Shown here one piece after another: positions 1 to 64,000 of a DNA stretch of 64,000 bases. The stretch's first letter is position 1; each line of letters opens with the position of its first letter. Source of the DNA: Pseudohongiella acticola (GTDB lineage: Bacteria > Pseudomonadota > Gammaproteobacteria > Pseudomonadales > Pseudohongiellaceae). The notes below the pieces were generated by a model that saw nothing but the letters and a program-made list of their open reading frames with translations, was not told where the DNA came from and searched no databases. A program made the position numbers and the translations under genes. Location of the stretch: the NCBI RefSeq assembly GCF_001758195.1, contig NZ_MASR01000001.1, positions 2,604,001-2,668,000 on the forward strand, given 5' to 3'.

Positions 1-534
1 GAACAGCGAATGCATGCCGGTTACCGGATCACAGGTCGACATCGCGGCAAATGTGTCACCATGGTAGGCCCTGCGCAAACTCAGCAGACGACATTTCTGT
101 GGTTTGCCCTGTGCCTGCCAGAATTGAATGGCCATTTTTATGGCAACTTCAACGGCAACGGAACCAGAGTCACTGAAGAATACCTTCTGCAGGGGTTTCG
201 GGCAGATGGCGAGCAATTGTTGGGCCAGGCGAATTGCAGGTTCGTGGGTCAGGCCGCCAAACATGACGTGCGACATATGCTGAAGCTGACGGTGAATCGC
301 AGCGTTAAGCACCGGGTGGTTGTAGCCATGCACCGCGGCCCACCATGAGCTCATGCCATCAATCAGTGTCTGGCCATTGGCCAGGTGCAGTTCGCAGCCG
401 CTGGCGCTTTGCACCAGAAATACGGGTGACGGCTCGGTCATGGACGTGTAGGGGTGGATCAGGTGTGCATGATCAAATTGTGCCAGCTGAGCCTGCTCAG
501 CAGCGGACATGGGGGGCAGGTCGGGAGTTGTCAT
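1..534 (-). CDS. bioA: BioA, adenosylmethionine-8-amino-7-oxononanoate aminotransferase (N-terminal 178 residues)
   Basis: PLP-dependent class III aminotransferase that converts KAPA to DAPA in biotin synthesis, with S-adenosylmethionine as amino donor. The gene runs off the left edge, so only residues 1-178 are present. They show the family segments [16 protein letters not shown] (59-74), [16 protein letters not shown] (120-135, cofactor phosphate site) and [11 protein letters not shown] (156-166), which closely match E. coli BioA. The catalytic lysine lies outside the window. The start ATG is 6 nt after the comF stop, so comF-bioA look like one minus-strand transcription unit, back to back with bioBFD. 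No strong ribosome site is visible, which suggests coupling to comF. Identity is firm from the motifs and the locus. Confidence 0.93.
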
Positions 535-540
535 GTTGGG

Positions 541-1314
541 TCAGGATTCCGGTTGATGATTGCTGCGGGCCAGCGCCCACACATCGATTCTGGCGGCAGC
601 GGTGCTGTGCATGACAGCGGCCATTGCCTGCGTTGTTGCTGACGTGGTTACCACATCGTCAATGATTGCAAGACGCATCCCGGGTGTCAACGCGGTGCCG
701 GTGCGTACGCTGAATACGCCCTGCATGTTGTGCAGCCTTGCCTGCGCATCCAGGCCACGCTGTGCCGTGCCGGACCGACGCTGGCAGCTATGCGCCAACA
801 CCGGTATTCCTGTGTGCCGGGACAGTCGCCGCGCCAGTAGCAAAGCCTGGTTGAAACCCCGCGCCCTGAGCCGGGAAGGATGCAGCGGTACCGGTAGCAG
901 AATGTCCGGCCAGACCGTTTCGCTGTCCCGATAATGCTGCAGAAAATGTGCAATGAAGCAGTTTGACAGCGCACGGAATTCAGGAAAGCCGCCCCTGTCC
1001 TTGAATCGACGAATCATGCTGGACACCGGGGCTTCGTAGGCAAATGTGCAAAGGCAGCGACTGAAAGCCGGTTGTGTCTGACGGCAGCGAAGGCACAAAT
1101 GAACGGTCGCATCTGAATCTCCTGAAGACCAGGCAGGGCTGGGTTGTGTTGTTACGGTGTCGGTCAGTGCAACACCGCAGGTATGGCAGCCGGGTGGTTG
1201 CCATGGCAGCTCGTCTTCGCAGTCCTGGCAGAAACCACGTTGCCGGGCGGGAGCGGTCAGGCATAAAAGACAGGGGGTAGCCAGCACCCGATTGGTGAGA
1301 TTCTTCCATTTCAT
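541..1314 (-). CDS. comF: ComF family amidophosphoribosyltransferase-like protein
   Basis: 257-residue ComF/GntX-type protein. The N-terminus has paired cysteines of a zinc-ribbon type (C15/C18, C29/C32, C43/C46), and the C-terminal half is a phosphoribosyltransferase fold with the PRPP-binding loop LAIIDDVVTTSATT (about 215-228). Members are linked to DNA uptake or use of extracellular DNA, but the biochemical reaction is not settled for most of them. It is the first gene of a minus-strand unit with bioA and faces away from bioB across about 300 nt that contain the putative BirA operator. ComF next to the bio genes is common in gammaproteobacteria. A second long frame at 980-1372 overlaps it and lacks family motifs, so it is not called. 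Confidence 0.9.
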   Translation of the reverse strand: MKWKNLTNRVLATPCLLCLTAPARQRGFCQDCEDELPWQPPGCHTCGVALTDTVTTQPSPAWSSGDSDATVHLCLRCRQTQPAFSRCLCTFAYEAPVSSMIRRFKDRGGFPEFRALSNCFIAHFLQHYRDSETVWPDILLPVPLHPSRLRARGFNQALLLARRLSRHTGIPVLAHSCQRRSGTAQRGLDAQARLHNMQGVFSVRTGTALTPGMRLAIIDDVVTTSATTQAMAAVMHSTAAARIDVWALARSNHQPES

Positions 1315-1387
1315 GGCGTGGGATTGTGGTAGTTGTTCGCAGTAACTGTATTTGGTTACTGCTTGTGTTCACTATTGTCGCGGCATG

Positions 1388-1420
1388 TCGTCAACTTAAT
1401 TGATTGCAAAAAGTTGACAA
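1388..1420. promoter_or_regulatory. Putative BirA (biotin repressor) operator
   Basis: Inverted repeat TCGTCAACT (1388-1396), 15-nt spacer, AGTTGACAA (1412-1420); the inner 8 bp of each arm, GTCAACTT and AAGTTGAC, are perfect complements. The remembered BirA box is TTGTAAACC, 14-16 nt, GGTTTACAA. The right arm reversed (TTGTCAACT) agrees at 7 of 9 positions and the spacing is right. The right arm contains the -35 hexamer of the bioB promoter, and the left arm carries TTGACG on the minus strand towards comF-bioA. The operator role is inferred; birA is not in the window. Confidence 0.6.
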
Positions 1421-1441
1421 TGCCTTGGGTGGAATTAGAAT
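1414..1441 (+). promoter_or_regulatory. Sigma-70 promoter of bioBFD
   Basis: TTGACA (1414-1419), 16-nt spacer, TAGAAT (1436-1441). The -35 hexamer is a perfect consensus and the -10 differs at one position. The hexamer lies inside the right arm of the palindrome at 1388-1420, so a bound repressor would block polymerase. Transcription would start near 1448, leaving a leader of about 160 nt before the preferred bioB start. Confidence 0.6.
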
Positions 1442-1610
1442 AGGCCGCAAGTCAGACCACAACCATCGGACAGGCGTGCATTCGCCATTGCAGGAGGTAA
1501 TGCCTTCTCTGTAAATGCCCTCTCTGTTTTTGTGTCTGTTCATTTACTTGCCTACTTATTATAGCCACCGGGTCGCGCTCGCGCTGTCCGATCAATACCG
1601 GGAACACAAC

Positions 1611-2666
1611 ATGAATCAAACCGCTGCGGGCATCCGCCATGACTGGACACGACAAGAAGTTCAGGCGCTGTTCGAACAACCTTTCATGGATCTACTGTTT
1701 CAGGCGCAATCCGTGCATCGTGCAAATTTTGATCCCAATCAGGTGCAAATGAGTACATTGCTGTCCATCAAAACCGGGGCCTGTCCGGAGGACTGCAAGT
1801 ACTGTCCGCAAAGCGGTCACTACAACACCGGGCTGGCAAAAGAAAAGTTACTGGCGGTGGCAAAGGTTGTCGAACAGGCCAGGGTTGCCCGTGACAATGG
1901 TGCTGCCCGTTTCTGCATGGGCGCAGCATGGAAACACCCATCCGACCGGGACTTTCCTTTTGTGCTGGACATGGTTCGCGAGGTTCGCGCGCTGGGTCTG
2001 GAAACCTGCATGACGCTGGGGGCGCTGACTGACGGGCAGGCACAGGCGCTGGCGGAAGCCGGGCTGGATTATTACAATCACAATCTGGATACCTCGCCGG
2101 AATATTACGGCGAAATAATCACCACCCGGACCTACCAGGAGCGTCTGGATACCCTCGGGCATGTCCGCGATGCCGGCATGAAAGTCTGTAGTGGTGGTAT
2201 TGTCGGTATGGGTGAAAACGCCGCTGATCGATATGGTCTGTTGCAACAATTGGCGAACATGCCGGCACACCCGGACAGTGTACCGATCAATAATCTGGTC
2301 AAGGTCGCCGGTACACCACTGGATAATGTGGATGACCTGGATCCATTCGATTTTGTCCGTACCATCGCCGTTGCCAGAATAATGATGCCAGCGTCATACG
2401 TTCGTCTGTCAGCAGGGCGCCAGGCGATGAATGATCAGGTGCAGGCACTGTGTTTTTTCGCTGGCGCCAACTCCATTTTTTATGGTGAGAAACTGCTCAC
2501 CACACCACTACCACAGGAAAGTGCTGACCTGGCGCTGTTGGCGCGACTTGGATTGCGCCCGGAGACGAGACATCATCGGGAGTCAGGGCCTGAGCAGTTC
2601 GGCGCCGACGAGTCAGCGCCACAGCAGGTGCAGGACAAAGACACCCGCTTTTACGCCGCCATGTAA
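1611..2666 (+). CDS. bioB: BioB, biotin synthase
   Basis: Radical-SAM enzyme that inserts sulfur into dethiobiotin, the last step of biotin synthesis. The 351-residue product carries the Cx3Cx2C iron-sulfur motif [11 protein letters not shown] (C58, C62, C65), and the conserved stretches [22 protein letters not shown] and SAGRQAMND follow in order. The open frame extends upstream to ATG 1515, but those 32 extra residues are hydrophobic and unlike any known BioB. Starting at ATG 1611 ([13 protein letters not shown]) gives the usual length (E. coli 346). The ribosome site at 1611 is weak. The stop codon overlaps the bioF start by one base (TAATG), indicating translational coupling. The C-terminal tail after about residue 315 is longer and more polar than in E. 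coli. Confidence 0.95.
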
Positions 2667-3922
2667 TGCTGGCAACTGACGCTACAAATCCGGCGTTTAT
2701 GCAGCGCCTGCGCCATCGTCTGGAGCAACATGATCGCCAGGGACTGGTACGAAACAAGCTGCTGCGCGAGGGCCCCTGTCAGCCGGTACAGCGTTTTGCG
2801 GATGATGACCTGATCTCGTTCTGCAGCAACGACTATCTGGGTCTGGCCAACCACCCGTCGGTAATAGCGGCACTGCAGGAGGGCGCTTCGCGCTATGGTG
2901 TCGGCAGCGGCGGTTCTCATCTGGTGACCGGGCATTGCGCAGCGCATCACGCGCTGGAACAGGCCCTGGCCGAACACACCGGACGCGAGCGGGCGCTGCT
3001 GTTTTCTACAGGGTATATGGCCAATGTCGGCGTGATCAACGCACTGATGGGCCAGGGTGGTGTTGTACTGCAGGATGCCCTGAACCACGCCTCTCTGCTG
3101 GACGGAGGCTGGCTAAGCCGGGCCCGCTCCATTCGATACCGCCACAATGATATGAGCAGTCTGCAAGACTTGCTGGTGCAACATCAGCATGAACATTGTC
3201 TGGTTGTCAGTGACGGTGTTTTCAGCATGGATGGTGATGTGGCGCCGCTGCCCGAGCTGACAGCGCTGGCGTCACGATACGGCGCTGGCCTGATGGTTGA
3301 CGACGCTCATGGGTTTGCCTGCCTGGGCGCTACCGGGCGCGGTGTAATCGAATTGTTCCCGGAGCACGGCGGCATTGTTTTGTCGCAGGCGCTGCCAGTG
3401 CTGGTGGGTACCTTTGGCAAGGCCCTGGGCACGGCGGGTGCTTTTGTTGCCGGCGATGCGGCGTTGATAGCGTATCTGGAACAGTTCACCCGCAGCTATG
3501 TTTTCACCACGGCAATGCCACCGGCATTGGCGCTGGCAACATTGGCCAGTCTGCAGGTCAGTCAGACTGAGAGCTGGCGTCGGCAGCGTCTGCAGGCATT
3601 AATCACCAGATTCCGGCAGGCCACCAGCGCCATGGCGCTGCCGGTACTGGATTCACACTCCGCGGTGCAGGCGGTGGTGCTGGGTGATATTGATGAGACG
3701 CTGGCGGCAAGCGCCGTTATGCGTGATCATGGGTTGCAGGTGTCCGCTATTCGGCCGCCGACCGTACCCCGGGGTGAAGCGCGATTGCGCATCACGCTGA
3801 GCGCAGCCCATAGCGATGAACAATTTGATTTGCTGATTCGCGCACTGGGCGCCATTGACGAACAATACAGGGCCCGCCGGGCGAGGTGCCTGGATGGAGG
3901 GGGTAAGGATGGAAAAGGCTAG
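2666..3922 (+). CDS. bioF: BioF, 8-amino-7-oxononanoate synthase
   Basis: PLP enzyme of the alpha-oxoamine synthase family that condenses pimeloyl-ACP/CoA with L-alanine to KAPA. 418 residues. It shows FCSNDYLGLANHP near 52-64, GVGSGGSHLVTGH, DDAHGFACLG (Asp that binds the PLP ring nitrogen) and GTFGKALGTAGAFV, with the cofactor lysine near residue 252. About 34 residues longer than E. coli BioF, mostly at the C-terminus, which ends in a basic, glycine-rich tail. The start ATG overlaps the bioB stop. The 3' end overlaps bioD by 14 nt, so no room remains for the bioH and bioC genes that often follow bioF in Pseudomonas-like operons. Confidence 0.95.
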   Translation: MLATDATNPAFMQRLRHRLEQHDRQGLVRNKLLREGPCQPVQRFADDDLISFCSNDYLGLANHPSVIAALQEGASRYGVGSGGSHLVTGHCAAHHALEQALAEHTGRERALLFSTGYMANVGVINALMGQGGVVLQDALNHASLLDGGWLSRARSIRYRHNDMSSLQDLLVQHQHEHCLVVSDGVFSMDGDVAPLPELTALASRYGAGLMVDDAHGFACLGATGRGVIELFPEHGGIVLSQALPVLVGTFGKALGTAGAFVAGDAALIAYLEQFTRSYVFTTAMPPALALATLASLQVSQTESWRRQRLQALITRFRQATSAMALPVLDSHSAVQAVVLGDIDETLAASAVMRDHGLQVSAIRPPTVPRGEARLRITLSAAHSDEQFDLLIRALGAIDEQYRARRARCLDGGGKDGKG

Positions 3923-4613
3923 ACCGCGTGCGTTTTTTGTCACCGGCACCGATACTGAGGTTGGCAAGACCCGGGTGGCGGCGTCCCTGCTGGCAGCGGC
4001 CCGAAACGCAGGGCTGTCGACCGCTGCACTCAAGCCGGTTGCCTCCGGTTGTGACATGCACGAAGCCGGACTGCGCAATGAAGACGCGCTGTTGCTGGCG
4101 CAATATTGCACGTTGCCGCTGAGCTACGAGCAGATAAATCCGGTTGCCCTGCGTCAGGCCATCGCGCCGCATCTGGCGGCCGCCAGTGAAGGGCGCACGC
4201 TCCAGTTGGATCGACTGGTGGGCTTTGCCCGAGGTGTGTTGATGCAGCGCGCCGATGTCACGGTCGTGGAAGGCGCCGGCGGCTGGCGTGTGCCGCTGAA
4301 CTCCCGTGAATTTCTGTCCGGATTGCCCGCTGCGCTGAACATGCCGGTGATTCTGGTGGTCGGTCTCAAGCTGGGATGTATCAACCATGCCATTCTGACT
4401 GCCGAAGCCATTCTGCGCGATGGTTTGCCATTGGCCGGGTGGGTAGCGAATCACCTCAGTGCGGATATGCCCGCGGCGCACGATAATCTGGCCACGCTGC
4501 TTGATGTGCTGCCTGCACCCTGCCTCGGCGAATTGCCTTGGGCTCCGGCAGAATCGCCCGACGACTGCGCCTCGCAATTGGATTTAGGCCAGTTATTGGC
4601 AACAAGCGTATAG
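3909..4613 (+). CDS. bioD: BioD, dethiobiotin synthetase
   Basis: ATP-dependent carboxylase that forms the ureido ring of dethiobiotin from DAPA. The 234-residue product opens with FFVTGTDTEVGKTRVAAS, the P-loop of the BioD/ParA-like fold. Further marks are LKPVASGC and VEGAGGWRVPLN, both conserved in BioD. ATG 3909 was chosen because GGAGGGGG lies just upstream and the P-loop then sits at the family distance from the N-terminus; ATG codons at 3855 and 3894 would add unrelated residues. It overlaps the 3' end of bioF by 14 nt in another frame. Last gene of bioBFD; the next gene has its own putative operator 6 nt after the stop. Confidence 0.93.
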   Translation: MEKARPRAFFVTGTDTEVGKTRVAASLLAAARNAGLSTAALKPVASGCDMHEAGLRNEDALLLAQYCTLPLSYEQINPVALRQAIAPHLAAASEGRTLQLDRLVGFARGVLMQRADVTVVEGAGGWRVPLNSREFLSGLPAALNMPVILVVGLKLGCINHAILTAEAILRDGLPLAGWVANHLSADMPAAHDNLATLLDVLPAPCLGELPWAPAESPDDCASQLDLGQLLATSV

Positions 4614-4619
4614 TTGACG

Positions 4620-4635
4620 TTGACGTTAACGTAAA
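4620..4635. promoter_or_regulatory. LiuR-like MerR-family operator before the acyl-CoA dehydrogenase
   Basis: TTGACGTTAACGTAAA, a 16-bp near-perfect palindrome centred on GTTAAC; its reverse complement is TTTACGTTAACGTCAA. This closely resembles the motif described for LiuR, the MerR-type regulator of branched-chain amino acid and fatty acid degradation genes in gammaproteobacteria. It lies 62 nt before the acyl-CoA dehydrogenase start, fitting a catabolic regulon. The repressor gene is not in the window, so the assignment rests on motif and context. Confidence 0.5.
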
Positions 4636-4697
4636 CTGCCGGTAATTTAGGCATCCAATCCAATCAAGTTCGCTGTTCAAGCAGCCGGAGTCTGACT

Positions 4698-6488
4698 GTG
4701 TCTGATTACAAAGCCCCCGTCCGGGATATGAAATTCGTGTTGAATGAGGTGCTCGCCGCTGACAGGCTGCTGGCCACCATGCCGGGGACCGAAGAAGTTA
4801 ACGAAGAGCTGATCAATTCAGTACTCGAAGAGGCTGGCAAGGTGGCGGCATCGTTGCTGGCACCGCTGAATCGCAGCGGGGACGAAGAAGGCTGCCAGTT
4901 CTCTGATGGCAAGGTGACAACACCATCGGGCTTCCGTGATGCCTATCGTACCTTCGCACAGGGCGGCTGGATTGGCCTGGCCGGCGATCCCGCCTATGGC
5001 GGTCAGGGCATGCCCAAGATGCTGGCGGTGTGCTTTGAAGAGATGATCATGGCGGCCAACAGTTCATTGGCGCTTTATGCCGTGCTGAGTGCCGGTGCGT
5101 CGCTGGCGCTGGCCCGTCATGGCAATGAGGAATTGAAGCAGGCCTATCTGCCGCGGCTATATGATGGTAGCTGGAGTGCCACCATGTGCCTGACCGAGCC
5201 TCATGCCGGCACCGATCTGGGTATCATTAAAACCAAAGCAGCACCGCAGGCCGACGGCAGCTACCAGGTAACCGGTACCAAAATCTTTATCACCGGTGGC
5301 GAGCACGACCTGACTGACAACATTATTCACCTGGTGCTGGCGAAACTGCCTGATGCACCTGCCGGACCCAAGGGTATTTCCCTGTTTCTGGTGCCTAAAT
5401 TCCTGCCTGATGCCAACGGTGAGCCAGGCGAGCGCAACAACCTGGGCTGTGGCTCCATCGAACACAAAATGGGCATCAAGGGCTCGGCCACCTGTGTCAT
5501 GAACTTTGACGGTGCCACTGGCTATCTGGTCGGCGAGGTCAACAAAGGCCTGGCCTGCATGTTCACCATGATGAATTACGAGCGTCTGACCATCGGTCTG
5601 CAGGGCCTTGGTCTGGGGGATGCGTCCTACCAGACTGCGGCGGCCTATGCCAGGGAGCGCACTCAAGGCAGGGCGGCGACCGGGCCGGTAGCACCGGAGC
5701 AGTCTGCGGACCCGTTATTGGTGCACCCCGATGTTCGTCGCATGTTGCTGACCATGCGGGCCAACACTGAAGGTGCGCGGGCACTGGCGATGTATGTCGG
5801 CAGTCAGCTTGATGTGGCCTATTTTCATCCCGACGAACAGGCGCGTACACGCGCGTCAAAACTGGTGGCGCTGCTAACGCCGATCGCCAAAACAGCGTTC
5901 ACCGACAAAGGCTTTGAGGCCTGTGTTCTGGGGCAGCAGGTTCTGGGCGGGCATGGGTATGTGCGAGAGTGGGGGCAGGAGCAACATGTGCGTGATGCCC
6001 GCATTGCGCAGATTTACGAAGGCGCCAACGGCATTCAGGCGCTGGACCTGATGGGGCGTAAGGTGGTCCATGACAGAGATGCGCTGCTCGACGTGCTGGT
6101 TGATGAAATTCGCGACTACATCAAAGCGGAGCAAAATGGCCGTGCCTCGCCTTTCATCGCCACCCTGTCCAAAGCATTGGACTGTCTGGTCAGCACCACC
6201 CAGTGGATCCGCGACGCCAGTGCTGAAAATCCCAATGAGGTGGGTGCTGCGTCAGTTGCCTACCTGGAGCTGATGACCTTGATTCTGTATCTCTACATGT
6301 GGTCAAGAATGGTGTCCACCGCCAGTGAGGCGCTTGAGAAGGGTGCCAGCGACAAAGATTTTTACACAGCAAAAATCCAGCTGGGCTGCTATTTTCTGGA
6401 TCGTCTGATGCCGCGCTACAAGGCGCTGGCAGAAGAGATAAAGGCCGGCAGCGACGTGGTTATGGCGATGGATGCCGCCATGTTCTGA
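4698..6488 (+). CDS. Acyl-CoA dehydrogenase, long DmdC/FadE-type subfamily
   Basis: FAD-dependent acyl-CoA dehydrogenase of 596 residues that introduces a 2,3 double bond into an acyl-CoA thioester. It has the N-terminal, middle and C-terminal domains plus the roughly 130-residue C-terminal extension typical of DmdC (3-methylmercaptopropionyl-CoA dehydrogenase) and related proteins. Visible marks are GWIGLAGDPAYGGQGMP, MCLTEPHAGTDLG (flavin site), MNYERLTIGLQGLG, QVLGGHGYVREWGQEQHVRD and RIAQIYEGANGIQALDLMGRK, with the catalytic glutamate in YEG. The start is GTG with GGAG 7 nt upstream. Substrate cannot be read from sequence: DmdC-like activity, medium-chain or branched-chain acyl-CoA are all possible. 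The upstream LiuR-like site favours branched-chain or fatty acid catabolism. Confidence 0.88.
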   Translation: MSDYKAPVRDMKFVLNEVLAADRLLATMPGTEEVNEELINSVLEEAGKVAASLLAPLNRSGDEEGCQFSDGKVTTPSGFRDAYRTFAQGGWIGLAGDPAYGGQGMPKMLAVCFEEMIMAANSSLALYAVLSAGASLALARHGNEELKQAYLPRLYDGSWSATMCLTEPHAGTDLGIIKTKAAPQADGSYQVTGTKIFITGGEHDLTDNIIHLVLAKLPDAPAGPKGISLFLVPKFLPDANGEPGERNNLGCGSIEHKMGIKGSATCVMNFDGATGYLVGEVNKGLACMFTMMNYERLTIGLQGLGLGDASYQTAAAYARERTQGRAATGPVAPEQSADPLLVHPDVRRMLLTMRANTEGARALAMYVGSQLDVAYFHPDEQARTRASKLVALLTPIAKTAFTDKGFEACVLGQQVLGGHGYVREWGQEQHVRDARIAQIYEGANGIQALDLMGRKVVHDRDALLDVLVDEIRDYIKAEQNGRASPFIATLSKALDCLVSTTQWIRDASAENPNEVGAASVAYLELMTLILYLYMWSRMVSTASEALEKGASDKDFYTAKIQLGCYFLDRLMPRYKALAEEIKAGSDVVMAMDAAMF

Positions 6489-6507
6489 TGGTGGAGACTT
6501 TCGTTCC

Positions 6508-6531
6508 CCGCAGCGCTTGGTCAGGCTGCGG
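6508..6531. terminator. Hairpin between convergent genes
   Basis: CCGCAGC (6508-6514), 10-nt loop, GCTGCGG (6525-6531), in the 75-nt gap between the acyl-CoA dehydrogenase and the convergent anti-sigma gene. There is no T-tract on either side, so it may act as an RNA end-protecting hairpin rather than a standard intrinsic terminator. Confidence 0.35.
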
Positions 6532-6563
6532 TGTCGGCACATTGTGGCAACCGGGTGTTGATA

Positions 6564-7292
6564 TCAGATAGACCACTCAAGGCTTTCACGTAACATCTGC
6601 TCATACTGGCCCAGGGATTCATTTCTTTCGCCAATGACCGCCATGTTGCCTTCATTGACGGGAATGATGCGTCCCTGAAAACGGTCGTCGCGAAGTTCCA
6701 CTCGCCGGCTGACCGGCGCAGTCCTGATAAAAACGATCGAGATCGGGCCATGTTCGCCACGCGCCACCAGATGCGCGCTGCGTGAACCACCCAGCGCGCA
6801 GAGCCTGGCAAATATCATCTGCATCGTCGCCAGTTCATCGGGTGATGTAAGGGACGTGCCGGAAGCCTCCAGCACGGCTTCAACCTGAGCCCAGCCAATG
6901 TCACCACCATCGTCATAATTGCTCTGGTAGCTTGGCGCTTCTTCATGCAGATGTTCCACCAGTTCATCGTGTAGTGCCAGATCCTGAGCGCTGAGGCCGG
7001 GCTGAAAAAACAGGTTCAATGTCAACCCTGTTGCCACCACCAGACTCGCTGCCAGCGCCAGCAGCCCCCGGTTGCGTAGCGGTGACGCGGCTCGTGCGTG
7101 CTGTGTGAGTTTCTCCTTGAGGCCGACGGGAATATCAACAGCCAGCAGCGTGCGCCGCAGATCCCGTTCAAGCTCATTGAGTTCATCCAGCAGTTGGCGG
7201 CGTTCAGGGCTGGCGTCAGCGGCCGTGCGGAGGTCTTCCTGCTGGTCAAGCGGGTTGCTGAATGCGCGCGTGCGAAATTCCAGGTCATCCAT
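6564..7292 (-). CDS. Putative anti-sigma factor, DUF3379 type
   Basis: 242-residue protein with one membrane segment (about 77-97, GLLALAASLVVATGLTLNLFF). The N-terminus, MDDLEFRTRAFSNPLDQQEDL, matches the start of DUF3379 proteins, which sit next to ECF sigma factors in Shewanella, Vibrio and related bacteria. The first 75 residues would be cytoplasmic and bind the sigma factor; residues 100-242 would be periplasmic. The sigma gene lies immediately upstream with a 39-nt gap, so the pair is probably co-transcribed. Anti-sigma function is inferred from gene pairing and topology; the inducing signal is unknown. Confidence 0.72.
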   Translation of the reverse strand: MDDLEFRTRAFSNPLDQQEDLRTAADASPERRQLLDELNELERDLRRTLLAVDIPVGLKEKLTQHARAASPLRNRGLLALAASLVVATGLTLNLFFQPGLSAQDLALHDELVEHLHEEAPSYQSNYDDGGDIGWAQVEAVLEASGTSLTSPDELATMQMIFARLCALGGSRSAHLVARGEHGPISIVFIRTAPVSRRVELRDDRFQGRIIPVNEGNMAVIGERNESLGQYEQMLRESLEWSI

Positions 7293-7331
7293 CGTGTGAG
7301 AGGCTCTTGGCTGTCAATATTTTTATAGGTT

Positions 7332-7904
7332 TCAGTCTGTTATTTTATCAGTCAGGTCTTCGCCTGCATCTTCTGCGCCGGTGTCGGGCGACAGGATTGT
7401 TTTCAACTTACTGCGCGCCCGGAACAGGCGCGTCATGACGGTGTTGTTATTAAGATCGAGAATGTCGGCAATTTCTTTCCCGCTGAAACCACCAATCACC
7501 TGCAAAAGTAACGGATCGCGATAATCCTTGCCCAGGCGCATGATCGCCTGATGTAACTCCACCTGATTCTGGCGGTTATCTGGCTCTGGCGTGCCCTCGT
7601 CAGCGACAGACACATCGTCAATATCAACCAGCTCGGGGCGGTAACGCTCGTATTGTCTGGCGTTTTCACGCCGCAGAATAGTGAAAAGCCAGGCTTTGGC
7701 AGCCTTTTCGCTCTGCAGACTGTCGAACGAGCGCCACGCGCGCAGGAACGTTTCCTGCACCAGATCTTCTGCGATACCTCGATTGCGCGTGAGCCAGAAG
7801 GCGTAGCGAAAGACATCCTGATACAGCTCATCAACGAGCGCTTCGTAGCGTCTGCGTCTGTCACTGTCGCTGTTGTTGCGTCCTTGGACCGGTGATTTGC
7901 TCAT
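7332..7904 (-). CDS. ECF-type RNA polymerase sigma factor
   Basis: 190-residue sigma-70 family protein of the extracytoplasmic-function class. Region 2 is at about 20-90 (ALVDELYQDVFRYAFWLTRNRGIAEDLVQETFLRAWRSFDSL, including the -10 recognition and melting part). Region 4 is at about 115-170, with the helix-turn-helix FSGKEIADILDLNNNTVMTRLFRARSKL. Region 3 is absent, as expected. The acidic C-terminal tail is short. It precedes and is probably controlled by the DUF3379 membrane protein. It is divergent from dapB across 130 nt. No clear autoregulated promoter was recognised. Confidence 0.9.
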   Translation of the reverse strand: MSKSPVQGRNNSDSDRRRRYEALVDELYQDVFRYAFWLTRNRGIAEDLVQETFLRAWRSFDSLQSEKAAKAWLFTILRRENARQYERYRPELVDIDDVSVADEGTPEPDNRQNQVELHQAIMRLGKDYRDPLLLQVIGGFSGKEIADILDLNNNTVMTRLFRARSKLKTILSPDTGAEDAGEDLTDKITD

Positions 7905-7947
7905 TTTGTTTCGTGCTGGCGTCCTGTTGTTGATGCCCTATGTTGTG

Positions 7948-7974
7948 TTGATTCATCGTGTTAAGCGTTATACT
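7948..7974 (+). promoter_or_regulatory. Candidate promoter of dapB
   Basis: TTGATT (7948-7953) and TATACT (7969-7974), separated by a short 15-nt spacer. The -10 hexamer is good; the -35 is weak. It lies 60 nt before the dapB start in the divergent region shared with the sigma-factor gene. Confidence 0.3.
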
Positions 7975-7995
7975 CGCATATTTTGCGGTACCTGA

Positions 7996-8841
<846 letters not shown>

Positions 8842-8896
8842 CGACTGGGCGGGTATAAAAATGACGCCTGAATGCTGTTGTGATCCCGTTTCGGCG

Positions 8897-8925
8897 TAGA
8901 CCTCGGCAAGGTTATCCAGTACAAT
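8897..8925 (+). promoter_or_regulatory. Candidate carAB promoter
   Basis: TAGACC (8897-8902), 17-nt spacer, TACAAT (8920-8925). The -10 matches the consensus at five of six positions, the -35 at four. It lies upstream of the leader ORF and hairpin that precede carA; transcription from it would start near 8932, only a few bases before the leader ATG. Confidence 0.35.
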
Positions 8926-8936
8926 TACGCCTCAGT

Positions 8937-9047
8937 ATGATTAACACTGAGCACAACACCAGACAGCACACCCAAAAGCGGAATGAGAGAGAGCTTTCAT
9001 TCCGCTTTTTTTCGCCTGTCTACTATCCGGGAGATCACATTGAATAA
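8937..9047 (+). CDS. Possible leader peptide ORF of carAB (36 codons)
   Basis: An ATG-initiated frame ([20 protein letters not shown] and onwards, ending in GDHIE) spans the whole terminator hairpin at 8974-9012. It ends at TAA 9045-9047, overlapping the TTG start of carA (9040) in another frame. This geometry resembles the pyrBI leader of E. coli, where translation behind polymerase disrupts a terminator. No Shine-Dalgarno sequence is visible; if the 8920 promoter is right, the message would be nearly leaderless. The part before the hairpin is A/C-rich. Translation is inferred, not shown. Confidence 0.3.
8974..9012 (+). terminator. Intrinsic terminator / attenuator before carA
   Basis: AAAAGCGGAATGA (8974-8986), 10-nt loop, TCATTCCGCTTTT (8997-9009): a perfect 13-bp stem followed by T through 9012. 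It is the strongest intrinsic terminator in this part of the window. It ends 27 nt before the carA start, leaving no good space for a promoter after it. It may end dapB transcripts and also act as an attenuator for carAB messages begun near 8932. Confidence 0.8.
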
Positions 9048-10188
9048 TCCAGCAGTTCTGGCCCTTGAGGATGGCAGTGTCTTCAAAGGCAAGGCTATCG
9101 GTGCCCTGGGTCTGGCCAGCGGAGAGGTTGTTTTTAACACAGCCATGACCGGCTACCAGGAAATTCTGACCGACCCATCTTATGCACGTCAGATCGTGAC
9201 ACTGACCTATCCTCATATTGGTAATACTGGCTGCAATGCTGAAGACAGCGAATCGGATCGCGTCTGGTCTGCCGGTCTGGTGATACGCAATTTGTCGATG
9301 ACGGTGAGCAACTGGCGCAGCGAGCAGTCGCTGGAGGAGTTTCTGCAGTCGCAGAATGTGGTATCGATTGCCGAGATCGACACCCGGCGCCTGACTCGCC
9401 TGCTGCGTGAGAAAGGTCCCCTGAATGGCTGCATTCTCAGCGGCGAGGAGCTGGCGCAGAAAGGCGAGGCGTTTGCTGTCGAGCAGGCCAAAGCCTTTCC
9501 GGGGCTGAAAGGCATGGATCTGGCGAAAGAGGTGTCCGTCAAATCCAGCTACCAGTGGACACAGGGCGAATGGCAACCACTGGGTGCCGGTTACCCGGAA
9601 ATGGCGCACGAGAAACCCTTTCATGTGGTGGCATACGACTATGGCGTGAAGCGCAATATCCTGCGCATGCTGGCCAAGCGCAACTGTAAAGTGACGGTGG
9701 TGCCGGCGCAGACCCCCGCTGCTGATGTCCTCGCCATGAATCCGGACGGGGTGTTCCTGTCCAACGGGCCGGGCGACCCTGAACCATGTGACTACGCGAT
9801 CAGCGCCATTAAAACCGTGCTGGAAACCGATATTCCGGTATTTGGAATCTGTCTGGGTTGTCAGTTGCTGGCGCTGGCCTGCGGTGCGCAGACAGTGAAA
9901 ATGCAGCTGGGCCATCATGGCGCCAACCATCCGGTTCAGAACCTGGATGACGGTACGGTGCTGATCACCAGTCAGAACCATGGTTTTGCGGTGGACGAGG
10001 AAAGTCTGCCCGCCAATCTGCGCGCCACCCACCGTTCGCTGTTTGACGGGTCTCTGCAGGGCATTGAACGCACCGACAAACCGGCGTTCGCTTTCCAGGG
10101 GCACCCTGAGGCGAGCCCGGGGCCGCACGATATTGCGCCCCTGTTTGATAAATTTGTTGCTCAGATGGAAAAACGCGCCGCGCGCTGA
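9040..10188 (+). CDS. carA: CarA, carbamoyl-phosphate synthase small subunit
   Basis: Glutamine amidotransferase subunit that supplies ammonia to CarB for carbamoyl phosphate, feeding arginine and pyrimidine synthesis. The start chosen is TTG 9040, with GGGAG 6 nt upstream, giving [16 protein letters not shown], which aligns with the E. coli N-terminus and gives the same 382-residue length. ATG 8983 of the longer frame lies inside the terminator stem. The class I amidotransferase domain shows [14 protein letters not shown], the nucleophile in [23 protein letters not shown] and [10 protein letters not shown]. The residue after LG is Cys where E. coli has His (GICLGHQ). carB follows after 33 nt. 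Confidence 0.95.
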
Positions 10189-10221
10189 TCCGGCCAATCC
10201 ACATACAGACACGGTTAAGTT

Positions 10222-13200
10222 ATGCCAAAACGTACAGATCTAAAAAGCATTCTGATCATCGGTGCCGGCCCTATTGTTATCGGTCAGGCCTGTGAGTTTG
10301 ACTATTCCGGCGCCCAGGCCTGTCAGGCGCTGCGCGAGGAGGGATACCGGGTCATTCTGGTGAACTCCAACCCGGCAACCATCATGACCGATCCGGCGAT
10401 GGCCGATGCCACCTACATTGAGCCGGTGACCTGGCAGATCGTCGAGAAGATCATTGAAAAAGAGCGTCCCGACGCTATATTGCCAACCATGGGCGGGCAG
10501 ACGGCGCTGAACTGTGCGCTTGATCTTGAGCGTCACGGGGTGCTGGCCAAATACAACGTGGAAATGATCGGTGCGCGTGCAGAGTCGATCGACAAAGCCG
10601 AAGACCGCGAACTGTTTGATGACGCGATGAAGGCGATTGGTCTGGAAACACCGCGTCACGGCATTGCCCGTAACATGGACGAAGCGTTTGCGGCGCTCGA
10701 CATGGTTGGCTTCCCCTGCATCATACGGCCATCGTTCACCATGGGCGGCAGTGGCGGCGGTATTGCCTACAACAAGGAAGAGTTTGTTGAAATCTGTACC
10801 CGTGGCATGGAGCTGTCGCCGACCAATGAGCTGCTGATTGATGAATCGCTGATTGGCTGGAAGGAGTACGAGACCGAAGTTGTCCGTGATAAAAATGATA
10901 ATTGCATCATCGTCTGTACCATCGAGAACTTTGATGCCATGGGCGTACACACCGGTGACTCCATCACGGTAGCGCCGTCACAGACGCTGACCGACAAGGA
11001 ATATCAGATTCTGCGTAATGCCTCGATTGCGGTGTTGCGTGAGATCGGGGTGGAAACCGGCGGTTCCAACGTGCAGTTCGGCATGTGTCCAAAAACCGGT
11101 CGTATTGTTGTGATTGAAATGAACCCCCGGGTGTCCCGCTCCTCGGCGCTGGCCTCCAAGGCCACCGGTTTCCCGATTGCCCGCGTTGCCGCCAAGCTGG
11201 CTTGTGGTTTCACGCTGGATGAGCTGAAAAACGAGATTACCGGTGGTGCAACCCCGGCTTCGTTTGAACCGACCATCGATTATGTGGTCACCAAGATCCC
11301 GCGCTTCACCTTTGAAAAATTCCCGGAAACCGATGACCGTATTACCACGCAGATGAAATCCGTGGGTGAAGTCATGGCGATTGGTCGTACTTTCCAGGAG
11401 TCGATGCAGAAAGCGCTGCGTGGGCTGGAAGTGGGCATCAGCGGTCTGGATCCGATTCTGGATGTTGGTGTCAGTGATGCCATGGATACACTGCGCGGCG
11501 AATTGATGGATGCGGGCAGTGACCGTATTCGTTATATCGGTGATGCCTTCCGGCAGGGCTGGACCGTGGATACCGTCGCAGAAATGACGGGTGTGGATCC
11601 CTGGTTTCTGATCCAGCTCGAAGACCTGATTCAGGATGAGCAGCGCATCAGCGAGATGACGCTCAAGGACCTGGACCGGGACACGCTGTATGCGCTCAAG
11701 CGCAAAGGTTTCTCCGACTCCCGGATGTCGGCACTGTTGCATGAACCTGAGGACAAGGTGCGTGAGCATCGCCACGCTCTGGGCGTGCGGCCCGTTTACA
11801 AGCGCGTGGATACCTGTGCAGCCGAGTTCGAGTCAGCGACTGCATACATGTACTCCACTTACGAAGAAGAATGCGAGTCCAACCCCAGCGACCGGAAAAA
11901 AATAATGGTGCTGGGCGGTGGTCCCAACCGTATCGGTCAGGGTATCGAGTTTGACTACTGCTGTGTACATGCGGCGTTGGCGATGCGCGAAGATGGCTAC
12001 GAGACCATCATGGTCAACTGCAACCCCGAAACAGTGTCTACCGATTACAATATTTCCGATCGACTGTATTTTGAACCGGTCACACTTGAAGACGTGCTGG
12101 AAATTGTGGCTCTGGAAAAGCCGGTTGGCGTGATCGTTCAGTTTGGCGGCCAGACGCCGCTGAACCTGGCCGCCGGGCTGGAGAAAGTCGGTGTGCCAGT
12201 GATTGGTACCAGCGCTGACGCCATCGACCTGGCGGAAGACCGCGAACGCTTCCAGAAGATGATTCAGAAACTGGGCCTGAAGCAGCCGCCCAACTGTATC
12301 GTGCGCAGCGTTGAACAGTGCATTACCGAAGCTGAAAAGATCTCCTACCCATTGGTGGTCCGCCCCTCCTATGTACTGGGTGGCCGGTCCATGGAGATTG
12401 TTTACAACAAGGAAGAGCTGAATCGTTACATGCGCACCACGGTCAAGGTTGGCAACGACAGCCCGGTGCTGCTGGACTACTTCCTCAATGCCGCCATCGA
12501 GATTGATGTCGATCTGGTCAGTGATGGCAAACAGGTGGTGGTGGGCGCCATCATGCAGCATATCGAGCAGGCCGGTGTTCACTCGGGCGACTCAGCCTGT
12601 TCATTGCCGCCCTACAATCTGCCCGCCGAAGTGCAGGACCGGATTCGTGAACAGGTCACGGCGCTGGCCAAAGAGCTTAATGTGGTAGGTTTGATGAATA
12701 CCCAGTTGGCGTATCAGGATGGTGATCTGTACATCATTGAGGTCAATCCGCGCGCCTCCCGCACCGTGCCCTTCGTCTCCAAGTGCATTGGTGTGTCGCT
12801 GGCGAAAGTAGCCGCTCGCTGTATGGCGGGTACCTCGTTGGCGGAACAGGGCTTCACCAAAGAAATCATTCCCAAGACCTTTGCCGTCAAGGAAGCCGTC
12901 TTCCCGTTCAACAAGTTCCCCGGTGTGGATCCGATCCTGGGGCCAGAGATGAAGTCCACTGGCGAAGTGATGGGTGTGGGTGAAACCTTTGCCGAAGCGT
13001 TCTCCAAATCGCAACTGGGGGCAGGAGAGAAGATCGCCAAAAGCGGCAATGTGTTTATCAGTGTGCGTGAAACCGACAAGCCCAAGGCTGCCGAGATTGC
13101 ACGAAGCTTCCAGGAGCTGGGATTCTCTGTGGTTGCCACACAGGGCACGGCTGCCATCATTGAGGCGGCCGGGCTGCCGGTGACGCGGGTCAACAAAGTG

Positions 13201-13437
13201 ATGGAAGGTCGTCCGCACATTGTCGACATGATCAAAAATGATGAAATCGCCCTGATTGTTAATACGACAGAAGGAAAGCAGGCGATTGCCGACTCATCAA
13301 CGATTCGCCGCACGGCATTGCGTCATGACGTCTTCTGTACCACCACCATTGCCAGCGCCAGCGCCGTTTGTGAGGCACTGCAATTTGGTGATAACCTGTC
13401 TGTGTACACCATACAGGAGCTTCATGCGCGCCTGTAA
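10222..13437 (+). CDS. carB: CarB, carbamoyl-phosphate synthase large subunit
   Basis: 1071 residues (E. coli 1073). Two homologous ATP-grasp halves carry out bicarbonate and carbamate phosphorylation, followed by the allosteric MGS-like domain at about 935-1071. Visible marks include [21 protein letters not shown] at the N-terminus and its counterpart [20 protein letters not shown] near 560, QTALNC and [23 protein letters not shown] and [16 protein letters not shown], and [18 protein letters not shown] and [15 protein letters not shown]. It forms an operon with carA; a strong terminator follows 70 nt downstream. Several long minus-strand frames within it are shadows. Confidence 0.97.
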
Positions 13438-13508
13438 TCCGGTCACAACTGGCGGGTCTGGACAAGTCCGCCGATAGTCCGCATGATATGGTTTATCTGA
13501 ACAGTGCT

Positions 13509-13547
13509 GGCGGGTCTCCATGCAGGGGACCCGCCGGTATTTTTTTT
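13509..13547 (+). terminator. Intrinsic terminator of carAB
   Basis: GGCGGGTCTCC (13509-13519), loop ATGCA, GGGGACCCGCC (13525-13535): an 11-bp stem with one G-T wobble, then GGTA and a run of T to 13547. The upstream ATG of the longer greA frame lies in this loop, which supports the later greA start. Confidence 0.85.
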
Positions 13548-13588
13548 ATTCCCTGATTTTGACGATCGCTAAGATCTGTGAGAGTGAT

Positions 13589-14065
13589 ATGAGAAAAGTG
13601 CCTATGACCATGGGTGGCGCGGAGCGACTGCGCGCTGAGCTCAATGAGTTAAAATCCGTGAAACGCCCGGCGATTATCAAAGCCATTGCGGAAGCCCGCG
13701 AACACGGTGATCTCAAAGAGAATGCCGAGTACCACGCTGCGCGTGAGCAGCAGGGTTTTTGTGAAGGTCGGATTCAGGAAATAGAAGGCAAACTGGCAGA
13801 TTCCGAGATTATTGATATCGCCAGCATCCCCGCCTCGGGCAAGGTCATTTTTGGCGTGACCGCGACGCTGCTGAATCTGGATACAGACAAAACCATACGT
13901 TATCAGATCGTTGGCGAGGACGAAGCGGATGTGAAAGCCGGCAAGATCTCTGTTGGCTCTCCGATTGCGCGAGCCATTATGGGCAAGGAGGAAGGTGACG
14001 AGGTCGTGGTAAAAGCTCCGTCCGGGGATATCGAGTATGAAATCAGCAAGATAGAGCACATCTGA
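13589..14065 (+). CDS. greA: GreA, transcription elongation factor
   Basis: Binds the RNA polymerase secondary channel and stimulates cleavage of backtracked RNA. From ATG 13589 ([18 protein letters not shown]) the product is 158 residues, the same as E. coli. The N-terminal coiled coil spans about 10-75 with the acidic tip [20 protein letters not shown], containing the conserved Asp and Glu. The C-terminal FKBP-like domain includes [25 protein letters not shown]. The frame is open to ATG 13520, but that start lies in the carAB terminator loop and adds a non-family stretch. Its position after carAB matches related genomes. Confidence 0.96.
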
Positions 14066-14133
14066 TCAGTTAGCCGGGACCAGGCCTGCCTGCATGGCCA
14101 GTCTGATCCCGTTAGCCGCTTGCTGGGCCTGTA

Positions 14134-14448
14134 TCAGGCCGGCGTGTGACGCAGGATATTCGACAGTTTCGGATTCGGTTTGGCGGCAGGGCGATAGAGC
14201 ACGGCTATGTTACCGATTGTCTGCACACAGCTTGCCCGGCCGACCTGACAGATTTCGTCAGCGATTTCTTTGCGGGCATCCCGATCCGCCGCCATTATCT
14301 TCACTTTAATCAGCTCGTGTTGCTCCAGAGCGCGATCGATTTCATTGCACACTGTTTCTGACAGGCCTTTCTGCGCCACTGTGACGACTGGCTTGAGTTT
14401 ATGCGCGATCGAACGCAGCTGTTTGGTATTCAGGGAGCTTGAAGTCAT
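14134..14448 (-). CDS. yhbY: YhbY family CRM-domain RNA-binding protein
   Basis: A 104-residue single CRM-domain protein associated with pre-50S ribosomal subunits. From ATG 14448 (MTSSSLNTKQLRSIAHKLKPVVTVAQKGLSETV) the motif order is typical: LRSxAHxLKPVVxVGxxGL, then HELIKVKIMAADRDARKEIADEIC, then GNIAVLYRPAA. The frame extends 13 residues further up, but the family N-terminus fits 14448. It is divergent from ftsH, as in E. coli, except that rlmE, normally first on the other side, is missing. A plausible promoter on the minus strand is at 14522-14549. Confidence 0.9.
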   Translation of the reverse strand: MTSSSLNTKQLRSIAHKLKPVVTVAQKGLSETVCNEIDRALEQHELIKVKIMAADRDARKEIADEICQVGRASCVQTIGNIAVLYRPAAKPNPKLSNILRHTPA

Positions 14449-14521
14449 AAAGTGTCCGGCAGTTGCAGCGTCAGGTGGTCTGCACAAGATAAGTCAGATG
14501 GGACAGGAGTGTCCGCTGCGT

Positions 14522-14549
14522 ATTGTAACGCAGGCCGATCCGTGGACAA
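14522..14549 (-). promoter_or_regulatory. Candidate yhbY promoter
   Basis: On the minus strand TTGTCC (14549-14544), 16-nt spacer, TACAAT (14527-14522). The -10 matches five of six positions and the -35 four of six. It lies about 75 nt before the yhbY start. Confidence 0.35.
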
Positions 14550-14601
14550 AGCGCTGTGCTTGCATTGCCCGCCGCAACTCTTGGACAATCACAAGCTTCA
14601 T

Positions 14602-14629
14602 CTTGTAATATCGGAATCAGCCCCCATCT
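14602..14629 (+). promoter_or_regulatory. Sigma-32 (RpoH) heat-shock promoter of ftsH
   Basis: CTTGTAA (14602-14608), 13-nt spacer, CCCCATCT (14622-14629). The heat-shock consensus is CTTGAAA, 13-14 nt, CCCCATNT: one mismatch in the -35 and none in the -10. ftsH is a classical sigma-32 target in E. coli. A vegetative promoter may overlap it, with TGGACA at 14582-14587 and TGTAAT at 14604-14609 (16-nt spacer). Confidence 0.65.
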
Positions 14630-14857
14630 TTAGGAGGCAGCAGATCAATAATATCAGCCCGCACCTTCCGGCTTATCCCGCCCGGGGACCCAGGCTTTCA
14701 GGCTGCCGCAACAAGTATCCGGGATTCGGGGAATAGCAATCCCGCTTACGGCGGTCTTTACTAGTGAAGATCATGGCCGCTAAGAGGTTAAACAGGTTTT
14801 TTTGAGCATTACCGGTAGTTTGCAAGCCGGTTACACAAAGAGAAGGGGGATATTCCC

Positions 14858-16810
14858 TTGAACGATATGGCAAAGAATTTACTGCTTTGGATGGTTATCG
14901 CGGCTGTATTGCTGACGGTTTTTAACAATATAAATCAGGAGCCCGCGACAGCGCAGGTAAATTACTCTGATTTTATCCGTGAAGTGCGTGCCGGACAGGT
15001 GCGCTCCGTGAATATTGCCGGCGTCAATGTCAGCGGCATGCGCACGGACAATTCGCGTTTCACCAGCACGATTCCGATGATTGGTGATGACCAGCTGATG
15101 GATGATCTGTTTAACAACAACGTTGAAATTCGTGCGTCAGAGCCCGAGCGGCAGAGCCTGTGGACGCAATTGCTGGTGGCAAGTTTCCCGATCCTGATCA
15201 TCATTGCACTGTTTTTCTTTTTCATGCGGCAGATGCAGGGAGGGGCCGGCGGTGGCAAAGGCGGGCCCATGTCGTTTGGCAAGAGCAAGGCCAAGCTGCT
15301 GGGTGAAGATCAGATCAAAATTACCTTCGCCGACGTTGCCGGTGTGGATGAGGCCAAAGAAGACGTCAAGGAGCTGGTTGATTTCCTGCGCGAGCCGGAC
15401 AAGTTCCAGCGATTGGGGGGTCGTATTCCGCGCGGCATTCTGATGGTGGGGCAGCCCGGTACCGGTAAGACTCTGCTGGCCAAGGCAATTGCCGGCGAAG
15501 CAAAAGTCCCGTTTTTCTCCATTTCCGGTTCAGACTTTGTCGAAATGTTTGTCGGCGTGGGTGCGTCCCGTGTACGCGACATGTTCGATCAGGCCAAAAA
15601 ACAGGCACCGTGCATTATCTTTATTGATGAGATCGATGCGGTCGGTCGTCACCGTGGTGCTGGCCTGGGCGGCGGCCATGATGAGCGAGAGCAGACATTG
15701 AACCAGTTGCTGGTGGAAATGGACGGCTTTGAGGTCAATGACGGTATCATTGTCATTGCTGCCACCAACCGCCCTGACGTGCTCGATCCCGCGCTATTGC
15801 GTCCGGGTCGATTTGACCGTCAGGTGGTGGTAGGGCTGCCTGACATCAGAGGTCGTGAGCAGATTCTTAAAGTGCATATGCGCAAAGTGCCGATTGCCGA
15901 CAATGTCGACGCGGCCGTTATTGCACGTGGCACACCGGGCTTTTCAGGCGCGGACCTGGCCAACCTGGTTAACGAGTCGGCACTGTTCGCAGCGCGAGCG
16001 GGTCGGCGCCTGGTGACCATGGAAGAGTTTGAGAAAGCCAAGGACAAGATCATGATGGGCGCGGAGCGCAAAACCATGGTGATGTCCGATAAAGAAAAAA
16101 CCAATACTGCCTACCATGAGGCCGGCCACGCCATTGTCGGGCGTCTGGTGCCGGAACATGACCCGGTTTACAAGGTCAGTATTATCCCGCGTGGCCGTGC
16201 TCTGGGTGTCACCATGTTCCTGCCGGAAGAAGACCGCTACAGCATCAGTAAGCGGGCGATTCTGAGCCAGATCTGTAGTTTGTATGGCGGTCGGATTGCC
16301 GAGGAAATGACGCTGGGAGCCGAAGGCGTCACTACCGGTGCATCCAACGATATTCAGCGTGCCACCGAAATGGCCCGAAACATGGTGACCAAATGGGGGT
16401 TGTCGGAAAGACTCGGCCCGCAGATGTACGCCGAAGATGATGGCGAGGTTTTCCTGGGACGCTCTGCCGGTGGTTCGCAGAAGCAGCACTCCGGTGAAAC
16501 TGCCAAAGTGATTGATGAGGAAGTGAAAAGCATCATCGATTACTGTTACAACAAGGCCAGGCAGTTGCTGGACGATAATCGCGACAAGCTGGAGCTGATG
16601 AAAGATGCGTTGATGGAGTACGAAACCATCGATGTTGAACAGATCAATGACATCATGGCCGGTCGCAAACCGCGGCCGCCAGCCGACTGGTCAGACAGTG
16701 ATAGCGGCTCCGGTTCCGCGCGCGCCGATTCAAATGAGGATGGTCGCGACGGTTCGTCCGATGATTCCCGCTCCGACAAGCCCGTCGGCGGGCCGGTCAG
16801 CGATCACTGA
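14858..16810 (+). CDS. ftsH: FtsH, ATP-dependent membrane zinc metalloprotease
   Basis: Inner-membrane AAA protease that degrades misfolded membrane proteins, sigma-32 and LpxC. 650 residues. The first membrane helix is at about 4-22, the periplasmic domain to about 100 and the second helix at about 104-124. The AAA domain has GQPGTGKT (Walker A, with Gln where E. coli has Pro), [15 protein letters not shown] (Walker B) and the SRH region [14 protein letters not shown]. The zinc site is HEAGH. The acidic Ser/Asp-rich tail after [10 protein letters not shown] is disordered. TTG 14858 is preferred over ATG 14867 because AGGGGGA is spaced 9 nt from it; E. coli ftsH has a comparable upstream-start ambiguity. 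folP and glmM follow in the same direction. Confidence 0.96.
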
Positions 16811-16849
16811 TCACGGCGCCATTAACCGCGTTCACGGGACGAGCCCCTG

Positions 16850-17752
16850 ATGTCGTCACACCCTGCCGATTCCGGAATCCTGACGCCGCGCTTACAGTGC
16901 GGTAGCAGGATTCTGGATCTCTCCAGTCCCCATGTCATGGGGATTCTCAATGTAACCCCTGATTCGTTTTCCGATGGTGGCGCCCTGAATGCGGGCGCAG
17001 ACCAGCGTGCAGCCGGTTTTTCTGTGTCGGTCGACAAGGCCTTGCGCCATGCCGAGCGCATGGTGGCAGACGGCGCTGCCATCATAGATGTGGGTGGTGA
17101 GTCGACCCGGCCAGGTGCAGAGAGGGTAAGTGAGCAACAGGAACTGGACAGGGTTGTACCGGTCATTGAAAGCATTGTCCGGCAGCTGGATGTCATTGTA
17201 TCTGTTGATACCAGTTCGCCTGCGCTGATGCGGGAGTCGGCGGCGATGGGTGCGGGTCTGGTTAATGATGTCCGTGCCCTTCGCCGTGACGGCGCGTTGG
17301 CTGCGGTCGCCGCTACCTCCATGGGGGTGTGTCTGATGCATATGCAGGGGGAGCCCGGGCACATGCAGCAGGCGCCTGACTATGACGATCTGTTGGCAGA
17401 CGTACTGGGTTTTTTGCGGCAACGGGTTTCGGCTTGCGAAGACGTCGGCATCGCCCGCGACCGCATCTGTCTCGATCCCGGGTTTGGCTTTGGCAAGACG
17501 CTGGCGCATAATTACGCCCTGTTGCGCGAGTTGGCGCAGTTGAAGGACATTGGGTTGCCGCTTCTGGCAGGCATATCACGCAAATCCATGATCGGCACTG
17601 TGGTCGATCGGCCCGTGGATGGTCGCCTGCCGGGCAGCCTCGCGGCAGCAGTGGTCGCGGTCATGCATGGTGCAAAAATTGTCCGCGTTCACGATGTCGC
17701 AGAAACGGTTGATGCCATGAAAGTGCTCCAGGCAGTGCAGGCCCGGGCCTGA
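16850..17752 (+). CDS. folP: FolP, dihydropteroate synthase
   Basis: Joins 6-hydroxymethyl-dihydropterin diphosphate with p-aminobenzoate in folate synthesis and is the sulfonamide target. A 300-residue TIM barrel with VMGILNVTPDSFSDGG (about 29-44), IIDVGGESTRPGAE, VSVDTSSPALM, LVNDVRALR, LMHMQGEPGHMQ, ICLDPGFGFGKT, LAGISRKSMIG and a C-terminal IVRVHDVAETVDAMKV. All conserved pterin and diphosphate contacts appear intact. Slightly longer than the E. coli enzyme (282) at the N-terminus. It lies 39 nt after ftsH and 45 nt before glmM, the standard order. Confidence 0.95.
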   Translation: MSSHPADSGILTPRLQCGSRILDLSSPHVMGILNVTPDSFSDGGALNAGADQRAAGFSVSVDKALRHAERMVADGAAIIDVGGESTRPGAERVSEQQELDRVVPVIESIVRQLDVIVSVDTSSPALMRESAAMGAGLVNDVRALRRDGALAAVAATSMGVCLMHMQGEPGHMQQAPDYDDLLADVLGFLRQRVSACEDVGIARDRICLDPGFGFGKTLAHNYALLRELAQLKDIGLPLLAGISRKSMIGTVVDRPVDGRLPGSLAAAVVAVMHGAKIVRVHDVAETVDAMKVLQAVQARA

Positions 17753-17797
17753 CTAACGACAGTGCAGGTGATAGCAAAAAAAGGAATAAGAAAACGC

Positions 17798-19162
17798 ATG
17801 GGATCAAATACAGGCAAAGAAAAACAGTATTTTGGTACGGATGGTATTCGTGGGCATGTCGGTGAGTACCCGATTACGCCCGACTTCATGCTGAAACTGG
17901 GTTGGGCCGCTGGCAAGGTCTTTGCCCGCTCGGGTGGCTTGCGCAGCAAGATTTTGATTGGCAAAGATACCCGAGTATCCGGATACATGTTTGAGGCGGC
18001 GCTGGAAGCGGGTCTTGCTTCTGCGGGCGTCGATATCAATATGCTGGGTCCCATGCCCACGCCAGCAGTGGCCTATCTGACGCGAACCTTCAGGGCACAG
18101 GCAGGCATTGTTATCAGTGCGTCGCACAATGCATTTCAGGATAACGGTATCAAATTCTTTGCTGGCGATGGTACCAAACTGCCAGACGCAACCGAGCTGG
18201 CGATAGAGGCTTATCTGGACAACGATCTCACCACCGTCGCGTCTGACCAGATCGGCAAGGTAACCCGTATCACAGATGCGGCTGGTCGCTATATTGAGTA
18301 CTGCAAGCGTACATTGCCGGGCAATGCGGTGCTGCAGGGCTTGAATATTGTCGTGGACTGCGCGCATGGCTCTACCTACCACATCGCCGCCAATGTTTTT
18401 GCCGAACTGGGTGCATCGGTAAAGGCCATCGGTGTGTCACCCAATGGCATGAATATCAATCAGGACTGTGGGTCCACCGCGCCTGAGCGTCTGGTGCAGG
18501 AGGTGCTGGCGCAGCAGGCGGATATCGGTATTGCATTTGATGGCGATGGCGACCGGGTAGTGATGGTGGACCATCTTGGCAATGTAGTTGACGGTGATGA
18601 GCTGCTTTACATCATTGCCCGCGACAGGCGTCGCCGCCATGTCGATTTTGGCGGCGTTGTCGGTACACTGATGAGTAACCTGGGCCTTGAACTTGGCCTG
18701 AAAGCACTGGATGTTGCGTTTATCCGCACGGATGTGGGTGACCGCTATGTCATGGAGATGCTGAAGAAAATGAATTGGCAACTGGGGGGCGAGTCCTCAG
18801 GGCATGTGGTCTGTCTCGACGTCACCACAACGGGCGACGGTATTGTCTGTGCATTACAGGTGTTGGCGGCTATGACGCAGACTGGCGCCAGTCTGCACGA
18901 TTTGAGCCGGCAGATGACCAAGATGCCGCAGCATATGGTGAATGTCCGGGTTGTCAGCAAGTCTGAGGTGATGTCGAATCCGGTGGTGCTGGCAGCCGTT
19001 GCTGAGGTCGAGCGCAAACTGGCGGGACGAGGTCGGGTATTGCTTCGGCCTTCCGGTACCGAGCCACTGATCAGGGTCATGGTCGAGGGTGACGATGAGG
19101 CCGTGGTGATTGCACATGCCGAGGCGCTTGCCGATGTGGTCACCGAGTCAATAACATCCTGA
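17798..19162 (+). CDS. glmM: GlmM, phosphoglucosamine mutase
   Basis: Interconverts glucosamine-6-phosphate and glucosamine-1-phosphate for peptidoglycan and LPS precursors. The start ATG 17798 ([19 protein letters not shown]) follows AAGGA and gives 454 residues (E. coli 445); the longer frame from 17762 adds a basic stretch not seen in the family. Key sites are YFGTDGIRG, the phosphoserine loop [15 protein letters not shown], the metal loop [15 protein letters not shown] for sugar binding and the phosphate site [15 protein letters not shown]. One oddity is HNAF where most members have HNPF or HNPY. Confidence 0.96.
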
Positions 19163-19199
19163 TCCGGGCGCTGTCGGTAGTTCTTGTAAGGCGCTCATC

Positions 19200-19228
19200 T
19201 TGCAAGGTTGAGGCAAACTGGTTATAGT
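19200..19228 (+). promoter_or_regulatory. Candidate tpiA promoter
   Basis: TTGCAA (19200-19205), 17-nt spacer, TATAGT (19223-19228), 52 nt before the tpiA ATG. The -35 matches four of six positions and the -10 five of six, with ideal spacing. It would drive tpiA-secG and the downstream tRNA genes. Confidence 0.5.
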
Positions 19229-19279
19229 GGCGCCCCGTTTTAACAATGTCGGGCGCCGACATCGCACAGGGTAGTCAAT

Positions 19280-20035
19280 ATGCGCCGCGCTTTGGTTGTC
19301 GGAAACTGGAAAATGAACGGTACGCGCGACAGCATCAGTGAGCTGTTGCGTGCTCTGGTGCCGGCTGTGTCGCACGGAATCAATGGCGTTGATATTGTTG
19401 TCTGTCCGCCTTCTCCGTATCTGACAGTCGTCGCTGACGCCATCAAAGGCTGTGAAATTGTGCTGGGCGCGCAAAATGCCTGGTGCGAGAATGGCGGCGC
19501 TTATACCGGAGAAGTTGCTCCCGGTATGCTGGTTGATTGCCGCGCGCGCTATGTCATTCTGGGGCACTCCGAACGGCGTCAGCAGCTGGCCGAGACCGAT
19601 GAATTGATTGCGCAGAAATTTGTTGCCGCGCAACGCGAGGGGTTGATACCGATCCTGTGTGTTGGCGAAACGCTGGCGCAGCGTGATGACGGTCATGCCG
19701 AAGCGACTGTCTCCGGGCAGATTAATGCGGTGCTTACGGTGGCCGGAGTTGCTGCTTTTGAGCGTGCCATCATTGCTTATGAGCCGGTCTGGGCGATTGG
19801 CACGGGCTGTTCGGCATCAGCGCAGGAAGCGCAGCAGATGCATGCTTTTATTCGTACATTGATTGCTGGCCATGATGAAGAGGTGGCCGGCGCAGTGCAG
19901 TTGCTCTACGGTGGCAGTGTTAACCCGGGCAATGCAGCGGAACTTTTTGAACAGGCCGATATTGATGGTGGGCTTGTGGGTGGGGCCTCGCTTGATGCGG
20001 CGGCATTTATCGAAATTTGTAATAGTGTGAGCTGA
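19280..20035 (+). CDS. tpiA: TpiA, triosephosphate isomerase
   Basis: Interconverts dihydroxyacetone phosphate and glyceraldehyde-3-phosphate. 251 residues (E. coli 255). The active-site lysine is in VVGNWKMNG (about 7-15), the catalytic His in ILGHSERR, and the catalytic Glu in AYEPVWAIGTG; the phosphate loop is LLYGGSVNPGN with GLVGGASLD. Placement between glmM and secG is typical of Pseudomonas and relatives, not of E. coli. secG begins 3 nt after the stop, so the two genes are co-transcribed. Confidence 0.97.
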   Translation: MRRALVVGNWKMNGTRDSISELLRALVPAVSHGINGVDIVVCPPSPYLTVVADAIKGCEIVLGAQNAWCENGGAYTGEVAPGMLVDCRARYVILGHSERRQQLAETDELIAQKFVAAQREGLIPILCVGETLAQRDDGHAEATVSGQINAVLTVAGVAAFERAIIAYEPVWAIGTGCSASAQEAQQMHAFIRTLIAGHDEEVAGAVQLLYGGSVNPGNAAELFEQADIDGGLVGGASLDAAAFIEICNSVS

Positions 20036-20038
20036 ATT

Positions 20039-20419
20039 ATGGAAACTCTTGTGGTCGTTGTGCATGTGATTGCCGCTATCGCAATCATCGGCCTGGTTCT
20101 GCTGCAGCAGGGTAAAGGTGCGGACGCTGGCGCTGCTTTTGGTAGCGGGGCATCACAGACTGTATTCGGTAGCTCAGGCTCGGGTAACTTTCTGACGCGT
20201 TCGACTACTGTCGCCGCGGTCATATTCTTCGCCACCAGCCTGGTGCTGGCGATCTATGCGCAGCAGTACAGTGCTGGCGGACTGAACAATGACTCGCCGC
20301 TTGTAAACCCTGATGTGTTGCGTGAGCTTGAAGAATCCGACGTGCCTCAGTTGACGGCACCGGCGACATCGTCAGATGTGCCGCAGGTGCCTGACCAGGC
20401 GCCTGAGACAGAGCAGTAA
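20039..20419 (+). CDS. secG: SecG, preprotein translocase subunit
   Basis: 126-residue inner-membrane subunit of the SecYEG channel. Two membrane helices (about 2-22 and 53-73) flank the conserved loop LLQQGKGADAGAAFGSGASQ and FGSSGSGNFLTRST. The C-terminal 45 residues form an acidic, proline-rich tail (SDVPQLTAPATSSDVPQ and onwards), longer than in E. coli (110 residues in total). The tRNA-Leu gene begins 14 nt after the stop, so the tRNA is probably cut out of the same transcript. Confidence 0.93.
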   Translation: METLVVVVHVIAAIAIIGLVLLQQGKGADAGAAFGSGASQTVFGSSGSGNFLTRSTTVAAVIFFATSLVLAIYAQQYSAGGLNNDSPLVNPDVLRELEESDVPQLTAPATSSDVPQVPDQAPETEQ

Positions 20420-20433
20420 CAGAAAAAAATTTG

Positions 20434-20520
20434 GCCGAAGTGGTGGAATTGGTAGACACGCTATCTTGAGGGGGTAGTGGCCTAATGGTCGTGCGAGTTC
20501 AAGTCTCGCCTTCGGCACCA
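20434..20520 (+). tRNA. leuU: tRNA-Leu (anticodon GAG)
   Basis: 87 nt including the encoded CCA. The acceptor GCCGAAG pairs with CTTCGGC, the anticodon stem CTATC/GGTAG encloses loop TTGAGGG with anticodon GAG, and a long variable arm typical of class II tRNAs follows, then T-arm GCGAG TTCAAGT CTCGC. The sequence closely matches E. coli leuU, which also follows secG. Confidence 0.96.
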
Positions 20521-20550
20521 ATTGTAGTAAAAGATGGTCAGTTGTTTGAC

Positions 20551-20626
20551 GGCAGGTGCTCGAAGTTGGGCTTCTGGCTCGAAAGTCACTTGACTTTAGG
20601 GTGGTCAGGCCACTAGAATACCTGCC
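20551..20626 (+). other. Structured spacer between the two tRNA genes
   Basis: The 189-nt spacer (20521-20709) has no ORF. Within it GGCAGGT (20551-20557) pairs with ACCTGCC (20620-20626), enclosing hairpins AAAGTC/GACTTT (20582-20587 with 20592-20597) and GTGG/CCAC (20601-20604 with 20610-20613) plus a weaker GAAG/CTTC stem. This could fold as a multi-branched RNA, either a processing signal or a small RNA. Only the pairing is seen; a function is not established. Confidence 0.3.
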
Positions 20627-20709
20627 CTCAGATAGAGGCTTTGCCAGAAGTCATCTGAGTTGAATAGCACTGCTGATGAGCAAGGTTATTGAGAAGTTTG
20701 AAGTTTTGT

Positions 20710-20791
<82 letters not shown>

Positions 20792-20811
20792 GAAGTGAAA
20801 GGTAGTAATCA

Positions 20812-20896
<85 letters not shown>

Positions 20897-20961
20897 AGTG
20901 CTACCCAGAGTTATAACGAGCTATCTGGGTTGTCATCTGCAGTAGCTGCGCTGAATGGCCT

Positions 20962-20995
20962 GGCTCTGTACCAGAGCCCCTTGATGGGGCTTTTT
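20962..20995 (+). terminator. Terminator with overlapping alternative hairpin after the fMet repeat
   Basis: AGCCCC (20975-20980), loop TTGAT, GGGGCT (20986-20991), then T to 20995. A second hairpin GGCTCT/AGAGCC (20962-20967 with 20973-20978) uses the same bases as the left terminator arm, so the two structures exclude each other. This is the classic layout of an antiterminator, or it may be chance. It would reduce readthrough from the tRNA transcript into rimP-nusA. Confidence 0.55.
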
Positions 20996-21149
20996 ATTAG
21001 GTGCAGATTTATGCTGGCGCATTTTTATCGGCGCTGCAGGTTGAGAAAGGTGTGAAAGATGTAGGTGCCAGTCAGACTGGTGCGTACAGGTTCCGCCACC
21101 GAAGGCTGTGTGATGACGGCGTCGGTAAGACAAGTATTTTGTTTTTGAG

Positions 21150-21171
21150 GTGGGCCGCAGGCCCACTTTTT
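21150..21171 (+). terminator. Second terminator-like hairpin before rimP
   Basis: GTGGGCC (21150-21156), loop GCA, GGCCCAC (21160-21166), then five T (21167-21171). A perfect 7-bp GC-rich stem with a short T-tract, 49 nt before the rimP start. The stretch 20897-21219 contains no gene; this hairpin and the one at 20975-20995 are its main features. Confidence 0.6.
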
Positions 21172-21219
21172 GTTTGTGTCGTAAAAAAGGTAAATGACAA
21201 GGTGGTAGCATCAGTCGAC

Positions 21220-21651
21220 ATGATCTCTGACTTGCTCCGGCCAACAATCGAGGCCCTGAGTCTGGAATTGTGGGGCGTAGAGCATATTGCCCGTGGGCGT
21301 TCGAGTCTGTTGCGCATCTATATTGACAGTCCGGAAGGCATCACCATCGACGATTGTGAACGCGCCAGCCGGCAGGTCAGTGGTGTGCTTGATGTGGAAG
21401 ACCCTTTGTCCGGTGAATATACCCTGGAGGTTTCGTCTCCGGGCATGGATCGCCCTTTGTTCCGATTCGAGCAGTACGGTCAGTTTATTGGTGACGTGGT
21501 GAATTTGCGCCTTCGGACACCGATTGATGGGCGCCGCAAGTTCAAGGGCGTTCTGGAGAAGGCGGAAGCAGATCAGGTTGTGATGACTGTTGACGGCGAA
21601 TTAGTTGAAATTCCATTCCAGCACATCGACAAGGCTAACATTGCATTCTGA
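21220..21651 (+). CDS. rimP: RimP, ribosome maturation factor
   Basis: Needed for 30S subunit maturation. From ATG 21220 (MISDLLRPTIEALSLELWGVEHIARGRSSLLRIYIDS) the product is 143 residues (E. coli 150). Conserved segments are GITIDDCERASRQVSGVLDVEDPL, YTLEVSSPGMDRPLF and a C-terminal Sm-like domain with FKGVLEKAE. The frame is open up to 21001, but that 73-residue extension covers the terminator hairpin and lacks family residues. AAGGTGG lies about 14 nt upstream of the chosen ATG, so GTG 21202 cannot be fully excluded. First protein gene of the nusA-infB operon. Confidence 0.93.
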   Translation: MISDLLRPTIEALSLELWGVEHIARGRSSLLRIYIDSPEGITIDDCERASRQVSGVLDVEDPLSGEYTLEVSSPGMDRPLFRFEQYGQFIGDVVNLRLRTPIDGRRKFKGVLEKAEADQVVMTVDGELVEIPFQHIDKANIAF

Positions 21652-21711
21652 TAGGCATGTCAGTTCAGGGCGCCGCTGGGACGATGAATCCGTGTGTAAG
21701 GTGACACTACT

Positions 21712-23199
21712 ATGATGAGTAAAGAAATTCTGATGGTTGCAGACGCGGTCTCGAATGAGAAGGGAGTGTCACGCGACGTTATATTTGAAGCCATCGAGGT
21801 GGCATTGGCAACGGCGACCAAAAAGCGCTTCGATGAAGAAGAAGTGCAGTGCCGTGTCCATGTTGACCGTAAGACGGGTCTGTATGAATCCTTCCGCGTC
21901 TGGGACGTGGTTGCCGATGACGAGCTGGAAGAGCCGGCGGCACAGTTGGCGTTGACAGCTGCGCAGGAAAAAAATGCAGACCTGAACGTCGGCGATGTTT
22001 ACGAAGAAAAAATTGAAAACACGGAATTTGGTCGTATCGCGGCACAGACAGCCAAACAGGTTATTGTGCAGAAAGTGCGTGAAGCTGAGCGCGACCTGGT
22101 TATAGCGGAATACCGCGACCGTGTCGGCGAGCTGGTATCGGGCACAGTAAAGAAAGTAACGCGGGAAAGTGTGCTGGTGGATCTGGGCGGCAATGCAGAA
22201 GCCCTGTTGACACGTGACCAGATGATTCCTCGCGAAATGTTCCGTACCGGCGACCGTATGCGCGCCCTGTTGCTGGACGTACGCCAGGAAGTGCGTGGTC
22301 CGCAACTTTTCCTTAGCCGCACAGCGCCTGGTATGTTGATCGAGTTGTTTAAAATCGAAGTGCCGGAAATTGCTGAAGAAGTTATCGAGATTCGGGCAGC
22401 CGCGCGCGATCCGGGGTCACGCGCCAAAATTGTGGTCAGCACCAATGATGGGCGTATTGACCCGGTGGGCGCCTGTGTAGGTATGCGTGGTTCGCGCGTG
22501 CAGGTGGTTTCCAATGAGCTGGCCAATGAGCGAATTGATATCATTTTGTGGGATGATAACCCTGCACAACTGGTCATCAACGCCATGGCACCAGCCGAAG
22601 TAGCGTCCATTGTCATGGATGAAGACAGCCACACCATGGATGTTGCGGTGGAAGAAGACAATCTGGCCCAGGCCATCGGTCGCAGTGGTCAGAACGTACG
22701 TTTGTCTGCTGAGCTGACGGGCTGGGCAATTAATGTCATGAGCATTGACGAAGCCAACGAGAAGCAACAACAGGAAGCCAGTGCGTTCATCACCACGTTT
22801 ATGGAAAAACTCGATGTAGATGAAGATGTCGCCGAGCTGCTGGTGAGCGAAGGGTTCACCTCACTGGAAGAGGTTGCGTACGTACCAATAGATGAGCTGT
22901 TGAATATTGACGGCTTTGACGAAGATATTGCCAAAGAGCTTCGCGACCGTGCGCGTGATGCGCTGCTGACTCAGGCGATTGCTTCGGAAGAAGGCCTGTC
23001 CAGCGCGAACCTGGAAGCCGACTTGCTGAATATGGAAGGCATGGATGACGTACTGGCGCTTGCGCTGGCAGGCAAGGGCATCGTCAGCATGGAAGATCTG
23101 GCGGAACAGGCAATCGATGAATTGATGGATATTGAAGGCATGGACGAAGAACGTGCCGGAAAACTGATTATGACCGCTCGAGCGCCCTGGTTTGCGTAA
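21712..23199 (+). CDS. nusA: NusA, transcription termination/antitermination factor
   Basis: 495 residues, as in E. coli. The N-terminal polymerase-binding domain ([28 protein letters not shown]) is followed by S1 (about 135-200, [23 protein letters not shown]), two KH domains with [19 protein letters not shown] and [16 protein letters not shown], and two acidic repeats at about 365-490 with [31 protein letters not shown]. The start ATG is 8 nt after AAGGTG. The downstream ATG at 21715 is equally possible. In E. coli NusA feeds back on this operon, so the hairpins before rimP may matter. Confidence 0.97.
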
Positions 23200-23258
23200 A
23201 CTGTTTACATAAAACGTTTACCCCAAATCGGGCATCAAGAGTAGACAGGAGTAGCTAA

Positions 23259-25856
23259 ATGGCAGATGTAACAGTCGGTGAACTTGCCAAAGTGGTTGGT
23301 GTTACCGCGGAACGGCTTCTGGCCCAGATCAAAGAGGCCGGACTGCCGCACAAGCGCGCGGAAGAACCGATTTCCAATGAGGACAAGAACGCATTGTTGT
23401 TGTTTCTGCGGCGCAGCCATGGCGCGTCGGAGGCTATGGACTCCGCTCCCAAAAAGATAACGCTGAAACGCAAAACTGTTGGCACGTTAAAAACATCATC
23501 GGGCCAGGGTCGAGGCAAGACAGTCAACGTTGAAGTGCGTAAAAAGCGCACGTACGTCAAGCGTAGCGAACTGGAACCGGAGAAGGCTGAAGAGGCGGAA
23601 GTTGTTGCTGCGCAGGGAATGCAGGAACAGGTCGCACCCGAGCCGGCAACCGAGCAGAAAGTTGACGCGCCTGCGCAGTCGGAAGAGTCCGCAGCGGCAG
23701 ACGCCCCTGCTGAGCCGGAAGCCAAAGAAGAAACCAAAGCGGCCGACAAAAAAGCGGAAAAGAAGGACGACAGCGCTGATGTCGCGGCGGCAGCAACCGC
23801 TGAACAGGTGGAGGCGGCACGTGCTGCCAAGACCGGTCAGCCAGGATCAGGCAAAGCCAAGGCGCCGGTCAAGACAGGGCGCAAGGATGATGCCGATGAT
23901 AAAGACGATGAGAAGAAGTCCGGGTTCCGCAAAAAGACAGCACCCGCCAAGAAACAGGGCAAGACGAGAATCACTGCCGATGACTTTGTTCTCGAAGATA
24001 ACGATTTTGACAGTGCAGGTGGTCGTGGCCGACGTGGTGGGCCGCGCAAGAAACCTCGCAGCAAGCAACATGGTTTTGAGAAACCAACGGAGTTTATTTC
24101 GCGCGAAATTATCATTGGTGAAGCCAATACGGTGCCTGATCTGGCACAGAAGATGTCTCTCAAGTCAGCCGAGCTGATCAAGAGTCTGTTTAAAATGGGT
24201 GTCATGGCAACCATTAACCAGGTGCTGGATCAGGACACTGCGACACTGCTGGTGGAAGAATTCGGGCACACGGCCAAGTTCGTGTCCGCCGATGCCATTG
24301 AAGATGATCTGTATGAATCCCTGGCGTATGACGGTGGCGCGGAAGCGGTAAGCCGTGCGCCGGTTGTCACGGTGATGGGCCATGTTGACCACGGCAAAAC
24401 ATCGCTGCTGGACTACATTCGCAAGTCGGCTGTCGCCTCTGGCGAAGCCGGCGGAATCACTCAGCACATCGGTGCCTACCATGTAGAAACTGATCACGGC
24501 ATGATCTGCTTCCTTGATACGCCTGGCCATGCTGCGTTCAGCGCGATGCGTTCGCGTGGCGCGAAAGCAACTGACGTCGTGGTGCTGGTCGTGGCTGCTG
24601 ACGATGGTATGAAACCACAAACTGAAGAAGCCATTCAGCATGCCCGCGCTGCCGGAGTGCCGATTGTTGTGGCCATCACCAAGGTTGATAAAGAAGATAT
24701 TGATATCGACAAAGTGACCAGTGAACTGGCCGCCAAAGATGTGATTCCGGAAAGCTGGGGTGGTGACATCATGTTTGTGCAGGTATCTGCACACACGGGC
24801 GCTGGTATCAATGAGCTGCTGGAAGCGATTCTGCTGCAATCTGAAATGCTCGAGCTCAAGGCATTTATTGATGCCTCTGGTAAAGGTGTCGTGATTGAGT
24901 CGCGCCTGGACAAAGGCCGAGGCCCGGTGGCGTCTGTGTTGGTACAGAATGGCACCCTAAATGTGGGTGACGTGGTCCTGGCTGGTCATGAGTATGGCCG
25001 GGTAAGAGCACTCATCGATGAGACCGGCCGTTCAGTCAAGTCTGCGGGCCCGTCCATACCGGTCGAGGTGCTGGGCTTTAATGGTGTGCCCGAAGCCGGA
25101 GATGAATTTGTCGTTGTTGTCGACGAGAAAAAAGCAAAAGAAGTTGCTGAATTCCGACTGGAGCGACACAAAGACCATAAAGCTGCGTTGCAGCAGGGCA
25201 ACAAGATCGAAGCCATGTTCGCGGGCATTGGCCAGGCCGACAAGGGCATTCTTAATGTCGTGATCAAATCCGATGTGCGCGGCTCGATGGAAGCGATCGT
25301 GGGTTCTCTGCAGAAGATCGGTACTGACGAAGTTGAGGTCAATGTAGTGGCCTCAGGCGTTGGTGGTATTTCCGAGACTGACGCACATCTGGCGGTAACC
25401 TCCAAAGCCATGCTGATCGGCTTCAACGTACGTGCCGACAAGTCTGCACGTGACGTTATCGAGAACGAAGGTGTGAATCTGCGTTACTACAACGTGATCT
25501 ATGACGTGATCGACGACGTCAAGGCAATACTGGGTGGCATGCTGACACCGGAGCTACGCGAAGAGATACTGGGCGTCGCTGAAGTGCGCGATGTGTTTAA
25601 CTCACCGAAGTTTGGCCAGGTCGCCGGCTGCATGGTTGTTGAAGGCAGTGTGTTCCGTAACAAGCCGATTCGGGTGTTGCGCGACAACGTAGTGATCTAT
25701 GAAGGTGAGCTGGAGTCGCTGCGACGTTTCAAAGACGATGCCAACGAAGTACGCAATGGCATGGAGTGCGGCATAGGCGTGAAGAACTACAATGACGTCA
25801 AAGCTGGCGACAAGATCGAGGTCTATCAGACCACTCAGGTCGCACGTTCACTGTAA
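23259..25856 (+). CDS. infB: InfB, translation initiation factor IF-2
   Basis: GTPase that places fMet-tRNA on the 30S subunit. 865 residues (E. coli 890). The N-terminus has the IF2-N fold ([28 protein letters not shown]), then a long Ala/Glu/Lys-rich, low-complexity linker (about 95-270), a second IF2-N motif at about 285-335, and the G domain with GHVDHGKTS (G1), [19 protein letters not shown] (G3) and TKVDKE (G4). The C-terminal domains that bind fMet-tRNA follow. The linker gives long meaningless frames on both strands. SD and spacing to nusA are normal. Confidence 0.97.
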
Positions 25857-25867
25857 GGGCAGTTTAT

Positions 25868-26356
25868 ATGAACAAGCCTTCACCGAGAGCACAGCGCGTC
25901 GCGGATCAGATACAGCGCATCCTGGCTGATCTGATCCGACGTGAAATTCGTGACCCGCGCGTGGGCATGGTCTCTGTCACTGGCGTCAATGTCAGCCGTG
26001 ATTTTGCCTACGCCAATGTGTTTGTCACGGTGCTCAGCAGCGGTCTGGTGCAGGACGGTTTTGGCAGCCAGTTGAAAGACATGGGCGAACTTGACCGGCG
26101 CGAGATTGATGACAGCCTTGCGGCCCTGAACAAGGCGGCGGGATATCTGCGCAGCCTGCTGGGCAAGGAGCTGAGTCTGCGCACAACGCCGGCTTTGAAG
26201 TTTCAGTACGACGACAGTATTGCCCGCGGCAGCTACCTGTCCACGTTGATTGACAAGGCGCTGGCGGAAGACAGTACACATGATCACTTGCCGGATGCCG
26301 GTGACGAGTCCGGAGCAGATGATACTGGCTCCGACAAACCGGAAACAAGAGACTAA
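25868..26356 (+). CDS. rbfA: RbfA, 30S ribosome-binding factor
   Basis: Type-II KH protein for maturation of the 16S rRNA 5' end and cold adaptation. 162 residues, against 133 in E. coli. The core is RVADQIQRILADLIRREIRDPRVGMVSVTGVNVSRDFAYANVFVTVL, then LNKAAGYLRSLLGKELSLRTTPALKFQYDDSIARGSYLSTLIDKAL. A hydrophilic acidic tail (about 135-162, SGADDTGSDKPETRD) is extra. It lies 11 nt after infB and 5 nt before truB. Confidence 0.95.
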   Translation: MNKPSPRAQRVADQIQRILADLIRREIRDPRVGMVSVTGVNVSRDFAYANVFVTVLSSGLVQDGFGSQLKDMGELDRREIDDSLAALNKAAGYLRSLLGKELSLRTTPALKFQYDDSIARGSYLSTLIDKALAEDSTHDHLPDAGDESGADDTGSDKPETRD

Positions 26357-26361
26357 AAACT

Positions 26362-27288
26362 GTGGCCACGGATAGAAAACGGAAAGGTCGCGATATCAGC
26401 GGCATTCTGTTGCTGGACAAGCCACAGGGCATGAGCTCCAACGCCTGCCTGCAGCAGGCCAAGCGGCTGTTTCAGGCCAGCAAGGCTGGACATACTGGCG
26501 CGCTGGATCCATTGGCGACCGGGGTTCTGCCGCTGTGTTTCGGCGAGGCGACAAAAGTGTCGCAGTTTCTGCTGGAGGCGGACAAACGGTATCTGACCAC
26601 GATCCGTCTCGGGCAACGTACCAATACCGCCGACGCTGAAGGCGAGGTGATCAGTACGCGCCCGGTCGGCGATCTGAGCGAACAGGCGCTGGTCACATGT
26701 CTGTCACAGTTCCGGGGTGATATTGAACAGGTGCCACCGATGTATTCGGCACTTAAGCACAAAGGCCAGCCGCTGTACAAACTGGCGCGTGCAGGGCAGG
26801 AAGTGGAACGAAAAAGCAGGCTGATCACGGTACATGATCTGATTCTGCACGAATTTGACGGGTCCTCGCTGTCACTGGAAATCCATTGCAGCAAAGGGAC
26901 CTATGTGCGTACTATAGCCGACGATCTGGGCGAAGCCCTCGGTTGCGGCGCACATGTGACGGCCCTGCGCCGTTTGCAGGCGGGCGTTTTCCGGCTCCAG
27001 GGCTGTGTCACACCAGAGGCCCTGCAGGCGATATTTGACGCTGACGGCACCGAAGGGCTGGATGCCCTGTTGCAGGCGCCCGACTTGGCCATTGAGCATC
27101 TGCCAAAGGCGGTCATGTCGGCGCAGATGGCTGCGTATGTTCGCCAGGGTCAGGCGGTGATGTTGCGGCAGATGCCCAGCAGTGGTCTGGTACGATTGTA
27201 TGACGAAGAAGAATTCATCGGTATAGGCGAGATGCTCGACGATGGTCGGGTCAAGCCACACCGGTTAATAAAGGAGGCCGCCAGGTAA
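26362..27288 (+). CDS. truB: TruB, tRNA pseudouridine-55 synthase
   Basis: Forms pseudouridine in the T-loop of tRNAs. The 308-residue product begins with GTG 26362, 5 nt after the rbfA stop. ISGILLLDKPQGMSSN near residue 12, the catalytic Asp in AGHTGALDPLATGVLPLCFGEATK, RYLTTIRLGQRTNTADAEG, QVPPMYSALKHKGQPLYKLARAG and EIHCSKGTYVRTIADDLGEALG are all typical. The C-terminal PUA-like region (about 245-305) is present. Only a weak ribosome site precedes it, suggesting coupling. Confidence 0.96.
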   Translation: MATDRKRKGRDISGILLLDKPQGMSSNACLQQAKRLFQASKAGHTGALDPLATGVLPLCFGEATKVSQFLLEADKRYLTTIRLGQRTNTADAEGEVISTRPVGDLSEQALVTCLSQFRGDIEQVPPMYSALKHKGQPLYKLARAGQEVERKSRLITVHDLILHEFDGSSLSLEIHCSKGTYVRTIADDLGEALGCGAHVTALRRLQAGVFRLQGCVTPEALQAIFDADGTEGLDALLQAPDLAIEHLPKAVMSAQMAAYVRQGQAVMLRQMPSSGLVRLYDEEEFIGIGEMLDDGRVKPHRLIKEAAR

Positions 27289-27361
27289 CTGTCAGTATGC
27301 ACGGTTACGCTGGTTGACAGGATGTCTTATCACTTAGCGCATATTATTTTGGAGATTTAGC

Positions 27362-27631
27362 ATGGCTTTAACGACAGAACAGAAAGCAAACATTGTCAAA
27401 GAATACGGCCAGGGCGAAGGAGACACAGGTTCTCCCGAAGTTCAGGTGGCATTGCTGACCGAAAACATCAACCTGCTGCAGGGTCATTTCCGTGAACACT
27501 CTCACGACCATCATTCGCGTCGTGGACTGATCCGTATGGTAAACAGCCGTCGTAAGCTGCTGGATTACCTCAAGCGCAAAAATGTTGAGCGTTATGCCAC
27601 TTTGATCAAGCGTCTGGGTCTGCGTCGCTAA
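27362..27631 (+). CDS. rpsO: RpsO, 30S ribosomal protein S15
   Basis: 89-residue 16S rRNA-binding protein with the exact E. coli length. Marks are [63 protein letters not shown] and [17 protein letters not shown] lies 9 nt before the ATG. In E. coli S15 represses its own translation through a pseudoknot in this leader; that was not evaluated here. A TTGACA at 27314-27319 has no well-spaced -10, so an own promoter remains open. Confidence 0.98.
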
Positions 27632-27646
27632 GACGCTGTCCTTTTT
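27622..27646 (+). terminator. Weak terminator of rpsO
   Basis: GCGTC (27622-27626), loop GCTAA, GACGC (27632-27636), then TGTCC and five T (27642-27646). The stem overlaps the rpsO stop codon. The T-tract is displaced by five bases, so readthrough into pnp is likely. GAGAC (27669-27673) and GTCTC (27710-27714) could form a further stem in the pnp leader, where RNase III cuts in E. coli. Confidence 0.35.
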
Positions 27647-27736
27647 CAAAACGATGAGAAAGTGAGAAGAGACTCTTGGTAAAATGGATGTTGCTGCAAT
27701 GCTGCCCGGGTCTCAAATAAAAAACAGGAACAGTTT

Positions 27737-29857
27737 ATGTTTAATATTGTAAGCAAGACATTCCAGTACGGTGATCAGACGGTCACGCTGGAAACCGGCA
27801 AGATTGCGCGGCAAGCGACCGGTGCTGTTGTGGTCACCATGGGTGGATCACAGGTGCTGGCAACTGTGGTGGCAAAAAAGACGGCCAATCCAGGTGCGGA
27901 TTTTTTTCCACTGACAGTTAATTACCAGGAAAAAACCTATGCCGCTGGCAAGATCCCCGGCGGCTTCTTTAAGCGCGAAGGCCGTCCGACAGAAAAAGAG
28001 ACACTGGTTTCGCGTCTGATTGACCGACCCATTCGTCCCTTGTTCCCGGCTGGGTTCAAGAACGAAGTTCAGGTGGTGTGTACCGTCATTTCTGCGACCA
28101 AGGATCAGGATCCCGATATCGCAGCGCTGATTGGTGCTTCCGCTGCGTTGGCAATCTCCGGTGCCCCTTTTCAGGGACCGGTCGCAGCTGCCCGTGTAGG
28201 CTTTGACGTAGAGCGTGGCTATGTGCTGAACCCGGATGCCAAGCGTCTGGAATCCTCAGCGCTGGACATGGTGGTAGCAGGTACCGAATCGGCCGTGTTG
28301 ATGGTTGAATCCGAAGCCAAAGAACTGACCGAAGACCAGATGCTGGGCGCTGTGCTGTTTGGCCATGAAGCCATGCAGTCAGTGATCACTGCGATCAACG
28401 AACTGAAAGCGGAAGCTGGTAAAGAAGCCTGGAACTGGGAAGCACCTGCTGTTAACGAAACGCTGACCAAAGCCGTCAATGATGCGTTCGCAGCCGGGAT
28501 TGCTGAAGCATATCAGGTGTCTGATAAAATGCAGCGCTACGATGCCCTGGGCAAGTTGCAGGCACAGGCAGCAGAGCAGTTCGCTGGTGAAGAGGAAGGT
28601 GTCACTCCCGAAGAAGTGAAAGGCGTCTTCAGTAAGCTGGAAAAGAAAGTAGTGCGTAACCGCATTCTTGACGGCTCACCTCGAATCGACGGCCGTGACA
28701 CTCGCACTGTCCGTCCTATCGAAATAGAAACCGGTGTGTTGCCAAAGGCACACGGTTCTGCGCTCTTCACTCGTGGTGAGACACAGGCTCTGGTCGTTAC
28801 CACGCTGGGTGCCATTCGTGACTCACAGCTGATCGAAGGCCTGGAAGGCTCCAGAAAAGAAGCCTTCATGTTCCATTACAACTTCCCTCCCTTCTGTGTT
28901 GGCGAAACCGGTTTCATGTCGGGTCCCAAGCGTCGTGAAATTGGTCATGGCAAATTGGCCAAACGCGGTGTTCAGGCTGTCATGCCCAAGGAAGACGATT
29001 TCCCCTACGCGATTCGCGTGGTATCGGAAATTACTGAATCCAATGGTTCCAGCTCCATGGCCTCTGTCTGTGGCAGCTCGCTTGCCATGATGGACGCAGG
29101 TGTTCCTCTGTCGGCCCCGGTGGCAGGTATTGCCATGGGTCTGATCAAGGAAGGTGAACGTTTCTCTGTCATTACCGATATTCTGGGTGATGAAGACCAT
29201 CTTGGCGATATGGATTTCAAAGTTGCTGGCACCGAGAAAGGCGTGACCGCCTTGCAGATGGATATCAAAATCCAGGGCATCAACGAAGAAATCATGGAAA
29301 TTGCGCTGAACCAGGCGCACGAAGCACGTATCCATATTCTGGGCGTGATGAACAAGGTGTTGCCAACGGCACGCGAAACCGTGTCCGAAAACGCGCCTTC
29401 CATGGCCATGATGAAAGTTGATTCAGACAAGATTCGTGATGTGATCGGTAAAGGCGGGGCAACTATCCGTTCAATTACCGAAGAAAGTGGCGCCTCGGTT
29501 GATATCGATGATGACGGCAATATTCGCATCTACGGTGAAGATGCTGCGTCACGGGATCTGGCCATTGAACTGATTCAGCGTATTACTGCGGAAGCCGAAG
29601 TAGGGCAACTGTATATGGGCAAGGTTGCCCGTATTGTCGATTTTGGTGCTTTCATCACCATTCTGCCAGGCAAAGATGGTCTGGTACATATTTCCCAGAT
29701 CTCTTCAGATCGCGTGGAAAATATTGGTGAGTACCTCAGCGAAGGTCAGGACGTATTGGTCAAGGTCATGGACCTCGACGCACGCGGCCGTATCAAGCTG
29801 AGCATCAAGGAAGTGACTGATGAGGACAAGGCGGCATACGCTGCTGACGCCGAGTAA
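27737..29857 (+). CDS. pnp: Pnp, polyribonucleotide nucleotidyltransferase
   Basis: Phosphorolytic 3'-5' exoribonuclease and component of the RNA degradosome. 706 residues (E. coli 711). Two RNase PH-like cores carry [23 protein letters not shown] and [31 protein letters not shown]; the second core includes [29 protein letters not shown] with its catalytic Asp. KH ([22 protein letters not shown]) and S1 ([29 protein letters not shown]) domains close the protein. The usual Ser/Glu-rich degradosome tail is short. Confidence 0.97.
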
Positions 29858-29877
29858 TCTGCTATATATCTCCGTAG

Positions 29878-29900
29878 CCGCCGCCCGGGTCGGGCGGCGG
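29878..29900 (+). terminator. GC-rich hairpin after pnp
   Basis: CCGCCGCCCG (29878-29887), loop GGT, CGGGCGGCGG (29891-29900): a perfect 10-bp GC stem 20 nt after the pnp stop. No T-tract follows, so it may protect the 3' end or work with Rho rather than terminate by itself. It ends 18 nt before the next ATG. Confidence 0.5.
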
Positions 29901-29918
29901 TGACCTGGAGCGCTTGTT

Positions 29919-30560
29919 ATGCCTCGAGTCACATGCCCCGCCTGTTTTCGTCCCATTGCTTACTGTTATTGTTCCCGTCTTCACGCCATCGCCAATTCAT
30001 GGCCGGTGTTTATTCTGCAGGATGTGCGAGAAGCAGGACACCCGATTGGCACGGCCAGAATCGCATCTCTGTCATTGAACCAGGTGGAGATGGTGACGCT
30101 GGATCCGGACAGGCCTGATTCTGCGCCTGATCTGTTAAACAATGCTTTTCACCGACCTTTGCGCAATCCCGCCCTGATTTACCCGGGAGCGGGTGCCAGA
30201 CAGGTGTCTGAGCTTGGCCCTGACAGCGCATTCACGGAGGCCGCACAGGGGCTGCGTAGCGACCTGCTGTTCATTGATGCGGACTGGGGGCGCAGTCTGC
30301 GTATGTTGAAGGTGTTTCCGGCGCTGGCTGCCTTGCCGACATTTATGCTCGACGGATTGCCCATTTCCCGCTATCGTATTCGTAAACAACCAACACCTGA
30401 TGCGGTGTCGACACTCGAAGCCATTGTGCATACGCTGAACCAACTGGAGCCCGAAGCCGGTTCCAGCGCCATGCTGAGCACCATGGACTGGATGATTGAT
30501 CAACAGATCAAGCGAATGGGCGACAACACGTTTCAGCACAATTATTCTGCCTCGCCTTAG
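29919..30560 (+). CDS. DTW-domain protein, TapT/YfiP-like tRNA acp3U47 synthase candidate
   Basis: 213 residues. The N-terminal CPACFRPIAYCYC cysteine cluster (about 6-18) and VFILQDVREAGHPIGTARIASLSL match the DTW/TapT family, which transfers 3-amino-3-carboxypropyl from SAM to uridine in tRNA. The signature DxTW is here FIDADWGRS (about 122), with Asp at the Thr position. The later FMLDGLPISRYRIRKQPTPDAVSTLEAIV is a conserved family block. GGAG precedes the ATG at a suitable distance. Neighbours pnp and truB also act on RNA. Function is inferred from the family; the altered signature lowers certainty on activity. Confidence 0.75.
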   Translation: MPRVTCPACFRPIAYCYCSRLHAIANSWPVFILQDVREAGHPIGTARIASLSLNQVEMVTLDPDRPDSAPDLLNNAFHRPLRNPALIYPGAGARQVSELGPDSAFTEAAQGLRSDLLFIDADWGRSLRMLKVFPALAALPTFMLDGLPISRYRIRKQPTPDAVSTLEAIVHTLNQLEPEAGSSAMLSTMDWMIDQQIKRMGDNTFQHNYSASP

Positions 30561-30684
30561 TCTGACGGTGACGACAGCAATATCGACGACACGGGTGAGA
30601 TGAGTCCAAAGTCATTGCCGTAGCGCAATATTTTTTATCACCACACCTGCTAAATGCTCCAGATCTACACATTTCCAGTAGTTA

Positions 30685-33321
30685 ATGAATATGGCAATTT
30701 TGATGAATGGCAAACACGTAGTCAGAGCAGCGATAGCGTTGTTGATGCTCTGTGCCGTTCTGTCCACCACAGTTCAGGCCCAAACCACCTTGCGAATGGG
30801 CAGCAACGACAGTCCACTCAATGCCATTCCGGGTGCAGTTCAGCGTCCCGGGGGAATGTTCGGTGGGCTGCTGTCTGAAATCGCCCAGCGCGAGAACTGG
30901 CAGATCGAGGTTGTTCCCTGTCAGTGGGTGACCTGCCTGCAAATGCTTGAAGAAGGCACAATCGACATTCTGCCCGATGTTAGCTACACCCCGGAACGAG
31001 ATCTGCTATTTGATTTTCATCAGACTGACGCTGTGCTGAGCTGGTCACAGGTTTATGAACGCAATGGTCTTGACCTGATCAACCTTCTTGATCTGAATGA
31101 AAGCACCATAGCTGTTCTGGATGGATCGGTTCAGCAACGCTACATGATGGAGCTGGTCGACAGTTTTGATCTGGCAGTGGATTGGCTCATGTTCGATTCG
31201 CTGGCGGCGACCTTTGATGCGGTTGCTTCGGGGTTGGCCGATGTCGCCGTTGCCAGTCATTTCTATGGTGACAGAATGGCCGTTCAGTTTGGTCTGGGGC
31301 GAACCCCCATCATGTTCCAGCCCAGCCGTATTTTTTTCGCAGTACCGGCAGGGATGCACGCAGATGTACTGTCTGTTATCGACAATTATCTGGTGCAATG
31401 GAAGTCCGATGACGACTCCCCTTATTACAGCCTGCTTCGGGAATGGAGCGTTGAGCCAGCAGGCGCAACGGTACCGGTGATTGTCTGGTGGATTATTGCG
31501 TCGCTTTCGTTAGCCCTGGTGGCAACAACCCTGTTCGTGATGCTGTTACGCTTCAAGGTCGCCGAGAAAACCCGGAACCTTATGGCGAGTGAATCCCGGC
31601 TTAATACCATCCTCAATAGCGTTGATGCCTACATCTATATCAAGGATGACAATCTGAGATACCGTTATGTCAATCGTAAGGTATGTGAATTATTTGAACT
31701 TCCAGTCGATAATATTCTGGGCAAGACAGATGCGGACTTTTTCGACGAGAAGACCCATGCACAAGTGATGCAAAATGATCTGCTCGTTATCAAGAGCGGA
31801 GAGCGTGTCGCGGATGAAGAGCCCAGTACGCTGATACGAGGTCACAAGCAATATGAATTTTTGTCTGTCAAAATTCCATTGCGCAACCCGGACAATAGCA
31901 TTTATGCCCTCTGCGGGATTTCAACTGACATAGCCGAACACAAACAGGTTCGCGACCAACTTCACCAGTTGGCATTTTACGACTCTCTGACGGGGCTGCC
32001 GAATCGCCGCCTGGTGCTGGACAGGTTGGGTCACGCCCTGGCCAGCAAAGACAAGACCGGGTACGAAGGGGCGCTGTTATTTGTCGATGTTGACGACTTC
32101 AAGGTTGTTAACGATACGCTCGGGCACGAGGTCGGTGACCAGTTGCTGCAGTTGATCGGGGAGAGGCTCGAGCGGGTCATGTTGAGTACTGACACAGCAG
32201 GGCGGCTCGGTGCTGACGAATTTGTGTTGATCGTAGAAGATCTGGCAGTCGCCGCTGATGAATGCCTGGTTCGCGTGCGCGACATGGCTGTAGCCCTGCT
32301 CCATCAATTGAATCAGCCCTTTGACCTCAACGGCACTGATCATGTCTGTGCTATCAGTATTGGCATTGCCATGTTCTCGGATACCAATGATGGTGATGTT
32401 GAGGCCCTGCTTAAGGCTGCTGACCTGGCGTTGGGAGCTGCCAAGAATGAAGGCAATGCTGTACGGTTCTTTAATTCGGAAATGCAGGTAGAGGTTACCC
32501 GTCGTACCCGCATTGAAACGGCATTGCGCAAGGCACTTAGGCAAGGCAGTCTCAATTTCCATTTGCAATCGCAGGTGGATGAGTCGGGTCGGATATTCGG
32601 TATGGAAGCCTTGCTGCGATGGCATGACCCGGAGCTGGGGCAGGTCGCTCCATCTGATTTTATTCCAGTGGCTGAGACCTGCGGGCTCATTGTGCCATTG
32701 GGCGAATGGGTGATTGAGCGGGCGTGTGAAATGCTGGCAAGCTGGCAATCTGATCCGCTTATGTCGACACTCACACTGGCGATAAATATCAGCCCCAGGC
32801 AATTCCATAACGAACGCTTCGTTGATCACGCCGTCAAATGTCTGGAGAAAAACCAGATTGATGCTACCAAACTCGAACTCGAAGTGACTGAAGGTTTGTT
32901 GATCGAAAACGTGGCCGCTACCGTTGACAAAATGGACCGGCTGCGACAATTGGGTATTCGCTTCTCTCTTGATGATTTTGGTACGGGTTACGCATCACTG
33001 GGGTATCTGAAGAGACTGCCGCTGACGCAATTGAAAATAGATCAGTCATTCGTGCGCGACCTGCTGGTTGACGCCAATGACGAAGCTATAGTCAGGACCA
33101 TTCTTGCCCTGGGCCACAGTCTGAACTTGCGGGTGCTGGCAGAGGGCGTAGAAACCGATTTGCAGGCTGAGCGGCTACGCGAAATGGGATGCAGGTTCTT
33201 TCAGGGTTATTTCTTCAGCCGCCCGCAGCCGGAGCCCAACTGGCGCGAGCAACTGTTGTTGACTCAGGGGTCTGACGACAAACCCGGCGTCCGCCCGGCC
33301 GACGATCACTCCGGTACTTAG
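30685..33321 (+). CDS. Membrane GGDEF-EAL protein with periplasmic solute-binding sensor and PAS domain
   Basis: 878 residues. Signal sequence (about 8-32) followed by a periplasmic SBP_bac_3-like domain (35-255, TLRMGSNDSPLN, VPCQWVTCLQMLEEGTIDILPDVSYTPER), a membrane helix at 268-293, PAS at 305-415 (LNTILNSVDAYIYIKDDNLRYRYVN), GGDEF at about 430-590 and EAL at about 615-860. The GGDEF signature reads GADEF (about 509-513), so cyclase activity is uncertain. The EAL half keeps MEALLRW, NISPRQF, EVTEGLL, DDFGTGYASL, KIDQSFV and AEGVET, pointing to a working c-di-GMP phosphodiesterase. The sensor probably reads an amino acid-like ligand, but this is inference. It is unlinked to the flanking genes. 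Confidence 0.88.
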   Translation: MNMAILMNGKHVVRAAIALLMLCAVLSTTVQAQTTLRMGSNDSPLNAIPGAVQRPGGMFGGLLSEIAQRENWQIEVVPCQWVTCLQMLEEGTIDILPDVSYTPERDLLFDFHQTDAVLSWSQVYERNGLDLINLLDLNESTIAVLDGSVQQRYMMELVDSFDLAVDWLMFDSLAATFDAVASGLADVAVASHFYGDRMAVQFGLGRTPIMFQPSRIFFAVPAGMHADVLSVIDNYLVQWKSDDDSPYYSLLREWSVEPAGATVPVIVWWIIASLSLALVATTLFVMLLRFKVAEKTRNLMASESRLNTILNSVDAYIYIKDDNLRYRYVNRKVCELFELPVDNILGKTDADFFDEKTHAQVMQNDLLVIKSGERVADEEPSTLIRGHKQYEFLSVKIPLRNPDNSIYALCGISTDIAEHKQVRDQLHQLAFYDSLTGLPNRRLVLDRLGHALASKDKTGYEGALLFVDVDDFKVVNDTLGHEVGDQLLQLIGERLERVMLSTDTAGRLGADEFVLIVEDLAVAADECLVRVRDMAVALLHQLNQPFDLNGTDHVCAISIGIAMFSDTNDGDVEALLKAADLALGAAKNEGNAVRFFNSEMQVEVTRRTRIETALRKALRQGSLNFHLQSQVDESGRIFGMEALLRWHDPELGQVAPSDFIPVAETCGLIVPLGEWVIERACEMLASWQSDPLMSTLTLAINISPRQFHNERFVDHAVKCLEKNQIDATKLELEVTEGLLIENVAATVDKMDRLRQLGIRFSLDDFGTGYASLGYLKRLPLTQLKIDQSFVRDLLVDANDEAIVRTILALGHSLNLRVLAEGVETDLQAERLREMGCRFFQGYFFSRPQPEPNWREQLLLTQGSDDKPGVRPADDHSGT

Positions 33322-33329
33322 TCCGTTAC

Positions 33330-34052
33330 TTAGTCCGTTACTATGGCGTTGTGATAGACGTTCTGTACGTCATCCAGGTCGTTGAGCATGTCCATGAACT
33401 TCTCAAACAGGGCCACGTCATCACCGGTGATTTCTGTGCTGGTCTGTGCCAGAAACTGAATTTCATCCACTTCAAATTCAATATCGCCGAAGGCGTCCAG
33501 CAGTGCCTGACGAGCTTTGGCGTACTCAGTGTGCGGTGCAAAAACAGTGATCAGGCCGTCTTCGTTTTCAATGTCGGTAACATCTACATCGGCACCCAAC
33601 AATGATTCCAGTACGGCGTCTTCGTCATTACCGGAAATGGCCAGGATGGCGCAGTGGTCAAACATGTGGGCGACACTGCCCTGGGCGCCGATCTTGGCCT
33701 TGGTCTTGGTAAAGCACAGCCGGACATCGCCAAAGGTACGATTGGGATTGTCGGTCAGGCATTCCACGATCACCATGCAATTGCCCGGGCCAAACCCTTC
33801 ATAGCGCGCCGCGGCGAAGTCTTCGCCGCCGGTGCCGCGTGCTTTTTCCAGTGCCTTGTCGATGACATGGGTGGGTACCTGGTCTTTTTTGGCGCGCTCA
33901 ATCAGTCCGCGCAACGTGAGATTGCCATCGGGGTCGGTACCGCCGGATTTGGCGGAGACGTAAATCTCGCGCGCATACTTGCTGTAGACCTTGGTTTTGG
34001 CGGCCGCTGTTTTGGCCATGGACTCTTTTCGGTTCTGGTAAGCTCTGCCCAT
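33330..34052 (-). CDS. YebC/PmpR family protein, YeeN type
   Basis: 240 residues from ATG 34052 ([38 protein letters not shown]). The frame continues 27 residues upstream without family similarity. Conserved stretches are [70 protein letters not shown] and the acidic C-terminus [14 protein letters not shown]. The N-terminus [11 protein letters not shown] and the spacing fit the YeeN branch rather than the classical YebC (MAGHSKWANIKHRK). Proteins of this family act as transcription regulators or aid translation of proline-rich stretches. AGGTAC precedes the ATG. Confidence 0.88.
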
Positions 34053-34200
34053 TGGATGTACCTGATTAAATTGGGTGAATCTGATTTCGCGAAAACGGAA
34101 AGCAATATCTTTATCAAAAATCGAATCATACACGCAGCGGGCCGGTCAAATCCATTGTAGACTGCGCTTTTATTGATGTAACGGGTGGTTAACCTCTGTC

Positions 34201-34746
34201 ATGACCAAGACCAAAATCTTTGTCCCTGTCTGGTTTTTGTTTGGATTGTCCGGTAGTGGCAAGTCCTTTGTCGGTGACGTGATTGGTCGTGTCAGGGGCT
34301 GGCCGGTGTACCACGCGGATGACGATATAACGGCTTCCATGCGCAGCGCGCTGGCCGCATCACAACCCTTTACCGATGCCATGCGTGACGAATACTTCAT
34401 CCTGTTGGCGGATCGTATTCGTGCACGGCAGGCGCAGTCTTCACCGCATAAGCCGCTGATCGTGACGCAGGGTGCCTACAAACAGCGCAGCCGACAGTTT
34501 TTGCAGCAGCAGGTGCCGGGACTGGCGATGATCTGGGTAGACGCACCGGGCAGTGTGATTTTGCGTCGACTGCAGCAGCGTGCGGCCGGGATAACAACGG
34601 CCAGTGCGGCGGCGCTGAGACAGGACTTTGAACTCCCGCCATCTGATAGTCTGAAAATAGTCAATGATAGGGGCGAGGACCATGTACTGGCGCAGTTTGA
34701 GGACTGCCAGGCGCAGTGGTTGACCCGTCCGTCGCAGGTGATATGA
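34201..34746 (+). CDS. Gluconokinase-like P-loop kinase
   Basis: 181 residues. P-loop GLSGSGKS at about 15-22, YHADDDITASMRSAL after strand 2, and PLIVTQGAYKQRSRQFLQQQVPGLAMIWVDAPGSVILRRLQQRAAG follow the layout of gluconokinase (GntK) and related small-molecule kinases. The lid and the final LPPSDSLKIVND resemble the EPP..LVVD end of GntK. The substrate is unclear: gluconate genes are not nearby, and a phnDCE-type transporter begins 109 nt downstream. It is divergent from the YeeN gene across 148 nt. It may not form an operon with phnD, which has its own ribosome site and leader. Confidence 0.6.
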   Translation: MTKTKIFVPVWFLFGLSGSGKSFVGDVIGRVRGWPVYHADDDITASMRSALAASQPFTDAMRDEYFILLADRIRARQAQSSPHKPLIVTQGAYKQRSRQFLQQQVPGLAMIWVDAPGSVILRRLQQRAAGITTASAAALRQDFELPPSDSLKIVNDRGEDHVLAQFEDCQAQWLTRPSQVI

Positions 34747-34855
34747 TCGAGTGCTGCCCGGAAGCTGGGCTGCGGGCGGTCAACAGCGGTGTCGCGTCTG
34801 GCAAGACGTCAGAACCCCATAATAATCGGAAGTAGAAGAGTTAACGGGAGTACCA

Positions 34856-35818
34856 GTGCCTACACGTATCGGCAGTTTGCGCGCATTGGCGATGACAGCC
34901 CTGTTATCGATGCTGATGACTCACAGCGCGCAGGCGCAGTTGTCTCCTCGCTATCAGGACAGTAATCGGGATCTGGTAGCAGACCTGCCTGCCGACGAAT
35001 CAGACTGGCGCGATCCACGTATTCTGATATTTGCCTACACACCGGTGGAAGACCCCGCGCTATATACCCAGGTCTGGGATGAGTTCATCACTCACATGGA
35101 AGGTCTCACCGGCAAGGAAGTCCGTTTTTTCCCGGTGCAGTCCAATGCTGCACAGCTCGAAGCCATGCGTGCCGGGCGTCTGCATGTAGCTGGATTTAAC
35201 ACAGGTTCCACGCCGGTTGCGGTCAATTGTGTGGGTTTTGAGCCCTTTGCCATGATGGCGGCAGAAGATGGCAGTTTTGGTTATGAGATGGAAATCATCA
35301 CCTATCCCGACAGTGGTATCGAGACGCCAGCGGATCTGGCGGGGCGTCAGCTGGCATTTACCTCGCCTACCTCCAACTCGGGGTTCAAGGCACCATCGAC
35401 CCTGTTGCTCAGCGAGTTTGGACTGAATGCGGGCGACGACTACCGTACGACCTATTCAGGCAGTCACGATAATTCGATCCTGGGCGTCGTCAACAGTGAT
35501 TATGAAGCGGCAGCGGTAGCCAATGAAGTGCTGCGTCGCATGCAGGGACGAGACGTAGTGAGTGCTGAGCAATACCGTTCGATTTACAAATCATTGACCT
35601 TTCCTACCACCGCCTATGGCATCGCGCACAATCTGCATCCGTTATTGGCACAGCAGATACGGGACGCATTTTTCACCTTTGACTGGGAAGGCAGTGCCCT
35701 GCAACGCGAATTTGCCGATGCCGGCATGGCCAGTTTTATCCCCATCAACTATCAACAGCATTGGCAGGTCATTCGAAATATCGATGAAGCCAATGACACC
35801 GTTTACAACTGTGACTGA
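34856..35818 (+). CDS. PhnD-type phosphonate/phosphite ABC transporter substrate-binding protein
   Basis: 320-residue periplasmic protein with signal peptide (about 1-27, cleavage after AQA). Start GTG with GGGAG 7 nt upstream. It shows [72 protein letters not shown], the hallmark of PhnD/PtxB-type binders, and [27 protein letters not shown] with the anion-binding serines. Downstream come the ATPase and two permeases. No C-P lyase, phosphonatase or phosphite dehydrogenase is in the window, so whether the ligand is a phosphonate, phosphite or phosphate cannot be told. Confidence 0.85.
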
Positions 35819-35871
35819 GGTCAACCGGGTGTCAGCGCAATACAACAATAATGAACACGACAGAGGCACGC

Positions 35872-36690
35872 ATGCTTAAACTCACCGGGCTGAGCAAACG
35901 CTATGATACTGGCGACCTTGCTTTGAATGATATCAACCTGACCGTGCCTGCTGGTCAGGTAATGGCGCTGATTGGCCCTTCGGGTGCCGGCAAAAGCACC
36001 TTGATTCGATGTGTGAACCGGCTGGTGGAACCGAGCCACGGTACCATCGAGCTGGATGGTCAAGACGTGACCCGTGTTCGAGGCGCCAGGCTTAGACAGA
36101 CGCGGCGGCAGATTGGCATGATTTTTCAGAACCATGCGCTGGTGGAGCGCCTGTCAGTGATGGAAAATGTGTTATCCGGGCGGCTGGCTTATGTGGGTTT
36201 CTGGCGCAGTTTCTTTCGCCGGTTTCCTGCCGATGATATCAGGCAGGCATTTAATCTGCTTGAGCGGGTTGGACTGCAGACCCAGTTTGATAAACGCGGC
36301 GATGCGCTGTCTGGTGGACAAAAGCAACGGGTGGGCATTGCCCGAGCGCTCATGCAGCAACCCAAATTGTTGCTGGTCGATGAACCCACGGCCAGTCTTG
36401 ACCCCAAAACCTCGCGCCAGATCATGCGCCTGATCTGCGACCTGTGCCGGGAGCAACAACTGGCCGCCATCATCAATATTCACGATGTGGTGCTGGCACA
36501 ACAATTTGTTGATCGCGTGGTTGGCTTGCGCGGCGGGGAACTGGTTTTTGACGGCGATCCGAAAGACCTGAGCCCGGATATTCTCACCAGCATTTATGGT
36601 GAGGAAGACTGGTCGGTGGTCGATGACGATGATGACACCAATGATTCATCTGCACCTGCTGGCGTTGATATCGCAGGCGCACACCCATGA
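35872..36690 (+). CDS. phnC: PhnC-type ABC transporter ATP-binding protein
   Basis: 272 residues from ATG 35872 ([23 protein letters not shown]), with GAGG 5 nt upstream; the frame opens 7 residues earlier without a ribosome site. Walker [10 protein letters not shown] (about 38-46), Q-loop [17 protein letters not shown], signature [16 protein letters not shown], Walker [13 protein letters not shown], and the H-loop in [11 protein letters not shown]. The C-terminal 25 residues are acidic ([12 protein letters not shown]). The stop overlaps the next gene in ATGA, so ATPase and permease are coupled. Confidence 0.92.
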
Positions 36691-37541
36691 GCGTATCCAG
36701 TTCGGGCAGCGGGACATTATCTGCCAGTGAACAACAACGCATCGATCATGCCCGGGCCGGGCAATGGCGACCGCTGCCGCGGGTACGCAAGGCGCATTGG
36801 CGCTGGTTTATCAATCTGAGTGTCATTCTTTATCTCGTGCTGGCGTGGTTGAGTGTGGACGTCAACTGGGGCCGGGTTGCTCAGGGTATGGAACGCGGCC
36901 AGGAGTTTGTTGCGTCTTTCCTGCAGCCGGATTTCACCAGTCGTGGCGGTGAAATCCTCACCGGATTGTGGGAAAGCCTGACCATGACATTCACTGCGAC
37001 CGTCATTGGCGTTGCGTTGGCGATACCGGTGGGCCTTGGCGCGGCGCGCAATATAGCGCCACTCCCGGTGTATTTTTGCTGTCGTGCGATTATTGCTGTC
37101 TCCCGTACTTTCCAGGAAATCATCATTGCCATTCTGTTTGTCACCATGTTTGGTTTTGGACCACTGGCCGGGGTCATTACACTTGCGTTTGCCACCATTG
37201 GTTTCATGGCCAAGTTATTGGCTGAGGATATTGAGGATACGCAGAAAGAACCACTGGAAGCGATACGGGCGACCGGGGGTGGCTGGTTACAATGGATAAA
37301 CTACGCAGTGCAGCCTCAGGTCATGCCTCGCCTGATCGGCCTGTCGCTGTACCGGCTGGACATCAATTTTCGCGAGTCGGCGGTCATTGGCATCGTCGGT
37401 GCCGGCGGTATCGGTGCGACCCTGAATACTTCAATTAACCGATACGATTACGATACCTCGGCGGCAATTCTGCTACTGATCATTGTGATTGTTCTGATGA
37501 GCGAGTACCTGTCCGGGTATGTGCGCAAGTGGACCCAGTAA
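36687..37541 (+). CDS. phnE: PhnE-type ABC transporter permease 1
   Basis: 284-residue inner-membrane permease. About five to six membrane segments (first at 37-57). Binding-protein-dependent transport motif: [39 protein letters not shown], where EAI..TGG contacts the ATPase. [29 protein letters not shown] is characteristic of PhnE. Starts within the phnC stop (ATGA) and its TAA overlaps the next ATG (TAATG), so all three products are probably made together. Confidence 0.92.
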
Positions 37542-38353
37542 TGCCAGTCAAACATGTCAATAACGTGCCGGTCTGGCAGCGCCGTGAACCGGCAAAACAA
37601 TATGCCATCTGGGCCGGCTGGATGTTGGGCGGCATGCTGTTTCTGCTGTGTTGGAAAGTGATCTCGGACAATACCATCTGGGAATTCATGTACGATGCAG
37701 GCACTCAGGCAGGCAGCCTTATCGGCCGCATGGTTCCGCCCGACTGGAGCATTACCGGTTCATTGATGCTGCCGCTGTGGGATACCATCAATATCGCCAC
37801 CGTCGGCACTGCGCTTGGCATTCTGATTGCTTTTCCGCTGGCATTTCTGGCAGCCCGTAACACAACCCCGCATCCGGCGCTGAGAGCAGTGGCACTGGGT
37901 ATTATCGTCAGTTCCCGATCGATCAATGCGCTGATCTGGGCAATGTTGCTGGTGACTATCGTCGGGCCCGGTATATTTGCCGGTATGCTGGCCATCGCGC
38001 TGCGATCAATCGGGTTTGTCGGAAAGCTTCTGTACGAAGCCATAGAAGAAATACACCCGACACCTGTCGAGGCATTGTCATCCACCGGAGCGGCGCGTAC
38101 GCAGGTACTGGCGTACTCGGTGTGGCCCCAGATTATGCCAGCGTTCGCGGGAATCAGTGTCTATCGCTGGGATATCAATATTCGCGAAGCGACCACGCTG
38201 GGGCTGGTGGGCGCCGGGGGCATTGGGCTGCAGATGAATGCGGCAATCAATAATCTGGCCTGGGGACAGGTCGCCACCGTGTTTGTGTTGATCTTCGCCA
38301 CCGTGATCGTTTCCGAGTGGGTATCAGCGAAGGTGCGGCACGCAGTTATCTGA
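37541..38353 (+). CDS. phnE: PhnE-type ABC transporter permease 2
   Basis: 270 residues from ATG 37541, which overlaps the stop of the first permease; a GTG at 37529 is an alternative. It has the loop EAIEEIHPTPVEALSSTGAARTQVLAYSVWPQIMPAFAGISVYRWDINIREATTLGLVGAGGIGLQMNAAINNLAWGQV, clearly paralogous to the first permease. Two distinct PhnE subunits suggest a heterodimeric channel, as in many phosphonate/phosphite importers. It ends 4 nt from the convergent histidine kinase gene. Confidence 0.92.
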   Translation: MPVKHVNNVPVWQRREPAKQYAIWAGWMLGGMLFLLCWKVISDNTIWEFMYDAGTQAGSLIGRMVPPDWSITGSLMLPLWDTINIATVGTALGILIAFPLAFLAARNTTPHPALRAVALGIIVSSRSINALIWAMLLVTIVGPGIFAGMLAIALRSIGFVGKLLYEAIEEIHPTPVEALSSTGAARTQVLAYSVWPQIMPAFAGISVYRWDINIREATTLGLVGAGGIGLQMNAAINNLAWGQVATVFVLIFATVIVSEWVSAKVRHAVI

Positions 38354-38357
38354 GGAT

Positions 38358-39536
38358 TCAGGCTGCGTCGGATTCGGCAGGGTCAATTGCGCTCTGATGT
38401 TGCGTGTCGCAAGGCAGGCTAATCTGTAACAGAAACCCCTGCTTGTCCGATTGCCATTGCACACTGCCACCGGCCTCTTCAATGCGTTCCTTGATGCCTT
38501 TGAGGCCATTGCCTGCGACGATTTTCTGCCGTTTGTGACCGTTGTCCCGCACCTCCAGCAGGTAGTCGCTACCGGTGGGGCGATTGAATGCGATCACGCA
38601 CCGGTTGGCGCCGCTATGTCGCAATACATTGGTCAATGCTTCGCGTGTGCAATGCAGAAGCGTCTGCGCCAGTTCTATCTCACCCAGCGTGGCATTGAAA
38701 TTGAGTTCTATGTTTATACCGGGGATGTCACTGACCAGCTTTTTGACCGCGTCCCGGAAGTTGATCGGTTCATCTTCGCGCAGTTCGCTGACCGCCGTAC
38801 GCAGGTCGCCTAACAACAGTTTGCCCAATGCCAGCGCCTGTTCGACTTTCTGTTTGCCGGGCTCTTCGGTAATGTGCGTCGCCACTTCCAGCTGCAGTAT
38901 CTGAGCGGTCAGGTGGTGGCCCAGCAGGTCGTGCAGGTCCCGTGCAATACGCAGGCGCTCGCTTTGCCGCGAATGTTCGGACAACAGTTCCCGGGTCGCC
39001 ACCAACTCCCTGTTCAGGGCTGCAGTCTCTTCGCGCAACTCCTGCTCGCGGCGTGCCCTGTGCGTCGCGATGACGGCAAAAACATGAAACAGGGCAAGTG
39101 TGACCGACCCGGTCACTGCCAGCATCAGGTCCTCATCACCCCAGTGCAGAACCTGACTGGCAGTGAAAATCAAAACGCTGCCCAGCAAAAGCCAGCCAGT
39201 GGTTCGTATAGGAAAGATTTCGGTGGCCTGAACAATCCAGACGATACCCAGAATCGCCACAAAACTGATATCCACCAGAAAATACAGAAGTACAATGGCG
39301 GCAGCTTCCAGCCACAAGACAGACAGCAGGCGCTGTCGTGACAATTCCGCCCAGGCTGAGGAGAATGCCATAAAACAGAAGATACTCAGCAGAAATAGTG
39401 CGCCTATCAGCGACAGTGTCGAGTTCCACTGGGCTGAGGCGTCGGCCAGCAGGTAGATGGACAGTGCGCTGACAATGATAAGCACAGCGCCGCCAGTGAG
39501 GCTTTGCGCACGATTGCTGTTGAGGAAACTGTCCAT
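38358..39536 (-). CDS. Orphan sensor histidine kinase, DesK/NarL-partner type
   Basis: 392 residues. Five to six membrane helices (about 13-155) form the sensor, then a short coiled coil (160-195), the HisKA_3 dimerisation domain with phosphorylation site RIARDLHDLLGHHLTA (H202), and a HATPase domain with REALTNVLRHSGANRCVIAF (N box), LEVRDNG (D box) and GNGLKGIKERIEEAGG (G box). Such kinases normally sit beside a LuxR-type response regulator; none is present here. It is convergent with the phnE genes. The ligand is unknown and a link to phosphonate or phosphate is only positional. Confidence 0.88.
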   Translation of the reverse strand: MDSFLNSNRAQSLTGGAVLIIVSALSIYLLADASAQWNSTLSLIGALFLLSIFCFMAFSSAWAELSRQRLLSVLWLEAAAIVLLYFLVDISFVAILGIVWIVQATEIFPIRTTGWLLLGSVLIFTASQVLHWGDEDLMLAVTGSVTLALFHVFAVIATHRARREQELREETAALNRELVATRELLSEHSRQSERLRIARDLHDLLGHHLTAQILQLEVATHITEEPGKQKVEQALALGKLLLGDLRTAVSELREDEPINFRDAVKKLVSDIPGINIELNFNATLGEIELAQTLLHCTREALTNVLRHSGANRCVIAFNRPTGSDYLLEVRDNGHKRQKIVAGNGLKGIKERIEEAGGSVQWQSDKQGFLLQISLPCDTQHQSAIDPAESDAA

Positions 39537-39570
39537 TTAATTATGACCAGATATTAAGGAGCGTGTGAGA

Positions 39571-39945
39571 TCAGTCTTCGCCTGAACCAATCAGTAGCGT
39601 GTTCCCTTCGCTGTCGCGCAATAATGCAAAGCTCTGTTCCGGATTCCACGGTGCTGGCTTGGGTGGTTGCATGCCGTGCACACCACGGGCGCACAGATCT
39701 TCATACGTGGTCTCAACGTCGTCGACTGCCAGCACCAGACTAGGTACTTCATTGACCAGGTCATTCTCCCGCTGGGTCAGCAGAATGGCGGTTTCCGCAC
39801 CGGGAATGCCGAGCTCGATCCAGCGCCAGCCGGTTTTGTAGGGTGTATTCTGCAATATTCGGAAACCAAGCTTTTCAGTATAGAAACGCATGGCGCGGCG
39901 TTGGTTGCTAACCGGTAATTGCGTGAACTTTATAAACTGCAACAT
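39571..39945 (-). CDS. VOC (glyoxalase/bleomycin-resistance) superfamily protein
   Basis: 124 residues, one VOC domain: FIKFTQLPVSNQRRAMRFYTEKLGFRILQNTPYKTGWRWIELGIPGAETAILL, then LVLAVDDVETTYEDLCARGVHGMQPPKPAPWNPEQSFALLRDSEGNTLLIG. The typical E of DSEGN and an early metal-ligand region are present. Substrate unknown: the group includes glyoxalase, dioxygenases and resistance proteins. It lies 34 nt upstream of the histidine kinase gene on the same strand and 43 nt after the amidohydrolase, so it may be co-transcribed with either. Confidence 0.8.
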   Translation of the reverse strand: MLQFIKFTQLPVSNQRRAMRFYTEKLGFRILQNTPYKTGWRWIELGIPGAETAILLTQRENDLVNEVPSLVLAVDDVETTYEDLCARGVHGMQPPKPAPWNPEQSFALLRDSEGNTLLIGSGED

Positions 39946-39988
39946 CCTGGAGCCTCGTTCAGGTCAAATCGTGTGTTTCATTGCCGCC

Positions 39989-41311
39989 TTAGCGCGCCAG
40001 AGGTACTGGCTTGCCGGCGATCCATACTTGCTCCAGGGAGCGAGTATGGTTGATGTCCTGTGATGGATCTTCACCCAGAACCAGCAGGTCGGCCCATTTA
40101 CCGACTTCGAGCGTGCCTGTATCGGTCAGCCCCATACAGGTTGCTGCGCCACCCGTGGCGGCGTGCAGAATCTGCATGGGATCCATGCCGGCATCCTGCA
40201 TCATCCACATTTCAAGGTGTTCAAAGTAGCCCTGGAATCGCGCGGGCGGACCGCTGTCAGTGCCCATGGCTATCTGCACGCCTGCATCTGCCAGCATTTT
40301 AACATTGGTCATGGCAATGGGTAGCGATGCTTTGTATTGCTGAGCAGCGGTACTTTGCTGTATCCGTTGCTGACGTTCTGGATCGCGCAGCGTTTCAATT
40401 ACTTGCGGATCAACACCTGCGAGGAAAAACGGGTCGGCAAAAAAAGCCGGCTCACTCTCATAGACATAGGTCGACAGCTCGCGTGTCAGTGTTGGGCTGT
40501 AACATAGATTGTGCGTTCGCATCAGATCGATAAATTCAGCGTCCACATGCATGTCGCGGACACTGTGCGCGATAAAATCAGCACCGGCGCGAATCAGGTC
40601 TTTGGTGTCCTGCAGGTAATAGGTGTGAACAGCGAGCGGGATGCCATGATGGTCGGCGCGTTCGCTGATTGCACGGTAGACTTCAGGTGACATCTTGGGT
40701 GTGCGGCCCAGATTATCGTCAACCCGGATCTTGATAAAATCCGGGTTCAACTCTGCGGTGTCATCGACCACGGCTCTGCCGTCATCCGGCGTTTGCGCTG
40801 ACAGCACCGGCCCGGCGACGAACAATCGTGCACGCTCCAGTGCTGCTGTGTCCTGTTGGTCCCGCAACAGGAAACCCTCTGCTTCATCATCGCCGAGACT
40901 GACAACCGTGGTGATCCCATAGCCTGCGTATAACTCGAGCTGGCGAAGCAGGTTGCCCCGGTTGTAATGACCGGACTCAAGACCGCGTACGGCACCGACA
41001 TGACCATGAGTGTTGATAAAACCGGGCGTCAGGGTTTTGCCGTCCAGCGACTGTCGTTGCGCGCCCTCTGGAATGACCACGCTATCAGTGGCGCCGACGG
41101 CCGTGATACGGCCATCAGTGATAACAATAACCCCGGCGTTGATCGGGTCAGCGCCGGTACCGTCAATAATTCTTACATCTGTCAAAGCGATCGGTGCGGC
41201 GTTGGCGGGTGAAAGAGCGCTTAGTGCTCCGCACAGAGCAAATACCCAGGTCAGGGAGTGTTTACCTGCAGGGCGGTGTAGGCGACTGATTATTCTGGCG
41301 CTGACATTCAT
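39989..41311 (-). CDS. Exported amidohydrolase, imidazolonepropionase-like
   Basis: 440 residues from ATG 41311 (MNVSARIISRLHRPAG), with AGGA about 8 nt upstream; a GTG start 7 codons earlier is possible. A signal peptide (about 15-39) ends in SPANAAP, implying a periplasmic enzyme. Amidohydrolase superfamily marks are DVRIIDGTGADPINAG, TPGFINTHGHVGAV (HxH), HTYYLQDTKDLIRAGADFIAHSVRD, MGTDSGPPARFQGYFEHLEMW (catalytic Asp) and GTLEVGKWADLLVLGEDP. Substrate unknown: prolidase-like and imidazolonepropionase-like members share this layout. Confidence 0.82.
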   Translation of the reverse strand: MNVSARIISRLHRPAGKHSLTWVFALCGALSALSPANAAPIALTDVRIIDGTGADPINAGVIVITDGRITAVGATDSVVIPEGAQRQSLDGKTLTPGFINTHGHVGAVRGLESGHYNRGNLLRQLELYAGYGITTVVSLGDDEAEGFLLRDQQDTAALERARLFVAGPVLSAQTPDDGRAVVDDTAELNPDFIKIRVDDNLGRTPKMSPEVYRAISERADHHGIPLAVHTYYLQDTKDLIRAGADFIAHSVRDMHVDAEFIDLMRTHNLCYSPTLTRELSTYVYESEPAFFADPFFLAGVDPQVIETLRDPERQQRIQQSTAAQQYKASLPIAMTNVKMLADAGVQIAMGTDSGPPARFQGYFEHLEMWMMQDAGMDPMQILHAATGGAATCMGLTDTGTLEVGKWADLLVLGEDPSQDINHTRSLEQVWIAGKPVPLAR

Positions 41312-41480
41312 GATTGATTCCTGTGCGCTCACGGTTAGTCGTCATTATGCGATTGTCAGTTCGGCTTCGCAACTTTGGTGCCGCTTTCCCGGTCCCGCGC
41401 TGGTTTTCCAGATTGACAGCGGCGCGCGATTTGTAGGTTAATGCCAAATTGCCTGTTGCAATCATTAGAGGAGCAGTTTC

Positions 41481-42335
41481 ATGGAGTCATTACAAAATCT
41501 GGATCTTGACGGTCTGAACCTCAGCACTGAGGTATTGTTGACCTTCGCCATGACTTACGGTCCCAGGATCATCGGGTTTGTGCTGACGCTTGTGCTCGGT
41601 CTGTGGCTGGCAGGATTTGCTGGTCGGATTGTGAAGGGGGTGCTGAACAAAGGAAAAGTGGACCCGTCATTGGGCTCCTTTCTGAGCAGCCTGCTGTCCA
41701 TTCTGCTCAAAGTGCTGGTGTACATCACGGCGCTGGGTGTACTCGGTATTGAAATGACCTCTTTTATTGCCATTCTGGGCGCTGCTGGCCTGGCGATCGG
41801 TCTGGCGCTTTCAGGCACACTGCAGAACTTCGCCGGCGGTGTCATGATTCTGTTTTTCAAGTACTTCAAAGTGGGTGATTTTATTGAGGCGCAGGGGTAT
41901 ATGGGGTCTGTCAGGGAAATACAGATATTTGTCACTATCCTGACAACAGCTGACAATAAAACCATCATTCTGCCTAATGGGCCACTTGCCACCGGCTCGC
42001 TGACCAATTTTTCGGCGCAGCCAACACGTCGTGTGGACTGGACGTTTGGCATTGCCTATGGTGATGACGTCGATAAAGCCTATGGCGTGTTGAGACGTTT
42101 GATCGCGGAGGACGAGCGCATCATGCAGGACCCGGAGCCATTCATGGCAGTGTCGGCACTGGCAGATAGTTCTGTCAATATCGTGGTCAGAGCCTGGGTC
42201 AATGCCGCTGATTTCTGGCCGGTACACTTCAAAATGAATGAGATGGTTTATAAAACCTTTGATAAAGAAGGGTTGAACTTCCCATTCCCGCAGCGCGATA
42301 TACATGTGTATCAGATGGGGCCACCTGACGCGTAA
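41481..42335 (+). CDS. MscS-type small-conductance mechanosensitive channel
   Basis: 284 residues (E. coli MscS 286). Three membrane helices (about 20-115), the pore helix GAAGLAIGLALSGTLQNFAGGVMILFF with its Gly/Ala packing, FKVGDFIEAQGYMGSVREIQIFVTILTTADNKTIILPNGPLATGSLTNFSAQPTRRVD in the beta domain, and a C-terminal vestibule ending in FPFPQRDIHVYQMGP. It acts in the inner membrane as a release valve under osmotic down-shock. GAGGAG is 9 nt before the ATG. It stands alone between divergent and convergent genes. Confidence 0.95.
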   Translation: MESLQNLDLDGLNLSTEVLLTFAMTYGPRIIGFVLTLVLGLWLAGFAGRIVKGVLNKGKVDPSLGSFLSSLLSILLKVLVYITALGVLGIEMTSFIAILGAAGLAIGLALSGTLQNFAGGVMILFFKYFKVGDFIEAQGYMGSVREIQIFVTILTTADNKTIILPNGPLATGSLTNFSAQPTRRVDWTFGIAYGDDVDKAYGVLRRLIAEDERIMQDPEPFMAVSALADSSVNIVVRAWVNAADFWPVHFKMNEMVYKTFDKEGLNFPFPQRDIHVYQMGPPDA

Positions 42336-42344
42336 GCGGGCGGA

Positions 42345-43586
42345 CTAGCGTTCGAATAGTATGTCGCAGCAGATAATAAAATCGTCGCCTTCTATTCGGG
42401 TCATCACTGACAGGGTGATGCACAACGTGCCGTCAGAGATGGAAAAATAAGGTGGAGTGATCTGCATGTTGCCCGGATTATTCACCGCGTTGACAAAATA
42501 GTCGCGTCGTTTCCAGCTTGCCCCGTGCGTGTCTGACAGGGCACGCAGACGATTACGTGTGGACAACTCTATGTTTGGTGAGTTCAGATTAGAGTGACAC
42601 TGGCTGCCATCAGGTGTCAGTTGATACAGGCGGATAGTGCGGTCCAGCCTGAACATGTCCTCGGCTATCTCTGCCACATGCGCTTTTTTCTGTGCGCCGA
42701 TGGTCAGCGCAGCAAACCGGTGGCTGTAAGGAGATAACAGCAGTCTTTCCTTCTCGCTGCTGCGCAGCGCCAGTTCATCAAAGCTGTTGTACAGGGATCG
42801 CCAAAGGCCGCTGCGAGTGGCCACCGATTCGGACAGCAAGAACGGATGTGCAAAATAGAAACCCTGCACCAGATCCACCTGCGCGTCCATGGCGGCCACC
42901 GCTTCATTCTCGGTTTCGATACCTTCAGCCAGAACGATGCACTGACAGTTGTGCAGCATGCTGGTGACGCCCTTGAGCAGATCTTTGACGCTGGGGTCGA
43001 CACCGGCCTTCTGCAACATGCCTCTGTCGAGTTTGACGATGTCTGGCTGGATGCGCCAGATACGCTCAAAGTTTGAGTGACCGGCACCAAAGTCATCGAT
43101 GGCAATCAGGAATCCCATTTCTTTGTAGTCCCTGATCTGCGCCTCCAGTTGCAGTTCATCGTCAATCGTGGATTCAAGGATTTCGATAACGATGCGGTTG
43201 GCGTTGTAATTTTTCTCTTCCAGCAGCCGGGTCAGGAACGCGGTAAAGGTCGCTTTCTGTGAAAGTGTCTTGGGGTCAACATTCAGGAAGAGCCAGGCAT
43301 TGGGCGGATCAATGGCGTAGAAATTCTCCAGGTGTATCAGCTGACAAAGTTTATCCAGTTCGATGATCGTGTTCTGCTCCCGGGCGCCAAACAGAATCGC
43401 GGGAGGTATGATCTTGTCTTCATCGGTGATGGCGCGAGCCAGACCTTCCAGTCCAACGATTCGGCGATGCGCAAGACTATAGATGGGCTGGAACGCGGAA
43501 ATGATCCGCAGGTCGCCATAGTGTCCGCAGCGATTACCGCGGAAATAGCCCAGTTCATGTCCGGTTTCTGTCGTTGATTGCGTCAT
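42345..43586 (-). CDS. EAL-domain protein with C-terminal sensor-like domain
   Basis: 413 residues, no membrane segment. EAL domain at about 25-255 with ISAFQPIYSLAHRRIVGLEGLARAI (EGL in place of EAL), NVDPKT, EILEST, DDFGAGHSNFERI, VKLDRGML and VLAEGIETENEA; the metal-binding Glu and Asp residues are kept, so phosphodiesterase activity is plausible. Residues 260-413 form a second domain with YFSISDGTLCITLSVM, resembling the PAS-like C-terminal domain of Bacillus YkuI-type proteins. Its genes on either side are unrelated. 119 nt separate it from the phospholipase gene upstream. Confidence 0.82.
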   Translation of the reverse strand: MTQSTTETGHELGYFRGNRCGHYGDLRIISAFQPIYSLAHRRIVGLEGLARAITDEDKIIPPAILFGAREQNTIIELDKLCQLIHLENFYAIDPPNAWLFLNVDPKTLSQKATFTAFLTRLLEEKNYNANRIVIEILESTIDDELQLEAQIRDYKEMGFLIAIDDFGAGHSNFERIWRIQPDIVKLDRGMLQKAGVDPSVKDLLKGVTSMLHNCQCIVLAEGIETENEAVAAMDAQVDLVQGFYFAHPFLLSESVATRSGLWRSLYNSFDELALRSSEKERLLLSPYSHRFAALTIGAQKKAHVAEIAEDMFRLDRTIRLYQLTPDGSQCHSNLNSPNIELSTRNRLRALSDTHGASWKRRDYFVNAVNNPGNMQITPPYFSISDGTLCITLSVMTRIEGDDFIICCDILFER

Positions 43587-43705
43587 TGCGGCTCGCAGAT
43601 GGTATGTGTCATGTCAATGCCGGTTGGATTGCTTTTTCCCCGTCGGGCAAGGCGAGATGGTCCGGCGCTAATGTGATGCGCGATAAGTAGTTAAAAGTTA
43701 ACATG

Positions 43706-44770
43706 TTAACGCGACAGAACGTCCAGTGGAAAGTAAAGGCCGGCACGCAAACTGCGCATTTTCTGGTTATAGGAAATGAGCGCCTCGCCATAACCTTCAT
43801 AGTAGCTGATAAAGAATGCACTGTTCACCCAGGGGCGCCGGTAGCTTATATCAAGCTGGTAACTGTATTTCTCAACCGCATCACCTTTGCTGACCTTGAG
43901 GCGGATGCGTGTGCGCTCATTGGGCCTGAACTTGAGTGTGGTTTCGCTGTGGCCCAGATAGTCAGTAATGTCTTGGTTGTTGGTTTCATCGCCCACGACC
44001 CGCCACAGCTTCAGGTCGACGCTTAGCCTGGGCGTCAAGTCAAACTCCTTTTTGACATAGATGCGGTCCCAACTGCGCGAGTCCACTCCTTTCAGGCCAT
44101 TCGACTGATGTTCGATGCCGGCAGTATCGATAAATGGAAATCTGGCAGCAAACGGTTGCTGTGGATGGTTGAACTGCCAGAATATTTCCGGATTATAATT
44201 ATGCTCCGCGAACGGCGAGGAGTCTTCGGCGGCGTTCCACCAGGATCTTTGCGAGTAGCCGAATCCCAGGGGTGCGAGGAATTTCAGGTTGGTTATTTCA
44301 TCAAACAGGTTGAACGCCAGCCCCAGTTCAAACTTGATGTCGAGTTCCTCACCGGTGAAAGGTGTTGAGCCGTCAGCGTTACGGGCGCGACCGAAGATGA
44401 TGTAATTGTCCTTGTATGGACGGAAAAAGCGGCCCAGTTCATCGGACGGCAATAGAACAGCATCGTTGTCGTCCGGGCTGGCCGAGTCGTCAGCAGCTAC
44501 GTCCGCGACAGGCGTCATTTCGTCAGACGGCAATAACTGACGGCATAGTTCAAACAGTGAGGCCACGCTTCGACTGCGATGTACGGGCCTGACCACCTGT
44601 TCCTGCACACAAAACTGAATATCTGAGAGGGTGCTGGTCTCGGCGGGTTGTGCGACAGAATTTGCGCAAACGAAAAGCGCTGACAGGCCGGTCAGTGCCT
44701 GCCTGCGGCGAACCGTAAATCGATTTGACGGGCCCGGCCGTAACGCGGCGGACATGGATTGTGTAGGCAT
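43706..44770 (-). CDS. pldA: Outer-membrane phospholipase A (OMPLA/PldA)
   Basis: About 354 residues from ATG 44770 (MPTQSMSAALRPG). A longer frame to 44896 overlaps the divergent esterase and is hydrophobic without family similarity. A signal sequence ends near NSVAQPA. An extra 80-residue region precedes the beta-barrel. The active site reads GIEHQSNGLKGVDSRSWDRIYV: His and Ser in HQSNG match H142/S144 of E. coli, but the third residue is Asp (SWDR) where E. coli has Asn156 (SWNR). The C-terminal YYEGYGEALISYNQKMRSLRAGLYFPLDVLSR is the last barrel strand. It hydrolyses phospholipids in the outer membrane. Confidence 0.88.
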   Translation of the reverse strand: MPTQSMSAALRPGPSNRFTVRRRQALTGLSALFVCANSVAQPAETSTLSDIQFCVQEQVVRPVHRSRSVASLFELCRQLLPSDEMTPVADVAADDSASPDDNDAVLLPSDELGRFFRPYKDNYIIFGRARNADGSTPFTGEELDIKFELGLAFNLFDEITNLKFLAPLGFGYSQRSWWNAAEDSSPFAEHNYNPEIFWQFNHPQQPFAARFPFIDTAGIEHQSNGLKGVDSRSWDRIYVKKEFDLTPRLSVDLKLWRVVGDETNNQDITDYLGHSETTLKFRPNERTRIRLKVSKGDAVEKYSYQLDISYRRPWVNSAFFISYYEGYGEALISYNQKMRSLRAGLYFPLDVLSR

Positions 44771-44877
44771 AACCGCCAGTTTACCGCATGCACTTGTCAA
44801 ATACACGACAGCAATGCCAGACTTGAGAGATGACGACTGACAACGCTTATGAAACCCGGAAACGAGGACAGGCTCCA

Positions 44878-46473
44878 ATGACAACAAGAAAACCATTCAG
44901 CGCCGCCCGGCTGGTATGCTGGCTCACGGTTATGCAGATCGCCTTTGTGGTCGCTCCGGTCAATGCGCAGAGTACTTCAACCATGCAAGCGGTGGCGGAG
45001 ACAGCGCATGGTCGACTGCTCGGGGTACCCTCGCAACGGGCTCCATCGGTCAATGTGTTCAAGGGTATCCCATATGCAGCGCCGCCAGTGGCGCAGGGCC
45101 GCTGGCAACCTCCTGCACCGGTGGCGAGCTGGACGGGTGAGCGCATGGCCGATACATTCGGGCCGGATTGCATGCAGCAACCGTATCCGGAAGGGTCTTT
45201 TTTCTACCGCCCGGCACGCTTAAGCAGTGAAGATTGTCTCTACCTCAATGTCTGGACAGCGGCGGAGTCCGGCGATGCGCGCCCGGTCATGGTATGGCTG
45301 CATGGTGGTGCATTGACTCGCGGTTCCGGTGCCATCGACACTTATGACGGGGCGCGACTGGCGCAGAAAGACGTGATTCTGGTGACAATCAATTATCGGC
45401 TTGGTGTGTTTGGCTATTTTGCGCATCCGGAGCTGGTTGCCGAATCGCCCAGGTTCTCCGCCGGCAACTACGGTATTCTCGATCAGATACAGGCCTTGAA
45501 GTGGGTGCAGGAGAACATCGCGGCATTTGGTGGTGACCCTGAAAATGTCACTGTATTTGGTGAATCTGCCGGTGCCTGGAGTGTGAATTTTCTGACGGCG
45601 AGTCCGCTGGCAAATGGCTTGTTCCACAAGGCCATCGCCCAAAGTGGGGCGCGCCTAGACCCCAGGGTAGAGCTGGATCGTCAAAGCAGTGCCGGTGCCT
45701 CGGCAGCGGCTGCCGGCAGCCAGCTGGCTGAGCAACTGGGAGCAGGGGATTTGCGTGAGCTGCGTGCCATACCCGCGCGTGATTTACTGGACAGAGCCGC
45801 TGATGAAGGTTTTCGCACCGATGGTATCGTTGATGGCTGGGTCATCCCGGAGCAGCCCTACGCCATGTTTTCTCAGGGTCGCCAGAACAAGGTGCCGGTG
45901 CTGGTCGGATTCAACAGCGAAGAAGGCACGACGCTGGGCGCAGCCGCAACATTGCCGGATTCGGCCGGCGCCTATGAAGCCCGCATCAGGTCTGTTTATG
46001 GCGACCTGGCGGAGATGATACTGGAGGTCTATCCTGCCGACGATATTCGCAAATCCACGCTGGATAATTATCGTGACAGTGCTTTTGGCTGGAACATGGT
46101 GACCTGGGCCAACCTGACGCGCAACGTCGACGAGTCGGCGTATCTGTACTTCTTTACCCACCGGCCTCCAGGGCCCCGGGCTCAGGAGCTGGGCGCGTAT
46201 CATGCATCGGAAATAGCCTATGTGTTCAATAATGTCGACACGTTGCCCAACCAGGCGTCGGCCATGGATCACCGTCTCGGCGATATCATGTCAGACTACT
46301 GGGTAAATTTTGCTCACCATGGCGTCCCCAGTGCAGCGGGCCAGCCGGAATGGCGCCCCTACACCAACGCCGAGCGACATTATCTGCTGCTGGGCACTCA
46401 GGTGAGTGCTGAACAGGATCTGCTGCCAGACAACTGGGCCGTGTTTGACCGTGTCATGGACCGTCGTCGCTAG
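44878..46473 (+). CDS. Exported type-B carboxylesterase
   Basis: 531 residues from ATG 44878 (MTTRKPFSAARLVCWL); a further ATG at 44830 is possible. A signal peptide ends near VNAQ. Alpha/beta-hydrolase marks of carboxylesterase type B: VNVFKGIPYAAPPVAQGRWQPP, SEDCLYLNVWTA, VMVWLHGGALTRGSGA (oxyanion hole), INYRLGVFGYF, FGGDPENVTVFGESAGAWSV (Ser nucleophile in GESAG), acid near FNSEEGTTLG and YHASEIAYVFNNVD with the catalytic His. It is divergent from pldA across 107 nt and its last 20 nt overlap the convergent LysR gene. Substrate unknown. Confidence 0.88.
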   Translation: MTTRKPFSAARLVCWLTVMQIAFVVAPVNAQSTSTMQAVAETAHGRLLGVPSQRAPSVNVFKGIPYAAPPVAQGRWQPPAPVASWTGERMADTFGPDCMQQPYPEGSFFYRPARLSSEDCLYLNVWTAAESGDARPVMVWLHGGALTRGSGAIDTYDGARLAQKDVILVTINYRLGVFGYFAHPELVAESPRFSAGNYGILDQIQALKWVQENIAAFGGDPENVTVFGESAGAWSVNFLTASPLANGLFHKAIAQSGARLDPRVELDRQSSAGASAAAAGSQLAEQLGAGDLRELRAIPARDLLDRAADEGFRTDGIVDGWVIPEQPYAMFSQGRQNKVPVLVGFNSEEGTTLGAAATLPDSAGAYEARIRSVYGDLAEMILEVYPADDIRKSTLDNYRDSAFGWNMVTWANLTRNVDESAYLYFFTHRPPGPRAQELGAYHASEIAYVFNNVDTLPNQASAMDHRLGDIMSDYWVNFAHHGVPSAAGQPEWRPYTNAERHYLLLGTQVSAEQDLLPDNWAVFDRVMDRRR

Positions 46474-47404
46474 TGCAGCCTGACGGCGTCCGTAATGGGG
46501 CCAGGTCGCCCGAGCCAGCAAAATGCTGCTTAAGCAATTCAGCCAGGGCGGATGTTGCCGGGCCGCAACTGTCGCTGGCTGCCATCATCATATAGATGGG
46601 CAGCTGGCGTTCCGCGCCCAGACTCAACGGCACTATTTTTAGCGTGCCCTGCTGGATGTCCGTTGCCACCCAGTCATAAGGAATAAAGGCGAAAGCGAGA
46701 CCGACTCTGAGCACTTTCAATGTCGTGGAGAAATGGCTGACAGTCCAACGTTGCTCGGAGCCCAGCCAGCCAGCATCCTGTTCGCGACGGGTGCCACTGT
46801 CACGCAGGACAACCTGTCGCCAGCTCCGTAACTCCCAGTCATTGATGCCTGCGTCTGCTCCGGTCTGGCACAATGGGTGATCGGGATGGGCGACAGCAAC
46901 CATGCGAATCGACTTTAGCGGCGTGCCCAGGTGGCCAACGGGCACCTGATTGCCAAGCACAATGTCAGCCTTTTTTTCCAGCAAGGCTTCTGTCGTGCCG
47001 GACAATTGTGTCTCCAGGAGACGCAGGCGAGTCAGGGGGTAACGTTGCGAAAATTGGTCGAGGACAGGAATCAGTTGTCCCGGTTCCAGCAAGCCGTCGA
47101 TTGCCAGCACGATTTCTGATTCAATGCCACGCGCCAGCAGTTGCGCGGTTTGCTCTGCCGCCTCTGCCTGGGCCAACAGTTGTGTCGCCCGTCGGTACAT
47201 GACCTTGCCTTCGCGCGTCAGCACCGCTTTGCGACCCGCCAGCTCAAGCACGGGTGCGGGCAACAGGTCATTCAGTCGCGCGATGGCGTAGCTGACACTG
47301 GATTGGCTCTTGTTGAGTGATTCAGCCGCTCTGGCGAAGCTGCCCTCGTCGACCACCGCTTTAAACGCGGCCCATTGTTCCAGGCTGATACGCGGTAACT
47401 TCAT
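46454..47404 (-). CDS. LysR-family transcriptional regulator (probable pirin regulator)
   Basis: 316 residues. N-terminal winged helix-turn-helix SLEQWAAFKAVVDEGSFARAAESLNKSQSSVSYAIARLNDLLPAPVLELAGRKAVLTREG, then effector domain from about 92. It is divergent from the pirin gene across about 147 nt, the usual arrangement for a LysR regulator and its target. Co-inducer unknown. The 3' end overlaps that of the esterase gene by 20 nt on the other strand. No clear T-N11-A box could be fixed in the AT-rich intergenic region. Confidence 0.9.
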   Translation of the reverse strand: MKLPRISLEQWAAFKAVVDEGSFARAAESLNKSQSSVSYAIARLNDLLPAPVLELAGRKAVLTREGKVMYRRATQLLAQAEAAEQTAQLLARGIESEIVLAIDGLLEPGQLIPVLDQFSQRYPLTRLRLLETQLSGTTEALLEKKADIVLGNQVPVGHLGTPLKSIRMVAVAHPDHPLCQTGADAGINDWELRSWRQVVLRDSGTRREQDAGWLGSEQRWTVSHFSTTLKVLRVGLAFAFIPYDWVATDIQQGTLKIVPLSLGAERQLPIYMMMAASDSCGPATSALAELLKQHFAGSGDLAPLRTPSGCTSDDGP

Positions 47405-47520
47405 CGTTGAGTCCTGCCGCTGAATACGGTGCCACGGTGGATAGTTCGGATAATTGAATATAAAAGCCGTTAAAATTGCATCATAACATCAGATCATTGC
47501 CGGTAATATAGATCCCATAG

Positions 47521-47537
47521 GTCATCATGCTGATGAC
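47521..47537 (+). promoter_or_regulatory. Palindrome before the pirin ribosome site
   Basis: GTCATCA TGC TGATGAC (47521-47537), a perfect 7-bp inverted repeat. It ends one base before AGGAGGT (47538-47544). It may be an operator for the divergent LysR protein or an mRNA hairpin beside the ribosome site. Confidence 0.45.
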
Positions 47538-47551
47538 AGGAGGTGAAAATG

Positions 47552-48418
47552 ATGAACATTAAAGCGGTCCAGGAAATTATTGCTGCTCGTGCGTCTTCCG
47601 ATGGTGATGGTGTGAAGCTGCTGCGTGTTTTCGGTGGCGCTGGCGATCCCGCCCGTTTTGACCCGTTTCTGATGATGGATGAATTCGGCTCCTACGATGC
47701 CAGCGATTATATTGGTGGTTTCCCGCCACACCCTCATCGTGGTTTCGAAACTATCACCTACATGCTGGAAGGCCATATGGAACATCAGGACCACATGGGT
47801 AATGTTGGTGATCTGCGCAACGGAGATGTGCAATGGATGACGGCTGGAGCGGGCATCATACACTCGGAGATGCCGAAGCAGATGGAAGGTCGTATGCGTG
47901 GTTTTCAGGTATGGTTGAACCTGCCATCGCACAGCAAGATGCAGCCTCCTGCCTATCGGGATATTGCGTCAGCGACGATTCCTGTTGTCGAGCTGTCAGG
48001 CGTACGAGCCACACTGATTGCCGGTCATGCCGATCTGGACGGACAAGCACTCGATGGCCTGGTATCGCGTCCTGACACGGCGCCGGTTTATCTGGATCTG
48101 GAATTCAGCAAGAGCCAGGCAGTTCATACGCTAAAAGTAGCTGAGGGTCATACTGTCATGGTTTATGTTTATGAAGGCACAGTGGCCCTGGGCGAGGACG
48201 CAACGCAGGTTAAACGGGGGCAGGTTGCCCGGTTGGATCGTGATGGTAATACGGTTACGATCACACCAAAGGACGCGGATACCAGGCTGATAGTGTTGAC
48301 TGGCAAACCCCTGCAGGAGCCGATTGTGCAGTATGGCCCCTTTGTCATGAACACACGGCAGGAAATTGAACAGGCGCTGGCAGATTATCAGCGTGGCGAG
48401 CTTGCCCAGTCTTTTTAA
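47552..48418 (+). CDS. Pirin family protein (YhhW-like)
   Basis: 288 residues. Two cupin domains. The metal-binding residues are in GFPPHPHRGFETITYMLEGHMEHQDHMGN (about 57-85) and AGAGIIHSEMP. The second cupin (about 170-288) is degenerate. Relatives include E. coli YhhW, which has quercetin 2,3-dioxygenase activity, and other oxidative or nitro-stress pirins. ATG 47552 is favoured because AGGAGGT ends 7 nt upstream; 47549 and GTG 47543 are closer alternatives. It is divergent from the LysR gene. Confidence 0.9.
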   Translation: MNIKAVQEIIAARASSDGDGVKLLRVFGGAGDPARFDPFLMMDEFGSYDASDYIGGFPPHPHRGFETITYMLEGHMEHQDHMGNVGDLRNGDVQWMTAGAGIIHSEMPKQMEGRMRGFQVWLNLPSHSKMQPPAYRDIASATIPVVELSGVRATLIAGHADLDGQALDGLVSRPDTAPVYLDLEFSKSQAVHTLKVAEGHTVMVYVYEGTVALGEDATQVKRGQVARLDRDGNTVTITPKDADTRLIVLTGKPLQEPIVQYGPFVMNTRQEIEQALADYQRGELAQSF

Positions 48419-48425
48419 GCCATAA

Positions 48426-48455
48426 AAGGAATATCTTAATTATTAAATATTCTTT
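48426..48455. terminator. AT-rich hairpin after pirin
   Basis: Near-perfect inverted repeat with arms 48426-48440 and 48442-48455, built on GAATAT/ATATTC and TTAAT/ATTAA with a one-base bulge, ending in TTT. It is weak as a terminator and might also be a protein-binding site upstream of the permease promoter. Confidence 0.35.
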
Positions 48456-48469
48456 AATGGAATAAGAAA

Positions 48470-48485
48470 GACAGTCTATACTGTC
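48470..48485. promoter_or_regulatory. Palindromic operator over the permease -10 box
   Basis: GACAGT CTAT ACTGTC (48470-48485), perfect 6-bp arms. The -10 hexamer TATACT (48477-48482) lies within it; the -35 (around 48453-48459) is weak. A bound repressor would block open-complex formation. The regulator is not identified. Confidence 0.45.
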
Positions 48486-48526
48486 GCTCCATTGGTTCAT
48501 AAACAGACACCGGAGAGACGTTGATC

Positions 48527-50299
48527 ATGGAGTGGCAGGGCTGGTTATCGTTGAGTTTGACGCTGGGCGTGTTGGGCGTGCTGATCGTCACACGCCTGGC
48601 GCCGCACGTTGTGTTGCTCGGCGCGCTGGCCGTGTTGAGCATGACGGGTGTGCTGACTGCAGGGGAGGCGCTTGCCGGCTTTGGCAACCCGGGTCTGATC
48701 ACGGTGGCTGCCATGTTTGCAGTGGCGGGAGGCCTGCATGCCTCGGGCGGTATTGATCTGCTGGTCAATAAATTGCTGGGACGCCCCAAAACCCTGCGTG
48801 CCGCCATGACCCGGATGTTGTTGCCGGTTCTGCCGTTAAGTGCATTTCTCAATAATACGCCGGTGGTGGCGACCATGATTCCGGCAATCAATGCCTGGTC
48901 GCGCAAAATCGGCATTGCACCGTCTCGCCTGCTTATACCATTAAGCTACGGCGCCATTGTTGGCGGTACCCTGACCATGATCGGCACCAGCACCAATCTG
49001 GTGGTGTCCGGCCAGTATGAAGCCCTGACCGGCAACAGCGGGTTCGGTATTTTCGCAATTACGCTGGTTGGTCTGCCGGTAGTCCTGGTGTCCGTGGTGT
49101 TCATGTTGCTGGTGCTGCCCCGATTATTACCCGACCGCAGTGCCAAACGCCCTTTTGCCAATATGCGCGAGTTCACCGTCGAAGTGGCGGTAGACGGCCA
49201 CGGCCCTCTGGTCGGCCTGACCGTGGAAAAAGCCGGTTTGCGCGCACTGGAGCGGTTGTATCTGGTTGAGATTCTTCGTGGCGACACCGTTGTCACGGCG
49301 GCACCATCAGAGGAGATTCTGTTGGCTGGCGATCGTCTGGTGTTCGCCGGCGAGACGGAGGCGGTTACCGACCTGCTGCGTATTCATGGCATCACTGCGT
49401 CTGTTGGCAGCGGCAATGATACGTTAATGCAGGACCGTGCCGAGCGTCGTCTGGTTGAGGTTGTGGTGTCGCAGTCCTGTGCCGCCGTGGGAGAAACTGT
49501 GCGCAGTTCAAGGTTTCATGATCGTTATGGCGCCATTGTGCTGGCACTGGCCCGCAATGGCGAGCGTATCGCAGGCAACCTCGGCAATATTATCATCATG
49601 CCGGGCGATACCATGTTGCTCGAAGCGCGACCGGCGTTTGTCACGCGGCAGCAGTACAACAAAGACTTTCTTGTTGTTAACGATCTGGACAAGGAAACGC
49701 CCCGACATGAAAAGGCGCTGCTGTCCTGGGGCATTCTGCTGTTTGCTGTAGGCGCCGCCGGCCTGGGCGTGATCTCCATGTTGAATGCGGCCCTGCTCGC
49801 GGCTGGTTTGATGCTGGCGACCGGGTGTCTGAGCATTTCACAAGCGGAAAAAAGCCTCGACCTGCCAGTCCTGATCACCATTGCAGCGTCATTCGCGCTG
49901 GGGGCGGCATTGCAGAAAACCGGCGTTGCCGGCCTGCTGGCGGAGATCATGGTCACTTACAGTGGCGGGCGCCCCTGGTTGTTGTTGATCCTGATGTATG
50001 TCGCAGTCTCACTGCTGACGGAAACCATCACCAATAACGCTGCCGCTGTCATCATGGTGCCGCTGGCACTGGCGATCACGCAGCAGGCGGGACTTGATCC
50101 GGTACCCTTCATGTTTGCCATCATGATCGCCGCATCGGCCAGTTTTGCCACACCACTGGGGTATCAGACCAACCTGATGGTATATGGTCCTGGCAGTTAT
50201 CGTTTCAGCGACTTTCTGCGTGCCGGCATACCAATGAATATCATCGTCGGCATAACCACTATCGGCGTTTTGCTGCTGTTCTGGCCGTTGCGTCTCTAG
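48527..50299 (+). CDS. SLC13-family permease with two TrkA-C domains
   Basis: 590 residues from ATG 48527 with GGAGAG 9 nt upstream; TTG 48521 is less likely. About 11-12 membrane helices split into two halves with the paired hairpin motifs SAFLNNTPVVATMIPAI (about 107) and TETITNNAAAVIMVPLALAI (about 503). Two RCK_C/TrkA-C domains (about 205-290 and 300-385) lie in the large cytoplasmic loop and may bind a nucleotide or regulatory ligand. This layout is that of the divalent-anion transporters related to sulfate or citrate permeases. Substrate unknown. It follows pirin with a separate promoter. Confidence 0.85.
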   Translation: MEWQGWLSLSLTLGVLGVLIVTRLAPHVVLLGALAVLSMTGVLTAGEALAGFGNPGLITVAAMFAVAGGLHASGGIDLLVNKLLGRPKTLRAAMTRMLLPVLPLSAFLNNTPVVATMIPAINAWSRKIGIAPSRLLIPLSYGAIVGGTLTMIGTSTNLVVSGQYEALTGNSGFGIFAITLVGLPVVLVSVVFMLLVLPRLLPDRSAKRPFANMREFTVEVAVDGHGPLVGLTVEKAGLRALERLYLVEILRGDTVVTAAPSEEILLAGDRLVFAGETEAVTDLLRIHGITASVGSGNDTLMQDRAERRLVEVVVSQSCAAVGETVRSSRFHDRYGAIVLALARNGERIAGNLGNIIIMPGDTMLLEARPAFVTRQQYNKDFLVVNDLDKETPRHEKALLSWGILLFAVGAAGLGVISMLNAALLAAGLMLATGCLSISQAEKSLDLPVLITIAASFALGAALQKTGVAGLLAEIMVTYSGGRPWLLLILMYVAVSLLTETITNNAAAVIMVPLALAITQQAGLDPVPFMFAIMIAASASFATPLGYQTNLMVYGPGSYRFSDFLRAGIPMNIIVGITTIGVLLLFWPLRL

Positions 50300-50319
50300 C
50301 AAGTGGCAACGGCGACGAT

Positions 50320-52458
50320 TCAGGGCAACGAGAATACGTAAACAGCGTTACCGTCTGGCGGCGGCGCCAGATCGGGCGCTACCGCGCGTGGCACCATGCG
50401 CGGACTGGTACCCCCGTTTGCCGTGGTTACAGCGATGTACTGCTTGCCGTCGATTGTGAAGGTCAGTGGGTGGCCCTGTACGGCGGTGCCCAATCGCGTT
50501 TCCCAGACAATCTCGCCATTGCTGACATTGAATGCTCGGAAGCGTCGATCCAGATCCCCGACAAAGGCAAGGTTTCCGGCCGTTGACAGCACACCCGTTA
50601 TAAAGGATGCGCGCTGTTCGTAACTCCAGAGTTCGGTCAGTGTGCTGACGTCATAGGCGGCGAGTTTGCCCAGGTTGCCATTGGTGCCAGGCATCTCATG
50701 AAAGCGACGGTTAGAAGCGAGTCCCCCTGACCCGGCCACCAGTTCCACCGCCCGCGCCCGGTTATCAAGACAGGTCTGACTCAAGGGCGCGATCAGGGCG
50801 CCGCTGGGCTCATGGTAGCTCATGGCATGCCAGTTCTTGCCCCCTGCGCTGCTGGGGCAGGCATTGACCCACTCATCAAGACGCGCATTGATGATATCGT
50901 CGCGATAGGTCACAGCGCCGGTTTCCGGGTCGATATGAGTAAACACATTCTGATACATGGTTTCGGTGTAACCCAGAAATTCACCGGTATCGCGATCGTT
51001 CTTCCACAGAATGCCGTGTTTGCCGATGGACAGCACCAGTTTTTGACCGTCACGGTCGACCAGCACGCGTTCAAAGACTTCATCCAGGTCCAGCGCTTCG
51101 CCGGGGACATGTTGGAAGTGCCAGACCAGTTCGCCGGTATCAGCGTCCAGTGCCAGTGTGGAGTTGGTGTACAGACCGGCATCGTGGATTGACATATGGC
51201 GGCTGGGCGGTGCCCAGGGTTTGGCCTGAGCCACGCCCCAATAGGTGAGATTTGACTCCGGGTCGTAGCTGCCGGTGATCCAGGTTTCACCGCCGGCGCG
51301 GAAAATATTGTCCAGGCCACCCCAGGTGTCACCACCGGTTTCGCCGGCCTTGGCGATGGTGTCAAAGCGCCAGGCCAGTTCGCCGGTGTCAGCATCATAG
51401 GCGCTGATATAACAGTCCTCGGGAATATAGCTGGCGCAGCCGGCAAGCCCAACGATAACTTTGTCGCCTGCGATCAGGGGGCCGCTGGAATTGGCAAAAC
51501 CTTTGTCGCTATCCGCGATAACAACTTCCCAGACAGGCTCACCGGTGCTGGCATCCAGCGCCAGCAATCGCGCATCAGTGGTCGCCTGAATGATCTTGTT
51601 GTTGTAGATGGCAATGTTGCGCATGTCTTCACCAGTGGCCGGGCCGGCGGCGTGCTCCCAGATTAACTCGCCATCGCGCGCGTTCAGGGCCTGCACAACG
51701 TTGCCCGGGTTGATCAGAAACATGGTGCCGTTGTAGACGATGGGCGCGGGTTCCGAATCACCAACGTGCATGTTCCAGACCCATTCAAGGCGCAGGTCAT
51801 TGACGTTGTCCAGGTTGACCTGATCCAGCTCACTGTAGCTCCATGCCTGTGGGTTGCCGCGCCACATCAACCAGTCTTCAGGTGAGGGACTGGCAAGTTG
51901 TGCAGCACTGACTGGGGTGAAGTCGGCAACAGTACCGGCGACGGTGACCCCGGTGACGGCGCTATCCTGATCGGCTCCGATGCTGGCAACGGCTGCTGAG
52001 CGGGGCATGTCATTCAGTGCCGTGCCGGAATCGGCGGTCAGCGGCGCAGTACCAGCGTCAGCACCATTAACCTGCAGAATGTGTGCAGTAATGTTGACGT
52101 AGTCTGATGTCTGCAGGGCCTCGTTGCCACCGGGCGGCATGCTGGTGCTGATCAGCTGGATCAGGGCGCTGCTGGTCTGACCACCCCAGCGCGTAACAAA
52201 AGCTTCACCACTCAGCGCAGGTGCGGCCGGGCCGCCGCTGAGGTCGGCTGCGTGGCAGGATGCGCAATAGGCGGCATAACCGGCTGAGCCCAGGCTTGCC
52301 TGGTTTACAGAGTAGGTAGTGGGTGAGTTGGCATCGGCGACATCCGTTGCGGGCACGCCATCGATGCCACTGCAGGCACTCAATGTCAGGGAAATGGTCA
52401 ACGTGGCCAAGGGTGTCAGCCGAAGGCGTGAGACGGGGTGGTCGATAGCGTATGGCAT
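50320..52458 (-). CDS. PQQ-dependent quinohemoprotein dehydrogenase, lipoprotein with N-terminal cytochrome c
   Basis: 712 residues from ATG 52458. The N-terminus [29 protein letters not shown] has a lipobox with Cys29 followed by Ser, so outer-membrane anchoring is likely. Cytochrome c site CASCH at 65-69, then an eight-bladed PQQ propeller from about 190: [31 protein letters not shown], repeated blade Trp-docking motifs such as [14 protein letters not shown], and [25 protein letters not shown]. Most quinohemoprotein alcohol dehydrogenases carry the heme domain at the C-terminus; here it is N-terminal. Substrate not predictable. It is divergent from the hybrid kinase gene by 74 nt, suggesting a regulatory relation. 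Confidence 0.85.
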
Positions 52459-52532
52459 GTTGGGATCCGTTTGTTTTATTGTTAGGTTAAACTCTATATG
52501 ATTCGGGGTGTTGAGTACATAACGGGCTGCAA

Positions 52533-55500
52533 ATGCGGGCAAAGGTACGGATGCAACAAAAACACATATGGAACATTGTTCTGATCTGGCTGAGTTGTTT
52601 GCTGGCATCAGGCGTCTCGGCGTTGGAACTGGAAAGTTTTCCCGGCGGCCTCGTGCCCGGCAGTGAAATGATTCTGTTCGAAGATGAAGGTGCCGAGCTC
52701 GATTTTGAACAGGCGAGAGCGCAGCTCAGCATCGCCGGATTACCCTGGGTAGCCCCGGGGCAGCCAAACCTGGGGTATCGCCGCAGCGCACTCTGGGTGA
52801 GGGTGGATCTCGATAACCGGTTCGAGGAACCCAGGGACTGGGTTGCCTATATCGGCTTTCCCAATCTTGATCGAGTCGATTTCTATTACCAGGACGCAGC
52901 AGGTGAGTGGCAAACCCACGCCGCGGGCAGTGCGCTGCCATTTCGCGCCCGGCACCTGTTGCACCGCAGTATCAATTTCGAATTCCAGGTGCTTCCGTCA
53001 GAAACCATGTCCATCTACTTTCGTGTCGAAAGCACGGGGTCATTGCAATTCCCGTTGGCGCTGGCCAGCGCCTCATTTTTTGCCTCTGAAGCGCAGCGCA
53101 CCCTGTTTACATCAGGTCTGTATTACGGACTGATGCTGATGATTGCCATTTACAGTTTCACGGTATGGTTTACCAGCCGGGAGTCAGGTTTTCTGTATTT
53201 TGCCTTGTTGGTCGTGTTTGGCAGCCTGTACTCCCTTTCTGCACAGGGCCTGGCATATCAGTACCTGTGGCCGGAGGCGCCGGACTGGGCGAACAGGGCC
53301 ACCAGTGTGTTCAGCCTGATGGCTAATGTCGCGGGCATTTTATTTGTTCGTTCTTTCCTTAATCTGAAGTCGCTGGACCGGCGACTCGAACTCGTCGCCC
53401 GGGCTTTCCTGGTGATGGCAGTGCTGGGTGTTGTCATCAGCCTGTTTGCCGACTCAGGCCTGGTCAATCGCATGGCACTGCTTTATGCCGCATGCCTGAC
53501 CGTGTTGGTAACACTGTCAGGGCTGCTGGCCAAGCGGCGCCTGGTCAGGGCGGCACGTTTTTTTGTGTCGGCGTGGACAATACTGCTGGTGGGCATTCTG
53601 CTCGAACTTCTGCAGCGCCTGGGCGTCATTATTCCCCCATTACTGGCCTACAACGGTATCCAGATTGCCACACTGGCAGCGGTAACCGTATTGGCGCTCG
53701 GTTTGAGTGACCGGTTGCAGAGCATGATGGAAGGTTATAAAGCAGCGCAACAGGACCTGTTGCGGGCAAACCAGTTAAAAATTGATGCCCTGCAGCAAGC
53801 CGATAATGTCAAAGAAGAGTTTATTGCCAATGTGTCGCACGAATTGCGCACGCCACTGACGGGCATCATCGGACTGGCGGAAATCATGCTGGCTGATCGC
53901 TCCAGCGACCTGAATGCATCACAGCGGGAAACGTTGACTCTGATGAAGGTCAGCGCGCAACGTTTGTCGAGTCTGGTAAATGATGTAATCGATTTTTCTG
54001 CCATCAAAAACGGTCATCTTGCCTTGAGCAAACGCGACATTGACTTGAAACAGGTCTGCGAGCTTGTGGTCCGCATGACCCGCCCATTGATCGGTGACAA
54101 ACCGATAAAGCTGGTTGAAAAATATCCAACGGCCAGACTTATCGTTGAGGGCGATGAAGACAGGTTGCAACAGGTACTGTTTAATCTGGTAGCCAACGCC
54201 GTCAAATTTACGCCTCATGGCAGTGTCACCATTGGTGTGGAGGTGCTGGAGCTGGATGTGAGGGTGTCGGTACGTGATACCGGGATTGGTATTTCGACCA
54301 CTGAGCAGCAGAATATATTCAAGCGCTTTTACCAGATTGATTCCGATGAGGCGCGGCAGGCGGGCGGTACCGGGCTGGGCCTGTCCATTTCCCAACGGCT
54401 GCTGGAATTACATGAGTCCGAGATCATATTGCGCAGTACGCCCGGCGAAGGCTCGCTGTTCTACTTTGATTTGCCGCTGAAAAAATCGCTGCCGGAAGGC
54501 AAAAAGTCCGACAGGGCGGCCTCCGGCGAGGGCGCAGCGACAAAAGGTGATGAGGTGGTTGCGAAGCCGGCCGGTCTGACCGCTGCGCTGCAGGCGACCG
54601 GTATGAGTGTTGACCGACGCAGCAACCAGGGTCCGTTAAATGGCGACGACAACAGTGCCGAAAATGACCCGGCTGGCGGCAACATCCATCGGCAAGAGGA
54701 AAGAGGCAAGATTCTGGTCGTTGATGATGAGTATCTGAATCTGCGTATAGTGGAGTCGCACCTGGCGGATCGCTACCAACTCACCACCGCACTCAGTGGG
54801 GCTGAGGCACTGGAAATACTGAGCAACGAGAAGCCTGACCTTATCATTCTGGACCTGATGATGCCGGTGATGACCGGATACCAGTTCTGTCAGATTGTAC
54901 GCAAACGATACGATTCAGACGAGCTGCCGATTGTGATCCTGACTGCCAAAAACCGTGTGGAAGATCTGGTCAAAGGGCTGAGCCTGGGTGCGAACGACTA
55001 TATAACAAAACCGTTCAGCAAAGAAGAGTTGCGTGTCCGCATAGACAAACAGTTCGAGCTGCTCAACCTGACCCATGTCAAGCGCGACAACCAGCGCCTG
55101 AGCTGGCAGTTGCAGCGTTACGAAGAAAGTGAAAAGCGGTTGCGAGACCGTGAGCAAAGACTGGCGGCGCTGCTGGATGTGACCGGTGATCCACTGCTGG
55201 CGATCGATGAGACGGGTGTTGTTATCTTTATCAATAGCGCCGCTGAAGAACTGTTACAGGTCACTGCTGACTCGGTTTTACATCAATCGGTAAACCGTAT
55301 ATCAGATGAATTGGTGCCTCGCTCCCCGGCACTGGCAGACGCGGTACACTTCCCGTTTAGCGAAGACCGCATCTCCTGTCCCGGCAGCACTGAGTATTTC
55401 GATTTCGAACTGGAGTCGACGCGAGGGCGCTTCTGTTTGTTAACCATGCGTCAGGTAGACCAGGAATTCTATTTGATGGTCTTCGAGACCGGTGTGCCCG

Positions 55501-56057
55501 AAGCGCGCGTTGTCGATGAACAAGACGAAGCACCGGGCTCATTAAGCCTGCCCCAGATTGTCGAAGAAATAAATCGTAATGTTGAGCGCACGCAGTTGCT
55601 GGGCGAATATCTGTCGCAGATAAAGCCTGAGGATTTGCACAAGCACAAGGATCTGGTCGAAGAGTTGGGGCATATCGACAAGTTGATCAATCATCTGTCT
55701 GGTACGCTGGTGCCAGATGACGACGATGACAGTGAGCTTAAGTACCGTGAGGCCTTAGTCAAGGTGATGCAGGATTGCCACTATTACTGGCAGAAAGTGA
55801 CCGGTGAGTCGATTATTGATCTCGCTGAGAAAAGCCGTATCTGGAGCGTCAGTATTGACAACGGGCGTTTGCGAACGCGATCAATGAATCGCTATCTGTC
55901 ACTGGACAAGCTGCCTTCAAATCCAAGGTGGCGCCAGGTCGCCCGTACAGCCTACTTTGTTCTTTCCAAAGTGTCATCCGACGAGGAGGCGAGGAAAGCA
56001 CTGGAGTCTTCAGTGGCAAGACTGCAGGAAATAGTCGAACAGAAGGCGCTCAACTGA
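52533..56057 (+). CDS. 7TM-DISM hybrid sensor histidine kinase/response regulator
   Basis: 1174 residues. Signal sequence (about 12-30), a periplasmic 7TMR-DISMED2-like domain (35-185, [38 protein letters not shown]), seven membrane helices (about 190-390), HisKA with [16 protein letters not shown] (His near 437), HATPase ([40 protein letters not shown]), linker, receiver domain (about 727-845, [10 protein letters not shown], Asp near 775), a PAS-like domain (about 880-990) and an unassigned C-terminal domain (about 1070-1174). It lies between two PQQ dehydrogenases, divergent from one and 37 nt before the other, so it may regulate both. Exogenous ligand not known. Confidence 0.88.
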
Positions 56058-56094
56058 CAATATAGAACACGGCGCCTATAATAATGAGATCAGT

Positions 56095-58374
56095 ATGAGA
56101 GCGTCCTTCCGTAGACTCGCAGCGCTAGTTGCTGCCACCTGCAGTTTGTCCGGTGCCGGCACGCCGGCGTTAGCGCAATACGGTGCCCCAGACGGTGAGT
56201 GGCATACCTGGGGTGGCGATCACGGCTTTACCCGCTACTCCGCACTGTCTCAGATTAATGCAGACAATGTCACCGAACTTGAGGTTGCCTGGCGCTGGCG
56301 TGCGCTGCCGCTCGGTAACAGGGCAGACAGAAATCTGAAAGCGACCCCGTTAATGATTGATGGGGTGCTTTACGTGCCGTCCGGTCAGCATCAGGTGGTG
56401 GCACTGAATGCCGCCACCGGGCAGGAGATCTGGCGTTACACGCCCGACCCCGCCAGTGTTGCCGAGCGCGGTCTGGGTCTGGGCAGCCGGTCTCTGGCAT
56501 ACTGGCGTGACGGCGAGCAGGCGCGCCTCTTCCACAATACACTCGACGGTCGTTTGCTGGCGATTGATGCGCACACCGGACTGGCAGATCCGGCGTTTGG
56601 CAATAATGGCACGGTACTGTTGCGGGAGGGTCTGTATCCCGATGGCAGCGCCGCCGAGTCGGTGGGTTCGTCGTCCCCGCCGGCAGTGGTAGGCGATGTT
56701 GTGGTGGCGCAGGTTGTCGGTACAATTACCGCACCCAATCAGGAAGCAACACCGGGCCATATTCGTGGTTATGATGTTCGCACCGGCGAGATGGTGTGGC
56801 GCTTCAATACCATTCCCCAACCCGGCGAGCCTGGTCACGACAGCTGGCACGGAGACACCTGGCGCCATACGGGCAATGCCGGGGTCTGGTCCATGATGAG
56901 TGTCGATACCGAAACCGGCTATGTCTATTTGCCGGTAGAGGCTGGCTCCAATGACTTTTATGGAGGGCACCGTCAGGGGGACAATCTGTTTTCACAAAGC
57001 CTGGTCTGCCTGGATGGCCGCACTGGCGAACTGGTCTGGCACTATCAATTGACGCATCACGGCCTGTGGGACTACGACCCACCAGCGGCGCCGATTCTGG
57101 GTGACATCGTGGTTGACGGTGAGCGCATCAAGGCAGTCACGCAGCTGACAAAGCAGGGCATGTCATTTGTCTTCGACCGGCTCACTGGCGAGCCGGTCTG
57201 GCCAATTGACGAGCGTGAAGTGCCGTCGAGTGAAGTGCCTGGTGAACGGGTTTCGCCGACGCAGCCATTTCCAAGCTTGCCGGAGCCCTATCTCAGTCAG
57301 GGTTATGATGAGGACGAATTGCTTGATTTTACGCCAGCGTTGCGCGCAGAAGCGCTGGAGATAGCGGGGCGCTATGTGCGCGGTCCCATATATACACCGC
57401 CGACACCACTGCGAGAGGGGGGCACCCAGGGTACCTGGGTCAATCCCGGCTACCAGGGCGGTTCCAACTGGAACGGCGGGGCATTCGATCCCGTCAATGG
57501 CCACATGTTTGTTCCGCTACGTAAGGCGCCAATGGCGGCTGCATTGCTGACGCCGGATCCCGACCAGACCAATTGGCGGTACCTGAGAGCGCCGTCGGTG
57601 TTTATACAGGGACCGCGTGACCTGCCCATCGTGCGCCCACCCTGGAGCCTGATTACAGCAACAGACATGAACCGCGGCCGTCATACCTGGTCTCGCAGTA
57701 TCGGCCCCGCCTCTGACTACATTCGTCAGCATCCTGATCTGCAAGGGCTTGACCTGGATTTTGACAACATGGGTCACCCCATGATCAGGCCATCACCGCT
57801 CGCCACCGCCACCCTGTTGTTCCTCGCAGAAGCCGGACATTTAAGTGGCGACCCGGGCGGCCCGATGTTTCGTGCCTATGATAAAAATACCGGCGAAGTG
57901 GTCGCCGAGATCGAACTGCCGGCGAAAGCATCGGGTGCACCGATGACATACTTCCATAAGGGCTATCAGTATATTGTGATTGCCGTGGCAACCGCAGAAC
58001 ATCCGGCAGAGTTGGTGGCGTTGGCATTGCCCGGTGCTGTTACTCAGTACGCCCAGCCAGGCCCCGACTCTCTCCGTGGCCCTGGCGCTGACACAGCCGG
58101 CGTCCCGGTGCCGGACGTCACGCTGACGAGCGCGGAACGTGCGGCAGCGGCACAACAATTCGCTTTAATGTGTGCGACCTGCCATGGTGAGCAGGGTCGT
58201 GGCATCAGTGGAGGGTCGGCGCCGGCATTGACGAACCCGAACGGGTTGGCACAGATACGCAACATCATAGAGAGTGGCGGCGTGGAAATGCCGGCGTTTG
58301 GTTTGCAACTGGACGATACCGATGTTTCGTTACTGGCCCGTTACGTTGTCATGCTGTCCGTGCCCGGCCAATGA
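56095..58374 (+). CDS. PQQ-dependent dehydrogenase with C-terminal cytochrome c
   Basis: 759 residues. Signal peptide ends near PALAQYG. The propeller (about 35-640) begins EWHTWGGDHGFTRYSALSQINADNVTELEVAWRWR and includes DVRTGEMVWRFNTIPQPGEPGHDSWHGDTWRHTGNAGVWSMMSVDTETGYVYLP, close to membrane-type glucose/quinate dehydrogenases but without their N-terminal membrane helices. The heme site CATCH is at about 693-697, with axial Met in VEMPAFG. A soluble periplasmic quinohemoprotein. It follows the hybrid kinase by 37 nt in the same direction and may be co-transcribed. Substrate unknown; sugars, polyols or alcohols are possible. Confidence 0.88.
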   Translation: MRASFRRLAALVAATCSLSGAGTPALAQYGAPDGEWHTWGGDHGFTRYSALSQINADNVTELEVAWRWRALPLGNRADRNLKATPLMIDGVLYVPSGQHQVVALNAATGQEIWRYTPDPASVAERGLGLGSRSLAYWRDGEQARLFHNTLDGRLLAIDAHTGLADPAFGNNGTVLLREGLYPDGSAAESVGSSSPPAVVGDVVVAQVVGTITAPNQEATPGHIRGYDVRTGEMVWRFNTIPQPGEPGHDSWHGDTWRHTGNAGVWSMMSVDTETGYVYLPVEAGSNDFYGGHRQGDNLFSQSLVCLDGRTGELVWHYQLTHHGLWDYDPPAAPILGDIVVDGERIKAVTQLTKQGMSFVFDRLTGEPVWPIDEREVPSSEVPGERVSPTQPFPSLPEPYLSQGYDEDELLDFTPALRAEALEIAGRYVRGPIYTPPTPLREGGTQGTWVNPGYQGGSNWNGGAFDPVNGHMFVPLRKAPMAAALLTPDPDQTNWRYLRAPSVFIQGPRDLPIVRPPWSLITATDMNRGRHTWSRSIGPASDYIRQHPDLQGLDLDFDNMGHPMIRPSPLATATLLFLAEAGHLSGDPGGPMFRAYDKNTGEVVAEIELPAKASGAPMTYFHKGYQYIVIAVATAEHPAELVALALPGAVTQYAQPGPDSLRGPGADTAGVPVPDVTLTSAERAAAAQQFALMCATCHGEQGRGISGGSAPALTNPNGLAQIRNIIESGGVEMPAFGLQLDDTDVSLLARYVVMLSVPGQ

Positions 58375-58400
58375 ATCCCGGCTGGCAGCAGGTCTGATGG

Positions 58401-59339
58401 TCACTGAGCGCGACCGAACTGCGTTCGAAAACGGCTGGGTGAGGACTGCAGATGTTTGCGGAAATGGTGCCTCATGGTAATTGCGTTCTCAAATCCGGCG
58501 CGGCTCGCCACCCTCTCAATGGGCAATTGCGTGCTTTCCAGCAACTGTTTGGCAAGCTCCAGTTTCTGCAGAACAAGCCACTCGTTGGCGCTGATGTTCA
58601 TTGAGGCACGAAACTTTCGGTCAAAATTGCGTCTGGACATGTTGGCCCGTTTAGCGAGCGCGTCGATGGTCAGACCTGTTGTCAGGTTGCTGATGGCCCA
58701 GTCCAGGGTGTCGGCGAAGTGATTACTTGTTCTGGCAACGGGTGCTTCGACAAACTGTGACTGTCCGCCGCTGCGGTGAGCGGCCATAACCAGTCTTCGC
58801 GCCACCTGGTTGGCGACCCTGTAACCGTGCTGCTGGCGAATAATGGCCATGCCCAGATCCAGGGCAGCGGAACTGCCAGCCGCGCAGCCAAGCCTGTTGT
58901 GAAACAGATAAAGTACGTCGTCGACATAGTGAATATCGGGGTATTGGTCACGAAAGACGTCGGCATAACGCCAGTGAGTGGTAGCAGACTGGCCGTCCAG
59001 AAGCCCGCTCGCTGCGAGCAGAAAAGCACCTGAACAGAAGCTGACAACGGTGCCGCCACGACCATGAAGTGCCTGGATTTCATCGATAAGGTCCGGGGCT
59101 GGCTGCATGTGCAGCGGCCAGCCGGGAATGACCAGCATGTCGTAGTCGGTCAGAGACGCCACCGGTTTTGCCTGCAACATGATATTGCCGGTTGCCCGAA
59201 CCGCCTGCTCTCCGAAGCAGACCACGTCCGTTTCGTACCAGTCAGGGTACTCCGGCCTGGGCAGTGCAAACAGTTCAACGGCGCAGCCAAGCTCAAACAG
59301 GGCGGTGTCGGGATAGATCAGAATGGCGACTCGAGTCAT
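58401..59339 (-). CDS. GlxA-type AraC-family transcriptional regulator
   Basis: 312 residues. N-terminal DJ-1/PfpI-like domain (about 1-180: VAILIYPDTALFELGCAVELFALPRPEY, YDMLVIPGW, VVSFCSGAFLLAASGLLDGQSATTHW), then an AraC helix-turn-helix pair (about 215-305: DWAISNLTTGLTIDALAKRANMSRRNFDRKFRASMNISANEWLVLQKLELAKQLLESTQLPIERVASRAGFENAITMRHHFRKHLQ). It is divergent from the rhodanese gene; the 100-nt gap is the likely operator region. It converges with the PQQ dehydrogenase gene. Effector not known. Confidence 0.92.
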   Translation of the reverse strand: MTRVAILIYPDTALFELGCAVELFALPRPEYPDWYETDVVCFGEQAVRATGNIMLQAKPVASLTDYDMLVIPGWPLHMQPAPDLIDEIQALHGRGGTVVSFCSGAFLLAASGLLDGQSATTHWRYADVFRDQYPDIHYVDDVLYLFHNRLGCAAGSSAALDLGMAIIRQQHGYRVANQVARRLVMAAHRSGGQSQFVEAPVARTSNHFADTLDWAISNLTTGLTIDALAKRANMSRRNFDRKFRASMNISANEWLVLQKLELAKQLLESTQLPIERVASRAGFENAITMRHHFRKHLQSSPSRFRTQFGRAQ

Positions 59340-59406
59340 GGCCTGATATTATCGAAGAGTGGCTGTTAAGCCAATAGCAACAGATGGGGGACAGGATAAT
59401 AATTAC

Positions 59407-59435
59407 CCTGAGTTCATAAATCAGGTCTCAGGAGG
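59407..59435 (+). promoter_or_regulatory. Alternative hairpins around the rhodanese ribosome site
   Basis: CCTGAG (59407-59412) can pair either with TCAGG (59421-59425), leaving the ribosome site AGGAGG (59430-59435) free, or with CTCAGG (59427-59432), covering its first half. The two folds exclude each other. Confidence 0.35.
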
Positions 59436-59439
59436 TAAT

Positions 59440-59925
59440 ATGTCAACGTCAGCCAATACACCCGTTGTTACAGGATCGTCGGCGGTTTCCCGTCCCGCCG
59501 CCGCACCCAGCGCCAGTGCTCTCAAGCATTTTGAGCATCTGTTGCAGTTCGAGACCGATTGCTGGGACGTGCACCATGCCATCAGCAATGCTCGACAGGA
59601 TTTTGTCCTGCTGGATGTGCGAGGTGAGGATTTGTTTACGCGGGGTCACATCGCCGGCGCAGTCAATTTGCCACACACACGTATCAATGCAGACAGCCTG
59701 AGCGTATTTTCCGGCGCTTCACTTTTTGTTGTCTATTGCGCGGGACCGCATTGCAATGGCGCCGACAAGGCTGCCGTCAGGCTGGCCCGACTGCAGCAGC
59801 CGGTCAAAAAAATGATAGGTGGCATCACCGGCTGGCTGGACGAGGGGTTCAGTCTGGCATGTATGGACCCAAACAGAATCGAACCCTATTCAGGAAAACA
59901 GCATGACAAAGCAGGACAACTTTGA
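59440..59925 (+). CDS. Rhodanese-domain protein
   Basis: 161 residues from ATG 59440 (MSTSANTPVV) with AGGAGG 4 nt upstream. An in-frame ATG at 59359 lies within the upstream promoter region and is not used. The rhodanese fold spans about 45-150: FVLLDVRGEDLFTRGHIAGAVNLPH with the active-site Cys100 in VVYCAGPHCNGADKAA, then MIGGITGWLDEGF. The first 35 residues are Ser/Ala-rich and likely disordered. Such proteins move sulfane sulfur. It overlaps the next gene by 23 nt. Confidence 0.88.
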   Translation: MSTSANTPVVTGSSAVSRPAAAPSASALKHFEHLLQFETDCWDVHHAISNARQDFVLLDVRGEDLFTRGHIAGAVNLPHTRINADSLSVFSGASLFVVYCAGPHCNGADKAAVRLARLQQPVKKMIGGITGWLDEGFSLACMDPNRIEPYSGKQHDKAGQL

Positions 59926-61246
59926 TTTCCAGCCTACCCTCGAGGGACGAACCATTACGCTGCGGCCGCTGCAGCCCGATGATCTTGAATCACTGTACGC
60001 GGCGGCGAGCGACCCGCTGATCTGGGAACTGCACCCGGACCCGCAACGCTATCAACGTGAAGCTTTTGAGGCCCGGTATTTTAATGGGGCGGTCACCGCG
60101 GGCAGCGCCCTGGTGGCCATCGATAACGCCTCCGGTGAAATCGTTGGCTGTTCCCGTTATTACGAGTGGGACCCGGTGGCAGAAGAAGTGGCCATCGGCT
60201 TTACTTTTCTGGCACGCAGTCGCTGGGGTGGGGCTACCAACCGTGAAATGAAGATGTTGATGCTTGATCATGCCTTCAAGTGGGCCAGACGAGTCTGGTT
60301 CCATATTGGCAAGGACAACCTGCGATCGCGTCGCGGCACTGAAAAAATCGGGGCGCGCTTCTCGCATGAGAGCGAGAAGGAAATCAACGGGCAGTTGCAC
60401 GAATACGCCTACTATTATGTTGACCGGCCACCCGCATCGGTGTCCGAGGTACTGGCTTTCAGCGAACAGGTCGCGCGCGATGCCGGTGCCTTGATGCTGG
60501 CAGAACTGCAACGTGATGAAGGGCCGGCAGCGCATTTCAAACATGACGGGCAGGAACTGGTCACCGAGGCGGATATCAAGGTCGACAAACTGATCTGTGA
60601 CGCCATTCGGGCGCGTTACCCGACGCACCAGATACTGGCCGAAGAGTCAGCGCCGGACCTGACACAATTGAGTGAACGGGAAGGGCCACTGTGGATAATC
60701 GATCCGATTGATGGCACCGTCAATTATGCACATGGCCATCAACATTCAGCCGTGTCCATTGCCTGGGTGGTTGACGGTGTCGTGCAGAGCGGCGTGGTCT
60801 ACAATCCCTACAACAATGAAATGTTTGCCGCCGCCCGGGGCAAGGGCGCAACGCTGAACGGAGAGTCGATACACGTAGCGCAGAAAACCGACCTGCGCCG
60901 CGCGCTATTCGCGACCGGGTTCCCCTACATCAAGAAGGACATGGCGCTTCTGGTCAGGCGGGTGGGATTGATGCTGGCGCATTGTGCTGATCTGCGGCGC
61001 ATGGGGTCCGCAGCGCTGGACATCTGCTGGGTGGCCGCCGGTCGTCTCGATGTGTACTACGAAAACCTGAGTGTGTGGGATTTTGCCGCCGCACAACTTA
61101 TTGCCATTGAAGCCGGTGCTCGTTACGGACATTTTCTGCCGGTTCCTGATGGTGTCAACCCGGTTTTCCACAACAAGAATATTCTGGTCAGCAATGCCAC
61201 CTTGTACAATAAGGCCAGAGACATTCTGCTGCAGGCTGAGGACTGA
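59903..61246 (+). CDS. GNAT acetyltransferase fused to an inositol-monophosphatase-type phosphatase
   Basis: 447 residues from ATG 59903 (MTKQDNFDFQPTLEGRTITLRPLQPDDLESLY), with CAGGA upstream; the 28-residue extension is not family-like. N-terminal RimJ-type GNAT domain (about 15-175: ITLRPLQPDDLESL, VGCSRYYEWDPVAEEVAIGFTFLARSRWGGATNREMKMLMLDHAF, LRSRRGTEKIGARF). C-terminal IMPase/SuhB-like domain (about 180-440) with GQELVTEADIKVDKLICDAI, HQILAEES (Glu247), WIIDPIDGTVNYAHG (Asp267, Asp270) and VWDFAAAQLI (late metal Asp). All phosphatase metal residues appear kept. Overlaps the rhodanese gene. Substrate unknown. Confidence 0.85.
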   Translation: MTKQDNFDFQPTLEGRTITLRPLQPDDLESLYAAASDPLIWELHPDPQRYQREAFEARYFNGAVTAGSALVAIDNASGEIVGCSRYYEWDPVAEEVAIGFTFLARSRWGGATNREMKMLMLDHAFKWARRVWFHIGKDNLRSRRGTEKIGARFSHESEKEINGQLHEYAYYYVDRPPASVSEVLAFSEQVARDAGALMLAELQRDEGPAAHFKHDGQELVTEADIKVDKLICDAIRARYPTHQILAEESAPDLTQLSEREGPLWIIDPIDGTVNYAHGHQHSAVSIAWVVDGVVQSGVVYNPYNNEMFAAARGKGATLNGESIHVAQKTDLRRALFATGFPYIKKDMALLVRRVGLMLAHCADLRRMGSAALDICWVAAGRLDVYYENLSVWDFAAAQLIAIEAGARYGHFLPVPDGVNPVFHNKNILVSNATLYNKARDILLQAED

Positions 61247-61261
61247 GCCACCGTCAGGAGA

Positions 61262-63604
61262 TCAGGGGCGCGCTGCCTGTTGACGACGCGCAGCAAGGCG
61301 TTCGCGCGCTTTCTCCAGGCGCGACAGCAATACGGGCAGAAATGTCAGGTCAAGAATCAGGGCCAACACCACAATCGGTACCAGCAGTCTGGCCGCCTGT
61401 TGAAAGTACAGTGTACTGGCCATTAGCAGAATCAATGCGCCCAATGCCAGCACTGCCGTGGTAATGGCCAGTGCCGGTCCGGCCTTGGTGACAGCTGCCT
61501 GAATGGCTGAGTCCACCGGCAGACCCTGCTGGCGTTGCCGCTGATAGGTGCTCAGAATATGCACGGTATCGTCTACCACCAGCCCGATGCTGATGCTGAA
61601 CAGCATCATCACGAAGGGGTCCACGGTCCCGACCAGCAACCCCCAGAGACCAAACACCAGCGTCGCCGGCAGTAGATTGGGCACCACACTGACCAGACCA
61701 AAATACAGGCTTCGCAACCCTATTGTCAGGGCGGCCGTAATCATCACAAGGCTGATCAGGTAACTTTGAATCAACTCTACGGTGACGGTCCTGTCCATGC
61801 GTGCGAACAGCAGTGTGCTACTGCCGCGCATCAGTCGCATGGCGTCCCCGGCAAAGGCGTCAGTGAAAAATTCGCCTATGGCGACGTCGAGATCTATGAT
61901 GCCCTGATTGCTCAGCGGGGTTGTGGTTATAAACAATCGTATGGTTGAGAAATCGGTATTAATGAAATTGGCCAGGGCGTAACTGTCCTGCTGCACAGAG
62001 ACATAGTTCATCAGGTGTTGCTCGACCAGTTCAGCAGACTCCGGTAGGCGATAGTTGTCAACATTGTCACCCGCCTGCGACCCTTCAAGCGTGTCATTGA
62101 TGGTTTTGACCACGTCTACCAGGCTGGCGGCATCCAGCACGTCCGGGCGCTGGCGCAGCCAGACGGACAGTTCATCAACGCGTTGCAAAAACTCCGGGTC
62201 TATGGCGCCATCTGGCAGTGGCGTTGAGTTGGCCGGGTTGTTGGCAACGATGCCGTAGTTCATGACGGTGCCGCGTTGCATGCGTTCGCTTAGCAACGCA
62301 TAGTAGGCATGCAGCGGTGAATCCTGATCAATAAAATCCAGTCGGTCGAAATCCGGTTTGTTCAACGGCAACAAGGCCGCAGCGATCAATCCAGCTACAA
62401 TTACACCGTAAAAGATGACACGGTGATAGTGCGCTACCAGATGCTGACAATAGCGCAGGAATGCGTTTGCCAGTCTGATGTCATTGACGGCTGTGCCCGC
62501 CATCATGACCAGTGCGGGGAAGCTAAGGAAACTTAGCAGCCAGGCGAATACAACACCCAGTGCGACGATGCTGCCAAATTGACTGATGGCGGGTGCCGAT
62601 GCATAGTTCAGACTGGCAAAGCCGATGGCGGTCGTCAGTGCTGCCAGGCTGACCGGCCGCAGATTGAACGCCAGGCTCTGCTGCATGGCCTGTGCTGAGG
62701 TGACGCCGTCAGCCAATTGCTGACGAAAGACGGACAGAATGTGCGCGGTGTTGGCGACCGCAATAATGACAACAACCAGCGGCGCCATTACCGACACACT
62801 GTTCAGCGCGATATCGGCCCATGCCAATGTGCCAACCGTGCAGATGATGGTCAGTAAGGTCACCAGCAATATGCAGGCGCCGTGACGCACTGACTGAAAG
62901 CAATAACAGATAAACAGCACGCAGACCAGAATCACCAGCGGCAAAAGCCGGGTCAGATCCTGAATCATGGCGTCGCGCGTGGAGGTTTCAAACAACGCTT
63001 CCGCACCAGGCGCGAATGCCACGTTCGGGTGCGCCTGACGCAGGTCCCGCAAAACAGCGCTGATGGCGTCGGCAATTTCGCGATTCTGGGCCGAGGTGCT
63101 GGTGCTCAGGCTCAGTGGTGCCGAGAACAGTGCAAGGTCGGCGCCCGGCGATACCAGAATGCCATTGATAAACCGGTCCGCCATGGCTTTTTCGCGCGCT
63201 GCCTGCATGGCCTTGGCATCGATTTCATGAAAATTGCGGAAACGTCCGGGGAACAGGCCGATTTCACCAAACGGTGAATCGTAGGCGACCACCGAACTTG
63301 CCCCGGTCGTATACGGGATGCGCCGGTACTCTCGATGCAGCGCTCCCAGTGCTTCCAGAATGGGTGCAGAAAAAACGTTGGTAGCGCCCGATGCCGAGCT
63401 GACCGCGATACTGATGTCCTGTCGGTTGGGAAATTCGGCGGCCAGCTGGTTGCGATCGTTGACGTAGGCATCATTGTCACCGAGCAGCACCGATATTCGG
63501 GTGTCAAAACGGATGGACGATAATGCTGAAGCCAATAGTGCCGAAATCACAAGACAGAGCACCAGCCAGAGCACACGATAACGAACCAGAAGCCCTGGGG
63601 TCAC
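61262..63604 (-). CDS. RND/MMPL family transporter
   Basis: 780 residues, 12 predicted membrane helices in two halves, with large periplasmic loops at about 35-220 and 420-600. GTG start; the GTGA overlaps the LysR stop. Motifs DTRISVLLGDNDAYVNDRNQLAAEFPN, MAPLVVVIIAVANTAHILSVFRQQL and SISIGLVVDDTVHILSTYQRQRQQ (the latter with the Asp pair of RND/MMPL proton relay) are clear. It likely moves lipids, hydrophobic toxins or a signalling molecule out of the inner membrane. No adaptor (MFP) gene is next to it. Confidence 0.88.
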   Translation of the reverse strand: MTPGLLVRYRVLWLVLCLVISALLASALSSIRFDTRISVLLGDNDAYVNDRNQLAAEFPNRQDISIAVSSASGATNVFSAPILEALGALHREYRRIPYTTGASSVVAYDSPFGEIGLFPGRFRNFHEIDAKAMQAAREKAMADRFINGILVSPGADLALFSAPLSLSTSTSAQNREIADAISAVLRDLRQAHPNVAFAPGAEALFETSTRDAMIQDLTRLLPLVILVCVLFICYCFQSVRHGACILLVTLLTIICTVGTLAWADIALNSVSVMAPLVVVIIAVANTAHILSVFRQQLADGVTSAQAMQQSLAFNLRPVSLAALTTAIGFASLNYASAPAISQFGSIVALGVVFAWLLSFLSFPALVMMAGTAVNDIRLANAFLRYCQHLVAHYHRVIFYGVIVAGLIAAALLPLNKPDFDRLDFIDQDSPLHAYYALLSERMQRGTVMNYGIVANNPANSTPLPDGAIDPEFLQRVDELSVWLRQRPDVLDAASLVDVVKTINDTLEGSQAGDNVDNYRLPESAELVEQHLMNYVSVQQDSYALANFINTDFSTIRLFITTTPLSNQGIIDLDVAIGEFFTDAFAGDAMRLMRGSSTLLFARMDRTVTVELIQSYLISLVMITAALTIGLRSLYFGLVSVVPNLLPATLVFGLWGLLVGTVDPFVMMLFSISIGLVVDDTVHILSTYQRQRQQGLPVDSAIQAAVTKAGPALAITTAVLALGALILLMASTLYFQQAARLLVPIVVLALILDLTFLPVLLSRLEKARERLAARRQQAARP

Positions 63605-64000
63605 TGGTCAGGTCCATAGGTCCCGAATGTGCCGGCATCGTCTTCCTGACACAACGCTATCCAGTTGCGAATACCCGTGCTGCGGAATTTTTGTTTATGC
63701 AGGATGAAATAGAAGCGCCGCATCCAGACCCGTTGCGGGGCATACAGTGGCAGCAGACTGCCCCGGCGAAAGGCTTCCTGCAGGGTAATCCGCGACAGAC
63801 AGCCAATGCCCAGGCCGGCCTCCACGGTGCGTTTAATGGCTTCGGTGTGTTGCAGTTCCAGTCGTAATTTAAGCTTGGGCATCAGGCCATACATGGCGTG
63901 CTCAAAAGCCTGCCGTGTGCCCGAGCCGGCCTCTCTTATGATCCAGTCAGCGCTCAGCAGATCCTCATCACTGAGTGTCGGTCGGCCGGCCAGCGGATGG
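63601..64000 (-). CDS. LysR-family regulator (C-terminal part, cut by the window edge)
   Basis: At least 133 codons of the effector domain are present and the N-terminus lies beyond the right edge. Reading upstream gives GRPTLSDEDLLSADWIIREAGSGTRQAFEHAM, typical of the LysR substrate-binding domain, and then VEAGLGIGCLSRITLQEAFRRGSLLPL. The TGA stop overlaps the GTG of the MMPL gene (GTGA), so the two are co-translated and the regulator may control the transporter. DNA-binding domain not seen. Confidence 0.85.
   Translation of the reverse strand, partial: HPLAGRPTLSDEDLLSADWIIREAGSGTRQAFEHAMYGLMPKLKLRLELQHTEAIKRTVEAGLGIGCLSRITLQEAFRRGSLLPLYAPQRVWMRRFYFILHKQKFRSTGIRNWIALCQEDDAGTFGTYGPDQ

What the first reader, a model, noticed from the sequence alone, without database searches (positions are those of the whole stretch)
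50320..58374. Two unlike PQQ quinohemoproteins flanking a 7TM-DISM hybrid kinase
One PQQ enzyme is a predicted lipoprotein with an N-terminal heme domain, divergent by 74 nt; the other is soluble-type with a C-terminal heme and starts 37 nt after the kinase. The arrangement suggests that a periplasmic signal sensed by the DISM domain controls two dehydrogenases with different electron routes. I know of no described system with this exact layout.
Basis: partly seen in the sequence, partly recalled or inferred. Interest (0 to 1): 0.6.

Follow-up and report, generated by a model that had tools for sequence, protein, structure and literature searches.

The report
DNA-binding membrane kinase beside two PQQ dehydrogenases
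In marine Pseudohongiella bacteria, two differently built periplasmic PQQ dehydrogenases flank a membrane sensor that carries its own DNA-binding domain (the ChiS type first found in the cholera bacterium's chitin sensor), so it probably switches its neighbours on or off without a partner protein.

Summary
A lipoprotein PQQ enzyme with an N-terminal heme (P0001), a 7TMR-DISM hybrid kinase and a signal-peptide PQQ enzyme with a C-terminal heme (P0003) lie as described. The kinase start is probably 52551, so the divergent gap is 92 nt, not 74.

The arrangement is conserved. P0001 lies divergently beside the kinase in 23 of 23 orthologous loci with a visible upstream flank. P0003 follows the kinase in 13 of 13 Pseudohongiella-type loci and 0 of 12 sister-clade loci.

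The last ~100 kinase residues, its most conserved part and unknown to Pfam, are a ChiS-family DNA-binding domain: E = 2e-24 to PDB 7KPO; predicted fold TM 0.91, 1.3 Å; [quoted passage not shown]

So the kinase is most likely a transmembrane transcription factor acting on its neighbours. Regulation of both enzymes, the signal and the substrates remain inferred. A 42-nt footprint in the divergent gap is the candidate control region, but it includes the kinase's own −10. The domain family and its pairing with 7TMR-DISM were already published; the pairing with PQQ enzymes appears new.

The parts
50320..52458 (-). P0001: PQQ quinohemoprotein lipoprotein, N-terminal cytochrome c + PQQ propeller; start 52458 (ATG conserved in relatives), lipobox LSAC|SG with Ser at +2 (not Asp)
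52252..52266 (-). CASCH heme c motif of P0001; C, C and H invariant in 23 orthologs; conserved Met in MPPGG at 52126-52140 is the likely axial ligand
51070..51096 (-). Active-site segment ALDLDEVFE of P0001 (Asp aligned with the WD of type II ADHs; Asp at +2), near invariant in 23 orthologs
52476..52517 (.). 42-nt conserved footprint in the divergent gap: TTATTGTTAGGTTAAACTCTATATGATTCGGGGTGTTGAGTA. Contains a -10-like TATGAT for the kinase; ACTC and GAGT lie 22 nt apart
   Evidence: 81% mean pairwise identity in 13 loci against at most 63% in coding flanks
52551..56057 (+). P0002: 7TMR-DISM hybrid histidine kinase with C-terminal DNA-binding domain; probable start 52551
52665..53066 (+). 7TMR-DISMED2 periplasmic sensor domain (residues 45-178)
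   Evidence: 111 bits
53106..53714 (+). 7TMR-DISM seven-transmembrane domain (residues 192-394)
   Evidence: 126 bits
53811..54482 (+). HisKA + HATPase_c kinase core (VSHELRTP, N and G boxes intact)
54711..55043 (+). Receiver domain with phospho-acceptor Asp774 (ILDLMMP)
55158..55295 (+). PAS domain
   Evidence: 27 bits (cut-off 22.6)
55737..56042 (+). ChiS-family DNA-binding domain (helix-sheet-helix), residues about 1069-1170
56095..58374 (+). P0003: PQQ quinohemoprotein, membrane-GDH-like propeller without the membrane anchor, C-terminal cytochrome c, Sec signal peptide (ALA|QYG)
58171..58185 (+). CATCH heme c motif of P0003; conserved Met in EMPAFG at 58285-58302
57067..57078 (+). WDYD active-site motif of P0003, invariant in 13 orthologs

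Best explanation
The kinase is a membrane-anchored, DNA-binding regulator of the ChiS type. Its DISMED2 domain and seven helices sense a periplasmic signal, perhaps a substrate or product of the PQQ enzymes. The kinase-receiver module sets its phosphorylation state, and its C-terminal ChiS-family domain binds DNA in or near the 92-nt divergent region. This controls the N-heme lipoprotein dehydrogenase (P0001) on one side and its own operon with the C-heme dehydrogenase (P0003) on the other, with no separate response regulator. Shown: gene layout, domain content, DNA-binding domain by sequence and predicted fold, conserved synteny, and a conserved footprint in the gap. Inferred: actual DNA binding, sites, sign of regulation, ligand, substrates, and electron routes (outer-membrane-tethered cytochrome versus soluble periplasmic cytochrome).
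For: C-terminal domain matches the ChiS DNA-binding domain 7KPO at E=2.1e-24. AF2 model of the domain, pLDDT 88, shows helix-hairpin-helix and matches 7KPO with TM 0.91 of the target, 1.3 A rmsd, the only hit below E=0.001. R1116, R1120, R1132 and R1134 fall on ChiS R1074, K1078, R1090 and R1092, mutants of which lose DNA binding; N1110 falls on R1068, which the authors report as poorly conserved (PMC8092284). This domain is the most conserved stretch of the kinase, 92-98% identity even where the sensor is near 45%. Same order HK-REC-PAS-DBD as ChiS. P0001 beside the kinase in 23/23 and P0003 in 13/13 testable loci of its clade. Kinase-P0003 gap is 0-60 nt or overlapping in relatives and no promoter there is conserved, which suggests one operon. 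42-nt footprint at 81% identity in the gap. A pqqE gene is present.
Against: No binding or expression data. The footprint includes a -10-like TATGAT oriented to the kinase, so it may simply be the kinase promoter; in the sister clade only that promoter core (TTGAAC-17-TATGAT) is recognisable and P0001 has a separate upstream region, in several loci about 2 kb away. P0003 is missing beside the kinase in the sister clade. P0001 also occurs without the kinase in other genera. A CTGACA-17-TATAAT match precedes P0003 in the window itself, though it is not conserved.
Confidence: 0.6

Rival explanations
1. The kinase binds DNA but mainly controls itself (and so P0003 as a co-transcribed gene) or other nearby genes such as the pirin and CitMHS-type transporter; P0001 is a neighbour under separate control.
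For: The footprint holds a kinase -10 element. In the sister clade the P0001 operon has its own upstream region apart from the kinase promoter. The pirin-transporter pair is also usually conserved beside P0001.
Against: The P0001-kinase neighbourhood is kept in 23/23 loci across two clades although the genes between them change, whereas the pirin-transporter pair is absent from some of these loci.
Confidence: 0.2
2. The two enzymes are not co-regulated: P0003 has its own promoter and joined the locus only in Pseudohongiella; only P0001 answers to the kinase.
For: P0003 absent beside the kinase in 12/12 sister-clade loci, replaced in most by an esterase; an 11/12 promoter match lies just before it in the window.
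Against: That promoter match is absent from relatives; kinase and P0003 abut or overlap in several species.
Confidence: 0.13
3. Ordinary phosphorelay: the receiver passes phosphate to a distant Hpt and response regulator and the C-terminal domain no longer binds DNA.
For: Intact HisKA, HATPase and receiver Asp; no Hpt or response regulator next to the gene, so a distant partner cannot be excluded.
Against: The C-terminal domain is the most conserved region and keeps four of five critical basic residues, not expected of a relic.
Confidence: 0.07

Closest known systems
ChiS of Vibrio cholerae (Klancher et al. 2021, PMC8092284; PDB 7KPO)
   Same: Membrane hybrid kinase with HK-REC-PAS-DNA-binding domain in the same order; DNA-binding domain homologous by sequence and predicted fold
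   Different: Sensor is 7TMR-DISMED2 plus 7TM here; neighbours are PQQ dehydrogenases, not the chitin programme; DNA site and ligand unknown; R1068 equivalent is Asn
7TMR-DISM proteins with a ChiS-family domain catalogued in PMC8092284 Fig. 5A
   Same: Combination of 7TMR-DISM with the ChiS-family domain, at the C terminus
   Different: None linked there to a target or to PQQ enzymes in the text read; whether these very orthologs are in its Data Set S1 was not checked (supplements not available)
PedS2/PedR2 and the ped/exa clusters of Pseudomonas (PMC6115532, PMC12997753)
   Same: Membrane sensor kinase encoded with, and switching between, two PQQ alcohol dehydrogenases
   Different: Separate LuxR-type response regulator PedR2; HAMP-type sensor; the switched pair are two closely related ethanol dehydrogenases
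Quinoprotein group of PDB 4CVB, 7WMD, 4MH1 and 22VI (alcohol and sorbose dehydrogenases)
   Same: Closest solved relatives of the P0001 propeller, E about 1e-80 to 1e-94; aligned Arg, Trp, Asp and Lys kept
   Different: P0001 adds an N-terminal cytochrome c and a lipoprotein anchor
Membrane-bound PQQ glucose/quinate/shikimate dehydrogenase family (TIGR03074)
   Same: Best curated model for the P0003 propeller (374 bits)
   Different: Below the 832-bit cut-off; no N-terminal membrane domain; C-terminal cytochrome c added

Membership tests
ChiS-family DNA-binding domain | Sequence homology to ChiS 1024-1129 | tested here: met
   hmmsearch E=2.1e-24 against 7KPO over 102 residues
ChiS-family DNA-binding domain | Helix-sheet-helix fold | tested here: met
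   AF2 pLDDT 88 with H55-62, E68-70, E73-75, H77-83; TM 0.91 to 7KPO
ChiS-family DNA-binding domain | Critical basic residues R1068, R1074, K1078, R1090, R1092 | tested here: met
   Four of five kept as R1116, R1120, R1132, R1134; the fifth (N1110) is the position reported as poorly conserved
ChiS-family DNA-binding domain | Domain at the extreme C terminus of the protein | tested here: met
   Residues about 1069-1170 of 1174
Transmembrane transcriptional regulator (ChiS-like) | Transmembrane sensor plus DNA-binding domain in one chain | tested here: met
   7TMR-DISM_7TM 126 bits and ChiS-family domain in one ORF
Transmembrane transcriptional regulator (ChiS-like) | Binds DNA and regulates transcription from the membrane | not testable with these tools
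   Needs EMSA, ChIP and reporters
PQQ quinohemoprotein (P0001) | PQQ propeller with catalytic Asp and a covalent heme c site in one chain | tested here: met
   PF01011 196 bits, CASCH and a Met, Asp in ALDLDEVFE; cofactors themselves not testable
Type II quinohemoprotein alcohol dehydrogenase (P0001) | Heme c domain C-terminal to the propeller | tested here: not met
   Cytochrome is at residues 103-177, before the propeller
TIGR03074 membrane-bound PQQ dehydrogenase (P0003) | Score above the curated cut-off and N-terminal membrane domain | tested here: not met
   374 bits against 832; match begins at profile position 150; soluble signal peptide
Ped/Exa-type two-component control of PQQ enzymes | Cognate response regulator gene beside the kinase | tested here: not met
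   No such gene among the neighbours

The most novel reading that the evidence does not exclude
A single membrane-anchored DNA-binding kinase sits between two unlike periplasmic quinohemoproteins and sets their balance directly from the membrane in response to a periplasmic signal tied to their substrate or electron load: a one-protein counterpart of the two-protein PedS2/PedR2 switch.
Probability: 0.3. Interest if true: 0.65.

Novelty: new member of a known kind. Interest (0 to 1): 0.42.

Why it matters
ChiS-type membrane transcription factors have few known targets beyond chitin use and natural transformation in Vibrio. This locus offers a second, unrelated physiological role, periplasmic oxidation by PQQ enzymes, with the candidate regulator, targets and control region within 8 kb, and cultured relatives (Pseudohongiella nitratireducens, Pseudohongiella sp. 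O18) that hold the same three genes. It also shows that a hybrid kinase without a visible response regulator can hide a DNA-binding domain that Pfam does not detect.

Tried and rejected
(1) Pfam at E up to 10 on the C-terminal domain gave only chance hits; the identity came from the PDB profile search. (2) The promoter-like site before P0003 (56054-56082) was rejected as a general feature because relatives lack it. (3) A regulon scan with the 42-nt footprint found only the locus itself at up to 3 mismatches, so no wider regulon could be proposed. (4) The same operator was sought upstream of both kinase and CHRD-P0001 in the sister clade; only the kinase promoter core is shared with the footprint. 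(5) An extra Asp two residues after the catalytic Asp is present in both enzymes (LDLD, WDYD), as in lanthanide enzymes such as PedH (PMC5487730), but I did not use it as evidence for lanthanides because, from memory, membrane glucose dehydrogenases also carry it. (6) Phage, viral and metagenome collections were not relevant. (8) A published ChiS site sequence was sought in two papers without a consensus being found. (9) The notion that an N-terminal heme on a PQQ enzyme is itself unheard of was not pursued as novelty: homologs with the same order occur in other genera, and from memory polyvinyl-alcohol dehydrogenase is described with that order; literature searches here did not settle it.

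Full report
OBSERVATION. P0001 (50320-52458, minus) is a lipoprotein with an N-terminal cytochrome c (CASCH) and a PQQ propeller. P0002 (plus) is DISMED2-7TM-HisKA-HATPase-REC-PAS. P0003 (56095-58374, plus) has a signal peptide, a full PQQ propeller and a C-terminal cytochrome c. Both enzymes keep the aligned active-site Asp and heme motifs across orthologs. The kinase probably starts at 52551, because close relatives lack the first ATG and the second is preceded by AAAGGT. The divergent gap is then 92 nt.

CONSERVATION. Searches compared 56 relatives. In the window's genus the order P0001-kinase-P0003 is constant. The search for related loci supplied 26 named orthologous loci and identified the genus as Pseudohongiella. 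P0001 is divergent beside the kinase in 23 of 23 loci where that side is visible: 11 Pseudohongiella-type and 12 from a sister clade, in which a CHRD-domain gene and sometimes an M28-type peptidase lie between. P0003 follows directly in 13 of 13 Pseudohongiella-type loci and in none of the 12 sister-clade loci, most of which have an esterase and a pirin instead. More distant genera have P0001 without the kinase. So P0001 is the older partner and P0003 a genus-level addition.

THE MISSED DOMAIN. Per-window identity along the kinase shows that residues about 1076-1150 are its most conserved stretch (0.94-0.98 in genus, 0.92-0.97 in sister clade), comparable only to the phospho-acceptor motif. 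Pfam has no model for it. A profile of 15 copies hits one PDB sequence, 7KPO, at E=2.1e-24. Foldseek names 7KPO as the DNA-binding domain of ChiS from Vibrio cholerae. The AF2 model (pLDDT 88) shows the helix-sheet-helix and superposes on 7KPO (TM 0.91 of target, 1.3 A, E=8e-9); no other PDB chain is below E=0.001. Klancher et al. (PMC8092284) found R1068, R1074, K1078, R1090 and R1092 essential for DNA binding in ChiS. The alignment puts N1110, R1116, R1120, R1132 and R1134 there, and the one changed position is the one they call poorly conserved. They also list 7TMR-DISM among domains joined to the ChiS-family domain, so the architecture as such is not new.

CONTROL REGION. Across 13 genus loci the gap holds a 42-nt block (52476-52517) at 81% mean pairwise identity against at most 63% in the coding flanks; it is unique in the genome at up to 3 mismatches. 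It contains TATGAT oriented to the kinase. In the sister clade a conserved TTGAAC-17-TATGAT lies at the matching place in most loci, so part of the block is the kinase promoter. The rest (TTATTGTT, ACTC and GAGT 22 nt apart) may be an operator, which is inference. Kinase and P0003 are 0-60 nt apart or overlapping in relatives with no conserved promoter between them, which fits one operon.

MECHANISM. Most likely a membrane-bound transcription factor: periplasmic signal to DISMED2-7TM, to the kinase-receiver state, to DNA binding near the divergent gap. From memory (Klancher 2020, not read here), phosphorylation lowers ChiS binding; whether that holds here is open. P0001, anchored by lipid (Ser at +2 suggests the outer membrane, from general knowledge), and P0003, soluble, would pass electrons to their own fused cytochromes by different paths; this is inferred from sequence. 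A pqqE gene over the family cut-off is present in the genome, so the cofactor is probably made.

COMPARISON. It works like ChiS in mechanism and like PedS2/PedR2 (PMC6115532) in physiology, where a kinase and a separate regulator switch two PQQ dehydrogenases. It is a member of the ChiS-family DNA-binding proteins by every feature testable here. It is not a Ped-type two-component pair (no response regulator gene beside it), P0001 is not a type II quinohemoprotein ADH by layout, and P0003 is not a TIGR03074 member by score. No paper found links a ChiS-family domain to dehydrogenases (a search limited to the open library).

VERDICT. A sound, well-conserved gene group whose interest lies in the hidden DNA-binding domain rather than in the two unlike enzymes alone.

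Noticed in passing
L064:6616-18308 (G000:C1 about 1849115-1860807): A second ChiS-domain 7TMR-DISM kinase in the same genome is followed by a 1513-aa cadherin-like protein, another PQQ dehydrogenase and a cytochrome c gene: a possible second kinase-PQQ pairing.
   Followed up: partly
L105-L133, L136, L140, L147 (for example L110, L113): A distant family of ChiS-domain kinases (about 30% identical) in OM182, SAR86 and other Gammaproteobacteria is conserved next to an AAA_22 ATPase and a serine acetyltransferase gene, with no PQQ enzyme.
   Followed up: partly
window 59819-61246: One ORF joins a GNAT acetyltransferase and an inositol-monophosphatase-family domain; other Pseudohongiella loci have them as two genes with a 207-aa gene between (L083), which suggests a gene fusion.
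   Followed up: no
G004 and G010: Two genus members holding P0001, kinase and P0003 have no pqqE match above the cut-off; incomplete genome or dependence on outside PQQ.
   Followed up: no
L046:7748-7830: In one Pseudohongiella the footprint's GTTGAGTACACA end is repeated several times in tandem toward the kinase.
   Followed up: no
L085 and L100: Public MAG labels Rhodoferax and Klebsiella pneumoniae on contigs that belong to this gammaproteobacterial group: probably mislabelled records.
   Followed up: no
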